A stretch of DNA of 64,000 bases from an uncultured Bacteroidales bacterium (GTDB lineage Bacteria; Bacteroidota; Bacteroidia; Bacteroidales; F082), in assembly GCA_905234645.1 (NCBI GenBank), contig CAJOIS010000003.1:58395-122394 (forward strand). Direction: 5' to 3'. Below, in pieces: positions 1 through 64,000 of the stretch. Positions within the stretch are counted from its first letter, which is position 1. Every line of letters starts with the position of its first letter. The translations under genes were made by a program, and so were the position numbers. A model generated the notes under the pieces. The model was not told where the DNA came from, made no database searches, and saw only the letters and a list, made by a program, of their open reading frames with translations.

Positions 1-173
1 CAACCGGTAACCCCGACGACGACGGTTACCTCTCAGCTCCTGAATGGCAACGTGAAATCAGTAGCCAGGTTGACCCGCAGTCTTACATCCAGATGTATCA
101 ATTGTATGTCAACGCAGGCGGCAACTATTCGATGCCTCGTCACATCAGACTCGGTATGAGTATCAACTTCTAA
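1..173 (+). CDS. TonB-dependent receptor / outer-membrane protein, C-terminal fragment (5' end outside the window)
   Basis: Open frame from base 3 reads ...TGNPDDDGYLSAPEWQREISSQVDPQSYIQMYQLYVNAGGNYSMPRHIRLGMSINF*, a terminal beta-strand ending in F as in TBDRs; followed by a large secreted protein and a PorV-like gene. Confidence 0.65.
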   Translation, partial: TGNPDDDGYLSAPEWQREISSQVDPQSYIQMYQLYVNAGGNYSMPRHIRLGMSINF

Positions 174-210
174 AATGCGAGACAATTCATAACGATAAAT
201 TACTAGTATT

Positions 211-3200
211 ATGAAGAATATATTTCGAATTTTGTTTGCGGCGCTGTTCATCGTTAGCGCTGTGATTCCAGGAAAGGCTGAGATGTACAAGTACGAGCAA
301 ACTGGCAACAAAGGCCAGCGTGCCGTCACCGCAGCCGGATGTACGCCATCCTCCTCGTTTGAATGGCTGGACATCAACAATGTCAGGACACGTATCAACT
401 CTGGTGGTGATATGTGGTGGGACCTTCCCGCTGGTACTGGTTCCAAGTACTTCATCCCTGCCAATAGTTCTACGACTTCGCTGTTTGCCGGTTCTTTATG
501 GATCGCTGGTGTCGACGTCAATGACCAGCTGAAGTGCGCTGCCCTGCGTTTCCGTCAGGTTGGTAACGACTATTACACTGGCCCTCTGACTGTTGACGGC
601 AAGGCCTCCATCGACGACGCCACCTGCGCCAGATGGGATAAGATCTTTAAGATCACCCGTGCCGAGGTGGATGAATTCCTTAACGATTGGGCTGATGGAA
701 GCCTCGACAACGACATCCCGTCCATCATCAAGAATTGGCCGGCCCACCCCACATCCTCCGATGAAGGTGTTGCCCACTATCTGGCTCCTTTCTACGACTA
801 TGATGGCGATGGTGAATATGACCCCAATGCGGGCGACTATCCTTACTATGACATCGACAACGAACTCTGCCACACCAAGATTCCGACCATGGAAGAAGAA
901 GTCTATGGCACGATGCATGGCTCCATCCTCGCCGACCAGGTGCTGAAAGGTGACCAAACCTTGTGGTGGATCTTCAACGATAAAGGTGCTTCACATACCG
1001 AGTCTGGCGGTCAAGCCATCGGTATTGAGGTGCGTGCCCAAGCTTTTGCTTTCGCCACCAACGACGAAATCAACAACATGACGTTCTATAGCTATGAAAT
1101 CATCAACCGTTCAACCTATACCTTGACGGGTACCTACTTCTCGCCTTGGACTGACGTTGACCTCGGTTATGGTTGGGACGACTATGTAGGTTGCGACGTC
1201 GCTCGTGGTCTAGGTTACGGTTATAACGGTAAGGCAGTCGACGGTAGCGGTGAACCCGAAGCCTATGGTAGCCAGCCTCCGGCGATTGGTATCGACTTCT
1301 TCCAAGGTCCTTATATGGATCCTGATGGAATTGACAACCCCAAGTACCAATATGTCTATACTCAAGTGATTGACCCTGTCAGTGGTGACTCTGTTCTGGT
1401 GGCTGTCGACTCTACTCAGATTGTTGACGAAAGCATCAATGGCGTGAACTTCGGCAACGGCATCGTCGACGATGAACGTTTCGGTATGCGTCGTTTCGTG
1501 TATCACAACAATTCCGACACTGATAACGGTGACCCGAAGACCGCTCCTCAGTATTACAACTACCTGCGTGGTATTTGGAAGAATGGTTCCAAGATGCGTT
1601 ATGGTGGTAATGCCTTCACGGGCAACGATGTGGTTGGTCCCGATTGCGACTTCATGTTCCCTGGCGATTCCGACCCGTGGAACTGGGGTACCAACGGCAT
1701 GCCTCCTGCGGGTGGCTACAACCAAGATGGTAAGTACTGGTCAGAAGAGCAATGCGGCAATGCACCTAACGACCGTCGTTTCATGCAGTCTGCTGGTCCC
1801 TTCACCTTGGAACCTGGTGCTGTCAACTACATCACCTTCGGTGTGCCGTGGGCTCGTGCCACTTCTGGTGGTGCCTGGGCTTCCGTCGAATTGCTGCGTG
1901 TGGTCGACGACAAGTGCCAAGCCTTGTTTGACAACTGCTTCAAGGTCATCGACGGTCCTAACGCTCCTGACCTGACTATTCGTGAGCTCGACCAGCAGTT
2001 GATTATCTATCTGTCTAATGCTCCTTTGTCGAACAACTATAAGGAAAAGTACACCGAACTCGATCCCGAGATTCCGGTTTCGAGAGTAGAATCCGAAGCC
2101 TATCATGAAGAGATTACCGTCAATATTGATGGTGTCGACAGCGTGCTGTTGAGTCCCATCGAGCAGTTCAACACTACCGAGATCTTCTACGACAGATACT
2201 ATCGCTTCGAAGGTTATAAAGTGTATCAGCTCGCCAATGCTGAAGTCGGTGCCGACGAACTGAACAACACTGACAAGGCTCGTCTGGTGTTCCAGTGCGA
2301 CGTCCGCAATAACGTGACCAGCCTGCTCAACTACGAATACGATGAATCGTTGCACGCTAATGTGCCCAAGATGAAAGTCGTGGGCGGTGATGCCGGTATT
2401 ACCCATAGCTTCGTTGTGACGGAAGACAAGTTCGCCACGGGTGACAACCCGAACCTCGTGAACCACAAAACTTATTACTTCATGGCTGTGGCTTACGCCT
2501 ATAATAATTATCTGACCTATAGCCAAGAAGACGCTACTGGCCTCCTGGGTCAGAAGAAGCCTTACCTCGAAGGTAGAAAGAACATCCAATGCTACACCGC
2601 TGTTCCGCATAAGACCGTCAACGGTACGGTGCTGAGAGCTACCTACGGCGACAAGCCCGCAGTTACTCGTCTCGTCGGTGTTGGTAATGGTGGCAACGAA
2701 CTTGAGCTTAGTGACGAGACTGTTGCTGAAATCTTAAGCAAGGGCCTTGCCGACTCTTACACTGTGACTTTTGACCATGGAGACACTATTGTTGAGTTCA
2801 ACGACAATAACCCCAATATCTCAGAACCTGTCCTCCTTGGTCACCTGGAATATCCAATTGCATATCATCCGGAATACAAGGCTGGTTATGGTCCTATCGA
2901 TGTCAAGATCGTTGACCCGTTGAATGTGAGATCGCACCGTTATGAGATTTGGTTCGAAGAAATGTTTGAGCAATATACGCACGACATTACCAAGAACACT
3001 GAAATCAGAGGTGACTCTGCCGCTCGTATGGTGAACCGTTGGTGGCTGAAGGATCTTGACGAACCCGAAGAGGAAGGCGTCAATCCTATCATCAGCGACA
3101 CGACGACCATTTTCGACAATGAACAGATGTTCATCGACCGCGGTATCTCCATTACCATTGCCCAGCCTTATGATATCGGTCGTATTTGGGTGGGCCAGTA

Positions 3201-4791
3201 TTTTGATGCTCCTCAGAATGCGGCTGATCCGAGCCCCGAGAACCCCGACAACTGGCACAACTATTATACAGTGGTTGCCCCCAACAATGGCGTCATTACT
3301 TCCTCGATTGAATTTGAGGATCCTACTAATGTCTGGTTGGATGGTATTCGCGATATCGATATCGCCGACTCTTACTTGAATTGGATCCGTTCAGGTACCT
3401 ATGCCTCCGGTGACGATGGTCAGTCATGGACCAATGACTATTATTGCTCCGCAGAAACCGGTGGTAGTAATGAACCTTGGGACCCCACCGAAAACTTTGA
3501 GAAGATTGCTCAACGTACTTGGGCTCCTGCTTTGCTCACCTCGTTCTGGAAGCAAGGCGGTGCTGATAACCCCGGTCCTCTCTACGGAAGTGCTTCGCGT
3601 AATAATGACAACTTCAAGAAGACTGCCAGTGTGGATATCGTCTTTACGTCCGATACCTCAAAGTGGAGCCGTTGCCCCGTCGTAGAAATGTGTACTGACA
3701 AGAACCTTTCGGAAGGTGGTGTCGAACGCTTCGCTCTCCGTAAGCACGCTTCCATCAATCCTGCTGGTAAGACCTGCGAAGACCTCGGTATCGAGCCTGA
3801 TCCGACTGATCCCAACAACCCCGCTTATATTGGTGAGCAAGGTATGGGTTGGTTCCCGGGCTATGTTATCGATGTTGAAACCGGTGCTCGTTTGAACATC
3901 GCCTATGGTGAGGACTCTTACCTTGAGGATATGGGTGGCCGCGACATGAAGTTTAACCCTGCCAAGTTGCAGAAGGCTACTGTCGACCAACTCTACGGTG
4001 AATCATCACAGCTCTATGATCCCGCCATCTTCCGTGGCACCGACAGCGAGCCTGTGTTTGGTGGCAAGCATTTCGTCTACATCTGGCGTATGGACTCCAT
4101 CCAGATGATTTCCTCGTCACCTTATCATAATGTGAAGAACTTTGCTTATGACGGCGGTCGCTTGTTGTACAACACGTTTGACTATATCCAGAACTTGACC
4201 AACCAGGGTGTTGCCAGAAACTTGATGGGTAACCTCTATAAGATGGTTGAGTGGATTGGCATGCCGATGGGTATTGAAGGAATGGAGTGGTTGCCTGAGG
4301 GCAACGACTGCCGTATCCGTATCCGTCTCGCTAAGCCTTACGCTCCTGGCTATGGTTACGACCTCCAGACCTCCAACGAGGATTTGATGATCAATGAGCT
4401 GAATCCCAAGTACCAGTTCACCATCGACGGTTGGGATCCGATTGCCAACGATCCTGAAAAGACCGAGGAAGACCTCAACCTCGTCACTGTGGTGCCTAAT
4501 CCTTACTATGCTTACGATACCTATGAGGGCAATGCTCTTACCAATAGGGTGAAGATTTGCAACCTGCCTGAGAAGTGCGTGGTTTCCATCTACACTTTGA
4601 GCGGCACGAAGGTGCGTCAGTTCCGTAAGGACAACGACAGCCCGAACATTGATTGGGACCTCACGAACTTTGCCAATACTCCTATCGCGAGCGGCTTCTA
4701 CCTGATTCACATCAAGGATCTGACTAGCGGTAGCGAGAGAGTCATCAAGTTCTTCGGTGCCATGCGTCAAGTTGACCTGAATACATTCTAA
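211..4791 (+). CDS. Large secreted protein (1526 aa) with T9SS-like C-terminal domain
   Basis: Signal peptide MKNIFRILFAALFIVSAVIPGKA; C-terminus VVPNPYYAYDTYEG...YTLSGTKVRQF...GFYLIHIKDLTSGSERVIKFFGAMRQVDLNTF resembles a T9SS CTD with a short extra tail. Confidence 0.8.
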   Translation: MKNIFRILFAALFIVSAVIPGKAEMYKYEQTGNKGQRAVTAAGCTPSSSFEWLDINNVRTRINSGGDMWWDLPAGTGSKYFIPANSSTTSLFAGSLWIAGVDVNDQLKCAALRFRQVGNDYYTGPLTVDGKASIDDATCARWDKIFKITRAEVDEFLNDWADGSLDNDIPSIIKNWPAHPTSSDEGVAHYLAPFYDYDGDGEYDPNAGDYPYYDIDNELCHTKIPTMEEEVYGTMHGSILADQVLKGDQTLWWIFNDKGASHTESGGQAIGIEVRAQAFAFATNDEINNMTFYSYEIINRSTYTLTGTYFSPWTDVDLGYGWDDYVGCDVARGLGYGYNGKAVDGSGEPEAYGSQPPAIGIDFFQGPYMDPDGIDNPKYQYVYTQVIDPVSGDSVLVAVDSTQIVDESINGVNFGNGIVDDERFGMRRFVYHNNSDTDNGDPKTAPQYYNYLRGIWKNGSKMRYGGNAFTGNDVVGPDCDFMFPGDSDPWNWGTNGMPPAGGYNQDGKYWSEEQCGNAPNDRRFMQSAGPFTLEPGAVNYITFGVPWARATSGGAWASVELLRVVDDKCQALFDNCFKVIDGPNAPDLTIRELDQQLIIYLSNAPLSNNYKEKYTELDPEIPVSRVESEAYHEEITVNIDGVDSVLLSPIEQFNTTEIFYDRYYRFEGYKVYQLANAEVGADELNNTDKARLVFQCDVRNNVTSLLNYEYDESLHANVPKMKVVGGDAGITHSFVVTEDKFATGDNPNLVNHKTYYFMAVAYAYNNYLTYSQEDATGLLGQKKPYLEGRKNIQCYTAVPHKTVNGTVLRATYGDKPAVTRLVGVGNGGNELELSDETVAEILSKGLADSYTVTFDHGDTIVEFNDNNPNISEPVLLGHLEYPIAYHPEYKAGYGPIDVKIVDPLNVRSHRYEIWFEEMFEQYTHDITKNTEIRGDSAARMVNRWWLKDLDEPEEEGVNPIISDTTTIFDNEQMFIDRGISITIAQPYDIGRIWVGQYFDAPQNAADPSPENPDNWHNYYTVVAPNNGVITSSIEFEDPTNVWLDGIRDIDIADSYLNWIRSGTYASGDDGQSWTNDYYCSAETGGSNEPWDPTENFEKIAQRTWAPALLTSFWKQGGADNPGPLYGSASRNNDNFKKTASVDIVFTSDTSKWSRCPVVEMCTDKNLSEGGVERFALRKHASINPAGKTCEDLGIEPDPTDPNNPAYIGEQGMGWFPGYVIDVETGARLNIAYGEDSYLEDMGGRDMKFNPAKLQKATVDQLYGESSQLYDPAIFRGTDSEPVFGGKHFVYIWRMDSIQMISSSPYHNVKNFAYDGGRLLYNTFDYIQNLTNQGVARNLMGNLYKMVEWIGMPMGIEGMEWLPEGNDCRIRIRLAKPYAPGYGYDLQTSNEDLMINELNPKYQFTIDGWDPIANDPEKTEEDLNLVTVVPNPYYAYDTYEGNALTNRVKICNLPEKCVVSIYTLSGTKVRQFRKDNDSPNIDWDLTNFANTPIASGFYLIHIKDLTSGSERVIKFFGAMRQVDLNTF

Positions 4792-4827
4792 TTTAATGTA
4801 ATTGCTAACCGTAAATAACTTATCATC

Positions 4828-5913
4828 ATGAAGAAATCATTTAGATATATCGTCTTGAGCTTTGTAATCCTTATGGGATTAAGTGCTCCTCAAGCATTTG
4901 CAGGAAATAAAGACCGTTCAGGCCAAGCTGGCGCCTCCGAGTTGCTCATTAACCCATGGGCAGCTTCGTCAGGTTGGGGTAATGCAGGCATGTCGTTCGT
5001 GCATGGCGTCGAGGCCATGTTCGGCAACGTGGCTGGCATCTCCTCATGCAATACTTTGGACTTGAACTTCACCCATACCAGCTGGCTGGTGGGCGTGGGC
5101 AACGATACGAGAATCTCCTCGTTCGGTGTCTTGGCTCGCGTGGGTGAATCAAGTGTGTTAGGTCTGTCATTCATGTCGTTCAGCATCGGTGAGGTTCCGA
5201 TTACCACAACCCAGAACCCCGACGGTGGCCTTGGTACCTTCAAGCCCAACCTGATGAACATCAACTTGGCCTTCGCCAAGTCGTTCTCCAACAGCATCAG
5301 CGGCGGTTTCAACTTGAAGATCATCAGCGAGTCCATCAAGGATATGAGTGGTGTCGGTGTCGCTTTGGATGCGGCCATCCAGTATGTCACTGGTCCTTAC
5401 GACAACATCCACTTCGGTGTCACGCTGAAGAACATCGGACCCACCATGAAGTTCTCTGGCGACGGTCTCTCGTTTAGGGCCTTCCTCGTCGAAGGTAGCA
5501 CGCAGCAGTTCACCATGGTGCAGCGCGTCGACGACTTCGAGCTGCCCACCCAGTTGAGCATCGCTGCCGCCTACGACTTCCTGTTTGCCGAAACCAACAG
5601 AATCACGGTGGCTGGTAACTTCAGCTCCAACTCCTTCACCAACGACCAATTCACCGCTGGTCTGGAGTATGCATGGAAGGAAATACTGATGATTCGTGCC
5701 GGTTACACCTATGAAAAGGGTATCTGGTCGAAGAACGGTATCCTCGATGACCCCGACTGCATGAACATCAACAGAGGCCTTAGCGCTGGCTTGTCAGTGC
5801 AAGTGCCGCTGACGAAGAAGGAAGATGGCATGAAGTTGGCTGTGGATTATTCCTTCAGAGACACCTATACCTTCAACGGCACGCATAGCGTGGGTGCAAG
5901 AATTATTTTCTAA
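4828..5913 (+). CDS. PorV/PorQ family protein
   Basis: Signal peptide, GASELLINPWAASSGWGNAGMSFVHGVEAMFGNVAGIS motif of PorV/PorQ beta-barrels, C-terminal ...VGARIIF. Confidence 0.85.
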   Translation: MKKSFRYIVLSFVILMGLSAPQAFAGNKDRSGQAGASELLINPWAASSGWGNAGMSFVHGVEAMFGNVAGISSCNTLDLNFTHTSWLVGVGNDTRISSFGVLARVGESSVLGLSFMSFSIGEVPITTTQNPDGGLGTFKPNLMNINLAFAKSFSNSISGGFNLKIISESIKDMSGVGVALDAAIQYVTGPYDNIHFGVTLKNIGPTMKFSGDGLSFRAFLVEGSTQQFTMVQRVDDFELPTQLSIAAAYDFLFAETNRITVAGNFSSNSFTNDQFTAGLEYAWKEILMIRAGYTYEKGIWSKNGILDDPDCMNINRGLSAGLSVQVPLTKKEDGMKLAVDYSFRDTYTFNGTHSVGARIIF

Positions 5914-5940
5914 TTCTGAGTAAGGAAAAGAAATAATTCG

Positions 5941-5948
5941 TATTTTTG
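5941..5948 (+). promoter_or_regulatory. Bacteroidetes -7 box TATTTTTG upstream of greA
   Basis: TATTTTTGCAG matches TAnnTTTG; no good -33 box seen. Confidence 0.5.
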
Positions 5949-5966
5949 CAGTCGCAAACCAAAAGA

Positions 5967-5997
5967 AGACCCTTATTTCGGTAAGGGTCTCTTTTTT
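5967..5997 (+). terminator. Intrinsic terminator between the putative promoter and greA
   Basis: AGACCCTTA-TTTCGG-TAAGGGTCT perfect 9-bp stem followed by CTTTTTT. Confidence 0.75.
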
Positions 5998-6029
5998 GCA
6001 ACCTGCTATGAAATAAACACATAATAACT

Positions 6030-6503
6030 ATGTCAGAAATCAAATACTTTACCCCAGAGGGGTTGCAGAAACTGAAAGAAGAACTCGACGATCTGATTCT
6101 TCGCGAGCGTCCGCGCATCGTGCAAGCCATCCAGGAGGCGCGTGACAAAGGTGACCTCTCGGAGAATGCAGAGTATGATGCCGCTAAGGAAGCCCAAGGC
6201 CTTCTGGAAGCCAAAATCGCAGAACTGCAAGACTTGATCTTTAACGCCCGCATCCTTGACGAATCGAAGATGGACAACTCCAAGGTGTTGCTCTATTCGA
6301 CGGTGAAAATCAAAAACACCAAGTCGGGTATGATGATGACCTATGCCATCGTTCCTGAGAAGGAGGCCAACTTCAAGGAAGGCAAGCTCTCCATCAACTC
6401 GCCCATCGGCCAAGGTTTGTTGGGCAAGCAGGTGGGTGACGTTGCTGAGATTCAGGTGCCTGCCGGTAAGGTGCAGTTTGAAATCGTTGAAATAACCCGT
6501 TAA
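6030..6503 (+). CDS. greA: Transcription elongation factor GreA
   Basis: YFTPEGLQKLKEELDDL...GDLSENAEYDAAKEAQ...SPIGQGLLGKQVGD signatures. Confidence 0.97.
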   Translation: MSEIKYFTPEGLQKLKEELDDLILRERPRIVQAIQEARDKGDLSENAEYDAAKEAQGLLEAKIAELQDLIFNARILDESKMDNSKVLLYSTVKIKNTKSGMMMTYAIVPEKEANFKEGKLSINSPIGQGLLGKQVGDVAEIQVPAGKVQFEIVEITR

Positions 6504-6513
6504 TAATGGATTT

Positions 6514-6906
6514 ATGGCTACTATCTTTTCAAGAATCATTCAAGGCGAGATCCCTTGCTATAAGATCGCTGAAGACGAGCGCTTCTTTGCTTTCATGGAC
6601 ATCAATCCCGTGATGAAGGGCCATACTCTGGTGGTGCCCAAGCACGAGGACGACTACATCTTCAACCTCGACGACGATGAGATTGGTGCTATGATGGTTT
6701 TCGCCAAGAAAGTGGCAAAGGCCATTGAGAAGGCTGTGCCTTGCAAGCGCATCGGGGTAGCCGTCATCGGTCTTGAAGTGCCTCATGCCCACATTCACCT
6801 CATTCCCATCACGCAAGAAGGCGACATGGACTTCAAGAAGGAACATGTCCACATGAGCCATGAGGAGTTCGTTGAGGTGCAGAAAAACATCGTGGAGCAA
6901 CTCTAA
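6514..6906 (+). CDS. HIT family protein
   Basis: FSRIIQGEIPCYKIAED...PHAHIHLIPI histidine triad. Confidence 0.96.
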   Translation: MATIFSRIIQGEIPCYKIAEDERFFAFMDINPVMKGHTLVVPKHEDDYIFNLDDDEIGAMMVFAKKVAKAIEKAVPCKRIGVAVIGLEVPHAHIHLIPITQEGDMDFKKEHVHMSHEEFVEVQKNIVEQL

Positions 6907-6926
6907 GGGGTTTTGGAATAGGTTTT

Positions 6927-6960
6927 GTGGAGACGGTGCATGCACCGTCTCCACATTTTT
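6927..6960 (+). terminator. Terminator formed by the 28-nt perfect palindrome GTGGAGACGGTGCATGCACCGTCTCCAC
   Basis: Perfect inverted repeat followed by A(T)6; same family as 31201-31228. Confidence 0.85.
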
Positions 6961-6988
6961 TATTACCTTTGCAGAAAATCCCTGAACG

Positions 6989-8260
6989 ATGAAAAAACTC
7001 ATCTTATTTGTATTGGCGCTTTGCATGGCATCAGGCCTCTTCGCCCAGGACTTCGGATTGTTGTGTGGCAACCTCAATTATCGCCCTGAAGTGCAGACCG
7101 TGCAGCTTTATGCCGATGGCAACCAACTGAACGACCCTGTCATTCCCCTGGAAGACATGAGGGAACGCCTCACGTTGTCGTTTGACATTATCGACGGAGA
7201 AGGGGAAGTGCTCAATTATACCTTTATCCATTGCAGTCACGACTGGCAACCTACCGAACTGCAGCGCATACAATATGCCTCAGGGTTCGACTCCGACCGT
7301 TTGGATGACTATGCCTTTTCGCGCAACACGCTGATAGAATATGTCAACTATCAGCTTAAGTTTCCCAAAGAAGACATGATGCCACTCATTTCGGGCAACT
7401 ATCTTCTCATTGTTTACGGCGACGATTTGAACGACTTGTATTTTACGCGCCGTTTTATGGTGGTCGATGAAAAAGCCCATGTGGGAGTCACTGTGCCGCG
7501 TTATCCCGATGACCTTGCCTTGACTGACACCCACCAACAGCTTGACATCAGGGTGAATATGAATAGCTATTTGACGGGCAACACCTCGCAATACAGTTAT
7601 TTGACGATACGACAGAATGGGCGTTGGGACAATGCCGCTGAGGGATTGAAACCCACCTATGTCTATCCTGATTATCTCTCGTTTGAGCATCATCCGCAGA
7701 CGGTTTTTGAAGCGACAAACCAATATAGACGTTTTAACACAAGCAACTTCTATTTCCAGTCGGAGAATCTGGCACATATCCGTCAAAACGAAGAGTCTTT
7801 TGAGATTGACATTGCCACTTGTGAATCAAGGGCGAGAAAGGCCTATGCCTCATATGAGGACATCCATGGCGAGAAGTACATCTATGTGGAGAATGACGAC
7901 CTTGATAATGCCACCGAGGCCGACTATTGCCGAGTGAACTTCTTCTACAAGAGCGAGTCGCCTTTGACACATGAGGACCTCTATATCATGGGCGCCCTCA
8001 ACGACTGGTGCTTCAATGAGAGCAACAAGATGCGCTACGACTATCGTTTGCATGGCTATACTTGCTCAATGGTGCTCAAGCAAGGCTATTACAATTTCAT
8101 GTTTGCCACTGTCGACCGTCAGACGGGCGAGGTGATGACCGACCTGACCGCTGGCAACCATTGGGAGACCAACAACGTCTATAAGCTGTATTTCTACTAT
8201 TACAACGCCCTTAAAGGCTACGATGAATTGGTGGGCTATACTACGGTGAATTCACATTGA
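6989..8260 (+). CDS. DUF5103 / type IX secretion system plug-domain protein
   Basis: Signal peptide; QLYADGNQLNDPVIPL...LSFDIIDGE...YTFIHCSHDWQP...YxNYQLKFP pattern of DUF5103. Confidence 0.85.
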   Translation: MKKLILFVLALCMASGLFAQDFGLLCGNLNYRPEVQTVQLYADGNQLNDPVIPLEDMRERLTLSFDIIDGEGEVLNYTFIHCSHDWQPTELQRIQYASGFDSDRLDDYAFSRNTLIEYVNYQLKFPKEDMMPLISGNYLLIVYGDDLNDLYFTRRFMVVDEKAHVGVTVPRYPDDLALTDTHQQLDIRVNMNSYLTGNTSQYSYLTIRQNGRWDNAAEGLKPTYVYPDYLSFEHHPQTVFEATNQYRRFNTSNFYFQSENLAHIRQNEESFEIDIATCESRARKAYASYEDIHGEKYIYVENDDLDNATEADYCRVNFFYKSESPLTHEDLYIMGALNDWCFNESNKMRYDYRLHGYTCSMVLKQGYYNFMFATVDRQTGEVMTDLTAGNHWETNNVYKLYFYYYNALKGYDELVGYTTVNSH

Positions 8261-8261
8261 T

Positions 8262-10742
8262 ATGGACGAAAGAATCACCCTTTTTGCCGAAGTGCTGTTG
8301 CCCATACCCGTGCCAAGCACTTTCACGTATCGTGTGCCATACGACCTGAACGATCAGGTGCGCGTGGGACAAAGGGCAGTAGTGCAATTCGGCAAGACCA
8401 AGATTATGTCAGGACTCATTGTCAGTCTAACGGAACAAGTGCCTTCGGTAGAGGTGAAATACTTAACCGATTTGCTTGATGAACAGCCGATTGTGAATGA
8501 GAAACAATTGAAGTTTTGGGACTGGGTGAAGGCTTATTATATGTGCCATCTCGGCGAGGTGATGCAATCCGCCCTGCCTTCCGCTTTGAAGTTAAGTAGC
8601 GAGACGACAGTGGCACTCTCGCCTGAATATGTGCTGGATTCTGTGGCATTGAACGACTATGAATACCTCATAGTGGAGGCTCTTCAAATCAAGCCGAAGA
8701 TTACTGTGAGCGAGGTGAGCAAGATTATTGGTTTCAAGAAGGTGATGCCGCTGATACACAGTATGATGGAGAAGGGTATCCTGGTCATCGAGGAGGAGCT
8801 GAATGAGAAATACAAGGCCAAAACCGAGCGCTTTGTGAGGTTTTCGGGTGAATACCGTGACGAGGCCAAACTCCAGGAGCTGATGGACCAGCTGACCAAG
8901 CGCGCCTACAAGCAATTGGAGGTGCTGTTGGCTTTCATCACCCTTGGTGGCGACTGCGACAACGAAGTGATGGCAAAGGCCTTGCTGGAAAAAGCCAATG
9001 CCACCTCGACTATCCTGAAAAACATGGCTGACAAGGGCATTTTTGAGGTCTACGAGCGCAAGGTGAGCCGTCTAAAGGAGTTTAAGGTACAAACCGATGT
9101 GGACACCATCCAACTCACTGAAGCCCAGCGGAGGGCCTTTGACGGCATCAAGGAAGGCTTTGCCGAGAACAAGCCTGTCTTACTCCATGGAGTGACCTCC
9201 AGCGGCAAGACGGCCATCTATATCAAGCTGATCAAGGAAGCGATTGACAAAGGGAAACAGGTGCTTTACCTGTTGCCAGAGATTGCGCTTACGGCACAGA
9301 TTATCAATCGCTTGAAGGAATATTTTGGCGACATGCTGGGCGTGTACCATTCGCGTTACGGCAACAACGAAAGGGTAGAGGTGTGGAACCAAGTGAAGGA
9401 TTTTGAGCAGAATCACTCGCCAAAACAACAAATCATCATTGGCTCGCGTTCGGCCATACTCTTGCCGTATTCCGACATCGGACTCATCATTGTTGACGAG
9501 GAGCATGACAGCAGCTTCAAGCAGGTGGACCCCGCGCCGCGCTACAATGCCCGTGATGCTGCCATCGTGTTGGCTGCCATGCACAAAGCAAATGTCGTAT
9601 TGGGCTCGGCCACACCATCTTACGAAAGCTATTACAATGCGTTGAGCGGACGCTATCACCTCGTGGAAATCACCGAGCGTTACGGCGGCGTGCAGATGCC
9701 CGAAATCATCCTCAGCGACATGCGCGTGGAGCATCGTCGCAAGACCATGAAGGCAGACTTTGGCAGCACCTTGTTGGATGCCATGAGGGAGGCTTTGGAC
9801 GAACACAACCAAACCATCTTGTTCCAAAACCGACGTGGTTTTTCCTTGCGTCTGGAATGCGACGACTGCCATCATGTGCCGCAGTGCATCAACTGTGATG
9901 TGAGCCTCATTTATCATAAGAGCCAGAACGTGTTGCGCTGCCATTATTGTGGCTACACAGCCAGCGTGCCAACGGAATGCCCCGTCTGTCACAGCACCAA
10001 CATTCGCATGCATGGCTTTGGTACTGAGAAGATAGAGGAGGACTTGAGCCTCGTCATGCCCGAGGCCAAGGTCGCCCGCCTCGACCTCGACACTACACGC
10101 TCGAAAAACGACTATCAGAGCATCTTGGAACGCTTTCAGGACAAGGAAACCAACATCCTTGTGGGTACGCAGATGGTCACCAAGGGCTTGGACTTCGACT
10201 CAGTGAAGGTGGTAGGCATCCTTAACGCCGACAACATGCTCTCTTTCCCCGATTTCCGTGCCCACGAACGCAGTTTCCAGTTGATGGCGCAGGTGGCGGG
10301 AAGGGCAGGTAGGAAAGGCAAGCAGGGCAAGGTCATCATCCAGACCTACGAGCCAGCGCATCCCGTGTTGCAGGATGTGTTGCGCAATGATTTCCGTGGG
10401 CTATACGATAAGCAAATGGTTATCCGACAGCAGTTTGGCTATCCTCCGTTCTATCGCCTTATTCTCATCCGAATGAAGCATCAGGATTACCAGAAACTTA
10501 ATCCTGCCGCAGCGGAGTTGGCTGGAATGTTGCGCCCCATCTTCAAACAGGATTTACTAGGTCCCGAATATCCAGTGGTTTCAAGGGTCAAGAATTTGTA
10601 TATCAAGCAGATGATGGTCAAGTTTCGCAGGGAATATAACACCCAAAAGGTGAAGGAGTTGATAGCGCAACAAATCCGTCTTTTTCAGCAAAATTCGGAA
10701 TATAAGTCGGTTCAGGTGCAAATAGATGTGGACCCAATGTGA
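8262..10742 (+). CDS. priA: Primosomal protein N' (PriA helicase)
   Basis: GVTSSGKT Walker A, DEEH, Cys-rich zinc region CDDCHHVPQCINCDVSL...CHYCGYTASVPTECPVC, helicase C-terminal motifs. Confidence 0.97.
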   Translation: MDERITLFAEVLLPIPVPSTFTYRVPYDLNDQVRVGQRAVVQFGKTKIMSGLIVSLTEQVPSVEVKYLTDLLDEQPIVNEKQLKFWDWVKAYYMCHLGEVMQSALPSALKLSSETTVALSPEYVLDSVALNDYEYLIVEALQIKPKITVSEVSKIIGFKKVMPLIHSMMEKGILVIEEELNEKYKAKTERFVRFSGEYRDEAKLQELMDQLTKRAYKQLEVLLAFITLGGDCDNEVMAKALLEKANATSTILKNMADKGIFEVYERKVSRLKEFKVQTDVDTIQLTEAQRRAFDGIKEGFAENKPVLLHGVTSSGKTAIYIKLIKEAIDKGKQVLYLLPEIALTAQIINRLKEYFGDMLGVYHSRYGNNERVEVWNQVKDFEQNHSPKQQIIIGSRSAILLPYSDIGLIIVDEEHDSSFKQVDPAPRYNARDAAIVLAAMHKANVVLGSATPSYESYYNALSGRYHLVEITERYGGVQMPEIILSDMRVEHRRKTMKADFGSTLLDAMREALDEHNQTILFQNRRGFSLRLECDDCHHVPQCINCDVSLIYHKSQNVLRCHYCGYTASVPTECPVCHSTNIRMHGFGTEKIEEDLSLVMPEAKVARLDLDTTRSKNDYQSILERFQDKETNILVGTQMVTKGLDFDSVKVVGILNADNMLSFPDFRAHERSFQLMAQVAGRAGRKGKQGKVIIQTYEPAHPVLQDVLRNDFRGLYDKQMVIRQQFGYPPFYRLILIRMKHQDYQKLNPAAAELAGMLRPIFKQDLLGPEYPVVSRVKNLYIKQMMVKFRREYNTQKVKELIAQQIRLFQQNSEYKSVQVQIDVDPM

Positions 10743-10810
10743 TGAAATCATTGGCTACTGGCCTTTGATGGAAAAATATCGTACTTTTGTCCCATAAAGT
10801 GAAAAGTGAT

Positions 10811-11836
10811 ATGGAAACGCCTCAGCAAAAGAATAAATCTCGGCTATCGGAAAGCACTTCATTGCATTATTTGTTGCATAGTGGAAAGAATTCTAAACCT
10901 TTGTATTATCTTCGTGCCGTTTCTCGTGATATACTACCCGATGGTTTTTTCAGGAGTAGGCTGAAATATGAACTTTCTCGTGGCCGTCGATTGTACGATG
11001 AGGAATATGTGGAGGATCGAGTAAACTATTATTGTCAATTACAGGAGCCAGCGGATATTGGCGAAGATGCGCCTTGCTTGGGGGATTTGCACAAAAAAGG
11101 CCATAATAGCACTTATTATTACGATAGCCGAGAGATTATTGCATGGTTCCCGCATGAGTTGAGGTGGCGTTATCTGTTTGGCGACATCCGAGAGATTCCC
11201 CCTCTTCCCACTATTGTCAAAAGTCGCAACCTTCAACCCGACAATGCTAATGCGGTGATTCTTAAATTGGACAAGTGTCGCCATTTTGTTTATCTTCGAG
11301 ATAAGATTCCGTTTTCTGAAAAACTTGATATGGCCATTTTTCGTGGTCAAGTTGGCATACGCGAAAATCGTATTCAATTTGTTCAGCAGTTTGAGAAACA
11401 TCCGCGTATTGATGCAGCCAATACGCTTGCCAAAGGAGGATTATTTGCCGATAATCCAGACGGAAATCGTGTGGTGCCGAGGCTTTCGTTGTATGACCAT
11501 TTGAAGTACAAATACATTATGTCACTAGAAGGCAATGATGTGGCCAGTAACCTGAAATGGATTATGTCTTCGAATTCGTTAGCGGTGACCCCTCGGTTGA
11601 CTTGTGAGACCTGGTTTATGGAGGGACGTTTAAAAGGCGATGTTCACTTTGTTGAGATTCAGCCTGACTATAGTGACCTAATCGAGAAGATGGATTATTA
11701 CACTGCTCATCCAGCAGCCGCTGAACGTATTATCCACAACGCCAATGCTTATGTGGATCAGTTCCGGGATGAACGTCGTGAACGCTATATTGCACTTCGG
11801 GTTATGCAACGTTATCTTGAGTTGTGCAATCCTTAA
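10811..11836 (+). CDS. GT90/CAP10-like glycosyltransferase (LPS-modifying type)
   Basis: AIFRGQVG...R...SLYDHLKYKYIMSLEGNDVASNLKWIMSSNSL...WFMEGRLKGDVHFVEI; the track start 10787 (TTG) lies inside the -7 box TACTTTTG, so the ATG at 10811 is preferred. Confidence 0.75.
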   Translation: METPQQKNKSRLSESTSLHYLLHSGKNSKPLYYLRAVSRDILPDGFFRSRLKYELSRGRRLYDEEYVEDRVNYYCQLQEPADIGEDAPCLGDLHKKGHNSTYYYDSREIIAWFPHELRWRYLFGDIREIPPLPTIVKSRNLQPDNANAVILKLDKCRHFVYLRDKIPFSEKLDMAIFRGQVGIRENRIQFVQQFEKHPRIDAANTLAKGGLFADNPDGNRVVPRLSLYDHLKYKYIMSLEGNDVASNLKWIMSSNSLAVTPRLTCETWFMEGRLKGDVHFVEIQPDYSDLIEKMDYYTAHPAAAERIIHNANAYVDQFRDERRERYIALRVMQRYLELCNP

Positions 11837-11899
11837 CATCGTGCTCGGAATAAAAGTTTTTTTTGAGAAACTTCATGTCTTTTTGGTAAAAAAAAAGTT

Positions 11900-11907
11900 T
11901 AACTTTG
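11900..11907 (+). promoter_or_regulatory. -7 box TAACTTTG
   Basis: TAACTTTG with upstream TTTTGG; 29 nt before the ATG at 11936. Confidence 0.6.
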
Positions 11908-11935
11908 CGCCCTTGTTGAGCAGAAACTACCATAT

Positions 11936-14413
11936 ATGAAAGAAAGACTCCTTCTCTTTTGGGTATTATTGTTTAGTGTCCATAGTGTTTTTGCCGCCAT
12001 CACGGTGAAAGGCCATGTGTACGACAATTCGACGGGACATCCCATGGAATACGCCACGGTGCGCGCTTGCGCTTTGCCTGACACGACTTTTGTTTCGGGT
12101 TGCATTACCGAGCCTACTGGGGCTTTTGAGTTGCAATTAGAGAAAGGCCGATACGTCCTTGAGGTGCAATACATGGGCTTCATCACCAAATATAAGAACA
12201 TTACTCTTGACGGCGCGAAAACAACCGTCGACGTCGGAAAGATTAGCCTCTCGCCCGACAGCCGTGTGCTTAGCGAGGTGGATGTGGTGGCAGAGCAAAG
12301 TACTTATGAAATGACCTTGGATAAGCGTGTCTTCAACGTGGGTAAGGATGTCTCCAACACCGCTGGTAATGCCATTGAAGTGCTGGAAAACATTCCAGCC
12401 GTTTCGGTTGACGTAGAAGGCAATGTCAGCTTGCGTGGCGACGATGGCGTGCGAATCCTTATCGACGGTAAGGAGTCGGGACTTTCGGGCATGAGCACCC
12501 AGGATGCCTTGCGCACTTTGCAGGGCGACATGATTGAAAGAATCGAGGTCATCACCAACCCGTCGGTGCGTTACGATGCGGAAGGCTCGGCGGGTATCAT
12601 CAATATCATCCTGAAAAAGGACAAACGGCAGGGCTTCAATGGCACCGTCAATGTGCGCGGAGGCTATCCTTGGATGTATGGTGCGAGCCTCTCGGCCAAC
12701 TACCGCCTCAAGCGTTGGAACTTCTTTGCCAGCTATGGTTTCAACAACCGCCATAACATCGGCGGCGGTGTGAACCAAACCAAACGCTTCGACATGGTGG
12801 ATGGCGACACCATCTACACCCAACTTACCAACCAAACTACGGAACGCAAGATGCGCCGCATGGGCCACAATGTGCGCCTCGGTGCCGATTATTATATCAC
12901 TGACAATGATATCATTAGTGCTGCATTCGTGTACCGCTACGGCAGGTTGGAGACCCATCCCGTGGTGGAGTATTCCGACGTATATCCGCTGACGGGCGAG
13001 TCGTCATTCGATGTCCGTGCCGAGGATTATTTGGAATTGGAGCCAATGTATGAAGTCACTTTGGACTATGACAAGACCTTTGAGCGTAAAGGACGTAGTC
13101 TGAAAGCTAATGTTCGTTTCTTCACCAATGCTGAGAAAGCCAACTCCGACATTACAGAGACACTTTATCCCGACAGGGAGATGACGGAGCCGCTGTGGAC
13201 CTTGTTGCAGAAAACCAGCAACAACGAACGTATGCGCAACCTGCAGGCCAGCGTCGACTATGTGCATCCTTTCCTCACCAAGGCGCAGTGGGAGATTGGC
13301 GCGAAATACACCAACCGCAACATCACCAGCCTCTCGACGGTGACCGAGAAGGATAGCCTTGGTGTCTATGTCCCTCTGAGCGACTACTGCTACGATTATG
13401 TATACAGCGAACAGGTGGCGGCATTGTACACCAGTCTCGGCAACGACTGGGGCCGCTGGTCGGGACAAGTCGGCTTGCGTGTTGAGATGACCGACATCAT
13501 GACCAACCTGAAAGGCTATGCCCATGATGGCACCGATTCCATCAACGGAGGCAAGCCGTATTTCGACTTCTTCCCCAGTGCCCACTTGAATTATTCGGTG
13601 AACGAAAACAACCAGTTCCAGGTGAGCTACACGCGCCGCATCCGTCGTCCAGGCTTCTGGCAGATGAGTCCTTTCCGTTCCTACAACGACAACCGTAACA
13701 TTCGCATGGGCAATCCTGCCTTGAAACCGACCTATATGGACAGCTACGAGTTGGGTTACATTCATTTCTGGGACAAAGCGAGTCTCAACTTTACGGCTTA
13801 TTACCGCCACGGAACCAACACGATACGCCATTACACATACGAGGACGACGGTGTGTTTTATAGCATGCCCATCAACTTCGGAAAGGCCGATGACTTCGGT
13901 GTGGAAGCTGTCGCCCAAGGGCAGATGACGAAATGGTGGAACCTGAACGGAAATGTCAACTTCTTCCGGTCCTACACGCGCGGTTACATTGAAGAGCAAT
14001 ACTATGAAACCGAATCATGGATGCTCTTTGGTCGCATGGTGTCGAAGTTCAAGATCAAGAACTGGTTCGACATCCAGCTGACAGCGCATGTCATGGGACC
14101 GCACAAGGAACCTCTCGGAATGCGCAAAGGCAACTGGTGGATAGATCTCGCCGTGAGCAAGGAAATCTTGCGTGGCAACGGCACGGTCACCTTCAATGTA
14201 CGCGACCTGTTCAATAGTCGCAGCATGGGCGGTGAGTCGTGGGGCGACGGCTTCTGGCAATACAGTACCAGTACCTGGAACCGTCGTTCGTTCTCGCTCA
14301 ATTTCAACTACCGCATCAACCAGCAGAACATCAAGCGTGGCCGTCCCGATAGCGAAGGTGGTGGCGACGAAGGCGGTGGTGGCGAGGAACAAGGCTCTGA
14401 TGACATGTATTGA
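11936..14413 (+). CDS. TonB-dependent receptor / outer-membrane beta-barrel protein with carboxypeptidase-regulatory N-domain
   Basis: Signal peptide; VKGHVYDNSTGHPMEYATV domain; plug region VRILIDGKESGLSGMSTQDALRTLQGDMIERIEVITNPSVRYDAEGSAGIINIILKK. Confidence 0.9.
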   Translation: MKERLLLFWVLLFSVHSVFAAITVKGHVYDNSTGHPMEYATVRACALPDTTFVSGCITEPTGAFELQLEKGRYVLEVQYMGFITKYKNITLDGAKTTVDVGKISLSPDSRVLSEVDVVAEQSTYEMTLDKRVFNVGKDVSNTAGNAIEVLENIPAVSVDVEGNVSLRGDDGVRILIDGKESGLSGMSTQDALRTLQGDMIERIEVITNPSVRYDAEGSAGIINIILKKDKRQGFNGTVNVRGGYPWMYGASLSANYRLKRWNFFASYGFNNRHNIGGGVNQTKRFDMVDGDTIYTQLTNQTTERKMRRMGHNVRLGADYYITDNDIISAAFVYRYGRLETHPVVEYSDVYPLTGESSFDVRAEDYLELEPMYEVTLDYDKTFERKGRSLKANVRFFTNAEKANSDITETLYPDREMTEPLWTLLQKTSNNERMRNLQASVDYVHPFLTKAQWEIGAKYTNRNITSLSTVTEKDSLGVYVPLSDYCYDYVYSEQVAALYTSLGNDWGRWSGQVGLRVEMTDIMTNLKGYAHDGTDSINGGKPYFDFFPSAHLNYSVNENNQFQVSYTRRIRRPGFWQMSPFRSYNDNRNIRMGNPALKPTYMDSYELGYIHFWDKASLNFTAYYRHGTNTIRHYTYEDDGVFYSMPINFGKADDFGVEAVAQGQMTKWWNLNGNVNFFRSYTRGYIEEQYYETESWMLFGRMVSKFKIKNWFDIQLTAHVMGPHKEPLGMRKGNWWIDLAVSKEILRGNGTVTFNVRDLFNSRSMGGESWGDGFWQYSTSTWNRRSFSLNFNYRINQQNIKRGRPDSEGGGDEGGGGEEQGSDDMY

Positions 14414-14487
14414 TTTTGGCTTTAGGCCACGACGGGTGCCTAAATAAAAAAAGCCCTTTTGCTGCCGAAGTGTGCCAAAAAAAGTGC

Positions 14488-14495
14488 TACATTTG
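14488..14495 (+). promoter_or_regulatory. -7 box TACATTTG upstream of purL
   Basis: TACATTTG matches TAnnTTTG, 21 nt before the ATG. Confidence 0.55.
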
Positions 14496-14515
14496 CCGCA
14501 TAAATCTTTGCGCTT

Positions 14516-17500
14516 ATGATTTTCTATTTTCAACCTGATAATCAGCGGATTATTGCTGTTGATTCCAAATCCGAACTTTCTCAGGACACTATTTCCAAGC
14601 TTTCTTGGCTCTTTGGTGATGCCCAACGCATCGAAAAAGACACCGTTAAGGGACATTTCGTTGGTCCGCGCCGCGAGATGATTACGCCTTGGAGCACCAA
14701 CGCCGTCGAGATTACCCAAAACATGGGCATCAAGGGCATCGCTCGCATCGAGGAGTTCTTCCGTGTGGCATCGAAGGATGCCCCTTACGACCCGATGCTG
14801 CAAAACCGATACAAGGACCTTGACCAGAGCGTTTTTGCCATCGACCGCAAGCCCGAGCCGCTGAAATACATCGATGACATCGAGGCATATAACCAACAGG
14901 AAGGTCTGGCCCTCAGCGAGGAGGAGATGGAATATCTGAAAGGCATATCCGCAAAGATTGGCCGCAAACTTACCGACAGCGAGGTGTATGGCTTTGCCCA
15001 GGTGAACTCCGAGCATTGCCGCCATAAGATTTTCAATGGCACATTCATCATCGACGGCAAGAAGATGCCCAACACGCTCTTCGCCCTCATCAAGAGGACC
15101 TCGAAAGAGAACCCGAACAAGCTCGTGTCGGCCTACAAGGACAACGTGGCTTTCATCCTCGGCCCCAAGGTGGAGCAGTTTGCTCCTGCTGAGCCTAATA
15201 AACCCTCGGCTTTCCAAATCAAGCCTATCGAAACGGTGATTTCGCTGAAGGCGGAGACGCACAACTTCCCGACGACGGTTGAGCCGTTCAATGGCGCAGC
15301 CACGGGCAGTGGCGGCGAGATCCGTGACCGTCTGGCTGGCGGTCAGGGCAGCTTGCCCTTGGCGGGAACGGCCGTTTACATGACTTCCTATCCGCGCACC
15401 GAAGAAGGCCGCGATTGGGAAAAGGACATCGAACCGCGCAAGTGGCTTTACCAAACCCCTGAAGAGATCCTCATCAAGGCTTCCAACGGTGCCTCTGACT
15501 TTGGTAACAAGTTCGGCCAGCCGCTCATCAACGGCAGCCTTTTGACTTTCGAACACAGCGAGGAACAGAAACTCGGCTACGACAAGGTCATCATGTTGGC
15601 AGGCGGTATCGGCTTTGCCAAGAAAAAGGATGCCAAGAAGTTGGAACCCGAGGAAGGTGATGTCATCATCGTGTTGGGTGGCGACAACTACCGCATCGGT
15701 ATGGGTGGCGGTGCCGTGTCGAGCGTCGACACTGGACAATACAGCAACGCCATCGAACTGAATGCCGTGCAGCGTGCCAACCCTGAGATGCAGAAGCGCG
15801 TTAGCAATGTCATCCGTGCCATGGCCGAGAGCGACCATAACCCCATCCGCAGCATCCACGACCACGGCGCTGGCGGCCACCTCAACTGCCTCTCTGAGCT
15901 TATCGAAGATGCTGGTGGCGTGGTGTATGTCGACAACCTGCCCATCGGCGACCCGACACTGTCCGACAAAGAAATCATCGGCAACGAGTCGCAGGAACGC
16001 ATGGGTCTTTTGGTCAACAAGAAAGACAAGGACATCATCAAAGAGACTGCTGAGCGAGAGCGTGCCCCATATTACGAGGTAGGTGAGGTGACAGGTGATG
16101 CCCGTCTGCGTTTCGTCCGCAAGAAAGGCAAGGCTCCCATTGACTTGGCCATCTCCGATTTCTTCGGCAGCGCACCCAAGACCGTGTTGCAAGACACGAC
16201 TAAGCCCTATCATTTCAAGAAAATCAGCTATACCAAGCGCGACATACACAAGTATCTCGACCGCGTGCTGCAACTCGAGGCCGTGGCTTGCAAGGACTGG
16301 CTCACCAATAAGGTGGACCGCTCCGTGACGGGTCGTGTGGCACAGCAGCAGTGTGTGGGCGAAATCCAGTTGCCTCTGAGCAACCTAGGCATCAGTGCCT
16401 TGGACTACAATGGCAAGCGTGGTATCGCCACAGCCTTAGGTCATGCTCCTATCGCGGGTCTCATCAATCCCGCTGCAGCTTCACGCTTGTCGGTATCAGA
16501 GGCTTTGACCAATATTCTTTGGGCACCGATTGAAGGCAACCTTTCTGGCGTTTCGCTGAGTGCCAACTGGATGTGGCCTGCGAAGCAGGAAGGTGAGACA
16601 GCACGACTCTACGAAGCCGTCAAGGCCTTGAGTGACTATTGTGTCGCTTTGGGCATCAATGTGCCGACGGGAAAAGACTCTCTCTCCATGACGCAGAAGT
16701 ATCCTAATGGCGAGAAGGTCGTTGCCCCTGGTACGGTCATTGTCTCCGCTGCCGGCGAGGTGTCGAACATCCGTCAGGTAGTGCGTCCTGTGATGAAGAC
16801 CGACGAAAACACAGAGCTCCTTTACATCGACTTTTCAAAGGACGGCTTCGAACTTGGCGGCAGCAGTTTTGCCCAATCCATCGATGCCATTGGTCAGACC
16901 ACGCCCGATGTGAAGAGCGTACCCTACTTCAAGAAATGCTTCAATGCCATCCAAAAGTTGATTGAGAGCGGTCTCGTTTTGGCCGGTCATGATGTCTCGG
17001 CGGGCGGCTTGATTACCACGTTGTTGGAAATGAACTTCGCCAACAGCACCTACGGCATGAACCTCAACTTCGAGGCTTTTGCCAAGGACGACCTCGTTTC
17101 AGTGCTCTTCTGCGAGAAGCCCTCGGTGGTCATCCAAGTCTCCAATGATGGCATCGCCAACCGCATGCTGCGCGAACTCGGCATCAGTTTCAAGGTTATT
17201 GGTAAGCCCACGGCCAAGCGACAGATTTTCATTGTCCACAACGAACACAACTACATTTTCGACATTGACGTCCTGCGCGATACTTGGTACAAGTCATCCT
17301 ACCTCCTCGACCGCAAGCAGAGCGGCCCGAGAAAGGCTATGGAGCGTTTCATGAACTACAAGAAACAGTATTTGCACTATAGTTTTGGTCGTAACTTCAC
17401 TGGTACGACCTCCAGCCTCGGCATCAATATGCGTCGCCGCAAGCCTTCAGGCATCAACGCTGCCATCATCCGTGAGAAAGGCTGTCAGTGCGACCGTGAG

Positions 17501-18205
17501 ATGGCCTACGCCCTCTATCTCGCTGGCTTCGATGTGAAGGATGTCACCATGACGGACTTGGCTATGGGACGCGAAGACCTCAAGGACGTGAACATGATTG
17601 TCTTCGTCGGTGGTTTCTCCAATTCCGACGTGCTCGGCTCGGCTAAGGGCTGGGCAGGTGCTTTCCTCTACAACAAGAAAGCCAAGAAAGCTTTGGATGA
17701 CTTCTATGCCCGCGAGGATACCTTGAGCCTCGGCGTCTGCAACGGCTGTCAGGTGATGATGGAACTCGGCCTGCTCTATCCCGACCACGAGGAGCACCCC
17801 GTGATGATGCACAACGACTCGCACAAGTTCGAGTCAGGCTTCCTCAATGTGGAAATTGAGCAAAACAACAGTGTGATGCTGAAGTCGTTATCGGGTCATC
17901 GCCTTGGTGTGTGGATTGCCCACGGCGAGGGTCGTTTCTACTTCCCCTGCTACCGCGACAAGTACAAAATCGTGATGACTTACGGTCAGGACGAATATCC
18001 GGGCAATCCCAATGGCAGCGACTGGTCGACGGCAGCTATCTGTTCCAACGACGGCCGTCATCTCGCCATGATGCCGCACCTCGAGCGTGCTTTCCTGCCT
18101 TGGCAGTGGGCTTTCTATCCCGACGAGCGCAAGAACGACGAAGTCAGTCCTTGGATGGAGGCCTTCGTGAATGCCCGCAAGTGGGTGGAGGAGAACAGGA
18201 AGTGA
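14516..18205 (+). CDS. purL: Phosphoribosylformylglycinamidine synthase
   Basis: FAQVNSEHCRHKIFNG, KAETHNFPTTVEPFNGAATGSGGEIRDR, glutaminase GVCNGCQ...HGEGRF. Confidence 0.98.
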   Translation: MIFYFQPDNQRIIAVDSKSELSQDTISKLSWLFGDAQRIEKDTVKGHFVGPRREMITPWSTNAVEITQNMGIKGIARIEEFFRVASKDAPYDPMLQNRYKDLDQSVFAIDRKPEPLKYIDDIEAYNQQEGLALSEEEMEYLKGISAKIGRKLTDSEVYGFAQVNSEHCRHKIFNGTFIIDGKKMPNTLFALIKRTSKENPNKLVSAYKDNVAFILGPKVEQFAPAEPNKPSAFQIKPIETVISLKAETHNFPTTVEPFNGAATGSGGEIRDRLAGGQGSLPLAGTAVYMTSYPRTEEGRDWEKDIEPRKWLYQTPEEILIKASNGASDFGNKFGQPLINGSLLTFEHSEEQKLGYDKVIMLAGGIGFAKKKDAKKLEPEEGDVIIVLGGDNYRIGMGGGAVSSVDTGQYSNAIELNAVQRANPEMQKRVSNVIRAMAESDHNPIRSIHDHGAGGHLNCLSELIEDAGGVVYVDNLPIGDPTLSDKEIIGNESQERMGLLVNKKDKDIIKETAERERAPYYEVGEVTGDARLRFVRKKGKAPIDLAISDFFGSAPKTVLQDTTKPYHFKKISYTKRDIHKYLDRVLQLEAVACKDWLTNKVDRSVTGRVAQQQCVGEIQLPLSNLGISALDYNGKRGIATALGHAPIAGLINPAAASRLSVSEALTNILWAPIEGNLSGVSLSANWMWPAKQEGETARLYEAVKALSDYCVALGINVPTGKDSLSMTQKYPNGEKVVAPGTVIVSAAGEVSNIRQVVRPVMKTDENTELLYIDFSKDGFELGGSSFAQSIDAIGQTTPDVKSVPYFKKCFNAIQKLIESGLVLAGHDVSAGGLITTLLEMNFANSTYGMNLNFEAFAKDDLVSVLFCEKPSVVIQVSNDGIANRMLRELGISFKVIGKPTAKRQIFIVHNEHNYIFDIDVLRDTWYKSSYLLDRKQSGPRKAMERFMNYKKQYLHYSFGRNFTGTTSSLGINMRRRKPSGINAAIIREKGCQCDREMAYALYLAGFDVKDVTMTDLAMGREDLKDVNMIVFVGGFSNSDVLGSAKGWAGAFLYNKKAKKALDDFYAREDTLSLGVCNGCQVMMELGLLYPDHEEHPVMMHNDSHKFESGFLNVEIEQNNSVMLKSLSGHRLGVWIAHGEGRFYFPCYRDKYKIVMTYGQDEYPGNPNGSDWSTAAICSNDGRHLAMMPHLERAFLPWQWAFYPDERKNDEVSPWMEAFVNARKWVEENRK

Positions 18206-18208
18206 ACC

Positions 18209-18712
18209 ATGGCGAAGGAAAAGCTCAACAAAACCAACGCCTGTCGCATCCTTGACCAAAAGAAGATTGCGTATGAGTTGATTCCTTACGAGGTGGACGA
18301 GAACGACCTCGGGGCACAACATATCGCCGACCAGCTGGGTGAGGACATCGACCAGGTGTTTAAGACCTTGGTGCTAAAAGGCGACAAGATCGGTTACTTC
18401 GTCTGTGTCATCCCAGGCAATGACGAGCTTGACCTCAAGAAAACCGCCAAAGCCACGGGCAACAAAAGCTGCGACCTTATCCCGATGAAGGAACTGCTCC
18501 CCCTGACAGGTTACATCCGTGGCGGCTGTTCGCCCGTGGGCATGAAAAAGCAATTCCCCACCTTTATCCACGAGACCTGCGAGTTGTTCGATTACATCTA
18601 TGTCAGTGCAGGGATACGTGGCTTGCAATTCAAGCTCAATCCACAGGATTTGATTCAGGTGGTGGACATGACCGTCGCCGACTTAACCATCTTCGAACTC
18701 GGCCAGAAATGA
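18209..18712 (+). CDS. ybaK: Cys-tRNA(Pro) deacylase, YbaK family
   Basis: KTLVLKGDKIGYFVCVIPGNDELDLKKTAKATGNKSCDLIPMKELLPLTGYIRGGCSPVGMKK. Confidence 0.93.
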   Translation: MAKEKLNKTNACRILDQKKIAYELIPYEVDENDLGAQHIADQLGEDIDQVFKTLVLKGDKIGYFVCVIPGNDELDLKKTAKATGNKSCDLIPMKELLPLTGYIRGGCSPVGMKKQFPTFIHETCELFDYIYVSAGIRGLQFKLNPQDLIQVVDMTVADLTIFELGQK

Positions 18713-19215
18713 GTTACACCATCCGCAAATCCACCTTGGCCGACCTGCCGACCATCCTCAGCCTTCGTGACCGGGCGCGCGAAATCATGCGCAGTTACGG
18801 CAATGTCTACCAATGGCCCGATGGCTATCCGCGTGATGATATGTTTCGGAAAGACATTGAATTGGGTGGTAGCCATGTGATGCTTGATGAAGAAGAGACA
18901 ATTGTCGGTACCTTTGCTTTGCTGCCCAGCCCCGAGGTGACATACAGCGTCATTTACGACGGACAATGGCTAGATGACGGACCGTACTATGTCATCCACC
19001 GCATCGCCAGCACACCCGACTCGCATGGCATTTTGGATGCGCTTTTGGATTACAGCGAGAGCCAGGTTGATAACATCCGCATCGACACACACGAAGCCAA
19101 CATCGTCATGCGGAAAGGTCTGGAACGGCATGGCTATCAATATTGTGGCATCATTCACTTGTTGAATGGTGACGAACGGCTGGCTTTCCAAAAGGTCGTC
19201 AGGCCAAAGTTTTAG
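18709..19215 (+). CDS. GNAT family N-acetyltransferase
   Basis: IRKSTLADLPTILSLRDRARE...HRIASTPDSHGILDALLDY...ANIVMRKGLERHGYQYCGII. Confidence 0.88.
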   Translation: MSYTIRKSTLADLPTILSLRDRAREIMRSYGNVYQWPDGYPRDDMFRKDIELGGSHVMLDEEETIVGTFALLPSPEVTYSVIYDGQWLDDGPYYVIHRIASTPDSHGILDALLDYSESQVDNIRIDTHEANIVMRKGLERHGYQYCGIIHLLNGDERLAFQKVVRPKF

Positions 19216-20369
19216 TCGATATTCTCAATGATTTTGTCCTCCTCGCTCAAATCGGGGATGAGCCGCTTGATGGCCTTGTAACGGTAGAAGAACCTGATGG
19301 CGATGACGCGCACTACGGTGTAGGCTGGGATGGCAACAAGCATGCCCACGGTACCACCAATATGGCCAGCCATAAGCAGCACGATGAAAATCTCCAATGG
19401 GTGAGCCTTGATACTTGTCGAATAGATGAGCGGTTGGTAGATGAAGTTGTCGATGAGTTGTGCCGATAGCATGATAATCAGGATGATGAGGGCAAAGACC
19501 CAGATGTTGACATCCAAGCCTGCGCCGACACCTAATTTCAACACCAAACCGAGGATAACGCCGACGGCTTCTCCGATGAGAGGTCCGACATAGGGGATGA
19601 CGTTGAGCAGTCCAGCGATGAAGGCGATGCCGATGGCATAACTGAAGTCGAGGCGGGCGATGAGCCAAAGACCGAGAAGGTCGATAATGGCCACACCAAG
19701 CATTTCGATAAGTAAGCCAACGAAATAGCGCGAAAGCAGTTGCTTGATGTCGTTGAGTGTCTTGCCCACTTTGACTTCGTGACGGTCGGGGACGAGGGCG
19801 CAGATGATGCGCTCAAACAAGGTGTCGTCTTTGAGGAAGAAAAACGAAATGAACACCACGGAGAATAGGGCGACGAAAACATTGATAACCACAGAGGCCA
19901 CAGAGCCCACAAAGCCGCCAACTTTACCAAAATCCACCAATTCCTTGACTTTGGCCAATACCACTGTCGTGATGTCGAAGTCCTGGTCAAGGTTGGGGAA
20001 CAGGCCAATGAGCCATTCGTTCAGCTTATCGATGGGATTGGACTCGAAATAGGATGAGTTTTGTAATGCCGAGGCATCTCTTACAATGTTAGATACCATA
20101 GGTATCAGCTGTGTGACGATCAATACAAGGAAAGACAGGATGAGCAGGATGGACAATAGTGCCAAGAGCCAGTCAGGAGCGTGTTTTCCCTTGATTTTTA
20201 TCTTGCGTAGCAACTGCATGATGGGTCGCCCAAGGAGCGAGACCACGAAGGCCGCGATGATATAAATCAGCACGTTCTTGAAATAGAGGCATAAAGCCAA
20301 AATGATGGCCAAACCGCCTAACTTGATGATATATCCCGCCAGTTTCTCGGTGTTTCTTTCGTTTTCCAT
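19212..20369 (-). CDS. AI-2E family transporter
   Basis: Multi-TM; VFISFFFLKDD, GLLNVIPYVGPLIGEAVGVILG, family C-terminal motifs; start MENERNTEK preferred to the track start at 20396. Confidence 0.9.
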   Translation of the reverse strand: MENERNTEKLAGYIIKLGGLAIILALCLYFKNVLIYIIAAFVVSLLGRPIMQLLRKIKIKGKHAPDWLLALLSILLILSFLVLIVTQLIPMVSNIVRDASALQNSSYFESNPIDKLNEWLIGLFPNLDQDFDITTVVLAKVKELVDFGKVGGFVGSVASVVINVFVALFSVVFISFFFLKDDTLFERIICALVPDRHEVKVGKTLNDIKQLLSRYFVGLLIEMLGVAIIDLLGLWLIARLDFSYAIGIAFIAGLLNVIPYVGPLIGEAVGVILGLVLKLGVGAGLDVNIWVFALIILIIMLSAQLIDNFIYQPLIYSTSIKAHPLEIFIVLLMAGHIGGTVGMLVAIPAYTVVRVIAIRFFYRYKAIKRLIPDLSEEDKIIENID

Positions 20370-20488
20370 AAACGTTTTATTTGCAATTGACGTCACAAAA
20401 ATAGTTTTTTTTCACTTTTTATATATGATTTTTCCTAATTTTGCGTTCGCTTCTAAAGGAGTCTCGCCAAACCACAAAAACAAAACCT

Positions 20489-22003
20489 ATGAAATACGTA
20501 CAACTTGTCATATTCTTGCTATTCCCCTTCGTCACGCTCTTCGCTCAATACAACGACCCCGATAGCCTTGATGTTGAACTCAACGAGCAACAAATCATAG
20601 ACTTGAACTCAGGTAAGGCAGTCGTTGACGAGTCGACGGTGATGGAAATGTTGGATTTGGTGAGCAACATCAGCTATTTCAAGGATGTCTATCTCGACAT
20701 CGATACGGCTGTGTTAAACATCTACGACTATGACAAAAACGAAGTGCCTGTCTTTGATGACACTGTGTACCAAAAGCGCATCGAAGCCTTGGCGAGGCAG
20801 ACGACCATCCCCTTGACTTTCAATACTCATGTAAAGTCATTCATCGACCTTTATGCCAACCGCCGCCGTCAGCAGTCAAGCCGTATGCTGGGTCTTTCCT
20901 ACGTCTATTTCCCGATGTTTGAAGAGTATCTTGCCAAGTACAATCTGCCTCTGGAACTGAAGTATTTGGCCATGGTGGAGTCGGCACTGAATCCTACTGC
21001 TGGTTCAAAGGCTGGTGCAAAGGGCTTGTGGCAGTTTATGTTGGGGACAGGAAAGGACTATGGCCTGCGTGTCACCTCGCTGCTCGACGAGCGCTACGAT
21101 CCGATAAAGGAGACTGTCGCAGCTTGCCAGTATCTTCAAAGCCTTTATGCTCGCTATGATGATTGGTTTCTTGTGTTGGCTGCCTATAACTCGGGCCCAG
21201 GAACTGTCAACAAGGCCATTATCCGTGCTGGCGGCGTGAGAAACTATTGGGCCATTTGGCCTTATCTCCCCAAGGAGACCCGTGGCTATGTTCCGGCATT
21301 CATCGCCGTCACCTATCTGATGAACTATGCCGCCGAACACAACATTTATCCCATTAACCCAGGTCTGTTGCTTCATGGCACCGACACGGTAGTGGTGCGT
21401 CAGCGCGTGGGTTTCGATCAAATCAACGAATGCATCGGTGTGCCTATGCAGGACATTGTTTTCTTCAACCCCCAATACACCAAACGTATCGTTCCTGCTT
21501 CGAAGGATTTCCCCTGCGCCTTGCGCCTGCCAATGAAATACACACTTCGTTTTGTGCAGTTGGAAGACAGCATCTATGCTTATACTAGCAAGGCTGAACA
21601 GGCTCGTGAGGTCATCGAGGAGAAGGTGGAGGAGGTAAGCGACTGCATCACTCACGTGGTGAAGAAAGGCGAGAGTTTGGGCAGCATCGCAAGAAAATAT
21701 CATGTCACCGTGTCGAGCATCAAGAGCTGGAACCACCTGAAGCGCGAGACCATTCACGTGGGGCAGAGACTGAAAATCTACCGTTCGGGCGCTCCTATGG
21801 CACAAGTGGGAAAGAAGAGCAGTGGCAATACGAACAGCGGTGGAAACCAAGCCCCTGCCGTCAAGACACATACTGTGAAGAAAGGGGAGACCCTTAGCTC
21901 CATCTCGAGAAAGTATGGTTGCACCGTCAACGACATCAAGAAATGGAATAACCTGAAAGGCAACACCGTGAAAGTGGGCCAAAAGCTGAAGATTAAAAAA
22001 TGA
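20489..22003 (+). CDS. Membrane-bound lytic transglycosylase (MltD-like) with two LysM domains
   Basis: SLT motifs ESALNPTAGSKAGAKGLWQFMLGTGKDYGL...AAYNSGPGTVNKAI; two LysM (HVVKKGESLGSIARKY; HTVKKGETLSSISRKY); the track start at 20441 lies in the TAATTTTG box (20436-20443). Confidence 0.93.
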   Translation: MKYVQLVIFLLFPFVTLFAQYNDPDSLDVELNEQQIIDLNSGKAVVDESTVMEMLDLVSNISYFKDVYLDIDTAVLNIYDYDKNEVPVFDDTVYQKRIEALARQTTIPLTFNTHVKSFIDLYANRRRQQSSRMLGLSYVYFPMFEEYLAKYNLPLELKYLAMVESALNPTAGSKAGAKGLWQFMLGTGKDYGLRVTSLLDERYDPIKETVAACQYLQSLYARYDDWFLVLAAYNSGPGTVNKAIIRAGGVRNYWAIWPYLPKETRGYVPAFIAVTYLMNYAAEHNIYPINPGLLLHGTDTVVVRQRVGFDQINECIGVPMQDIVFFNPQYTKRIVPASKDFPCALRLPMKYTLRFVQLEDSIYAYTSKAEQAREVIEEKVEEVSDCITHVVKKGESLGSIARKYHVTVSSIKSWNHLKRETIHVGQRLKIYRSGAPMAQVGKKSSGNTNSGGNQAPAVKTHTVKKGETLSSISRKYGCTVNDIKKWNNLKGNTVKVGQKLKIKK

Positions 22004-22065
22004 ATGAGAGGCAAACTTTAGTTTGTACGCTTGCAAAAAATACTATAGACATAAAACATAAAACT

Positions 22066-23067
22066 ATGAAAAGCTACATCAAACTCGTCGCCGTCGTTTT
22101 GCTAGCTTGCTTAATGGCGGCTTGTGCTGAGAACACCCGTTCCGGCAAAGACCGCTCCATAGGTGGTACCTCGGAGATTTTGGTCGTCACCCAAAATGTT
22201 GACCAATGGAACGGCCGTATTGGCGACTCGATCCGCCATTTCTTCCTTGACTACCAATATGGATTGCCACAACCCGAGTCACGCAATGAGTTGTCTCATG
22301 TCAACGTGTCCGCTTTCTCCGATTTGTTCAAAAAACAAAAGAACATCATAGAAGTTGAAATCAATCCAAGCTTGGAGAAGGCCAAGGCTGAGACCGCCGA
22401 AGACCTTTGGGCGGCGCCGCAGCGTTATGTCAAAATCAGCGCGCCCGATGTCGACTCTTGGGTTGAATTGTTCGACAGCCAGAAGGAAGTCTATCAGCAG
22501 TGGTTCGACAAGGTGGAGCGTGCTCGCATTTTGAATGTATTCCGTCCCACCAAGGACGACAACATCGCCAATGCCATTGCAAAACGCTTTGGCTTCACTC
22601 TCATCGTCCCCCAAGGCTTTTTCATTGCCAAGGATGAGCCCGACTTCATGTGGCTTCGCAAGGAGCAGGAACGCTCCAGTGCTTGCATCGTCATCTTCCA
22701 GACGCCATACAAGGATACCGTCCAATTCAGCACGCCAAGCCTCGTTGCCATGCGCGACATGATGATGCAACAATACATCCCTGGTCCGCTCGAAGGCTCT
22801 TATATGGCCACTGAGACCGAGTTTGTGCCTCCTATGGTGACCAACGTCAAGGACTATCCTGCTGGCTATACGATGGAAATGCGAGGTATGTGGCGCGTAG
22901 AGAACGACTTCATGGGCGGTCCCTTCGTGTCGTACACCTTCGCCGACAGCCGTACGGGCAACCTCGTCACTGTGGAAGGCTACTACTATGAGCCTAACCA
23001 GAAAAAACGCAACCAACTGCTGCAACTGGAAGCCATCGCCTATAGCTTGCGATTCGTGGAGGAATGA
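22066..23067 (+). CDS. DUF4837-like lipoprotein
   Basis: Lipobox VVLLACLMAACAEN; GGTSEILVVTQNVDQWNGRIGDSIRHFF...; start at MKSYIKL. Confidence 0.8.
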   Translation: MKSYIKLVAVVLLACLMAACAENTRSGKDRSIGGTSEILVVTQNVDQWNGRIGDSIRHFFLDYQYGLPQPESRNELSHVNVSAFSDLFKKQKNIIEVEINPSLEKAKAETAEDLWAAPQRYVKISAPDVDSWVELFDSQKEVYQQWFDKVERARILNVFRPTKDDNIANAIAKRFGFTLIVPQGFFIAKDEPDFMWLRKEQERSSACIVIFQTPYKDTVQFSTPSLVAMRDMMMQQYIPGPLEGSYMATETEFVPPMVTNVKDYPAGYTMEMRGMWRVENDFMGGPFVSYTFADSRTGNLVTVEGYYYEPNQKKRNQLLQLEAIAYSLRFVEE

Positions 23068-23433
23068 TCACTTCTTGTTGTAGGTCACGATAACCTCACC
23101 TAACGGAGAATTCGTCCTTGTGATGATTTCTCCGTTTTTCCATAATCCGAATGCCGTTTCGTCAAGGAACAATGTGTCGTTTCTAAGGCTTGCCTTGCCT
23201 TGCCATTCTTCTTCCAATCCTTTGAAAAACAAGGTGGAATCGTTGCTGATGCTGAAGACGCTTTGTTTCTCTATTTCGCCGATTTGCTTCACCAATTCAG
23301 GGGTGCTGCGTTGTTCATCGAACTGCACGTTCACCTTGCTCACCGTCCAAGTACCGATAAGAGAATCCGCTTTTTGTGTGCAGGAGCAATACATTGTAGA
23401 AAGGGCCAAAAGGAGGAAGAGGCTTTTTTTCAT
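23068..23433 (-). CDS. Small lipocalin-like lipoprotein
   Basis: Lipobox LSTMYCSCTQK; LIGTWTVSKVNVQF. Confidence 0.65.
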   Translation of the reverse strand: MKKSLFLLLALSTMYCSCTQKADSLIGTWTVSKVNVQFDEQRSTPELVKQIGEIEKQSVFSISNDSTLFFKGLEEEWQGKASLRNDTLFLDETAFGLWKNGEIITRTNSPLGEVIVTYNKK

Positions 23434-23465
23434 GGCTCGGAATTTGAGGCAAAGGTACTATTTTT

Positions 23466-23473
23466 TATCTTTG
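23466..23473 (+). promoter_or_regulatory. -7 box TATCTTTG
   Basis: Consensus match 19 nt before the ATG at 23493. Confidence 0.6.
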
Positions 23474-23492
23474 TCGGCACAAAAAACGAATT

Positions 23493-23936
23493 ATGGCAGG
23501 CGTACGGCTACAATGGTTCAAGACGGAGAATCGCGAGGGGAAGACTTTTGTCTTTGACCCTTTACGCAAGCGTTTTGTGTTGCTTACACCTGAGGAGGAG
23601 GTGCGACAAAAAATGCTGTATCTGTTGGTGGAGCATTTAATGGTGCCTGCAGGCTTAGTGGCCGTGGAATATTCCATGAAGGTGAATGGCTTGGACAAGC
23701 GTGCCGATGCCGTCGTTTTTGGCACTGACGGCGGTCCGCTGATGATTGTGGAGTGCAAAGCGCCTCATGTGGAGGTGACTCAAGCCGTGCTGGACCAAGC
23801 CCTACGTTACTATTCGGTGCTGAAGCCTAAGTTTTTGTTACTCAGTAATGGCACCGCCACATATTGCTTCAAGGCCGAAGGACAAGGTTTAGTGCCTCTT
23901 GACCATTTGCCCGACTTTGCCGAAATGAAAGGCTGA
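23493..23936 (+). CDS. Stand-alone HsdR N-terminal-type nuclease domain protein
   Basis: RKRFVLLTPEEEVRQ...KRADAVVFGTDGGPLMIVECKAP, PD-(D/E)xK-like core. Confidence 0.85.
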   Translation: MAGVRLQWFKTENREGKTFVFDPLRKRFVLLTPEEEVRQKMLYLLVEHLMVPAGLVAVEYSMKVNGLDKRADAVVFGTDGGPLMIVECKAPHVEVTQAVLDQALRYYSVLKPKFLLLSNGTATYCFKAEGQGLVPLDHLPDFAEMKG

Positions 23937-24029
23937 AAGTTTTTTTGAAGATGCAGATTTTGAAAAACAGATTATCCGAAGAAAAACCGAATTTTTATTA
24001 TTTATCTTATCCAAGATAACACGAATAAT

Positions 24030-27000
24030 ATGAAGAAAGCATGTTTTTTGACCATTGTGTTGTTTATCGTCTTCGCTTTGACAAGCTTCAACCTTGTTGC
24101 ACAAATCCCCAATGGCTATTACAACAATGCTAATGGCAAAACCGGCGATGAGTTGAAACTGGCCTTGCACGATATCATCAAAGGGCATCAAGTGGTCAGT
24201 TATGGTGGCCTTCTTAACGCCTTCGCCTATACCGACTGCAAACCTGATGGCAAGATTTGGGATATCTACTCCAACATCGAGTACAGCCTCAGCACAGGTT
24301 TGTGCGGTGACTACGAACAGGAAGGCGACTGCTGGAATCGCGAGCACACCTGGCCGCAAAGCTGGTTCAACGAGAGCTCTACGCCACGTAGCGACCTCTT
24401 TCATGTGTATCCGACCGACGGCTATGTCAACGGGCAACGCAGCAACTACCCCTACGGTGAGGTCAACAACCCGACCTACACATCGGGCAACGGCTCCAAG
24501 TTGGGTCCTTGCGTCACCTCAGGCTATACGGGTAAAGTGTTTGAGCCCATCGACGAATACAAGGGAGACATTGCCCGTAGCTATTTTTACATGAGTGTGC
24601 GCTACTACAGCGAAGATGACGACTGGGGTACCAGCGGCATGACCAATAAATCCGAGATCAAGAACTGGGCTATGACTATGCTGCTGCGCTGGAGCGACGA
24701 CGACCCTGTGAGCGACAAGGAAATCGCCCGCAACAACGCCGTTTACGGCTACCAAAACAACCGCAACCCCTTCATCGACCATCCAGAATATGCCCGAATG
24801 ATTTGGGATCCGAATTGGCAAGGGGGCATGACCTATAATATCACCTGCGAAACGGGTCTGTCGAACGGTAGCGTTTCGGCACCCGAAAGCGCCATGGAAG
24901 GCACCACAGTAGCCATCACTGCCACGCCCACGCCGGGTTATATGGTGAACACCTATACCGTGTATAAGACAAGCGACCCCAGCACCACGGTGACGGTAAG
25001 CAGCAACGGCACCTTCACCATGCCAGGCTATGCCGTCACGGTAAGCGCAACCTTCGTGGAGAACAATAACTACTATGATATCACCTTGGGCACAGTCAGC
25101 CACGGCAGTATCAGTGCCAACACCTACAGCGCCAAGTCAGGCACGTCCATCACGCTGACGGCCACACCCGCCTCGGGCTACAGCCTATATTCGTGGTATG
25201 TCTTCAAGACGGGCGACATGAACACTACCGTCAACGTCAGCGGCAACAGCTTCTTCATGCCCGCCTTCAATGTGACCGTGATGGCCACCTTCGTGCAAGG
25301 CGCTGCCAACGGCGATTACGTAAAAGTAACCACTGTACCGACGGATTGGAGTGGGGAATACATTCTGGTCTATGAACCCAACACCAATACAGGTTATGTA
25401 TGGACAGGCGTGGATGCAACCAATTGTTATGTGTCGAAAACCATCTCAGACAATACCATCGCTGACGACAACTTCGTTACCATTACCATTGCTCCCATGA
25501 TAGGCGGCAATTCCATTAAAGTCAATGGCGGTACAAACAACGGGAAGTACATTTCCGGCACATCGGGCAGTAACAAAATCAACTTTGTCACTAATCCTGC
25601 CTTGAACACATTATCATATGAATCCAATAGCGTGAGGATGGTTTCTAACACTTCGGTGATGCGGTTCAACAACACTTCGGGGCAAAATCGTTTCCGTTAT
25701 TTCCAATCCAGCACATACGCCAATCAGCAGCCTGTCCAGCTTTATAAGAGAGTTTATGCCCAGCAGACCCACACCGTCCATTTCGACAAGAACAATGGCT
25801 CAGGCGCGATGGATGACCAGGTCGTGAACGAGTTTGAGCCGACAGTCTTGCAGGACAATGCCTTCACGAGAGAAGGTTATGTCTTCGATGGCTGGAGCAC
25901 CAAAGTCGACGGCTCGGGCGACTTCTATGCCGACGGCGCCACGGTCACCTTACTCAACGACCTGACGCTTTATGCTCAGTGGAACCATTTGTTCAGCATC
26001 AGCTTGGCTGAAACCACCCACGGCAGCATCAGTACCAGTGCCACACAGGCTTTTGAAGAAACCGAGATCGTACTAACCGCCACCCCAGACCCATGCTATG
26101 CCTTGACGCAATGGGTGGTGACCGATGCCCAAGGTAACGCCATTACCGTTACGGAAAACCAATTCGAAATGCCTGCCAGCAACGTCACCGTGAGCGCGGT
26201 GTTTAGTTATTCGCCGCAGATTTTTACCAAGGAATATCAACTCGTCACTTCGGCCGATCAACTTGTTGCAGGACGTACTTATTTGATTGTCAATGTTGCC
26301 AATAGCAAAGCTTTGGGAACGACTCAAAACAACAATAACCGTAGTGCATCGGCAGTTACGATAGAAGAAGGCGTCATCTCAAGTATCGATAATACGGTAT
26401 GCGAATTGGTATTGGGTGCCGCGGGAAGCTACTGGACTTTTTTCGATGCCAACTACAGTAACAATGGCGGGTATCTGTATGCAGCAAGCAGTAGTGATAA
26501 TTGGTTGAGAACTCAATCTACGATTACTAATAACGGGAAATGGAGCATCTCTTTAGATGCAAATGGCACAACCACCCTTGCAGCGCAAGGCAGCAATACC
26601 CGTAATCTCCTGAAATATAACAGCAATAACAGTATTTTTTCGTGTTATTCTAGTAGCAATACCATGCAGGATGTATGTCTCTTCCGCCGTACCGAGATTG
26701 AGGATTACCCAGCCGAGCAGATGGTCAGCCTTATAGAAGGCTGGAATTGGTGGGCTCCTACTATCGAAATAGCACGGAATGACCTTGAGACGGCTCTGGG
26801 CTTCAGTTTAAGTACCCTCCCGAGCCGGCTTCTCCCAGGGCAGATGTACAAGATAGAGTCAACAACATCGCTCAACATCCCAGTTTCTGGTGTTTACGTT
26901 GCTTCTCCCTTAATCACCATCGAGCCTGGTAGTAACTGGATCGGTTTCTTTGGCGAGGAGTCCACGATTGACACGTTGTTCAATACTGCTTTTGGCCCTG

Positions 27001-27146
27001 TCGCAGGCGACAAGATTGTCTCGCAGGATGAGGGCTTCGCCATCTATGGCAGCAACGGTTGGAGTAACACGCTCACTGTCCTGCGTCCAGGCCATGGCTA
27101 TGTCTTCATTTCAAATGCTCAAGGAAACCGTACACTGACCTTCTGA
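24030..27146 (+). CDS. Secreted endonuclease I family protein with InlB-type/Listeria-Bacteroides repeats
   Basis: GDCWNREHTWPQSWF...PRSDLFHVYPTDGYVNGQRSNYPYGEV nuclease core; repeated GSISA...TLTATPASGYSL..W modules; HFDKNNGSGAMDDQVV...YAQWN. Confidence 0.88.
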   Translation: MKKACFLTIVLFIVFALTSFNLVAQIPNGYYNNANGKTGDELKLALHDIIKGHQVVSYGGLLNAFAYTDCKPDGKIWDIYSNIEYSLSTGLCGDYEQEGDCWNREHTWPQSWFNESSTPRSDLFHVYPTDGYVNGQRSNYPYGEVNNPTYTSGNGSKLGPCVTSGYTGKVFEPIDEYKGDIARSYFYMSVRYYSEDDDWGTSGMTNKSEIKNWAMTMLLRWSDDDPVSDKEIARNNAVYGYQNNRNPFIDHPEYARMIWDPNWQGGMTYNITCETGLSNGSVSAPESAMEGTTVAITATPTPGYMVNTYTVYKTSDPSTTVTVSSNGTFTMPGYAVTVSATFVENNNYYDITLGTVSHGSISANTYSAKSGTSITLTATPASGYSLYSWYVFKTGDMNTTVNVSGNSFFMPAFNVTVMATFVQGAANGDYVKVTTVPTDWSGEYILVYEPNTNTGYVWTGVDATNCYVSKTISDNTIADDNFVTITIAPMIGGNSIKVNGGTNNGKYISGTSGSNKINFVTNPALNTLSYESNSVRMVSNTSVMRFNNTSGQNRFRYFQSSTYANQQPVQLYKRVYAQQTHTVHFDKNNGSGAMDDQVVNEFEPTVLQDNAFTREGYVFDGWSTKVDGSGDFYADGATVTLLNDLTLYAQWNHLFSISLAETTHGSISTSATQAFEETEIVLTATPDPCYALTQWVVTDAQGNAITVTENQFEMPASNVTVSAVFSYSPQIFTKEYQLVTSADQLVAGRTYLIVNVANSKALGTTQNNNNRSASAVTIEEGVISSIDNTVCELVLGAAGSYWTFFDANYSNNGGYLYAASSSDNWLRTQSTITNNGKWSISLDANGTTTLAAQGSNTRNLLKYNSNNSIFSCYSSSNTMQDVCLFRRTEIEDYPAEQMVSLIEGWNWWAPTIEIARNDLETALGFSLSTLPSRLLPGQMYKIESTTSLNIPVSGVYVASPLITIEPGSNWIGFFGEESTIDTLFNTAFGPVAGDKIVSQDEGFAIYGSNGWSNTLTVLRPGHGYVFISNAQGNRTLTF

Positions 27147-27178
27147 TAAAAATAGTAAATGTATGTGTTTACTTTTTG

Positions 27179-27186
27179 TATCTTTG
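27179..27186 (+). promoter_or_regulatory. -7 box TATCTTTG
   Basis: Consensus match 29 nt before the ATG at 27215. Confidence 0.6.
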
Positions 27187-27214
27187 CGCAATAATAACCG
27201 CAAAAGACACAAAA

Positions 27215-28507
27215 ATGATATTTGTTCCTACGAAATACCAGTTGCAGACGGTTGCAACGGGTCGTGTTTTTGACGACCAGGGTTGGACCCTTGACGATAA
27301 GGAATGCACTTCGCCTAGCATGGTGCGTCCCGTGTATGAAAAGAAACAACTTGAGGTGAAGGAAGAGGCCTGCTTGGGCTTGTACCGCTATGCCGACTGG
27401 CTGCCCATTAAGACGATGCTGGCCAAGCCTTCGGAGCCTGTCACCTACAAGAGCGAGGGCCTGGCGAAACGCCTGGGACTCAACAACCTTTACATCACTT
27501 TCAACGGCTGGTGGCCTGAGCGCAAGGCCCGCATGAGCACCTGCTCCTTCAAGGAGATGGAAGCCTACTCGGTATGCGCTCGCTTGGGCGATGAACTGAA
27601 GGACAAGGTGCTGGTGGTGGCTTCGGCCGGCAACACGGCACGTGCCTTCGCCAAGGTGTGTTCCGACAACGGCATCAAGCTGCTGCTCTGCGTGCCACAG
27701 GATAACATCAACGCTTTGTGGTTTGACAAGCCCTTGAATCCCTGTGTAAAGCTCATCACCACCGAGAGCGGCAGCGACTATTTCGATGCCATCAACCTAT
27801 CGAATGAGGTGTGCAGCCTTGACGGCTATCTCGCCGAAGGCGGTGCCAAGAACATCGCGCGTCGCGACGGCATGGGCACCACGATGATGTCGGCCACGAC
27901 CTTCATCGGCCGCACGCCCGACTTCTATTTCCAGGCTGTGGGTAGCGGCACGGGTGCCATCGCTGCTTGGGAAGCCAACCTGCGCTTCATTGAGGACGGC
28001 CGCTTCGGCGCCAACAAAGCCCGCCTGATGGTGTCGCAAAACAAGCCCTTCCTGCCTATGTATGAGGCTTGGAAGGCCGACTCGCGCGCCCTGTTGCCTT
28101 ACGATGCCGACCAGGCCCGTAAGGACGCTGCCGAGATTTGCGCCCCCGTACTTTCCAACCGCAAGCCCCCCTATGGTCTTGTAGGAGGACTCTATGACGC
28201 GTTGAAAGACACCAATGGAGACATCCTTGCCGTCAGCAACGACGAAGCCAATGCCGCAAAGGCACTTTTCGAGGAAACAGAAGGCATTGACATCTACCAT
28301 GCCGCTGCCGTGGCAACTGCATCATTGCAGCAGGCGGTTGAAAAAGGAACAGTAAAACCTGATGACGTGGTGATGCTCAATATCACAGGTGGCGGGGAGA
28401 AACGTTTCCACGCCGAGCATGAGATATATTATCTGAAACCTGATTACATCTTCAGGATCGACTTCACGAAGGAGGAAGTGGAGCAGGCCTTGGCTGAGAT
28501 AAAATAA
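27215..28507 (+). CDS. Cysteate synthase (PLP fold-type II, threonine-synthase-like)
   Basis: Start MIFVPTKYQLQTVATGR; PLP-enzyme motifs VVASAGNTARAFAKVC, VGSGTGAIAAWEA, LNITGGGEKRF; family resemblance recalled, not searched. Confidence 0.75.
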   Translation: MIFVPTKYQLQTVATGRVFDDQGWTLDDKECTSPSMVRPVYEKKQLEVKEEACLGLYRYADWLPIKTMLAKPSEPVTYKSEGLAKRLGLNNLYITFNGWWPERKARMSTCSFKEMEAYSVCARLGDELKDKVLVVASAGNTARAFAKVCSDNGIKLLLCVPQDNINALWFDKPLNPCVKLITTESGSDYFDAINLSNEVCSLDGYLAEGGAKNIARRDGMGTTMMSATTFIGRTPDFYFQAVGSGTGAIAAWEANLRFIEDGRFGANKARLMVSQNKPFLPMYEAWKADSRALLPYDADQARKDAAEICAPVLSNRKPPYGLVGGLYDALKDTNGDILAVSNDEANAAKALFEETEGIDIYHAAAVATASLQQAVEKGTVKPDDVVMLNITGGGEKRFHAEHEIYYLKPDYIFRIDFTKEEVEQALAEIK

Positions 28508-29541
28508 ACACCAGGCTTTAGGCTGGTCAAGTCCAATTGAAGAGCGTTTCCGACTACGGAGACGCTCTTTATCATTCTTCCCGTCACGTCAAAGACATCG
28601 ACCTGTTGCAGGCCTTCCGATTCGATGGTGACGAAATCAGTGGCAGGGTTAGGAAACACATGGATGTCCATGGTGTTTTCTGAGGCTTGTTCCAATTCCA
28701 ATGGCGTCACCCAGAAGGTAACCAATGCCGTGTTGCAGTTGCAGGGAATGGTCATGGGAATGTCAAGCCATGCTGTCGTTCCTGGTTCCACCTCGGGACG
28801 TAGTGTAGCCGTTATGGAGACTTCGACGATTTCATTGGGTTCCGCATGGAAAGTCATGCCGCTGATGCCGTCTACGAGACCAGTAAAACCAGTGAAGAAC
28901 TCATCGGATGGATGCATTGTGATGTCCAAGGCATCGTAGCCAATATTCTGTACCGTGAAATGGAATATGCCCTGTGTGCCTGGATACATGGCGGAGTCGC
29001 CAGTGATGGGTTCGGCCATAAACTCGTATTGTTGTACTTGGTCGACCTCGATGTCATCAATGGTGAGGTGTGTGGCATTGCCGTTGGTGATGGCACGGAT
29101 GCCGATGTATTCGCAGCCTTCGGGGATGGTTTCGATATACTCTGAGATTTTCTCGTAGAATCCACTTCCAATGCTAGCGCTGAAGAGTTGGGTGTGCATG
29201 GCGTTGATATTGGGCGTGGGGCCGGCCCAAAACTCCAACTGGCAATCGCCATCAGATATGGCCCAGCAGTTGAAGCGGTATTGCAGGCTGGAAATCAGGT
29301 AGACTTGCATGAACATCCACGAGTCATCTGCGTTGCTGAAGGCGTACCAATTGCCCGAGTGGGGAATGCGGTTGTGGTCTTTTTCCAAGTAGCCGCAAAG
29401 CCATGAGTCGTCATCGCAAATCCAGCCGATAGGCTTCACGAGGTCGTGGTTGGCGTATTCAAAGCCTTCGATGAGGATGCTGCCCGCAAAAGCATACGCG
29501 GCCATAAAACAGATGCATAGAGTGAGTATTAGTTTTTTCAT
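28444..29541 (-). CDS. Secreted protein with T9SS type A sorting domain
   Basis: Signal peptide MKKLILTLCICFMAAYAFA; C-terminus VFPNPATDFVTIES...VDVFDVTGRMIKSVSV...LTSLKPGVYFISAKACSTSSFVKSILKM. Confidence 0.88.
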   Translation of the reverse strand: MKKLILTLCICFMAAYAFAGSILIEGFEYANHDLVKPIGWICDDDSWLCGYLEKDHNRIPHSGNWYAFSNADDSWMFMQVYLISSLQYRFNCWAISDGDCQLEFWAGPTPNINAMHTQLFSASIGSGFYEKISEYIETIPEGCEYIGIRAITNGNATHLTIDDIEVDQVQQYEFMAEPITGDSAMYPGTQGIFHFTVQNIGYDALDITMHPSDEFFTGFTGLVDGISGMTFHAEPNEIVEVSITATLRPEVEPGTTAWLDIPMTIPCNCNTALVTFWVTPLELEQASENTMDIHVFPNPATDFVTIESEGLQQVDVFDVTGRMIKSVSVVGNALQLDLTSLKPGVYFISAKACSTSSFVKSILKM

Positions 29542-29557
29542 GGCTTTAAGTTTGGGG

Positions 29558-29565
29558 CAAAAATA
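29558..29565 (-). promoter_or_regulatory. -7 box TATTTTTG (minus strand) for the 29541 gene
   Basis: CAAAAATA on the plus strand, 17 nt upstream of the minus-strand ATG. Confidence 0.5.
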
Positions 29566-29586
29566 TAAAAATCCAATCTAATTCGC

Positions 29587-29615
29587 TTGATATACCGAAA
29601 AAAGCATTATCTTTG
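29587..29615 (+). promoter_or_regulatory. Promoter: TTG - 18 nt - TATCTTTG, upstream of leader ORF/tnaA
   Basis: Good match to Bacteroidetes -33/-7 spacing. Confidence 0.6.
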
Positions 29616-29646
29616 AAGCGTTTTTTGAAAGCACCTTATTATTGAT

Positions 29647-29706
29647 ATGCCCCACATCTTTGGTAATATGGTTTACCTGAACATCAAGGAACGCGACCGT
29701 TTCTGA
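29647..29706 (+). other. Putative 19-aa leader ORF MPHIFGNMVYLNIKERDRF upstream of tnaA
   Basis: Short ATG ORF within the putative tnaA leader, downstream of the promoter. Confidence 0.35.
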
Positions 29707-29807
29707 TATCCGCTTAGGAAGAAGGCTTGTCCTTTTCCCTAATAGCCAGCTTTCAAATTATTCAATCTTAAATCTTCAAATTTTAAATCTTTAAATCAAA
29801 CAATATC

Positions 29808-31184
29808 ATGGAATTACCATTTGCAGAAGCGTGGAAAATCAAGATGGTTGAACCCATCCGCAAATCCACCCGCGAACAACGCGAAAAATGGCTCGAAGAA
29901 GCCCACAACAACATCTTCATGCTGAAGAGCGACTATGTCTACATCGACCTGCTGACAGACTCTGGCACTGGTGCCATGAGCGACCGCCAGTGGAGTGCGA
30001 TGATGATGGGTGACGAGAGCTATGGTGGCGCTCGTTCTTTCTACCACATGAAGGACACCATCACCGAATTGACGGGTTTTGAATATGTCATCCCGACCCA
30101 CCAAGGCCGCGCCGCTGAGAACGTGCTGTTCTCCTATCTGGTGAAGCCTGGCCAGATCATCCCGGGTAATGCCCACTTCGACACCACCAAGGGCCACATC
30201 GAGAGCCGCAAGGCCTTCGCCATCGACGTCACTGTGCCCGAGGCTTACGACACCCAGTTGGAAGTGCCTTTCAAGGGCAACGTCAGCCTCGAGAAACTGG
30301 AGAAGGTGCTGCAAGAGAACAAGGGTAACGTGCCTTTCTTTGTCCTCACCGTCACCAACAACACCGTCGGCGGTCAGCCCGTCAGCATGCAGAATATCCG
30401 CGAGACCTGCGCCCTCTGCCACAAATATGGCGTGCCTGTCAACATTGACAGCGCCCGTTTCATCGAGAACGCCTACTTCATCAAGACGCGTGAGAAGGGT
30501 TACGAGAACAAGACCTTGAAGGAAATCTGCAAGGAGATGTTCAGCTATGCCGACAGCATGACGATGAGCGCCAAGAAAGACGCCCTCGTCAACATGGGCG
30601 GCTTTATCGCCACCAACAAGAAGGACTGGTACGAAGGCGCCAAGCTGTTCTGCATCCCCTTTGAGGGCTTCCTCACCTATGGTGGCATGAACGGCCGTGA
30701 CATGGATGCCTTGGCCGTCGGTCTGAAGGAAAACATCGAGTTTGAGATGGTCGAGACCCGCATCAAGCAGGTGCATTATCTCGCTGCCAAGTTGGATGAA
30801 TATGGCATTCCTTACCAGCGTCCTGCCGGTGGTCACGCCATTTTCGTCGACGCAGACAAGGTGCTGACCAACATCCCGAAGGAAGAGTTCCCTGCCCAGA
30901 CACTGACCTGCGAGCTCTATCTCGAAGCCGGCATCCGCGCCTGTGAAATCGGCTACGTCTTGGCCGACCGCGACCCGGTCACCCGTGAGAATCGCTTTGG
31001 CGGCAACGACTTCGTGCGTCTCTGCATCCCGCGCCGTGTGTACACCAACAACCACATGGACGTGATCGCCGCTGCCTTGAAGAACGTCTACGACCGCCGT
31101 GACACCATCAAGCGTGGCCTTGAAATCACTTGGGAAGCCGAGCTGATGCGTCACTTCACCTGCCAGTTCAAGAGACTGGGTTAA
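29808..31184 (+). CDS. tnaA: Tryptophanase
   Basis: IDLLTDSGTGAMSD, MMMGDESYGG, PTHQGRAAEN, SMTMSAKKDALVNMGG; NAHFDTTKGH and GIRACEIG carry the Asp/Ile positions of TnaA rather than the Thr/Arg of tyrosine phenol-lyase. Confidence 0.9.
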   Translation: MELPFAEAWKIKMVEPIRKSTREQREKWLEEAHNNIFMLKSDYVYIDLLTDSGTGAMSDRQWSAMMMGDESYGGARSFYHMKDTITELTGFEYVIPTHQGRAAENVLFSYLVKPGQIIPGNAHFDTTKGHIESRKAFAIDVTVPEAYDTQLEVPFKGNVSLEKLEKVLQENKGNVPFFVLTVTNNTVGGQPVSMQNIRETCALCHKYGVPVNIDSARFIENAYFIKTREKGYENKTLKEICKEMFSYADSMTMSAKKDALVNMGGFIATNKKDWYEGAKLFCIPFEGFLTYGGMNGRDMDALAVGLKENIEFEMVETRIKQVHYLAAKLDEYGIPYQRPAGGHAIFVDADKVLTNIPKEEFPAQTLTCELYLEAGIRACEIGYVLADRDPVTRENRFGGNDFVRLCIPRRVYTNNHMDVIAAALKNVYDRRDTIKRGLEITWEAELMRHFTCQFKRLG

Positions 31185-31200
31185 TCCAATTTCAAAACAT

Positions 31201-31234
31201 GTAGAGGCGGTGCGTGCACCGTCTCTACCTTTTT
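31201..31234 (+). terminator. Terminator palindrome GTAGAGGCGGTGCGTGCACCGTCTCTAC + T-tract after tnaA
   Basis: 28-nt inverted repeat (one G.T) followed by CTTTTT. Confidence 0.8.
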
Positions 31235-31237
31235 ACA

Positions 31238-31804
31238 ATGAATACCTCAGCAATCATCCTTGGCATCCTCTTCATCCTATGTCTGACCGCCAGCGTGGTC
31301 ACGCGCTCGGTGGGATTGGTGAAGTCCGACGACAAACCTTCGCAGAAGATTTGGATTCCAGCTTTTTTTGGCCTCAGTCAAGGCGTCATGGCTCTGGCAG
31401 GCTATACCTTGAGTCGCTTGATGGCCCATCTCTTTACCTATATTGCTGATTATATGGTTTTTGCCATGATGCTTGTGGTGGCAGTGAAGCTTTTTGTCGA
31501 TTCCATGCGGGCACTGAAAGGCAAGACGATGTATACGTTGAGTAGCAGCAAGGATATGCTGTTGCTTTCCATTCTTGCCGCCTTCAATGTGTTTCTTTAC
31601 TCATTGGTGGGCGTGTTTTTCCTGCCGTTTGGGATGTGGTTTTTCGTGGCAGTTATTGTGGCAGGCTTTTTGTGGGCTTTCTTTACTGTGCGTATCGACT
31701 TCACTCCAGGCATCATCAAGAAGGCCAGCTTTGTAGAGTTTTCTGCCTCGGTGTTTATGGGGATCATCGCGATATTGTATCTCTTTACTGATTTGATGAG
31801 ATGA
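31238..31804 (+). CDS. MntP-like multi-TM membrane protein (divergent)
   Basis: Six hydrophobic segments; IPAFFGLSQGVMALAGYTLSRLM resembles the MntP/YebN second repeat region; start MNTSAIILG. Confidence 0.5.
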   Translation: MNTSAIILGILFILCLTASVVTRSVGLVKSDDKPSQKIWIPAFFGLSQGVMALAGYTLSRLMAHLFTYIADYMVFAMMLVVAVKLFVDSMRALKGKTMYTLSSSKDMLLLSILAAFNVFLYSLVGVFFLPFGMWFFVAVIVAGFLWAFFTVRIDFTPGIIKKASFVEFSASVFMGIIAILYLFTDLMR

Positions 31805-32865
31805 AAAGGACATTTGCATTATTCTTAGGCTTGTCGTTCGCTCTTTTTGCAGCGGCCCAAGCTCCATCGAACTACTATAACGCCGCCAACGGATTGAGTG
31901 GCAATCAATTGAAGGTCGCCTTGCACAACATTATCAAAGGCCATACCTCTATTTCGTATGCCCAGCTGTGGAATGCCTTCTGGAGCACAGACAACAAAGG
32001 CAATGGTGTGGTTTGGGACATGTATTCCGACAAACCCAACGGCAACCCTCCTTATACCTATCATCTCGGTCAAGATCAGTGTGGAAACTATAGCAGCGAG
32101 GGTGATTGCTATAACCGCGAGCACTCTTGGCCTTCGAGTTGGTTCAGTGACCAAAGCACTCCGCGTACCGACCTGCACCATATCTTCCCGACTGACGGCT
32201 ATGTCAACAATAGGCGCGGCAACTATGCATTTGGTGAAGTTGGCTCTGCCACATGGACTTCACGGAATGGCTCAAAATTGGGCACTTGCAAGACTTCTGG
32301 CTTCTCGGGGACGGTGTTTGAGCCTATCGATGAATACAAGGGCGACTTTGCCCGTGCCATCATGTATATGAGTGTGCGTTACTATGGCGAGGATGGCAGC
32401 TGGGGCTCGAGCGACATGACTACCAAGTCGGAGATCAAGTCGTGGGCGATACAGATGCTGTTGCGCTGGAACGAGCAAGACCCTGTCAGCCAGAAGGAAA
32501 TCGCCCGCAACAATGCCATCTACAACGACTACCAGCACAACCGCAACCCCTTCATCGACCATCCGGAATATGCCCGCATGATTTGGGACCCCACTTGGAA
32601 TGTCGTAGGGGAAGGGCATGAGAGCATTTCTGTTTTCCCAAATCCTGTGGAGCATGGGCAGACCCTGCATGTGAGTGGCAACAACGGCGCTTTTGATGCC
32701 GTGGTCGTCTGTGACCTCAACGGCCGCACGTTGCTCAGGGCAAAAGGTGACGTTGCAGGTGATTTCATCATTGACCTGCCTGCCGATATGGCACAAGGCT
32801 GCTACATCGTCAAATTGATGTGTAATGGCGTAACGGTGAAACACGAGAAATTAATGGTGAAATGA
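31801..32865 (+). CDS. Secreted endonuclease I family protein with T9SS sorting domain
   Basis: GDCYNREHSWPSSWF...PRTDLHHIFPTDGYVNNRRGNYAFGEV; C-terminus VFPNPVEHGQTLHVSG...GCYIVKLMCNGVTVKHEKLMVK; overlaps the previous gene by ATGA. Confidence 0.92.
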   Translation: MKRTFALFLGLSFALFAAAQAPSNYYNAANGLSGNQLKVALHNIIKGHTSISYAQLWNAFWSTDNKGNGVVWDMYSDKPNGNPPYTYHLGQDQCGNYSSEGDCYNREHSWPSSWFSDQSTPRTDLHHIFPTDGYVNNRRGNYAFGEVGSATWTSRNGSKLGTCKTSGFSGTVFEPIDEYKGDFARAIMYMSVRYYGEDGSWGSSDMTTKSEIKSWAIQMLLRWNEQDPVSQKEIARNNAIYNDYQHNRNPFIDHPEYARMIWDPTWNVVGEGHESISVFPNPVEHGQTLHVSGNNGAFDAVVVCDLNGRTLLRAKGDVAGDFIIDLPADMAQGCYIVKLMCNGVTVKHEKLMVK

Positions 32866-32870
32866 TGTAA

Positions 32871-33788
32871 TTACATCATTTTACGATGTCTGAAATAGAT
32901 ATAGAATCCCACGGCAACTGCCGCCATAAATCCGATGAGGGCCCAGAATGCCCAGGTGTACTCTGCTAGTGGCAGTGTGACGTTCATGCCATAAAGACCT
33001 GTGATGAAGGTCAAAGGCAGGATGATGGTCGACACAAGGGTCAGGATCTTCATCGTCTCGTTGGTCTTGTTGGTCTGCATCGAGTCAAAGGTCATGGAGA
33101 GGCCTTCAATCAATTCTTCATAGTCCTCGGTCATATCCCATACCTTTTGCAGGTAGTCGAGGATGTTGCCCCAGTAGTCTTCCATGTACTCCACATCGTC
33201 TGTGAAGCCTGTCACCTTACCGGTTTCGAAGAGGTGGAAGAGCCTCAGCTGCGGCTTGAAGATAGTGTTGATGAGGATGAGGTTCTTGCGCGTCACGCTG
33301 ATGCGTTCGATGATCTTCACCTGTTTTTCCTGCAGCAACTCGCGGTTGATCAACTCCACGTCCAAGCCGACTTTACGCAGCAGATACACCGACTCGGTCA
33401 TCAGCTTTTCGAGGATGCGGTAGAGCAGCAAATCCGAGCTCTTGATGTTCATCTCTTCCTCGTTCTGGATGCGTTCCTCGTATTCCTCAAAGAGTTGTGA
33501 AACGCCCCAAGGGTTTTTCTCGATGGAGATGATGTAGTCCTTGCCCCAGAAAATCTTCACTTCCTTGATTTTCACGAACTTGTTCTGACGATCGAAGTTA
33601 GGAAAATGAAGGATAAGGAAATAGTAATCGTCGTAAATATCGATTTTAGGGCGTTGGTTTACCGATTTGCAGTCTTCGATGTCTAAAGGGTGGAAGTGAA
33701 ATCGATCTTTGAGGAATTCAAAGTCTTCCTCCGTTGGGTTGTTGAGATGACGCCAGGTCAAGTTCCCGATTTTCAGGCTGTTAATCAT
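32871..33788 (-). CDS. corA: CorA family divalent cation transporter
   Basis: Terminal TMs with YGMNV motif (ITGLYGMNVTLPL), preceding long helical domain. Confidence 0.95.
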   Translation of the reverse strand: MINSLKIGNLTWRHLNNPTEEDFEFLKDRFHFHPLDIEDCKSVNQRPKIDIYDDYYFLILHFPNFDRQNKFVKIKEVKIFWGKDYIISIEKNPWGVSQLFEEYEERIQNEEEMNIKSSDLLLYRILEKLMTESVYLLRKVGLDVELINRELLQEKQVKIIERISVTRKNLILINTIFKPQLRLFHLFETGKVTGFTDDVEYMEDYWGNILDYLQKVWDMTEDYEELIEGLSMTFDSMQTNKTNETMKILTLVSTIILPLTFITGLYGMNVTLPLAEYTWAFWALIGFMAAVAVGFYIYFRHRKMM

Positions 33789-33898
33789 AGGCCTTCCCCC
33801 TTTCTTTAAAAGTGAATACTGTATTTACATCGGCGCAAAAGTTTTTTCGCGCCGCGAAAATAGTGTTTTTTGGTGAAAGTCGGGGAAAAATCCTCAAA

Positions 33899-34486
33899 TT
33901 ATTTCCACTCGAACGTGTTAATCAAGTGGTCGATGTCCTCGCGGATGAAGTTGATGACGGGCTGCATCGAGTCGTTGTCAGGTTTGAAATTGAAGTACAA
34001 TGCACCACGGACGAAGTTCTTCGTGCTGTCGGTAAGATAGAACTGCATCGGCGTAGCCACGCCTTTGCCGTCCATCTCGATGAAAAGGCCGTAGACCTTG
34101 TGTTCCTCGTTGACAATCAAGCTGTCGCGCATGCCGTTGGCCTTTTGCAAGTGCTTGACAACCATGGTGTGCACATCTTCGAGGTACTCGCCCAGGTTGT
34201 CGTTCACGGGCTTGTGCGTCAGGTGGATGGAACCTTTGAATTGCGGCATCTCGATGTTGACCCAGTTCTTTTCATCGGGTGAATATGGGTCGGGGGTGAC
34301 AAGGGCATATTGTGGGCACTCGAAGCTATATCTTTCGATACTGTCGACACGGGAATAGGCCTTTTCGGGCAGGTCGATACGAAAGTAACCGCGCGGTTTG
34401 GGCAGGTAGCCCGACTGGCGGTCGCACGATATGGCGATGGCGATGATGGCGGCAGCCAATAATATGGATGGTTTATTCTTCATCAA
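33899..34486 (-). CDS. gldD: Gliding motility lipoprotein GldD
   Basis: Lipobox IAISCDRQ; YLPKPRGYFRIDLPEKAY; adjacent to gldE. Confidence 0.92.
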   Translation of the reverse strand: MMKNKPSILLAAAIIAIAISCDRQSGYLPKPRGYFRIDLPEKAYSRVDSIERYSFECPQYALVTPDPYSPDEKNWVNIEMPQFKGSIHLTHKPVNDNLGEYLEDVHTMVVKHLQKANGMRDSLIVNEEHKVYGLFIEMDGKGVATPMQFYLTDSTKNFVRGALYFNFKPDNDSMQPVINFIREDIDHLINTFEWK

Positions 34487-35813
34487 AAACGACTTTTACT
34501 TCCTTGATGCGTTTCGGGTCGGCGTCGGTGATTTCCATGTGGAACTTCTCGAAGTTGAACTTGAATCCGATTTCAGGGATGCGACCCTCGATTTCCAGAA
34601 TCAAACCGGCCAATGTATCGGCCTCACCCTGCATAGGTTCGAAGTAGTCCTCATCGACGTCAAACACCTTGCAGAAGTCGACGATGCTGGTCTGGGCCTT
34701 GAAGAGGTAGCTGCCGTCGTCGAGTTTTTTGTAGTGTTCTTCCACACTGGCTTGGTCGAACTCATCGTTGATCTCACCCACGATTTCCTCGATGACATCT
34801 TCCATGGTGATGAGTCCCGATGTGCCGCCGTATTCGTCGACGACAATGGCGATATGGATCTTCTTCTCACGGAAGTCTTGGAACAAGTCGTTGATCTTGC
34901 GGTTCTCAGGCACGAAAAACGCGGGACGGATGAGTTTCTGCCATTCGTACGACTCGGCATCAAGGTAGGGCAGGAGGTCCTTCACGTACAGGATGCCTTC
35001 CACCTTGTCCATGGTCTCGTCGTAGACGGGGATTCTGGAGAATCCGCTTTTGATGACTATGGCCAACATCTCGGTGAACTCCATGCTTTTCTCCACACCG
35101 ATGATGTCGACACGTGGAATCATCACATTGCTCACCTCCTTTTCGCTGAACGAGGCGATGCCCATCAGCATCTGCTTCTCTTCAGGGGGCGTGGATTGCT
35201 CGGTGGCGATTTCCACGGCGGTGGAGAGGTCTTCCATCGAAATTTCGCCCTTTTTCTTTTCCAGATGCTTATCCATGAACGAGGTGGAGTTGACCAACAG
35301 CTTGCTCAGGGGCTTGAAGAAACCATTGAGGAAGCGTAGCGGTCTTGCCATGAAGCGGGCCACTTTGACAGGACGCTTTCCGGCATAGATCTTAGGTGTG
35401 ATTTCGCCAACAATCAGTATCAATGAGGTGACAATCACCACTTCCAGCAGGAAGGCTGCTACAGGGTAGTTCACCATGTCGAACAGTTGCGCCATGATGT
35501 ATGTCGACAGCAAAGTGATGGTGACATTGACGAAGTTGTTGCCTATCAGGATGGTGGCCAGCAGCGTTTTTGGCTTCTCGCGTAGTTTCAGCACGAGCTG
35601 GCTTTTCGCATCGTTGCGCGACTCAAGGTTGTCGATGTCGGCGGGCTGCAGTGAGAAATAAGCTGTTTCGCTGCTCGAAATCAGGGCCGAAGCGATGAGG
35701 AGCAGGCATAATACAACCAATCCAATGATGGCGTTGACGGTAAATCCAGTGAAAAAGTTGTTCGAAACAACGGTAAGCAATCCTATGAGAGGGTCAGGGT
35801 CGGGTGTTTCCAA
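34473..35813 (-). CDS. gldE: GldE, CorC/HlyC-type CBS protein
   Basis: DUF21 TM domain, CBS pair (VMIPRVDIIGV...VDEYGGTSGLITMEDVIEEIVGEI), CorC C-domain; 14-nt overlap with gldD. Confidence 0.93.
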   Translation of the reverse strand: METPDPDPLIGLLTVVSNNFFTGFTVNAIIGLVVLCLLLIASALISSSETAYFSLQPADIDNLESRNDAKSQLVLKLREKPKTLLATILIGNNFVNVTITLLSTYIMAQLFDMVNYPVAAFLLEVVIVTSLILIVGEITPKIYAGKRPVKVARFMARPLRFLNGFFKPLSKLLVNSTSFMDKHLEKKKGEISMEDLSTAVEIATEQSTPPEEKQMLMGIASFSEKEVSNVMIPRVDIIGVEKSMEFTEMLAIVIKSGFSRIPVYDETMDKVEGILYVKDLLPYLDAESYEWQKLIRPAFFVPENRKINDLFQDFREKKIHIAIVVDEYGGTSGLITMEDVIEEIVGEINDEFDQASVEEHYKKLDDGSYLFKAQTSIVDFCKVFDVDEDYFEPMQGEADTLAGLILEIEGRIPEIGFKFNFEKFHMEITDADPKRIKEVKVVFDEE

Positions 35814-35877
35814 AATCTTATGATTTAATATTCAGGCCGCAAAATTAAAAAAAATTCTGACACGGCGCATTATTCTG

Positions 35878-36330
35878 TTAAAATGGCAGATCGTTGCCTT
35901 CGTCTTGAGCGGGCATCGGTGGCGTGTATCCAGGTGCCGGTTCTGGTGCGGGGGCGTAGGGTTGGCCGTACGACGATTGGGTGGCGGGACGTGCCGGAGC
36001 CATCTGCATCATCTTGTCGGCATGCACCTCGGTGACATAACGCACGATGCCTTGCTGGTCGGTATATTGACGGGTGCGGAGCTTGCCTTCCACATACATC
36101 AGATCGCCTTTGGCATAGTTGCGACGGCCTTCGGCGATGTCGTTGGCTAGGTTGCCCCAAACGACGACATTGTGCCAGTCGGTCTGTTCCACCCAGTTGT
36201 TGTCGCGGTCGCGATAACGCTCTGAGGTGGCCAGTGTAGCTGACACTTTCTTGTTTCCATTTTCAAAAGAGGTGATTTCGGGATCTTTCCCGAGACGGCC
36301 AATGAGGATGACTTTGTTCAAACTTGCCAT
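35878..36330 (-). CDS. ssb: Single-stranded DNA-binding protein
   Basis: MASLNKVILIGRLGKDPEI...WHNVVVWG...C-terminal acidic DLPF. Confidence 0.96.
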   Translation of the reverse strand: MASLNKVILIGRLGKDPEITSFENGNKKVSATLATSERYRDRDNNWVEQTDWHNVVVWGNLANDIAEGRRNYAKGDLMYVEGKLRTRQYTDQQGIVRYVTEVHADKMMQMAPARPATQSSYGQPYAPAPEPAPGYTPPMPAQDEGNDLPF

Positions 36331-36343
36331 GATAATTTCGTTT

Positions 36344-37393
36344 TTAAGTGTTTAAGTATAAGTCAATTAAGCGTGGGATGGGGTAGTTTCCCAAGTCACT
36401 TTCACGAGTCAAAAATAAGTCTTTTGTTTGAATCTGCAACAATTCATCATCAAGTTTTAATTCTATGAATTGTGCAAGGATGGTACGATGGGTCAATTTA
36501 TGGGTGAGTACGGGAGAAGTTTTTGTTATGGTAAAAGGCTTTCCTTCAAGAAGTTGCTGGAATTGTTCCGTGGCAACGACCTCATCTGCCGTCATGGGCG
36601 CTTCGCTTTCGATGCAGGGGAAGTCATAAAGGTTTTTCCAGATGTCGTTGCCGCTACGCTTGTGGAGATAGACATTGTCTTTATTCTTGATAACCAAATA
36701 GTTGAAATGTCGTGTTGTAACTGTTACTTTGGGTAGTTTCACTGGGCGTTGCATCAAGGTTTGGTGGGCAAAGCCAAGACACTGGGCTTGAAGCGGACAA
36801 TGTAGGCAATTGGGGTTTTTAGGGGTGCAATGCAAGGCGCCGAATTCCATCATGGTCTGGTTGTGGAGTCCTGGCTGTTCTCGGTTCAGGAGCTCATTGG
36901 CTAGGCGGGCAAAGAGAGATTGGCCTTCATTAATATTAATAGGTGTTTCAATGTCGTAGAGTCTGGAGAGCACGCGGTAGACATTGCCGTCGACCACGGC
37001 ATGGGGGAGATTGAATGCGATGGATGCTATGGCGGCGGCAGTGTATTCTCCTATGCCTTTCAGCTGTTTAAGTTTCTCGAAATCAGCGGGAAACTCTCCG
37101 CCATATTCCTTGACGACCTGTTGTGCGCAATGATGTAGGTTACGGGCACGAGAGTAATAACCGAGGCCTTGCCACATCTTCAACACCTCCTCCTCGGACG
37201 CTTGGGCGAGGTCGGTCACGGTGGGCCAACGTTCTATGAAGCGGAGGTAATAGTCTCGCCCTTGGTTGACACGCGTCTGTTGCAAGATCACCTCCGACAG
37301 CCACACTTGATAAGGGGTTGGGTGGTGCCGCCAAGGCAAATCTCGGTGGTTTTCGGCATACCAATTAATTAAGGTGTCGTGTATGATTTCCAT
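36344..37393 (-). CDS. mutY: A/G-specific adenine glycosylase
   Basis: HhH LKGIGEYTAAAIASIAFNLPHAVVDGNVYRVLSR and CTPKNPNCLHCPLQAQC FeS motif. Confidence 0.96.
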   Translation of the reverse strand: MEIIHDTLINWYAENHRDLPWRHHPTPYQVWLSEVILQQTRVNQGRDYYLRFIERWPTVTDLAQASEEEVLKMWQGLGYYSRARNLHHCAQQVVKEYGGEFPADFEKLKQLKGIGEYTAAAIASIAFNLPHAVVDGNVYRVLSRLYDIETPININEGQSLFARLANELLNREQPGLHNQTMMEFGALHCTPKNPNCLHCPLQAQCLGFAHQTLMQRPVKLPKVTVTTRHFNYLVIKNKDNVYLHKRSGNDIWKNLYDFPCIESEAPMTADEVVATEQFQQLLEGKPFTITKTSPVLTHKLTHRTILAQFIELKLDDELLQIQTKDLFLTRESDLGNYPIPRLIDLYLNT

Positions 37394-37478
37394 CGGTCTC
37401 TTTGATGCGAAATTCTTTATTTATAACTCTTTAGAAGAAAAAAATGAATTAATCAGGTCGTCGTATTGAAAATGTTCG

Positions 37479-37486
37479 TACCTTTG
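37479..37486 (+). promoter_or_regulatory. -7 box TACCTTTG upstream of the HU gene
   Basis: Consensus match in the mutY-HU divergent region. Confidence 0.6.
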
Positions 37487-37536
37487 CCGCAAATTTACAA
37501 CAAACATTATAACTAACCATTAAATAAGAAAAGAAA

Positions 37537-37809
37537 ATGACAAAAGCAGAAATCGTTGCTGAAATCGCAAGCAAGACTGGCATTGAGAAAGGTGCTGTCC
37601 AGAATGTTGTTGAGAATTTCATGGAGGTTGTGAAGAACGCCATGTCCAAGGGTGAGAATGTATATCTGAGAGGCTTCGGCAGCTTTATCATCAAGACGAG
37701 AGCTGAAAAGACTGGCCGTAACATCGGCAAGAATGTGGCCATCACCATCCCGGCTCACAAGATTCCGGCTTTCAAGCCTGCTAAGACTTTCATGAACGCT
37801 GTTAAATAA
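37537..37809 (+). CDS. HU family DNA-binding protein
   Basis: MTKAEIVAEIASKTGIEKGAVQNVVENFM...GFGSFIIKTRAEKTGRNIGKN. Confidence 0.97.
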   Translation: MTKAEIVAEIASKTGIEKGAVQNVVENFMEVVKNAMSKGENVYLRGFGSFIIKTRAEKTGRNIGKNVAITIPAHKIPAFKPAKTFMNAVK

Positions 37810-37839
37810 TAAAGAACAACTTTTTAAAATTCCAATATT

Positions 37840-37929
37840 ATGCCAAACGGAAAGAAACACAAGAGACATAAAATGTCTACGCACAAGCGCAAAAAACGCT
37901 TGAGAAAGGATAGACACAAGAAGAAATAA
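37840..37929 (+). CDS. 29-aa basic protein, AURKAIP1/COX24 (bS22/mS38-like) type
   Basis: MPNGKKHKRHKMSTHKRKKRLRKDRHKKK*; not in the ORF track because of size. Confidence 0.8.
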   Translation: MPNGKKHKRHKMSTHKRKKRLRKDRHKKK

Positions 37930-37951
37930 GCTCTTCTTGAGCCTAAACACG

Positions 37952-37996
37952 ACAATAACACAGCATTGGCATTTACCATTGTTGTGTTATTGTTTT
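37952..37996 (+). terminator. Intrinsic terminator
   Basis: ACAATAACACA ... TGTGTTATTGT 11-bp stem followed by TTT. Confidence 0.7.
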
Positions 37997-38031
37997 ATCA
38001 AACAAAACGTTAACCCCAAAGTTATAACACT

Positions 38032-39621
38032 ATGTCTGAAGAACAACAACAAGAGGTTGTGGAAGTGAAGACGGTGACGCGCGACTTGATCATCAACTCG
38101 CACGCTTCGGAGGTTGACATCGCTCTTCTGGAGGACAACACGCTTGTCGAACTTCACAGAGAAAAGACCAACAACCAATTTGCGGTTGGAGACGTTTTTT
38201 TGGGCAGGGTCAAGAAGATTTTGCCCGGACTCAACGCAGCATTTGTCGACGTGGGCTATCCTAAGGAGGCCTTCCTGCATTATCTCGACCTGGGCCTTCA
38301 GGCCAGCTCGCTGATTAAGTACAAGAAGCAGGTCGATGCCGGCAATGATGTCGCCATGGACAAGTTCAAGCTCGAAGGCGACTTGCCGAAAAACGGTAAG
38401 ATCGGTGATTGGCTTGCCGTGGGCGACCTGCTACCGGTGCAAATTGCCAAAGAACCTATCCACACCAAGGGACCGAGAATCACGGCAGAGGTCTCATTTG
38501 CAGGCCGTTACCTTGTTCTGGTACCCTTCTCGAACCGCATTTCGGTATCACAGAAAATCCGCAGCAGCGAAGAACGCAATCGTCTTCGCCGCCTCATCCA
38601 AAGCATCAAGCCTGCCAACTACGGCGTCATCATTCGCACTGTCGCCGAAGGCAAGAAGGTAGCCGACCTTGATGCTGACCTTCGTTCGCTCATCACCAAA
38701 TGGGAGCAATGCACCATCGAGATGAAGAAGATGACTTCTTTCGGCAAGATGGTCAGCGAGATGGACCAAACCAGTGTCATGCTGCGCGATTTGCTCAACG
38801 AGTCGTTCAACAACATCCACGTGAACGACGAGAAACTCTATGAAGACATCCAGAACACCATCAGGACCTTCGCTCCGCAAAAGGCTGAGATTGTGCATCT
38901 TTACAAAGGCAAAGAACCCATCTTTGACTATTTTAATGTCACCAAGCAGATCAAAGGCTTTTTCGGTCGTGTGGTCACCATCAAAAACGGTGTTTACCTC
39001 ATCATCGAACACACCGAGGCCATGCACGTCATTGACGTCAACAGTGGCCATCGTGTGAACAAGGAGAATTCGCAGGAAGACAACGCTTTTCAAGTCAACA
39101 TTGTTGCTGCCAAGGAGATTGCCCGCCAGCTGCGTCTGCGCGACATGGGCGGCATCATCATCGTTGACTTCATCGACATGCACGAAGCCAAGCACCGCAA
39201 GGAATTGTACGACGCCCTTGTCGAGGCCATGAAGCCCGACCGCGCCAAACACAAGATTCTTCCCGCCACTCAGTTTGGCCTCATCCAAATCACACGCCAG
39301 CGCGTGCGCCCCGAGACCGAGGTGCAGGTGCAGGAGAAATGCCCCGTATGTGCCGGCGAAGGCAAGATTCGCCCCGCCATCCTTTTTGTCGACGAAATCG
39401 AAAACCACCTCAAGTACCTGCTTGTGGACCAAAACGAAAACCACATCGTCCTTCAGGTGCATCCCTTTATCTATTCCTATCTCTGCATAGGATGGTGGCG
39501 TTCGATTCATCGCAAGTGGCAAAAGAAATACGGAAAGAAATTCAAGGTGCAGTCGATGCCCGAATTCCACATGCTGCAGTACAACTTCCAGAACGCCAAC
39601 GGCGACGACATCAAGTTGTAG
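38032..39621 (+). CDS. rng: Ribonuclease G/E family
   Basis: S1-like GRVKKILPGLNAAFVDVGYPKEAFLHY; HVIDVNSG; GGIIIVDFIDM; CPVCAGEGK. Confidence 0.96.
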   Translation: MSEEQQQEVVEVKTVTRDLIINSHASEVDIALLEDNTLVELHREKTNNQFAVGDVFLGRVKKILPGLNAAFVDVGYPKEAFLHYLDLGLQASSLIKYKKQVDAGNDVAMDKFKLEGDLPKNGKIGDWLAVGDLLPVQIAKEPIHTKGPRITAEVSFAGRYLVLVPFSNRISVSQKIRSSEERNRLRRLIQSIKPANYGVIIRTVAEGKKVADLDADLRSLITKWEQCTIEMKKMTSFGKMVSEMDQTSVMLRDLLNESFNNIHVNDEKLYEDIQNTIRTFAPQKAEIVHLYKGKEPIFDYFNVTKQIKGFFGRVVTIKNGVYLIIEHTEAMHVIDVNSGHRVNKENSQEDNAFQVNIVAAKEIARQLRLRDMGGIIIVDFIDMHEAKHRKELYDALVEAMKPDRAKHKILPATQFGLIQITRQRVRPETEVQVQEKCPVCAGEGKIRPAILFVDEIENHLKYLLVDQNENHIVLQVHPFIYSYLCIGWWRSIHRKWQKKYGKKFKVQSMPEFHMLQYNFQNANGDDIKL

Positions 39622-39650
39622 GGAAGCACTGCCACAAAAAACCTCGAAAA

Positions 39651-39678
39651 GTCGCCCCAAAACGGGGCGGCTTTTTTT
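39651..39678 (+). terminator. rng terminator
   Basis: GTCGCCCC-AAAAC-GGGGCGGC followed by T7. Confidence 0.85.
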
Positions 39679-39817
39679 GCTTTATCACTCTCCGTAGCCA
39701 AAAATAGTAGGGACAAGCCGTTCTTTCTTTGTATGCTAAATCGTTGATTTTCAATAAAAAGAAATAAGGATATTTCAAAAAAGTAGGGACATGGCCTTAT
39801 GGGGTCCTCTTTGCCTC

Positions 39818-39846
39818 TTGACAAACGTTTTTTCTGTATATTTTTG
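39818..39846 (+). promoter_or_regulatory. Promoter TTGA - 17 nt - TATTTTTG for the TPR regulator
   Basis: Matches Bacteroidetes -33/-7 architecture. Confidence 0.65.
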
Positions 39847-39854
39847 CGATGTCG

Positions 39855-39926
39855 GACACGAGACACGAGACTGCGAGACACGGGACGACTGGATGTCTCG
39901 CGTCCCGCGTCCCGAAGTCCCGCGTC
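39855..39926 (+). repeat. Structured GC-rich repeat, copy 1 (5' UTR of the TPR regulator)
   Basis: GACACGAGAC...GAGACACGGGACGAC...CCCGCGTCCCGAAGTCCCGCGTC; shares GAGACACGGGACGAC, CCCGCGTCCCGA and AGTCCCGCGTC with 48140-48206. Confidence 0.8.
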
Positions 39927-39941
39927 AAAAAGATACAGCAT

Positions 39942-41420
39942 ATGAAAGCAACGCTAAAAACACTCATCCTAACGACATTCATCATCAGCGTGATGCTATC
40001 CGCTTGCGAGAGCCAGACGAAGCGGATGGAACAGGCACAAGCCTTTTATAAAGAGGGTGTGGAGCTGCGGGAGCAACGGCGCTCGGAAGAGGCCGCCGAG
40101 AAGTTCCTGCAAGGACTGACCGTTGTGCAGCGTTCTGATAAGACCATAGAAGCCATACAGTTGGAAGGCCAGCTTTGCGACAATCTCGGCGCCATGTACC
40201 TGAAACACGGCCTCTTCGAGGATGCCTTCGAGCAACACCAACAGGCGTTGCATTGCTTCAAGCAGACGTCTGACTCCTCGGGCATGATGAACGCCTACCG
40301 CAACAGCGGGCGTGCCGTGCGAGCACAGGAACAATACACGCAGGCGAAACACTACTACGACTCGGCTTTCCGCATCGCTACCTTCGTGAAGGACACGGCC
40401 ATGCTGGCGGACCTCCATCTGGAGATGGGACGTGACTATTATATGGAAACAGGTAACTTCGCCAAAGGCATCGAGAGCGTGAACCGAGCTCTGGAATGCG
40501 GCCTGAACGACAATGACACCGATATCGCCCACATGACCTTGGGCATCCTTCATTATTATACACATGAGTACGACAAGGCGAAGGGCTTTCTGAAAGAGGC
40601 GCTTCGCAGCGAGCGCGCGGGACTGAAGATGTCGGTGTATCAGACACTTTACGCCATCGCCTATAGCGAGGGTGACTACCAGCAGGCGGTGCAATACCAC
40701 ACGCTGTTTTCGGATAACCTGGTGCAATCGGAGGCGGAACACTCGCACGAGACCATGCAGCGCATCAAAGCGGAGTATGAGCTGAAGGCGCAGCAGAGCG
40801 AGCTGGAGAGCCTGCACCGCACACGTGACCTGAAGCTGTATCTGATCATCGCCTTGACAGTGATTGCCTTGCTGGTCATCCTGCTGATTGTGAGGAAGAA
40901 AATAAGCGACCACAAATTGGAGATGGAACATTTCGGGCGGCAGGTGGAACGCGACCAGAACCGCATCCACGAACTGGTGAGCGATATGGAAACGCTGATC
41001 CGCACCAACGACGAGCTGCGGCGCAGCCAGCAGAGCCTCTCGCAGAAGGATTTCATGATGATTGAGAAGATCATGGCACGTAACAAGATTATGGCCACGG
41101 CGCAGGCACTCAGTGAGGAGATCAACGCCGACTCGCTCGACTTCGAGCTGACGGACAACGACTGGAAGGACTTCATCGGCCTGACGGACTTGATTTTCGA
41201 CGGCTTCTCGCAACGCCTGCTGCAACTCTACCCCAAGCTCTGCCAATGGGACGTGCGCATCTGCTGCCTCTCCAAGAACGGCTTCTCCAACCAGGTGATT
41301 TCCATCCTGTTGGATACGCAAACGGAGTCTTATTATAAGCGCAAGACGAGGATAAAACAGATGAAAATGGACCTCGGGGACGACAAACGCTCTTTCGAGG
41401 AGATTGTCAATGCGGTTTAA
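39942..41420 (+). CDS. TPR-repeat lipoprotein/membrane regulator with C-terminal HTH-like region (DUF6377-like)
   Basis: Lipobox-like SVMLSACESQ; TPR units; TM LYLIIALTVIALLVILLIV; C-terminal LCQWDVRICCLSKNGFSNQVISILLDTQTESYYKRKTRIKQKM-like helices. Confidence 0.8.
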   Translation: MKATLKTLILTTFIISVMLSACESQTKRMEQAQAFYKEGVELREQRRSEEAAEKFLQGLTVVQRSDKTIEAIQLEGQLCDNLGAMYLKHGLFEDAFEQHQQALHCFKQTSDSSGMMNAYRNSGRAVRAQEQYTQAKHYYDSAFRIATFVKDTAMLADLHLEMGRDYYMETGNFAKGIESVNRALECGLNDNDTDIAHMTLGILHYYTHEYDKAKGFLKEALRSERAGLKMSVYQTLYAIAYSEGDYQQAVQYHTLFSDNLVQSEAEHSHETMQRIKAEYELKAQQSELESLHRTRDLKLYLIIALTVIALLVILLIVRKKISDHKLEMEHFGRQVERDQNRIHELVSDMETLIRTNDELRRSQQSLSQKDFMMIEKIMARNKIMATAQALSEEINADSLDFELTDNDWKDFIGLTDLIFDGFSQRLLQLYPKLCQWDVRICCLSKNGFSNQVISILLDTQTESYYKRKTRIKQMKMDLGDDKRSFEEIVNAV

Positions 41421-41469
41421 TCACAAAACATTCAAAACTGACAAGATAAACAATCAAATAATTAGACCT

Positions 41470-44400
41470 ATGAAGAACCTTAGCTTTATCACATTGATTG
41501 CCCTGATGATGATGGGCGGGATGACAATGAAAGCACAAGACTATCATCCTATCGTCGAAGAGGGAAAACAGTGGAATGTGCTGTTTTCCTATCCTTGGAA
41601 TCCTCCGGAGCCACAGCACAAGTACACCGACATCTACAAAATCGAGGGTGATACGCTGGTGGACGGTGTGTCGTACAAAGTGATGTACACCACAAGAAAT
41701 GAAAACCTTACAGGTTGGAGCGTTTGTGGCGTTATCAGAGAAACCGAAGACAGGCAAGTTCTCTATCGCAGAGACGGCTCTTCTTACGATGAGATTCTCT
41801 ATGATTTTTCAATGGAAGTCGGAGACACCATTATCATGAATGGCAGTGGGTTTTATCCAGATTGGATGTTCGTTGTTGAAACTAATGAAATCCTTATTAA
41901 TGGCGAGCCAAGAAAACAAATCGTGTTGGAATATTCTTGGGGCGACCAGGAAGTGTGGATTGAGGGAATAGGTAGCCTTTATGGAATCATCGATTCAGGT
42001 TCTCTTTTCTTGACGGGAGGCTCGACCGACCTACTTTGCTATTACGAGGATGGCGACCTGATTTGGCAGAACACCACTCCGGGCTATAATGAGTGCTATA
42101 TCGTGAATACTGGGCAACAAAATGGCTTGGTGGTTGCACCGACCACGCTGACTTTTGACGAACCCGCTGTGCCACAATCTTTCATTATCTACAATCATAC
42201 CGACAACGCCGTCACCATCACGGACATCAACGTGCAGCCTGACGACAATATGGTGCTGCTTGACTACTCTGATTTGCCCCGAACCTTGCAGCCCGACGAA
42301 ACCATGAACGTGACAGTGGTAGTGAACAGTTTGGGATACAAAGGCTATAACACTTACTATGTCAATGTGGCGACCTCGATTGGTAACAGGCAAGTCATCG
42401 TCAGGGTCAACGAGGAAGCCTGGGACGAAGGCTTGCAATACATCCCTATGCAGGGGATTACTTTCGATGAAAACACCCCTTTGACGCAAAGTTTCTACCT
42501 GCAAAACACCAATGCCCTGCAAAGCATCACGGTCTATGAGATTAGCGAATATGGCACCAACTATCTTGAGATGGTGCCTTCGCACAGCTTGCCTTACGAA
42601 ATCCCGGCGGGTGGATTCCTTGAGGTTGCGGTCACGCTTGTCAATTTCCCTGAAGAGCAAATAGTGACTCGTGTCTATTGTCGCAGTTCCCAAGGAGAGG
42701 GGGCCGGATATTTCTTCTTTATTGCAGGTGGACTTTCCAATGGCGGCAATGGCGTACATAGCCTTTGGAAGCCCATCAATCTCCCTGGAACACTTTTGGG
42801 TGCAAACGATCAGGGCTATATGTTCAGCACCAACTACGACTCTCCTCAAAGTCTGATGCGCTCACATGACGATGGCGAGACTTGGGAAACCGTGCTTACT
42901 GGTAGCATAGGAAATCTCACCATCAGCAATGAAGGAAGGATTTTTGTTTTCAGTCATAATACGATGACAGTCATGTATTCTGACGACAACGGCGACACAT
43001 GGCAACAAACCAGTCAAATCTCCCCATGCGGTATGATCGATATACCAAGGTTATTTGCCACAACCAATGACATCATTGTGGGGTGGGCTCAAAACGGGGA
43101 AATCTTTTGGACTCTTGACGGGGGAGATACATGGAATGGTACTATCCTTGATTTCATGGAAGACCACCAAGAAATCAGCGACCTTCTCGTCAGCGAAAAC
43201 GGCGATGTGTATGTCAGTGTTTGGTATTACATCGGGCCTAACATCGGCGTGTATCATTCCACACTTTCCGATATGCAAAACTGGGAAATTGCTGCTTTTG
43301 AAGATGTTGGAATCAAAGATATGGCTTTTGACCCCGAAGGCAATATAGTTTGCGCAGTGAATTTCGGCGGCGATTTTTCGGGCTTCGAGCATGTGCCGGG
43401 GTTCTATGCCTTTTGGGCCAATCGTGTTGCCATTGCTGACAACGGCATTGTATACAAGACCGCTATGACCCTGTATGACAACGCGGTTTTGGCCTATTCC
43501 TTGGACCACGGTGAGCATTTCTATAACACCATTGAGGACCTTCCCGTTTCGGAGCCTATTCCCGGCGGTGAAGACGGTTTCCTCTCCAAAGGCTACGACA
43601 ACCACTTGTATTTCCTTGGCAATGACCAATACTGGAAAAGCATTCCCAATGCCAACGACATTCCCAATGTGATTTCTTTCCCCTCGGAATGGTACTACGA
43701 AATCCTCAACGAGAACGGCAGCATTACCTATCAATATATGTATCAGGCTGGCGATACCATCGTTCAGGATGAGCCGACGCATATCCTCGTGAGAATCAAC
43801 ACGCTTTATGATAAAGATGTGCATGAGGAAATGACGCACGAGTATGTTTATATGCGCGACGGCAAGGTGTATTGGTGGAACAAGACTTTGGAGGAATTTA
43901 CCGTGCTGTATGACTTTGGTGCCCAAGAAGGCGACAGTTGGGTCACCAAGGTCGGCACGGAAACGCTCATTATGCATGTGAACTCGGTGGAAACCGTTGA
44001 ATACGAGGACAAAACCTATCGGATGCTGCATGTCAGCGATGTGGACGGTCTCTTTAGCGGCGACATCGTTTGCGGCATCGGTCATCTGACGAGTTTCTTC
44101 CCCGAAAGGCTGATGGGCGACGGCGACCGTATGCGCGTGGAAGGTCTGCGCTGCTATTGGATTGACGACAACCTGGTCTTCAAGCTCGGTGACGAGGACT
44201 GCGATGCCATCATCAGCGAAATCCATGATGTTGAAGAGAATGATCCTTCGACCCCTTCGACAGGCTCAGGGACCGAAGGAACCTTGGTGGTTTATCCTAA
44301 TCCGACCAATGGCATCTTGTTTGTACAGACGTTGAGCGCAACGTCTCTACATGACAATACCTATCGTATCACCAACCTGATGGGTCAGACCGTCCAAACA

Positions 44401-44508
44401 GGTAGCCTCACCGCTGAAACCCAAAAGATTGATGTGACGACTTTGCCGAAGGGAATGTATTTCCTCACTATCGGCAATGAGACACGGAAATTTGTGGTGA
44501 ATAAATAA
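41470..44508 (+). CDS. T9SS-sorted surface protein with BNR-like propeller region and two copies of a ~200-aa module
   Basis: Signal peptide MKNLSFITLIALMMMGGMTMKA; SHDDGETWETV/SDDNGDTWQQT Asp-box-like repeats; CTD VVYPNPTNGILFVQ...YRITNLMGQTVQTG...LPKGMYFLTIGNETRKFVVNK. Confidence 0.85.
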   Translation: MKNLSFITLIALMMMGGMTMKAQDYHPIVEEGKQWNVLFSYPWNPPEPQHKYTDIYKIEGDTLVDGVSYKVMYTTRNENLTGWSVCGVIRETEDRQVLYRRDGSSYDEILYDFSMEVGDTIIMNGSGFYPDWMFVVETNEILINGEPRKQIVLEYSWGDQEVWIEGIGSLYGIIDSGSLFLTGGSTDLLCYYEDGDLIWQNTTPGYNECYIVNTGQQNGLVVAPTTLTFDEPAVPQSFIIYNHTDNAVTITDINVQPDDNMVLLDYSDLPRTLQPDETMNVTVVVNSLGYKGYNTYYVNVATSIGNRQVIVRVNEEAWDEGLQYIPMQGITFDENTPLTQSFYLQNTNALQSITVYEISEYGTNYLEMVPSHSLPYEIPAGGFLEVAVTLVNFPEEQIVTRVYCRSSQGEGAGYFFFIAGGLSNGGNGVHSLWKPINLPGTLLGANDQGYMFSTNYDSPQSLMRSHDDGETWETVLTGSIGNLTISNEGRIFVFSHNTMTVMYSDDNGDTWQQTSQISPCGMIDIPRLFATTNDIIVGWAQNGEIFWTLDGGDTWNGTILDFMEDHQEISDLLVSENGDVYVSVWYYIGPNIGVYHSTLSDMQNWEIAAFEDVGIKDMAFDPEGNIVCAVNFGGDFSGFEHVPGFYAFWANRVAIADNGIVYKTAMTLYDNAVLAYSLDHGEHFYNTIEDLPVSEPIPGGEDGFLSKGYDNHLYFLGNDQYWKSIPNANDIPNVISFPSEWYYEILNENGSITYQYMYQAGDTIVQDEPTHILVRINTLYDKDVHEEMTHEYVYMRDGKVYWWNKTLEEFTVLYDFGAQEGDSWVTKVGTETLIMHVNSVETVEYEDKTYRMLHVSDVDGLFSGDIVCGIGHLTSFFPERLMGDGDRMRVEGLRCYWIDDNLVFKLGDEDCDAIISEIHDVEENDPSTPSTGSGTEGTLVVYPNPTNGILFVQTLSATSLHDNTYRITNLMGQTVQTGSLTAETQKIDVTTLPKGMYFLTIGNETRKFVVNK
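44245..44279. repeat. REP-like palindrome in coding sequence, copy 1
   Basis: CCTTCGACCCCTTCGACAGGCTCAGGGACCGAAGG; outer CCTTCG/CGAAGG arms. Confidence 0.75.
44323..44350. repeat. 28-nt palindrome in coding sequence (GTAGAGACG...CGTCTCTAC family)
   Basis: GTACAGACGTTGAGCGCAACGTCTCTAC; same length and outer arms as 6927-6954 and 31201-31228. Confidence 0.75.
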
Positions 44509-44527
44509 AAATCAAAAATATACAACC

Positions 44528-46369
44528 ATGAAAAAGTTATTATCACTCCTCATTCTTTGCCTCGGATGCTTCGGCTTTTTGGAGGCGCAAGACAGCATTT
44601 GGAAGCCTGTCAATACATTTGGCCCTCTTTTAGGTGCAGGTCCAGATGGGAGCCTCTTTGCCCATCACGGCTACAGCGGTCTCGCCCGCTCGCAAGACGA
44701 AGGTGAGACTTGGCAGATTGTGGCAGGCTACGAAACTGGTTTTAATGGTTATTTCAATCAGTATTGTTTTGCCGTTAGCCCTGAAGGGAGAATCTTTGTC
44801 TTTAATGATGACCAGCAAACCGTAGTGTATTCTGACGATGCTGGCGACACGTGGCAGCAAACCACATCGCCTACACCCAATTGTGCATTTCCCACCAAAA
44901 CAGGCTTATATGCAGTAACCAATGACATTTTTGTCGTATGGGCTCAAGAAGGGGAAATTCACTATACGCTTGACGGTGGCGCAACATGGGATGGATCGAT
45001 TCTTGAGATAGATGAAGAAACTCAACTCAGCGACTTGATTGTCAATGCCGAGGGCGATGTGTACGTCAGTGTTTGGTCATATTCGAATGGAGATACTGGC
45101 ATCTTCCATTCCACCTTGTCAGATATGGAGAATTGGGAAATCGTGGCTGGCGAAGAATTGAACATCCGTGACATGGCCTTCGACCCTGAGGGCAATGTGG
45201 TGGCTTGCGGCTATCATATCGACGGGAGCAGCATCGGTTTCCAACACACTCCTGGTTTCTATCTGTTTGACGGGACGACTCTGGCCATCAGCGACGGCGG
45301 CATCGTGTACACGCCTCACTTCATGGGACTTCAGGCTGTTCTTTCCTATTCCACCGACCATGGCGAGCATTTCACCGAGTTAGGAGAGCACCTTCCCCTA
45401 GTGGATATCGCCCCGGGCGGCGATGCCTATTTCCTCATTAAAGGCCATGACAACCATCTTTATTTTGACGGCGGCGGAGAGTATTGGAAGTGCATTCGTG
45501 ATGCTGACCATATCCGAGGGGAGTTCCCCTTGGAAAACACGGCATGGGTGCAGTTCTACCGCTCCATGTATGAGGACTCCACCTATTACCAGTTGGGCAT
45601 TAAAGGCGATACGCTGGTGAACGAGACGACTTATAAGAAGGTCATCAATTGCGCTCATCTGGGTTATCCTATTGAGGGCGAGTGCTTCGGTGGTATCCGT
45701 GAGGATGCGGACGGCAAATGCTATTTCATGTCGTTCGTGCCAGCAGGTATATATGCGCCTTGGCCTTTGCATTACTACTGTGAGGTGAACACCGAATATC
45801 CCTTGTACGATTTCTCGCTTTCGGTGTGCGATGTCTTCCAGACGGATGGCGGCACGCCCGCCGAAATGCAACTCAACGGCAGTACAAGGAAGGTGCTTTG
45901 GTTTGACAACAACTGCGACAATGGGAATTATTATGATTACCAATGGATCGAAGGCGTTGGAAGCACACACAGCCTGTTGTATCCTATCCAGTGGGAGCCT
46001 GACAACGGGCCGGAATACCGTTTGGTGGAGGTTTGGCAAGATGAGGAACTGCTATACAAGAACCCACATTTTCTTGACTATTTCCCCTTGGTCCAAGCGG
46101 ACAACAACCGCCAGAAATGGAATGTGGTTTACCTTGCTTCTATGAACTATCCTAATGATTACTTTACTGAAACCCAAAGTATTAGAGATAACATTACCTT
46201 GGATGGAGTGGACTATAAACTTGTTTGGAAGGAAGATGTGTATGATTCCAAAAAAATTGCAGGTGCGGTTCGCGAAGAGGACAAGAGGGTGTATTATCGC
46301 ATGTATTGGCAGCAATCCTACCAAAACGAGGTGCTGCTTTACGATTTCAATTTAGTGATTATCGGTTGA
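44528..46369 (+). CDS. T9SS surface protein paralog, N-terminal part (frame broken near 46350)
   Basis: Signal peptide MKKLLSLLILCLGCFGFLEA; Asp-box repeats SQDEGETWQIV/SDDAGDTWQQT; ends abruptly ...EVLLYDFNLVIIG*. Confidence 0.75.
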   Translation: MKKLLSLLILCLGCFGFLEAQDSIWKPVNTFGPLLGAGPDGSLFAHHGYSGLARSQDEGETWQIVAGYETGFNGYFNQYCFAVSPEGRIFVFNDDQQTVVYSDDAGDTWQQTTSPTPNCAFPTKTGLYAVTNDIFVVWAQEGEIHYTLDGGATWDGSILEIDEETQLSDLIVNAEGDVYVSVWSYSNGDTGIFHSTLSDMENWEIVAGEELNIRDMAFDPEGNVVACGYHIDGSSIGFQHTPGFYLFDGTTLAISDGGIVYTPHFMGLQAVLSYSTDHGEHFTELGEHLPLVDIAPGGDAYFLIKGHDNHLYFDGGGEYWKCIRDADHIRGEFPLENTAWVQFYRSMYEDSTYYQLGIKGDTLVNETTYKKVINCAHLGYPIEGECFGGIREDADGKCYFMSFVPAGIYAPWPLHYYCEVNTEYPLYDFSLSVCDVFQTDGGTPAEMQLNGSTRKVLWFDNNCDNGNYYDYQWIEGVGSTHSLLYPIQWEPDNGPEYRLVEVWQDEELLYKNPHFLDYFPLVQADNNRQKWNVVYLASMNYPNDYFTETQSIRDNITLDGVDYKLVWKEDVYDSKKIAGAVREEDKRVYYRMYWQQSYQNEVLLYDFNLVIIG

Positions 46370-48033
46370 TTGTGCTTGAAGAATCTCAAGTTCAAGTAAA
46401 TGGTACCATGAGACGACAATTGGGTTTGGCTATGTATTTTGACGATGGCACCACAGGTGAAGTAGAAGAATACTGGATTGAAGGTGTGGGCAGCACTTAC
46501 GGCTTCTTGAACAGTGGCTATGAAGGTTGGGTCGGCGCGTTTGTCCATCTGTTGTGCTACCACGAGAACGGCGACCTGGTTTGGGACAACGAGGCGTTTG
46601 ACGAGTGCGTGATGAACAGCGACGGAGTGCCTGCGTCGTTTGCTCCCCAAGAGGCGGAGTGGTATTTCGATGTGTTCGACCCATGGGGCACTCATCCTGA
46701 ATATCAGAGGTTTTACGTGGATGGCGACACGATTATCCAAGGTCATCAGTGCAGCATCATCATTCAGCGTTTTGTTGAAACAGAGCATGATGGGGAAGAA
46801 TATGTGTATGAGGAAGACAACAAGGTGTATTGGTTGAACCCGACCACAAACGCCTTCTCGACCTTGTATGACTTTGATGCTGAAGCTGGCGAATCGTGGT
46901 ACTACGAAGTAGGTGAGTGTTCGCATTTGGTGATTGTCGATAGTGTTGGCAGCGTGACTTGGAATGGGCACACTTATCGTACGCAGTGGGTCAGGTTTAA
47001 CGATGACCTTCCGACTTATTATAGTGGGAAAATCATAGAAGGAATTGGCTATGAGAAAGGCTTGTTTCCCAGCGTTTATGTTTGTAATGGATGGGAAATC
47101 TTTGATGCAAGTGAGATAGAATACCTTCGTTGCTATGTTAATGATGGCGAGATGCTTTATCACGAAGGGGGATATGATTGCGAACAAACTACTGTCACAC
47201 CGCCGAGCCATCCTGAATGGTACTACGAAATCCTTAACGATGATGGCACTATTACCTACCAATACATGTACCAGGCGGGCGACACCATCATCAATGACGA
47301 GCCGACGCATATCCTCGTGAGAATCAACACGCTTTACGACAAAGGATTGCGTGATGAGGTGACACATGAGTATGTCTTTGAGCTCAACGGCAAGTTATAT
47401 TGGTGGAACAAGCGCACTCATAGTTTCACCGTGCTTTATGACTACGAAGCCGAGGTTGGCGACAGCTGGAATATCATGGTCGGCATAGAGCCTCCACTCA
47501 CCATGACTGTGGATGCTGTGGATTTCGTCGAATACGAAGGTAGAACCTATCGTGTGATGCACGTCAGCGACCCCGACGACCTTTTCAGCGGCAACATCGT
47601 GTGCGGCATCGGACACCTGACGAGTTTCTTCCCCGAGCGGCTGATGGGCGACGGCGAGCGTACGCGCGTGGATGGTCTGCGCTGCTATTGGGTTGGGGAG
47701 GAACTGGTGTTTAAGATTGGCGATGAGGATTGCGATGCCATCATCAGCGAAATCCATAATGTTGAAGAGGATGGCCCTTCGACCCCTTCGACGGGCTCAG
47801 GGGCCTTGGTGGTTTATCCTAACCCTGCCAACGGCATTTTGAACGTATCTGTACGGCTGCCACAGTGTGACAGCCCTGCGGACCAAACGTATCGTATCAC
47901 TAACTTGATGGGCCAAACCTTGTTGACAGGCCAAATCACGGCTGAAAACCAACAAATTGATGTGTCGAATTTGCCCGAGGGTATGTATTTCATAACCTTT
48001 GCAGGTGATACGCAGAAATTTGTGCTACGATAA
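46306..48033 (+). CDS. T9SS surface protein paralog, C-terminal part (other half of the 44528 gene)
   Basis: Homology to the 41470 gene resumes at LIVLEESQVQVNGTMRRQLGL; CTD VVYPNPANGILNVS...YRITNLMGQTLLTG...MYFITFAGDTQKFVLR; no signal peptide, so its 'start' is not real. Confidence 0.75.
   Translation: MAAILPKRGAALRFQFSDYRLIVLEESQVQVNGTMRRQLGLAMYFDDGTTGEVEEYWIEGVGSTYGFLNSGYEGWVGAFVHLLCYHENGDLVWDNEAFDECVMNSDGVPASFAPQEAEWYFDVFDPWGTHPEYQRFYVDGDTIIQGHQCSIIIQRFVETEHDGEEYVYEEDNKVYWLNPTTNAFSTLYDFDAEAGESWYYEVGECSHLVIVDSVGSVTWNGHTYRTQWVRFNDDLPTYYSGKIIEGIGYEKGLFPSVYVCNGWEIFDASEIEYLRCYVNDGEMLYHEGGYDCEQTTVTPPSHPEWYYEILNDDGTITYQYMYQAGDTIINDEPTHILVRINTLYDKGLRDEVTHEYVFELNGKLYWWNKRTHSFTVLYDYEAEVGDSWNIMVGIEPPLTMTVDAVDFVEYEGRTYRVMHVSDPDDLFSGNIVCGIGHLTSFFPERLMGDGERTRVDGLRCYWVGEELVFKIGDEDCDAIISEIHNVEEDGPSTPSTGSGALVVYPNPANGILNVSVRLPQCDSPADQTYRITNLMGQTLLTGQITAENQQIDVSNLPEGMYFITFAGDTQKFVLR
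47773..47805. repeat. REP-like palindrome in coding sequence, copy 2
   Basis: GGCCCTTCGACCCCTTCGACGGGCTCAGGGGCC; core shared with 44245-44279. Confidence 0.75.
47855..47875. repeat. Palindrome in coding sequence, different family
   Basis: GGCTGCCAC-AGT-GTGACAGCC, one mismatch. Confidence 0.65.
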
Positions 48034-48059
48034 TCGTGGCTTAAAACCGAACCAAGAAA

Positions 48060-48089
48060 GTCCGTCTCGTAATGGGGCGGGCTTTTTTG
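48060..48089 (+). terminator. Terminator after the surface-protein genes
   Basis: CCGTCTC-GTAAT-GGGGCGG with wobble pairs then CTTTTTTG. Confidence 0.65.
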
Positions 48090-48118
48090 TACTGACTTTG
48101 TTTTTTTTCTTACTTTTG
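48086..48118 (+). promoter_or_regulatory. Promoter TTTG - 21 nt - TACTTTTG for trpS
   Basis: Matches Bacteroidetes -33/-7 architecture. Confidence 0.6.
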
Positions 48119-48139
48119 CACCCAAATAATCATTGACAT

Positions 48140-48206
48140 GAGACTTCGTGACACGAGACACGGGACGACCGACAGTCTTGCGTCTCGCAGTCCCGCGTCC
48201 CGAGTC
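48140..48206 (+). repeat. Structured GC-rich repeat, copy 2 (5' UTR of trpS)
   Basis: GAGACTTCGTGACACGAGACACGGGACGACCGACAGTCTTGCGTCTCGCAGTCCCGCGTCCCGAGTC, direct orientation relative to copy 1. Confidence 0.8.
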
Positions 48207-48219
48207 AAATAAAACATTT

Positions 48220-49230
48220 ATGGCAAAAGACATTGTTTTGAGCGGTATCCGTCCCACCGGAAACCTTCACCTTGGCAACTATTATGGCGCCGTGCGCAGC
48301 TTCGTGAAGATGCAGGAAGACTACAACTGCTATTTCTTCATTGCCGATTGGCATTCGCTGACCACGCACCCCACACCCGAAAACATACAGAAATCGGCTC
48401 GCACCATCTTGGCCGAATACCTCGCTTGCGGCATTGACCCCGAAAAAGCCACCATCTACATCCAAAGTGATGTGCCTGAAACGATAGAGTTATACCTCTA
48501 TTTCAACATGAACGCCTACATCGGCGAGCTAGGTCGTGTGACAACCTTCAAAGAGAAGGCTCGCCAGCAACCCGACAACGTTAATGCAGGCCTATTCACC
48601 TATCCGACCCTCATGGCTGCCGACATTCTGCAACACCGTGCCAAGTGGGTGCCCGTGGGTAAGGATCAGGAGCAGAACATGGAGATGGCACGCAAATGTG
48701 CCCGCCGCTTCAACAATATCTACAAGGTCGAGTTCTTCCCCGAGCCGCAGAACTACTACTTTGGTGGCGATGCCATCAAGGTGCCGGGATTGGACGGTAG
48801 CGGCAAGATGGGCAAGAGCGATGGCAACTGCATCTATCTCTTTGAGGACGAAAAAACCATGCGCAAGAAGGTGATGCGCGCCGTCACCGATAGCGGTCCG
48901 ACGGAGCCTAACAGCCCCAAGCCCGAGGTCATTCAGAACCTCTTCACGATGATGAACATCGTCAGCGAGCCCGAAACGGTGAAGTACTTCGACGAGAAGT
49001 GGAACGACTGCTCCATTCGCTATGGCGACATGAAGAAACAACTGGCAGACGACCTGGAGAAGGCCGTTGCCCCCATTCGCGAGCGCATCAAGGAGTACTC
49101 GTCCGACGAAGAAAGACTCAACCGTATCGCCCGTATGGGTGCCGAGAAGGCTCGCGAGAGCGCCGCAAAGACGTTGAACGAAGTGAGAAAGATCATTGGT
49201 TTTAGACAATACTGTATTTTTTCAGTGTAA
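48220..49230 (+). CDS. trpS: Tryptophanyl-tRNA synthetase
   Basis: SGIRPTGNLHLGNYYGAV (HIGH) and GKMGKSDGN (KMSKS); start MAKDIVLSG. Confidence 0.97.
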   Translation: MAKDIVLSGIRPTGNLHLGNYYGAVRSFVKMQEDYNCYFFIADWHSLTTHPTPENIQKSARTILAEYLACGIDPEKATIYIQSDVPETIELYLYFNMNAYIGELGRVTTFKEKARQQPDNVNAGLFTYPTLMAADILQHRAKWVPVGKDQEQNMEMARKCARRFNNIYKVEFFPEPQNYYFGGDAIKVPGLDGSGKMGKSDGNCIYLFEDEKTMRKKVMRAVTDSGPTEPNSPKPEVIQNLFTMMNIVSEPETVKYFDEKWNDCSIRYGDMKKQLADDLEKAVAPIRERIKEYSSDEERLNRIARMGAEKARESAAKTLNEVRKIIGFRQYCIFSV

Positions 49231-49431
49231 GTAAATGTCCATAATTAATATAGATTACATAAAAGACGCGAGAGCTTTTATTAGCTTTAATCCGTGAGTT
49301 TTTAGCATTGTTGCCACTAAGTTTAATGCTGACGGCTTATAGCTTATGGCTAATTACACAAAGCGTCATTTAGTTTTTAACACGTACATAATTAACATCA
49401 TTATCGATTAAACAATTCAGTTTTTTAAACA

Positions 49432-50232
49432 ATGAAGAAAACGATTTTACTTCTTACGGCTTGTGTCATGATGGGTATCAATGCGTTTGCCCAGACTAGA
49501 CCTGAAAGAGCCTTGTACTTGGACATGGGAGTCGGCCGTGGCATCTCCAATTCCTACGACAACGGCGTGGTTCCATTCTTCATCACGGGTGTATCCAGCA
49601 TCATGACTGCTGGTGCAACGTATGAATGGAAACGCTATGAGACGGATCTCGAATTCCGTAACGTCAGAGCTACCTTAGCCAAACCGGACGGCACTGACGT
49701 TAACTATGAAATCAACTACGACCTTCTCTATCGTGTCCACGATTCGAAAAGCGGCCGTTGGCGCCAATGGGTTGGTGGCGACATCGACGCTTTTGTCGAC
49801 GTTCGTCAGATCCCTAGTTTGCAAAATGCATCGACCAACCTTTCCATCATGGGCAGCCTCGGTCTGATTTGGAAAGCTGAATGCGATTTTGCTTACAACA
49901 AAGACAAAACCCACAGCTGGCTGACTGCCTACAGCAAGATGAATCTGCCTTTGGCGGGCGTGGCTTACCGTCCCGACTTTTCCTATGTGGGCGATGGCAT
50001 CGGCGTGACCGATATATTTAAATTGCTTATGGCCGAGCACCACAGCTTTGTCAAGTTCTTCCCCGGCTGCAACACTGACTTGGGCCTGCGCCTCAACTTC
50101 AAGAATGGTAACCGCATCTCCTTCAACTATCGTTGGGACTTTGTCACCACGGGCCACAAAGACGTCTACAATTACGTTAACGCCATTCATAGCTTCAACG
50201 CCATCTTTATGTTCAACCTTTATAGAAAATAA
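49432..50232 (+). CDS. Secreted/outer-membrane protein of unknown function
   Basis: Signal peptide MKKTILLLTACVMMGINAFAQ; alternating hydrophobic strands, C-terminal aromatic FNLYRK. Confidence 0.65.
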   Translation: MKKTILLLTACVMMGINAFAQTRPERALYLDMGVGRGISNSYDNGVVPFFITGVSSIMTAGATYEWKRYETDLEFRNVRATLAKPDGTDVNYEINYDLLYRVHDSKSGRWRQWVGGDIDAFVDVRQIPSLQNASTNLSIMGSLGLIWKAECDFAYNKDKTHSWLTAYSKMNLPLAGVAYRPDFSYVGDGIGVTDIFKLLMAEHHSFVKFFPGCNTDLGLRLNFKNGNRISFNYRWDFVTTGHKDVYNYVNAIHSFNAIFMFNLYRK

Positions 50233-50237
50233 TCGTT

Positions 50238-51269
50238 ATGAAAAACATTCGTACTATAGTTTTCTGCCTTCTGGTATTGGCTTTTGCCTCTTGTGAGCGT
50301 ATTGTTTCCGATAAAAACGCTCCCGACAATCCAGTCAATGTGTTCGAATACCTTTGGGACAAGGTAGACACGCAGTATTCCTTTTTCGACATCAAGGGCA
50401 TCGACTGGGACTCCATCCATCAGGTCTATCGTCCCAAGGTGTATGACGAGATGACCGATGACAGCCTGTTCAACGTCTGCGCAGCAATGATCAACACGTT
50501 GAAGGACGGACACACCAACCTTTTTAGCGACTTCAATATCTCGCATAGCGACTCCATGTTCTATTTGATGATGGAAGGCAGCCAATTGGATGCCAACGTC
50601 GTGGAAGCCAACTATCTGACGCCTTATGGCTACACCACTGGCAGTTTCAAACACAACTTCATCCGCAATGGCGAGGTGGCTTACATCCGTTATAGCTCGT
50701 TCGGCAACGAAATCAGCGATGCCGACTTGCTGTTTGTCATGGACCGCTACAAGGACTGCAAAGGCTTGATTATCGACCTTCGCGACAATGGCGGTGGGTC
50801 ATCGGCCAACTTGAACAAACTGCTCAGCATCTTCGACAACCATGGACAAGAGCTGTTCAAGTCACAAATCAAGTCGGGTCCAGGCCACGACGAGTTCACC
50901 GACTACCGTACCGTGTATGCCGCCGACAGCAGTTTCTTGGGTAAGGACAAGCCTTACATCAAGCCTGTAGCCGTGTTGGTTGACCGCGGTTCTTTCAGCG
51001 CCACTTCTTTCTTCTCGGTGGCCACCCAAGCTTACGACAACATCAAGTTGTATGGCGATTACACCGGTGGCGGCATGGGCATGCCTAACGGCGGTGCGTT
51101 GCCCAACGGTTGGACCTATCGTTTTAGCATTACCCGTACCATAGCCCTCGATGGCGGCAACTATGAGAACGGTGTCCCGCCCGATGTGCGTGTCCTCCTC
51201 GACCGCGACTTGGCCGCCCAGGGCATCGACAACATCATCGAGACTGCAGCGGACTGGATTGTGCAATAA
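50238..51269 (+). CDS. S41 family (C-terminal processing-like) peptidase lipoprotein
   Basis: Lipobox VLAFASCERI; GLIIDLRDNGGGSSANL...VLVDRGSFSATSFF...GDYTGGGMGMPNGGALPNGW. Confidence 0.9.
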   Translation: MKNIRTIVFCLLVLAFASCERIVSDKNAPDNPVNVFEYLWDKVDTQYSFFDIKGIDWDSIHQVYRPKVYDEMTDDSLFNVCAAMINTLKDGHTNLFSDFNISHSDSMFYLMMEGSQLDANVVEANYLTPYGYTTGSFKHNFIRNGEVAYIRYSSFGNEISDADLLFVMDRYKDCKGLIIDLRDNGGGSSANLNKLLSIFDNHGQELFKSQIKSGPGHDEFTDYRTVYAADSSFLGKDKPYIKPVAVLVDRGSFSATSFFSVATQAYDNIKLYGDYTGGGMGMPNGGALPNGWTYRFSITRTIALDGGNYENGVPPDVRVLLDRDLAAQGIDNIIETAADWIVQ

Positions 51270-51289
51270 ACATAACAATCAAAAGAATA

Positions 51290-51322
51290 ATCCCCGAGGT
51301 TGCCTCGGGGATTTGTGGTTTT
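51290..51322 (+). terminator. Terminator after the S41 peptidase
   Basis: ATCCCCGAGG-TTG-CCTCGGGGAT perfect stem followed by TTGTGGT8. Confidence 0.75.
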
Positions 51323-51335
51323 TTTTACAGCTCAA

Positions 51336-52529
51336 ATGGGAGACTTTATCACATACGAAAAAATACCAGAGCGTGCGGTCCTCATTGCCGTGGCCTCCAA
51401 ACAACAAGGCCGTGAGCGCACGGAGGAATATCTTGACGAGCTGGCCTTCTTGCTGGAGACGGCAGGCGGCGTGCCCGTGGCACGTTTCGTGCAGGCCATG
51501 GACCATCCGAGCAGTGTGACCTATCTCGGCTCGGGCAAATTGGAGGAAATCCATCAATACATTAAGGCGGAGAACATTGAGATTGCCGTCATCGACGACG
51601 AGCTGAGTGCCACGCAGGCCCGCAACATGGAGCAGGCTTTGGAGTGCCGTGTTCTCGACCGCACGAGCTTGATTCTTGATATCTTCGCCTCCAATGCCCA
51701 TACAGCACACGCCAAGGCACAGGTGGAACTGGCGCAATACCAATACCTGCTGCCTCGCCTGACCCGCATGTGGACCCACTTGGAAAGACAAAGAGGTGGT
51801 ATCGGTATGCGTGGCCCTGGTGAGACCCAGATCGAGACCGACCGCCGTTTGATTCTGGAACGCATCGCTTTATTGAAAGAGAAGCTCAAGGATATAGACA
51901 TGCAGAAGACCGTGCAGCGCAAGAACCGCGGCAAGTTGGTACGTGTGGCCTTGGTGGGCTATACCAACGTGGGCAAGTCGACCATCATGAACCTGTTGAG
52001 CAAGTCGGAGGTGTATACCGAGAACAAACTTTTCGCCACGCTTGACACCACGGTGCGCAAGGTGGTGGTGGAGAATCTGCCGTTCCTGCTGTCTGACACT
52101 GTCGGTTTCATTCGCAAGCTGCCGCATCATCTCGTGGAGTCGTTCAAGTCCACTTTGGACGAGGTGCGTGAGTCGGACATCCTGTTGCATGTGGTGGACA
52201 TCTCACATCCTGACTTCGAGGCGCAGATGGAGGTGGTGAACCAAACTTTGGCCGAGTTGGGCTGCGCCGACAAGAAGACCATTGTTGTCTTCAACAAGAC
52301 CGATGCCTATACCTGGGAGGAGAAAGACCCCGACGACCTCACGCCGCCTACCAAGTGCAATGTCTCCTATGAGGAACTGAAAAAGACCTGGATGGCCAAG
52401 ATGAATGACGGCTGTATCTTCATCTCCGCCAAAAACCGCGACAATTATCAAGAGTTCCGCGACTTGCTCTACAAGGAAATCCGTGACATGCACGCCATCA
52501 GGTATCCTTACGACAATTTCTTGTATTAG
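51336..52529 (+). CDS. hflX: GTPase HflX
   Basis: GPGETQIETDRR; GYTNVGKST; DTVGFIRKLPHHLVESFKSTL; NKTD. Confidence 0.96.
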   Translation: MGDFITYEKIPERAVLIAVASKQQGRERTEEYLDELAFLLETAGGVPVARFVQAMDHPSSVTYLGSGKLEEIHQYIKAENIEIAVIDDELSATQARNMEQALECRVLDRTSLILDIFASNAHTAHAKAQVELAQYQYLLPRLTRMWTHLERQRGGIGMRGPGETQIETDRRLILERIALLKEKLKDIDMQKTVQRKNRGKLVRVALVGYTNVGKSTIMNLLSKSEVYTENKLFATLDTTVRKVVVENLPFLLSDTVGFIRKLPHHLVESFKSTLDEVRESDILLHVVDISHPDFEAQMEVVNQTLAELGCADKKTIVVFNKTDAYTWEEKDPDDLTPPTKCNVSYEELKKTWMAKMNDGCIFISAKNRDNYQEFRDLLYKEIRDMHAIRYPYDNFLY

Positions 52530-52534
52530 CTCTT

Positions 52535-54283
52535 ATGATTGGGAGAAATACGACAAGAATCTGCGTGATGATATTGGCATTAATATGGCCAATGGTATTG
52601 TGCGCAAAGGATGCTGATGTGTTGTTCTCACATCAAGGTGGGTTTTACGATAAGCCGTTTCCAATCACCCTCACCTGTCCCAAGGGATATGCAATTCATT
52701 ACACTATCAATGGGAATACCCCTACTATTTCAGATTTGAGATACGAGATCCCTTTGCTTTTGGATCAAGCATTGTATTCACATTCAGATATTTATACTAT
52801 ACAAAGCTGTTCTGATGAAAACTGGCGTGTGCCGAAAAGCATTCGCCATTGCATCGTTGTTCGTGCTGCGGCTTTTAATGATGATGGTGAGCGAATAGGA
52901 GAGGTCGAGACCAATACGTATTTTATCAAATCTCTTGGAAATGATTTTCACGACCTGCCAGTCATCTCACTTTGTGCAGACTCGCTTTCACTTTTCGATT
53001 ACGATACGGGAATTTATGTCTATGGAAAAAACGCTGCCAATTATCATCAACATGGAAGGGATTGGGAGCGTCTTTGCAATGTGGAGTTCTATGAGAAGGA
53101 TTCAGAGGGAATTAATCAACAAGTGGGTTTGAGATTACATGGTTTTGGGTCAAGAAATGGCATGCAGAAAGGAATGAAACTATATGCTCGAAAAGAGTAT
53201 GGTTGTTCAAGACTGCATTACCCATTCTTTGGGGAAGAAGGGAATAGCAGCTTCAAGCATTTGATACTAAGACCTTTTGGGTGCGAGTTGTTTAGGGACC
53301 ATCTGTGTACTAAGATTGGCGAGAACTTGGATTTTGAGATTCCCGCTTCGCGCCCAGTTGTGCTTTTCCTCAACGGTGAATATTGGGGACTGTATTTCTT
53401 GAAGGAACGTCCTGATGACCGTTATATCGAAGATCATTTTGGCTATAATAGGGAGGAAGTTAACATTATCGAATCTTGGTCGGGCGTTGTTGCAAAAGGA
53501 AGCAATGATGGATTTCTCAGGATGATGCGATGGGTGATGCAAGCCGACATAGCCAATGACTCGGTTTATCAACAAGTATGTCAGATCATTGACATGGAAT
53601 GTTTTATCGATTATTATTGTTTTCAATTGTTTATAGCCAATGCGGATTGGCCAGATAACAACATGCGTTGTTGGCAGGCCCAAGATGGGAAATGGCGCTG
53701 GATTTTTTTTGACGGAGGCTATTGCATGGCTTCGTATCGTCCTATGCTTTCATGCACCTTGTTCAGTGATGAAAATAGGGATGTGTCGACTTTTTTGTTT
53801 AGCAAATTGCTCACAAACGCTTGTTTCAGAGAACAATTCTATCAGCGTTTTGGAACTCTGCTCGTCAACGACTTCTATTCAAAAGAGACGCACAAGTGTT
53901 TTCATCTCATTTTAGAGAGCATAGAGGATGAGATCGACCCCAATTTTCGTAGATTCGGGTTGGTGGATTATGAAAGCCAATATGATTTCCAAGTTGATTT
54001 TATGGATGATTTTCTGACCATCAGAATCGCAAGTGCCGCCGCAATGATTTACAATTTGTATTATCGTAACGGTTGGGAGTACAAGGGGTCCAGGTCGGAG
54101 AAACAGGTTCGTTTCTACGAAATGGGAGGCAAACGCCCTACGTTCTTGTTTAGAATGGCGAAGCAGTTCAAGGATTGGAGATATGTCAGTGCTTATTTCT
54201 CGTATGAGTGGTTTCGCATTAGGAGGGATTTCCAAGAATCTCTTCACCGAAATCTGAAGCGTGTCAAAACTTGGAAGATATAG
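52535..54283 (+). CDS. CotH kinase family protein with chitobiase/beta-hexosaminidase-like N-terminal domain
   Basis: HYTINGNTPT N-terminal module; LPVISLCADSLSLFDYDTGIYV; VGLRLHGFGSR; FLNGEYWGLYFLKERPDDRYIEDHFG; FDGGYCM. Confidence 0.88.
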   Translation: MIGRNTTRICVMILALIWPMVLCAKDADVLFSHQGGFYDKPFPITLTCPKGYAIHYTINGNTPTISDLRYEIPLLLDQALYSHSDIYTIQSCSDENWRVPKSIRHCIVVRAAAFNDDGERIGEVETNTYFIKSLGNDFHDLPVISLCADSLSLFDYDTGIYVYGKNAANYHQHGRDWERLCNVEFYEKDSEGINQQVGLRLHGFGSRNGMQKGMKLYARKEYGCSRLHYPFFGEEGNSSFKHLILRPFGCELFRDHLCTKIGENLDFEIPASRPVVLFLNGEYWGLYFLKERPDDRYIEDHFGYNREEVNIIESWSGVVAKGSNDGFLRMMRWVMQADIANDSVYQQVCQIIDMECFIDYYCFQLFIANADWPDNNMRCWQAQDGKWRWIFFDGGYCMASYRPMLSCTLFSDENRDVSTFLFSKLLTNACFREQFYQRFGTLLVNDFYSKETHKCFHLILESIEDEIDPNFRRFGLVDYESQYDFQVDFMDDFLTIRIASAAAMIYNLYYRNGWEYKGSRSEKQVRFYEMGGKRPTFLFRMAKQFKDWRYVSAYFSYEWFRIRRDFQESLHRNLKRVKTWKI

Positions 54284-54331
54284 TAAAAAAGAATTCCTAT
54301 TGAACAAAAAACGGCTAAAAAACGAAATGGA

Positions 54332-55099
54332 ATGTATTTAATCGACACCCATACCCACGTCTACGACCACCAATTCAGCCTCGACCGCAGCGAAGCCATG
54401 CAACGGGCTTTGGATGCAGGCGTGAGGATGATGTTTTTACCCAATGTGGATGCCTCTACCATCGCGCCAATGCTCGAATTGCACGAGCAATGTCCCGACT
54501 GCACCCAAGTGATGATGGGCCTGCAACCCGAAGAAGTCAAAGAAGACTACAAGCAGGTGCTGGACTTGATGGAAAAGGAGTTGGAACGCGGCATTTATGT
54601 CGGCGTGGGAGAGGTCGGTCTCGATTTCTATTGGGACGCAACCTTCGAAAAGGAACAATTGGACGCTTTCGAGACCCAACTGGATTGGGCAAAGCAACTT
54701 GGTTTGCCGCTCTCCATCCACTGCCGCAACGCCTTCGACAAGATGGTGAAAATCCTTGAACACAAACAGGACGGCAATCTGCGCGGCATCATGCACTGCT
54801 TTACGGGTACGGAGGAGGAGGCTAAAGTCTACCTTGAACTAGGCTTTCACCTCGGTTTGGGTGGTGTGACTACCTATAAAAACTGTGGTGTGAAGGACTA
54901 TTTGCCCAATCTGCCTTTGGACAGAATCGTTTTGGAGACGGATGCACCTTATCTTGCACCTGTGCTTTGTCGCGGCAAGCGCAATGAACCGGCGTTTCTG
55001 GTACATACGGCACAAAAGATTGCTGACATTTTACAGATTCCTGTTGAGGAATTGGCGGCCGCCACAACGACAAATGCCCAGTCATTGTTTGGTATATGA
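54332..55099 (+). CDS. TatD family metal-dependent hydrolase
   Basis: IDTHTHVYDHQF; VGEVGLDFYWD; SIHCRNAFDKMVKIL; MHCFTG; ETDAPYLAP. Confidence 0.95.
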   Translation: MYLIDTHTHVYDHQFSLDRSEAMQRALDAGVRMMFLPNVDASTIAPMLELHEQCPDCTQVMMGLQPEEVKEDYKQVLDLMEKELERGIYVGVGEVGLDFYWDATFEKEQLDAFETQLDWAKQLGLPLSIHCRNAFDKMVKILEHKQDGNLRGIMHCFTGTEEEAKVYLELGFHLGLGGVTTYKNCGVKDYLPNLPLDRIVLETDAPYLAPVLCRGKRNEPAFLVHTAQKIADILQIPVEELAAATTTNAQSLFGI

Positions 55100-55129
55100 A
55101 AAAGGTCGCCGACGCAAGCGCCGGCGACC
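55099..55129 (-). terminator. Terminator for the RNR gene (minus strand)
   Basis: GGTCGCCGACGCAAGCGCCGGCGACC hairpin (one mismatch); on the minus strand it is followed by TTTTT. Confidence 0.7.
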
Positions 55130-55173
55130 CACCATTATGAAGATAAAAAACAACTGTCGTTTTTAGTTTTCAA

Positions 55174-56382
55174 TCACCCACACTTTGAATAGCCACAGTT
55201 CTTGCAATGCTTGCAGCCGTCCTCGAAGACGAGCTTTTCACCGCAGTTGGGGCATTTCTCCTTCTCGTCGACAACGCCGTCGGGTACGTATTTCTTCAAG
55301 GCACGGGCGATGCCGTTTTTCCATGTGTTGATGTTGTCCTCGTCCACGTTCAGGTTCTGTACCAGGTTGATTACATACTGTATCGGCATGCCGTGGCGCA
55401 GGATGCCTGAAATCAGCTTGGCGTAGTTCCAGTATTCCTTGTTGAAGGACCTTGACAGGCCTTGCATCATCACCTCGTAGCCGTCCTTGTCGGTGTAGCG
55501 GAAGTCGTATCGTGAGGCCTCGCCTTTGGTTTTCTCTCTGATGATTACACCTTTCTCTACATACGGTGGCAAGAAGAATCCTTCTGCTTTGCCAAGGAAG
55601 ATTTCGTAAGGTTTGCCGTGGAGGATGCCCACGAAGGCGATCCATTTTTCGTAGTTGTTTTGGAAGCGTACGACGTCGCATTCCAATTCTTTCGGACGCG
55701 GCGGAGCGGCTGTCTCTCTGATGTCGTCGGGACGGGAGCCGTTCTGAGGCTCTTTCTTCTCCTTCTTCTCGTCTTTCGATACCAACACGCCGTCGCGGGA
55801 GCCGTCGCGGTAGATGGTCATGCCCTTGCAACCACTCTCCCAAGCGGTCATATAGATCTGGCTGACGAGTTCTTCCGTCGTTTCTTTCGGAACATTGACC
55901 GTGACGCTGATGCTGTGGTCGACCCACTTCTGCATCGACCCCTGCATCTTCACCTTGTTCACCCAGTCGATGTCGTTGGCTGTTGCCTTGTAGTAAGGCG
56001 ACTGCGCGATGACAGCGTTGAGTTTCTCATCATCATAATGCAGCACCTCGTCAACATTGTAACCGTTGACTTCCAGCCAGGTGATGAACTTATGGTGGAA
56101 GACGTTGTACTCCTCGAAAGAGTTGCCGTTCACGTCGGTGAAGGTCACATGGACGTCCTTGTCGTTGGGGTTCACCTTGCGGCGGCGTTTGTAGGCCACC
56201 ATGAAGACCGGTTCGATGCCCGATGTGGTCTGGGTGCAGATGCTGACGGTACCCGTAGGCGCGATAGTCAGCATGGCGACATTGCGGCGCCCTACGCGTG
56301 TCATCTTCTGGTAGAGGTCCTCATCCAAGGCGCGCAGGCGCTTGATGAAGGGGTTGTTTTCCTCGCGTTTGGCGTCGTACAT
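55174..56382 (-). CDS. Class II (adenosylcobalamin-dependent) ribonucleotide reductase, C-terminal part
   Basis: MYDAKREENNPFIKRL...LTIAPTGTVSICTQTTSGIEPVF...zinc-ribbon CPNCGEKLVFEDGCKHCKNCGYSKCG. Confidence 0.9.
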   Translation of the reverse strand: MYDAKREENNPFIKRLRALDEDLYQKMTRVGRRNVAMLTIAPTGTVSICTQTTSGIEPVFMVAYKRRRKVNPNDKDVHVTFTDVNGNSFEEYNVFHHKFITWLEVNGYNVDEVLHYDDEKLNAVIAQSPYYKATANDIDWVNKVKMQGSMQKWVDHSISVTVNVPKETTEELVSQIYMTAWESGCKGMTIYRDGSRDGVLVSKDEKKEKKEPQNGSRPDDIRETAAPPRPKELECDVVRFQNNYEKWIAFVGILHGKPYEIFLGKAEGFFLPPYVEKGVIIREKTKGEASRYDFRYTDKDGYEVMMQGLSRSFNKEYWNYAKLISGILRHGMPIQYVINLVQNLNVDEDNINTWKNGIARALKKYVPDGVVDEKEKCPNCGEKLVFEDGCKHCKNCGYSKCG

Positions 56383-57923
56383 CGGGAACTTGTGACGGAG
56401 GAACGGTAGGCGTTGTAAGCCAACAGTTTCTGGATCTCGGTAGAGTAGGCGATGGCTTCATCGGTGGCGTAGCGCTTGCCTAAGGCGGCGAGCATGTCGC
56501 CCTCTGCGGTAATGCCGATACCTGTCCGGCGACCCAATAGGCATTTTTCGCGGATGTTCTTCCACAGGTTCATCTCGGTCCGCTTGATTTCTTCGTCTTC
56601 GGGGTCGGCTTTGATCTTGGCCAGAATGGCATCCACCTTTTCAATTTCAAGGTCGATGATGTCGTCCATCATGCGTTGGGCGATGGCCACATGCTTCGAG
56701 AACAACTGGTGGTTGAAGCGGGCCTCCGCCGTAAACGGATGGTCGACATAACTGTAAAGGTTGATGGCGATGAGGCGGCAACTGTCGTAGGCGCAGAGCG
56801 GAATCTCACCACAAGGGTTGGTGCTCAGGGTCTTGAACCCGAGGTCAGCATAGCAGTCGGGGATGGACTCGCGGATGATGGTGTCCCAGAACATCACGCC
56901 AGGTTCGGCCGACTTCCACGCGTTGTGGATGATCTTGTTCCACAGGGCGCGGGCATCCACTTCCTTGGTGTACTTCGGGTTGGGCGAGTCTATGGGGTAC
57001 TGCTGGACGAATGGTTTGTTTTCCTTCACGCACTGCATGAATTCGTCGGTAAGGCGTACCGAGACATTGGCGTTGGTGATACGGCCTTCAGTCATCTTGG
57101 CGTCGATGAAGGCCTCCGAGTCGGGATGTTTGATGCTGATAGTCATCATCAGGGCACCGCGGCGGCCGTCTTGAGCCACTTCCTTGGTGGAGTTGGAGAA
57201 GCGTTCCATGAAAGGCACCACTCCAGTGGAGGTGAGGGCGCAGTTCTTGACGGGACTGCCGGTGGGGCGGAGGTGCGACAGGTCGTGGCCTACGCCGCCA
57301 CGTCGTTTCATCAGCTGTACCTGCTCCTGGTCGGTCTTCATGATGCCGCCGTAGGAGTCGGAGTCGCCGTTGTTGCCAATGACGAAGCAGTTTGACAGCG
57401 AGGAAATCTGGAAATTGTTGCCGATGCCGGTCATGGGGCTGCCTTGGGGGACGATGTAACGGAAATCCTTCAACACATTGAAAATCTCCTCTTCCGTCAT
57501 TGGGTTGGGATAGTTACGTTCGATGCGGGCTATCTCGCGGGCGATGCGGTGGTGCATGTCGTCGGGTGTCAACTCGTAGATGTTGCCGTCGCTGTCTTTC
57601 AAGGCGTATTTGTTGGCCCACACGTCACCGGCCAAGGCGTCGCCGTGGAAGTATTCTTTGGCGGCGGCTTTCACCTCGTCCAATGGATATATATGGTATT
57701 CGGTTTTGGTTTCTTTTTCTGCAACAGCAGCTTCCTTTTTCTGCTCCTTCTCAACCACCTGAACCTCGTCTTGGCGTTCAATCTGCTCGGCCGCAAAACT
57801 GGTATTTTTTCGCGATTCTATAATCTTGTCGTATGGTCTGGCTTCAGGCTGTGCGGCTTCTGGTTCCTCAAGGCTGCTGAATAGGTCTCCATCAAATTCC
57901 ATGGTGGTATGGTTGGGTTTCAT
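56301..57923 (-). CDS. Class II ribonucleotide reductase, N-terminal part (frame broken near 56390)
   Basis: PQGSPMTGIGNNFQISSLSNCFVIG...KRRGGVGHDLSHLRPTGSPVKN...NPCGEIPLCAYDSCRL; goes out of frame after AYNAYRSSVT. Confidence 0.9.
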   Translation of the reverse strand: MKPNHTTMEFDGDLFSSLEEPEAAQPEARPYDKIIESRKNTSFAAEQIERQDEVQVVEKEQKKEAAVAEKETKTEYHIYPLDEVKAAAKEYFHGDALAGDVWANKYALKDSDGNIYELTPDDMHHRIAREIARIERNYPNPMTEEEIFNVLKDFRYIVPQGSPMTGIGNNFQISSLSNCFVIGNNGDSDSYGGIMKTDQEQVQLMKRRGGVGHDLSHLRPTGSPVKNCALTSTGVVPFMERFSNSTKEVAQDGRRGALMMTISIKHPDSEAFIDAKMTEGRITNANVSVRLTDEFMQCVKENKPFVQQYPIDSPNPKYTKEVDARALWNKIIHNAWKSAEPGVMFWDTIIRESIPDCYADLGFKTLSTNPCGEIPLCAYDSCRLIAINLYSYVDHPFTAEARFNHQLFSKHVAIAQRMMDDIIDLEIEKVDAILAKIKADPEDEEIKRTEMNLWKNIREKCLLGRRTGIGITAEGDMLAALGKRYATDEAIAYSTEIQKLLAYNAYRSSVTSSRCTTPNARKTTPSSSACAPWMRTSTRR

Positions 57924-58158
57924 CTTGTTGATAATTAGTGTGGTACAAAGCAAACTATCGGTGTTTGCTGCGCTCTTTTTCAGAAAGCGAAATTAAGAAA
58001 GAAGACGCAAACAAGCCCCGAAAAAAGCAATTTCGGGGCTTGTTTTTTTCAACAATCGTTGTTGATAAATTTTTCTTTTTTGACTGTCAAAAAGATAGTG
58101 AAAATTGGAAAAATCTGGCACGCTGTAAAGGCGTTTTCTGAAACGTCTCCGATAGCGG

Positions 58159-59256
58159 TTATTCCTTCAGCTGTTCCATGGCATACGCATAAGCACCGAT
58201 GGCCACCGCCGACGAGGTGCCAAGTTTGGTAATGCCGATGCCCACGCGTTTAGTGGGGTTGTACCATACCATTTGGTCGCTAAAGGGCACCTTGACCATT
58301 TGCCCCGCTTTTTCGGTGAAGCGTATCATGTCTTGTGCGTCCATCAGGTTGAAAGCTTCGGTTTCCATACGGCTGAAAGCATGTCCGTCGTTGAGGCCCG
58401 AGAAAGGCTCGTTCATCTTTTTGATGAGCATGGGCATGAAGATAGGCCAAGCCCCCGACAGTCCTCCTCCGATGACGACGATGCCATCGATGAGCGAGAT
58501 GGCGTTGGCCAGCACATCTGCCAATGCAGTGGCTAGTTCATTCCATGATTTTAAGGCAGCTTCCTTGTCGCCAGGTTGTTGTCCCATGGCAATCTTGTAT
58601 ATGTCGTAAGGATGTGGCGTGTCGTTGAAGTCGATGCCTGCCTCTCTGCCGTACACGCGACGCACGGCACGGATGCTGATGCTGTCTTCTGCACTGGTGG
58701 TCGGATAGAGAGGGTTGCGGTGACGGTTGATTTCGCCGCCTGCCGAGTTGTCGCCATTAAGCAGCACTTTGTTAATGACGATGCCGCCACCAAAGCCCGT
58801 ACCTATAGTCACGCCCAACAGGTTCTTATAGCGTTTCGGATTGCGTTGTTGCTCCAACAGTTTGTTGACCTCGGGCAACAGGCCTCCCAATGCCTCTCCG
58901 TAAGCGAACAAGTCGCCGTCGTTGTTGATGAATACGGGAACATGGAACTCGTTTTCAAGCATTTGCTTCAAAGGTATGCCGCCACGGAAGGTCGGCATGT
59001 TCTCCAAGTCGCCAATGATGCCGTTGGGGTAGTCGGCGGGACCGGGGAAACAGAAACTGATGGCTGATGCTTTTGCATTACAACGGATTTCACACTCATG
59101 GAAGCCCGTGATGATTTTTTGCAGCACTTCTTCAAGTGTAGGTGCTGCCGAAGGGATGGTGAAAGGTTCAATGATTTCATGCCAGTCTTGTACGGCCGAG
59201 AACTTGAATCCAGTGCCGCCGGCATCAAGGATGAAAATGATGGGGTTGTTATTCAT
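58159..59256 (-). CDS. ROK family sugar kinase
   Basis: ILDAGGTGFKFS; PVFINNDGDLFAYGE; GVTIGTGFGGGIVIN; VIGGGLSGAW. Confidence 0.88.
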   Translation of the reverse strand: MNNNPIIFILDAGGTGFKFSAVQDWHEIIEPFTIPSAAPTLEEVLQKIITGFHECEIRCNAKASAISFCFPGPADYPNGIIGDLENMPTFRGGIPLKQMLENEFHVPVFINNDGDLFAYGEALGGLLPEVNKLLEQQRNPKRYKNLLGVTIGTGFGGGIVINKVLLNGDNSAGGEINRHRNPLYPTTSAEDSISIRAVRRVYGREAGIDFNDTPHPYDIYKIAMGQQPGDKEAALKSWNELATALADVLANAISLIDGIVVIGGGLSGAWPIFMPMLIKKMNEPFSGLNDGHAFSRMETEAFNLMDAQDMIRFTEKAGQMVKVPFSDQMVWYNPTKRVGIGITKLGTSSAVAIGAYAYAMEQLKE

Positions 59257-59881
59257 TTTGCTTTGTTTTTGTTGTTGTCGGATTATGGAATTTCTCCACC
59301 CACAGTACCCACATTAGGAAGATGATGAGGTAGAAAAAGATTTTGAAGATGTAGTCGTGGGCGAGATGGAAGGCGTTTATGTCTTGTCCAAAAAAGTGGA
59401 GGTGAATGTTTGGCCATGCGATTTGCATCAAAAGGATGCCACATATGCGCACCACGTTAGTCCACTCGATGATAACCAAACCAGCCGGGATGTACCATAG
59501 TTTATGCTTCCATGGGCCAGGGAAGAGCACCATGAGGAAAATCCAATGCATCCATTGCTTCAGGCTGGCACATTCGGGGGCAATGATGACACGCGCCCAT
59601 CCTCCTTCTTTGTTGACGGCAGCGATAACTCTGTCTTGGCTGATGGTGGTAATGTCGATGTGAAAAATGCGGTCAAGCACCCAACAGGATTGGCTGTAGA
59701 GCAAGTCAACCGACCAAACCATCAAGCTGTAGACCAGTTTCCCAATAGGCCAGTACCCTAAGGCTTGCCATCCCAAATATAAGAAATGGAAGCTGATGAT
59801 CAGCAGGATAAACAAGCCTACGTTGACCGTGCTGCGGTTCTTCGGATTCTTGCAATATGCCTTGATGCCCTCGATACTCAT
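59249..59881 (-). CDS. Exosortase/archaeosortase family protein
   Basis: Multi-TM; candidate triad Cys (APECASLKQ), Arg (WTNVVRI), His (LAHDYIFK) in expected order and spacing. Confidence 0.8.
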   Translation of the reverse strand: MSIEGIKAYCKNPKNRSTVNVGLFILLIISFHFLYLGWQALGYWPIGKLVYSLMVWSVDLLYSQSCWVLDRIFHIDITTISQDRVIAAVNKEGGWARVIIAPECASLKQWMHWIFLMVLFPGPWKHKLWYIPAGLVIIEWTNVVRICGILLMQIAWPNIHLHFFGQDINAFHLAHDYIFKIFFYLIIFLMWVLWVEKFHNPTTTKTKQNE

Positions 59882-59957
59882 TTGAAGAAATTAGGGTGCT
59901 AAGATACGGAATTATTGAAATATCCTTACCTTTGCAGCTCATTATTTTTTTGGAATT

Positions 59958-60866
59958 ATGGAAAACGATACCATCATCGAACAAGTTACAGAGACTATAC
60001 AAGACACCACAGCGGTTAACAATATGGTTGGCGGCATAAGGGAGCTGGCCACCACTCCAGTGTCGGAATGGCTGCCTGTTTTGTTGAAAGAATATGTGAT
60101 TCCTTTTGGAATCAAGCTTGTGGCTGCCATTGTGGTGCTGCTGCTCGGTCGTTGGGTCATCAAACTGATCAAGAAAGGCATGATGAGGATGATGGACAGG
60201 CGTAATGCGGACCGCACCCTCAGCACTTTTTTGATGAGCCTTGTCTCGGTATTGCTGACCTTCCTCCTTATCATTGCCATTGTGGGCATCTTGGGCGTCA
60301 ATACAAGTTCCTTAGTGGCTTTGCTCGCTTCGGCGGGACTGGCCGTCGGCATGGCCTTGAGTGGCACCTTGCAGAACTTCGCAGGGGGCGTGATGATTAT
60401 GCTTTTCAAGCCTTTCAAGGTGGGTGATTTCATATCGGCTCAAGGCTGTGAGGGCAAGGTTAGTGAGATACAGATCTTCAATACGCATTTGCTGACGACG
60501 GACAACAAGGAAGTCATCTTACCAAATGGAGCACTTTCTACCGGTACCATGACGGTGTTTTCAAAACAAGACACTCGCCGTGTCGACTGGGTGTTTTCCA
60601 TCTCGTATGGCGACGAATATGACAAGGCAAAAGCGGTGTTGAAACGTCTGTGCGAAGAAGATGAACGCATTTTGAAAACCCCGGAAACGGTAATAGAGGT
60701 GATCAAGTTGAACAACAGTTCGATAGACATTACCGTGCGTGCTTGGGTGAATACTGCAGATTATTGGGCGGTGTTTTTCGCCATGAATGAGAAGGTTTAC
60801 AAGACCTTCCCCACCGAAGATATTCACTTCCCGTTCCCGCAAATGGATGTTCATATGAAGAGTTAA
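59958..60866 (+). CDS. MscS family mechanosensitive ion channel
   Basis: GLAVGMALSGTLQNFAGGVMIMLFKPFKVGDFI; ILPNGALSTGTMTVFS. Confidence 0.95.
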   Translation: MENDTIIEQVTETIQDTTAVNNMVGGIRELATTPVSEWLPVLLKEYVIPFGIKLVAAIVVLLLGRWVIKLIKKGMMRMMDRRNADRTLSTFLMSLVSVLLTFLLIIAIVGILGVNTSSLVALLASAGLAVGMALSGTLQNFAGGVMIMLFKPFKVGDFISAQGCEGKVSEIQIFNTHLLTTDNKEVILPNGALSTGTMTVFSKQDTRRVDWVFSISYGDEYDKAKAVLKRLCEEDERILKTPETVIEVIKLNNSSIDITVRAWVNTADYWAVFFAMNEKVYKTFPTEDIHFPFPQMDVHMKS

Positions 60867-61009
60867 CGGTCTTGTAAACCATTATAATAAAGCGTTTTAC
60901 GAATTTTTTTGACACATTTTTTTGCAGAAACGATATTTGAAACGAAAAAATGTGTACTTTTGCAGTCCGTTAGAAAATAGACAATATTAATAATAAAGGA
61001 TAAAGAGTC

Positions 61010-61252
61010 ATGTCAAAAGTTTGTCAAATTACAGGTAAAAAGGTCATGCACGGCAACAATGTTTCTCACTCCAACAAGAGGACGAAGAGAACGTTTGAAC
61101 CGAATCTGAAAATCAAGAAGTTCTATGTTCCGGAATGGGATGAGTGGATCGTGCTGAAGGTTTCGGCTGCCGGCATGCGCACCATTAACAAGAAGGGCGT
61201 CTATCAAGCCATCATGGATGCTTCCGAAAAGGGCAACCTTGAACGTTGGTAA
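61010..61252 (+). CDS. rpmB: 50S ribosomal protein L28
   Basis: [33 protein letters not shown]; promoter box TACTTTTG upstream. Confidence 0.97.
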
Positions 61253-61279
61253 TTCTTTGCCGATGTGAACAATATCTGA

Positions 61280-61309
61280 GCTGCTGTGCCTTGCGCAGCG
61301 GCTTTTTTT
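61280..61309 (+). terminator. rpmB terminator
   Basis: GCTGCTGTGC-CTT-GCGCAGCGGC stem followed by T7. Confidence 0.8.
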
Positions 61310-61366
61310 GTATAGAAGAATCGGCGTAATTGGATAATATTTCTAGGCTTTTTCAGTTATCTTTTC

Positions 61367-63889
61367 ATGCGAGCCAAGTTCATCCTCTTTGCATTGTTAC
61401 TACTGTCATTTGCAGCCACGGCGCAACATCTGCCGACGGCTAAGGTTTATGGCAAGGTGATCGACGAACACGGCCATCCTATCGAGATGGCGAACGTGGT
61501 CGTGCCCGAGCTTTTGGTGGGCTATACGACCGACGCAAGAGGTTATTATGAGCTGTCGTTACTTTCGGATTCCACCTGGACCATCCATTTCTCGTTTATC
61601 GGCTACGAGCAGAAACATGTCTCGGTGCGTCTAAAGAAGGGGGAGAAGAAGAAATTGGATGTGGTGCTGGCCTCCACCGCCATGGTGCTGCCTGATGCAG
61701 TAATAAGCGATCGCGCTGTGGAAGCCTCTAGCTTGACACGCCTTAACCCCAAGCAGGCCACTTTGCTGCCCACCATGGGCGGTGGCGTGGAGACCCTCAT
61801 CAAGACCTTGCCCGGTGTGGTGTCGAACAACGAACTCAGCTCGCAATACCGTGTGCGTGGCGGCAACTTCGACGAGAACCTCATCTATGTGAATGGCATC
61901 GAGATCTACCGTCCTTTCCTCATCGGCTCAGGACAGCAGGAGGGCTTGAGCTTTGTCAACTCGCAGCTGGTCAACAATATCGAATTCTCGGCGGGCGGCT
62001 TTGCAGCGGAGTATGGCGACAAAATGTCGTCGGTGCTTGACGTGACTTACAAAGCCCCTCGTGAGACAGCTGCGTCTTTGAGCCTCAGTCTTTTGGGTGT
62101 TGAGGCCCATGTGGAAGGCGCCACGAAAAACGAAAAATTCAGCTACCTCGTCGGTGCCCGCTACAAAAACACCTCTTTGGCATTGGGTATGATGAACACA
62201 AAGGGTGACTACAAGCCTAACTTCACTGATGCCCAGGCTTTGTTCAATTATAAGTTCAACGAGAAATGGAATCTGTCGTTTTTGGGCTATTATTCCAAAA
62301 ACCGCTATATGATGATTCCGCAGACCTCCAAAATCAACTTCGGCAATATTGACGTGCCTATGCAGGTGAACGTCTATTTTGATGGTCAGGAAATCGATGA
62401 CTATACTACTGGCTTGGGAGCCTTGACTTTGTCATACAAGCCCACCAAAGACTTGAACCTGAAGTGGATAGCTTCGGCGTATTCTGCCTATGAAACCGAG
62501 ACTTATGATATTCAAGAGCAGTATTTCTTCGGCATTCGCAATACATCCGTTGGCTCTGAGCAGTATGGCGAAGTGATTGAAAACCACGAGGTGGGTACGA
62601 TGACCAAACACGCCCGCAACGGTTTTTACGCCCAGGTCTACAGCCTCGATCATAAGGGCCTTTTTGCCTTCAATAACAGCCTGCTGAAATGGGGTCTCCG
62701 TTTCCAGCATCAGGAAATTGACGACACGGTGGACGAATGGCAGATGATGGATTCGGCAGGCTATAGTTTGCCGCATGTCCCCGATGTGATTGGCGGTTAT
62801 CCTGACGTGTTGCCCGATATTGAGATGGATTTTGTGCATAAGGCACACAATATGCTTTCGGTCAACAATTTTGACGGCTTTGTGCAGAACTCATGGACTT
62901 TGCCTTATAAGGACAAGGGCGAGTTCGTCATCACAGGAGGCGTGAGAGCCAATTATTGGGGTTATAATAATAAGGTGTATGTCAGTCCTAGAGCTGGCAT
63001 CGCCTACAAGCCGGAGAACGAAAAGAATGAGATGGTCTACCGCCTTTCGGGTGGCGTCTACAATCAGACACCGTTCTACCGTGAGATCCGCAACCGAGAC
63101 GGTAGCCTTTTCGAGCAAGCCAAAGCTCAGCGGTCGTATCAGGTTGTGGCGGGTAACGACTTCAAGTTCCATGCTTGGAATAGGCCTTTCATCCTGACCA
63201 CAGAGTTGTACTACAAGTACTTCACCCATGTCATTCCATATGATGTCGACAATGTGCGTATCCGTTACTATGCCGACCAATCGGCTAAGGCCTATACAAC
63301 GGGTCTTGACTTCAAGGTGAACGGTGAGTTTGTGAAAGGCATCGACAGTTGGGCGAGTCTTTCGTTCATGCGTGCCAGGGAAGACATCTATGGCGACTAT
63401 TATCTCGTCGATACCACTGGCAACCGCTTGCCTTTTTACAACCATAGCGACGCGCAGGTGCACGACACCGTGTATCTTGGCTGGCATGCCCGCCCCTCCA
63501 ACCAATTGGTGTATTTTTCATTGTTTTTCCAGGATTATATCCCCTTCGCACCTACATGGCGCGTCAATATGACCTTGACCTTCGGGACGGGTCTGCCTGT
63601 CAGCGACAACAACTCTGACTTCTATTCCACTTCGCGAAACTATCCTGCCTATCGTCGTGTCGACATCGGTTTCAGCAAACAACTTATCAGCGAAGCCAGC
63701 AGTTTCAGAAAAGGCAATCCGTTACGTTATATCAAGAATATGTACGTGAGTGTTGATGTCTTCAACTTGCTTGACATTCCCAATACGATCTCTTACACTT
63801 GGGTAAAATACATCGACAACCGCTATTACGGTGTGAACAATTATCTGACACCGCGATACGTAAATGTGAAGTTGATGATGGAGTTCTAA
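61367..63889 (+). CDS. TonB-dependent receptor with carboxypeptidase-regulatory-like domain
   Basis: Signal peptide; VYGKVIDEHGHPIEMANVVVPE; plug VETLIKTLPGVVSNNELSSQYRVRGGNFDENLIYVNGIEIYRPFL; C-terminal VNVKLMMEF. Confidence 0.93.
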   Translation: MRAKFILFALLLLSFAATAQHLPTAKVYGKVIDEHGHPIEMANVVVPELLVGYTTDARGYYELSLLSDSTWTIHFSFIGYEQKHVSVRLKKGEKKKLDVVLASTAMVLPDAVISDRAVEASSLTRLNPKQATLLPTMGGGVETLIKTLPGVVSNNELSSQYRVRGGNFDENLIYVNGIEIYRPFLIGSGQQEGLSFVNSQLVNNIEFSAGGFAAEYGDKMSSVLDVTYKAPRETAASLSLSLLGVEAHVEGATKNEKFSYLVGARYKNTSLALGMMNTKGDYKPNFTDAQALFNYKFNEKWNLSFLGYYSKNRYMMIPQTSKINFGNIDVPMQVNVYFDGQEIDDYTTGLGALTLSYKPTKDLNLKWIASAYSAYETETYDIQEQYFFGIRNTSVGSEQYGEVIENHEVGTMTKHARNGFYAQVYSLDHKGLFAFNNSLLKWGLRFQHQEIDDTVDEWQMMDSAGYSLPHVPDVIGGYPDVLPDIEMDFVHKAHNMLSVNNFDGFVQNSWTLPYKDKGEFVITGGVRANYWGYNNKVYVSPRAGIAYKPENEKNEMVYRLSGGVYNQTPFYREIRNRDGSLFEQAKAQRSYQVVAGNDFKFHAWNRPFILTTELYYKYFTHVIPYDVDNVRIRYYADQSAKAYTTGLDFKVNGEFVKGIDSWASLSFMRAREDIYGDYYLVDTTGNRLPFYNHSDAQVHDTVYLGWHARPSNQLVYFSLFFQDYIPFAPTWRVNMTLTFGTGLPVSDNNSDFYSTSRNYPAYRRVDIGFSKQLISEASSFRKGNPLRYIKNMYVSVDVFNLLDIPNTISYTWVKYIDNRYYGVNNYLTPRYVNVKLMMEF

Positions 63890-63910
63890 AGAAAAAGCGA
63901 GGCGTTGACA

Positions 63911-64000
63911 TGAACCCCGAAAGTTGGACAAAAAACTTTCGGGGTTTTATTATGTCACAAAAGAGGAACAAACACACATTCGAAGATCGACTGAAGTACA
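63911..64000 (+). mobile_element. Left end of an IS3-family-like insertion sequence (truncated by the window)
   Basis: TGAACCCCGAAAGTTGGACAAAAAACTTTCGGGGTT end (13-bp perfect internal inverted repeat) followed by a transposase-like ORF. Confidence 0.6.
63952..64000 (+). CDS. Transposase N-terminus (partial)
   Basis: MSQKRNKHTFEDRLKY..., HTH start as in IS3/IS150-group OrfA. Confidence 0.55.
   Translation, partial: MSQKRNKHTFEDRLKY

Follow-up and report, generated by a model that had tools for sequence, protein, structure and literature searches.

A palindromic repeat built of GAC heptads precedes start codons in one genus of rumen Bacteroidales

Two gene leaders in the window (the whole 64,000-nucleotide stretch of DNA analysed here) contain copies of the GAC-heptad element, a mobile or expanding palindromic repeat of REP/RPE-like type with a heptamer architecture. 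The reading preferred here, held with slightly better than even confidence, is that of a genus-specific palindromic repeat that was inserted into leaders, operon junctions and a few coding loops, has been kept in the sense orientation before start codons, has a core under selection and acts as a structural spacer. A host-level role, probably as a leader or intercistronic stem–loop, is plausible but unproven; it is supported mainly by the observation that the stem core outlasts the loops and flanks in comparisons of orthologous sequences.

The two copies in the window

The copies precede a gene for a TPR-domain regulator and trpS, respectively (Table 1). Both are 72-nt imperfect palindromes, direct repeats of each other that have GAGACACGGGACGAC in common in direct orientation, and both are predicted to fold more stably than dinucleotide shuffles (z-scores of −3.3 and −3.5). 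An earlier note on this DNA had described two such elements with shared sequence in direct orientation, each following a TAnnTTTG box and separated from the ATG by 13–15 nt of A-rich sequence, and this description holds. Its boundaries for copy 2 require one correction: the end at 48206 stands, but the start at 48140 misses the first GAC. This copy opens with GACATGAGAC... at 48135, which makes it 72 nt rather than 67 nt long.

Table 1. Positions of the two GAC-heptad elements, their promoter boxes, spacers and downstream genes in the window.
Feature	Coordinates	Strand	Basis
GAC-heptad palindrome copy 1, TPR-domain regulator leader	39855..39926	+	nhmmer 57.8 bits, sense orientation
GAC-heptad palindrome copy 2, trpS leader	48135..48206	+	nhmmer 67.8 bits, sense orientation
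TAnnTTTG −7 box TATTTTTG, 8 nt 5′ of copy 1	39839..39846	+	Read from sequence; relatives G018/G048, without the element, keep the promoter
TTG of the −33 region, copy 1 promoter	39818-39820	+	Read from sequence
TAnnTTTG −7 box TACTTTTG, 16 nt 5′ of copy 2	48111..48118	+	Read from sequence; relatives G002/G021/G056, without the element, keep the promoter
A-rich spacer, 15 nt, copy 1 to ATG	39927..39941	+	Read from sequence
A-rich spacer, 13 nt, copy 2 to ATG	48207..48219	+	Read from sequence
TPR-domain regulator with lipoprotein-type signal (MKATLKTLILTTFIISVMLSAC), downstream of copy 1	39942..41420	+	Orthologs 85–87% identical in G002, G018, G021 and G048
trpS (tryptophanyl-tRNA synthetase), downstream of copy 2	48220..49230	+	In the element-bearing clade, orthologs share 90–98% identity across the aligned length

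Architecture and copy number

The core GACACGGGAC has 51 exact occurrences in the genome that contains the window, against none for a reversed control. Seventeen copies were aligned to build a covariance model, which locates about 50 distinct sites in the same genome at E ≤ 0.01 (102 matches, with most sites scoring on both strands). The consensus 5′ arm reads GAC-RCGA-GAC-TNCGA-GAC-RCGA-GAC-RCGA-GAC and is followed by a loop of about 8 nt and a 3′ arm of GTC-CCGY-GTC-CCGNA-GTC-CCGY-GTC-CCGY-GTC. The arms consist of four or five GAC/GTC units with CG between them, the unit being GACRCGA and the element about 72 nt long. Of 94 arms parsed on each side and read in the sense direction, 83 on the 5′ side and 51 on the 3′ side show a 7-8-7-7 spacing of these units. 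As the same sense-direction rhythm recurs in both arms, the second arm does not merely mirror the first.

Position and orientation

Copies were oriented by their own asymmetry, an A-rich 5′ arm and a C-rich 3′ arm, blind to genes, which were called afterwards. For 30 of 36 good copies in the same genome, an ORF on the same strand starts no more than 120 nt away, mostly at 6–18 nt. When hand calls are included, 34 copies are sense and two antisense, and both antisense cases have near-equal scores on the two strands. The hand-checked sense copies comprise L045 and L167, with starts 2–13 nt away, L168, with a start at 176 nt, and L030, which precedes a tRNA-Leu gene.

The genes flanking 128 copies are paired as ++ in 93 cases, −+ in 16 and −− in four; a further four copies lie within one coding sequence and 11 at contig ends. 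None of the 128 lies in a convergent spacer, whereas the 452 background gene pairs include 49 convergent ones (besides 366 co-directional and 37 divergent). Most copies occupy operon junctions, where the upstream stop codon lies 1–35 nt 5′ of the element. The genes downstream, named by reading their N-termini, are functionally unrelated and include trpS, coaD, truB, pyrF, rimM, pheT, fabZ, aroE, lpxB, ssb and hprK.

These data divide a proposal of the earlier note, that a small repeat targets promoter-proximal leaders. Sense placement just 5′ of start codons extends well beyond the window, and a check of whether copies ignore start codons left that link standing. The promoter link is not general, and a promoter-linked element was rejected: most copies sit between genes that run in the same direction, with an upstream stop close by.

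Empty sites and in-frame copies

Relatives show what several of these sites look like when the element is missing. At trpS, G002, G021 and G056 share the promoter and read ...CCCAAATTGAATCAATTATGG, where in the window the element follows CCCAAATAATCA and precedes TTTATGG. At the TPR gene, G018 and G048 share the promoter and read GCGAAGTCAAAAACGAAAATGTCATG; in G002 and G021 another palindrome is nested at that site, and G021 retains a GAC remnant. Because relatives with the same promoters are cleanly free of them, both window copies are insertion polymorphisms. Recombination between the two copies around the 8-kb block was also considered and is unsupported, since relatives carry the block without the trpS copy.

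Other loci behave similarly. The prfA–pyrF spacer is short in G012, G030, G031, G023, G034 and G055, contains the element in G000, G024, G044 and G107, and is occupied in G016 and G033 by another palindrome, CCCTTCGACAGGCTCAGGG. At galM, a stop/start overlap (ATGA) in G007, G012, G044 and G135 corresponds to the element in six genomes and, in others, to GAC variants with more 8-nt units. The element also occurs in frame within coding sequences. In a hexapeptide acetyltransferase gene the arrangement is TATAAT, the element, then ATGGAAAAC, against TATAATATGGAAAAC in the empty ortholog. In a loop of aroC (chorismate synthase), in-frame versions are present in 12 of 27 genomes, four of them as direct arrays only, and empty orthologs exist.

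No consistent target-site duplication was found across five empty-site comparisons, and no transposase or reverse transcriptase could be linked to the element at the sampled loci. Y1-type transposase genes are present in all 15 element-bearing genomes and in nine of 15 element-free genomes, and REP-associated-type proteins of about 223–263 aa occur only in the element-bearing genomes of that sample. Eleven sampled loci with RAYT-type matches contained no GAC units and no flanking copies. A RAYT link was rejected, Y1-type genes being found in element-free genomes too and the sampled REP-associated-type genes being unflanked by copies.

The in-frame coding copies and the swapping of slots with other palindromes could also mean tolerance rather than function.

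Conservation of the stem core

Between orthologs, the GTC/CG letters of the 3′ arm diverge by 2.7% (4.3% when each gene contributes a single pair), compared with 18–24% for the Y letters of the same arm, 29% for loops and 19–26% for flanks. The stem-core letters of this arm are thus some 7–10 times better conserved than loops and flanks. Conservation is higher still in the 5′ arm, which was left out of this evidence because its pattern had been used to find the contig copies. The same conservation is seen by eye in the galM, pyrF and MSKFK-gene pairs, which were found by protein search. Hypermutation of the R/Y letters was rejected because orthologs have mostly inherited the same R letters (six of 111 differ).

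Better conservation of the core than of loop and flanks in inserted copies argues against a purely selfish palindromic repeat, which would insert at random and owe its bias in position and orientation to survival where it is least harmful, the antisense hairpin being the stronger one before a gene. That explanation draws support from the greater predicted stability of the antisense RNA, from the in-frame insertions in aroC and the acetyltransferase gene, and from the other palindromic families that occupy the same slots in sister species. It sits poorly with the empty convergent spacers, where harm to initiation would be nil, and on balance it is regarded as a rather unlikely account of the family.

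Pairing, covariation and fold stability

In 40 distinct elements, 23 core pairs are paired in 98.8% of cases with no compensatory (both-side) change, and six variable pairs are paired in 10–75% of cases. The covariation score of 0.032 falls below that of shuffled controls (0.049, sd 0.004). Watson–Crick pairs between R2 and Y1 number 42 against 80.6 (sd 4.2) expected, the combinations being mostly A.C, and the 5′ 8-nt spacer N is complementary to the 3′ 8-nt spacer M in three of 53 cases against 19.2 expected, a pairing-avoidance signal to which shared ancestry of the copies may contribute and from which it could not be fully removed. Since N and M do not lie opposite each other in the main fold, their avoidance is not a matter of simple pairing. 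Such avoidance between arms runs opposite to the covariation signal usually seen, and it calls for an explanation.

Pairing avoidance at the variable letters leaves the sense RNA weaker than the antisense: mean predicted stabilities are −34.1 and −43.4 kcal/mol, respectively, with the antisense more stable in 116 of 128 copies. The weaker predicted sense fold fits selection against a too-stable hairpin before a start codon.

Missing compensatory changes and avoided pairing at variable sites also suit a sequence-specific binding array, in which each GAC heptad would be a putative protein-binding unit, in RNA or DNA, and the hairpin secondary. Fixed GAC and CG letters and the sense-direction rhythm of both arms point the same way, as do AACTGA-type heptads at the same place in the trpS leaders of sister species and the precedent of TAACTGA heptamers before start codons in Beggiatoaceae (PMC4679880). 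Inverted arms are the rule in the GAC-heptad family, in contrast to the direct arrays of that precedent, and the proposal is considered improbable.

The possibility raised in the earlier note of a shared cis-acting RNA was put to a covariation check, and no covariation was found; the variable sites pair less than in shuffles. A shared regulatory RNA controlling a regulon (a riboswitch, or a T-box- or attenuator-like element) would account for the transcribed position, the conserved fold and the clear folding z-scores. The stem, however, pairs without the compensatory change expected of a riboswitch and its variable positions avoid pairing, an Rfam scan of the window matched no family, and presence is polymorphic at housekeeping genes of unrelated function. 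This reading, largely refuted by the lack of covariation and the polymorphic presence at trpS, prfA–pyrF and galM, was dropped as highly improbable.

The probability that the downstream proteins are extended at the N-terminus by translation of the element is negligible. On ORF translation, each window copy does run in frame into its gene without a stop, as had been pointed out, and in-frame insertions are known in aroC and the acetyltransferase gene, but element-free relatives, including those of trpS, begin at the equivalent ATG, and the TPR protein needs its ATG at 39942 for a lipoprotein signal whose position would otherwise be lost.

Relation to known repeat families

Rickettsia palindromic elements (RPEs) insert in frame within protein-coding genes. 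The GAC-heptad family shares this feature in the aroC loop and the hexapeptide acetyltransferase, both with empty orthologs, and it resembles RPEs as a set of small, many-copy, lineage-specific palindromes also found inside conserved coding genes. The two differ in phylum and probably in sequence, RPEs being set beside the family by description, and GAC-heptad copies lie mostly just 5′ of starts, in one orientation, with arms of 7–8-nt units.

REP repeats are grouped by GTAG and CGTC tags, CGTC types being without a dedicated transposase, and RPEs have been treated as CGTC-type repeats (PMC3733652). GAC-heptad elements resemble REPs and REPINs in being short, imperfect, intergenic palindromes of high copy number, and, as with CGTC types, no dedicated transposase was linked to them. 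They differ in a longer stem with periodic mismatches, in strict sense orientation before start codons and, from RAYT-linked REPs, in the absence of copies flanking the sampled RAYT-type genes. A conserved GTAG or CGTC tag is absent from the family; its ends are GAC...GTC, and the letter before the terminal GTC is T in 40%, C in 37% and A in 22%.

TAACTGA heptamers form direct repeats in Beggiatoaceae, Cyanobacteria and some Bacteroidetes (MacGregor 2015, PMC4679880). Like them, the GAC-heptad family has forward 7-nt units immediately 5′ of starts, before unrelated and essential genes, with some copies overlapping or inside ORFs. The TAACTGA arrays are direct and use one AT-rich heptamer, whereas the GAC-heptad element is a GC-rich inverted pair with the unit GACRCGA and is restricted to a genus. 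Like MITEs, finally, the elements are short non-coding insertions with inverted structure; the GAC-heptad element is itself an inverted repeat, and the five empty-site comparisons showed no consistent combination of terminal inverted repeats and duplication.

In behaviour, the family is closest to RPEs, transposase-less CGTC-type REPs and TAACTGA heptamers, and it lacks the defining features of REPs (tag and RAYT flanks) and of TAACTGA arrays (direct repetition of the same unit). It resembles known repeat families in these ways, and its build of inverted heptad arms is unusual.

Distribution

The family is found in only one genus of the sampled order, among rumen Bacteroidales. Within the taxonomic family, the pattern occurs in 43 of 173 genomes and one of 16 genera; an even sample of the order gave three positive genomes of 393, all from that same genus. 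Matches listed from a species-wide contig scan with the exact pattern belong to Bacteroidales, mostly from the rumen, and to one contig labelled Quinella. Presence within the genus follows subclade: genomes with a TrpS about 70% identical to that of the window have none, and most of those at 96–100% identity carry the element. Carriers have between a few and about 50 sites.

Other heptad arrays in the same slots

The trpS, galM and MSKFK junctions of other species hold arrays of unrelated 7-nt units, many of them inverted; the units include GAATGCT, GGAATGC, CGGAATT, GCTGATA, GTTTACT, GAAGTTT and GTTAAAA. A lag of 7 is the best period in 11 of 15 such fillers, which were hand-picked by eye, so this periodicity is a lead rather than a test. 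Conceivably, though with little confidence, a process in the genus writes inverted arrays of 7-nt units of nearly any sequence into start-proximal slots and keeps the arms non-complementary at variable letters, such that period, inversion and position are conserved and the unit sequence is replaced wholesale. Such a process, if real, would amount to a new class of system that both generates and selects repeats. An involvement of telomerase-like repeat-adding polymerases is speculation; DRT10 is a bacterial telomerase-like reverse transcriptase that adds repeats, of 9 nt in one system (PMC12632851).

Proposed role and implications

According to passages in PMC3155529 and PMC6847099, Bacteroidota are without Shine–Dalgarno signals and initiation is tuned by mRNA structure, so the A-rich gap that follows the stem should be important. 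For the structural spacer preferred here, it is proposed that the element was inserted as DNA into leaders and operon junctions, and in frame into a few coding loops, and was retained almost only in the sense orientation just 5′ of start codons, with selection after insertion keeping the GTC/CG stem core. In the mRNA it would form an interrupted stem–loop of GAC–GTC and CG–CG blocks separated by mostly A.C mismatches, and an unpaired A-rich spacer would lie between its end and the AUG. This RNA stem–loop would be the thing selected. It may serve as a structural spacer or insulator that leaves the ribosome landing site free and perhaps protects or decouples the downstream cistron.

Within one genus, this repeat family has reshaped dozens of essential genes at their leaders and operon junctions, and presence or absence of the element at orthologous genes makes its effect on expression directly testable. 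For gene callers, the element is a warning of false N-terminal extensions. Through this family, finally, the unexplained heptamer repeats seen in distant bacteria are connected with palindromic ones.

Larger repeats and dispersed copies

The GAC element, an imperfect palindrome of ~72 nt composed of GAC/GTC heptad units, is contained in a larger repeated unit at several non-orthologous sites. The flanks of the element are alike at these sites (TAAGTAGATGAGCATATTTAGTTTACATATT ... TGTAGTTTAATTCTGAACAGTTACTTA), and the enclosing unit is MITE-like. GAC-heptad arrays also run in frame within the chorismate synthase gene aroC (loci L215-L241), where their length differs widely among species; in the relatives G024, G029, G056 and G057 these arrays are direct-only. 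Half a GAC element was observed in one viral contig (L304:3952-3976), which may be a mislabelled bacterial fragment. Contig JADEZP010000027.1 (L121), which carries a GAC element and is labelled Quinella, is probably a misbinned Bacteroidales contig.

Other sequences at the same junctions

In sister species, the galM, MSKFK-gene and trpS junctions (L316-L375, L186-L214) are occupied by heptad arrays that are also inverted but whose units are unrelated in sequence. The palindrome CCCTTCGACAGGCTCAGGG, or a close variant, is either nested within GAC-element loops or stands in place of the element. A further palindromic family, TGTGGAGACGGTGCATGCACCGTCTCCACATTTTT, is distinct from the GAC element and is present twice in the window; the region upstream of trpS in genomes G034 and G055 holds a near copy.

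Locations of repeat features
Feature	Location	Positions
Larger repeat with GAC element	L124	7543-7639
Larger repeat with GAC element	L083	201-290
Larger repeat with GAC element	L154	
Larger repeat with GAC element	L144	
Larger repeat with GAC element	L069	
CCCTTCGACAGGCTCAGGG or close variants, in loops	L027, L054, L124	
CCCTTCGACAGGCTCAGGG or close variants, at junctions	G016, G029, G033, G042	
TGTGGAGACGGTGCATGCACCGTCTCCACATTTTT	window	6926-6961
TGTGGAGACGGTGCATGCACCGTCTCCACATTTTT	window	31194-31234

Gene order around trpS

At 39622-48206 of the window, rng and trpS are separated by a block comprising the TPR regulator and long secreted-protein genes. This block also separates the two genes in G002, G018, G021 and G048, and in several relatives rng directly adjoins trpS.
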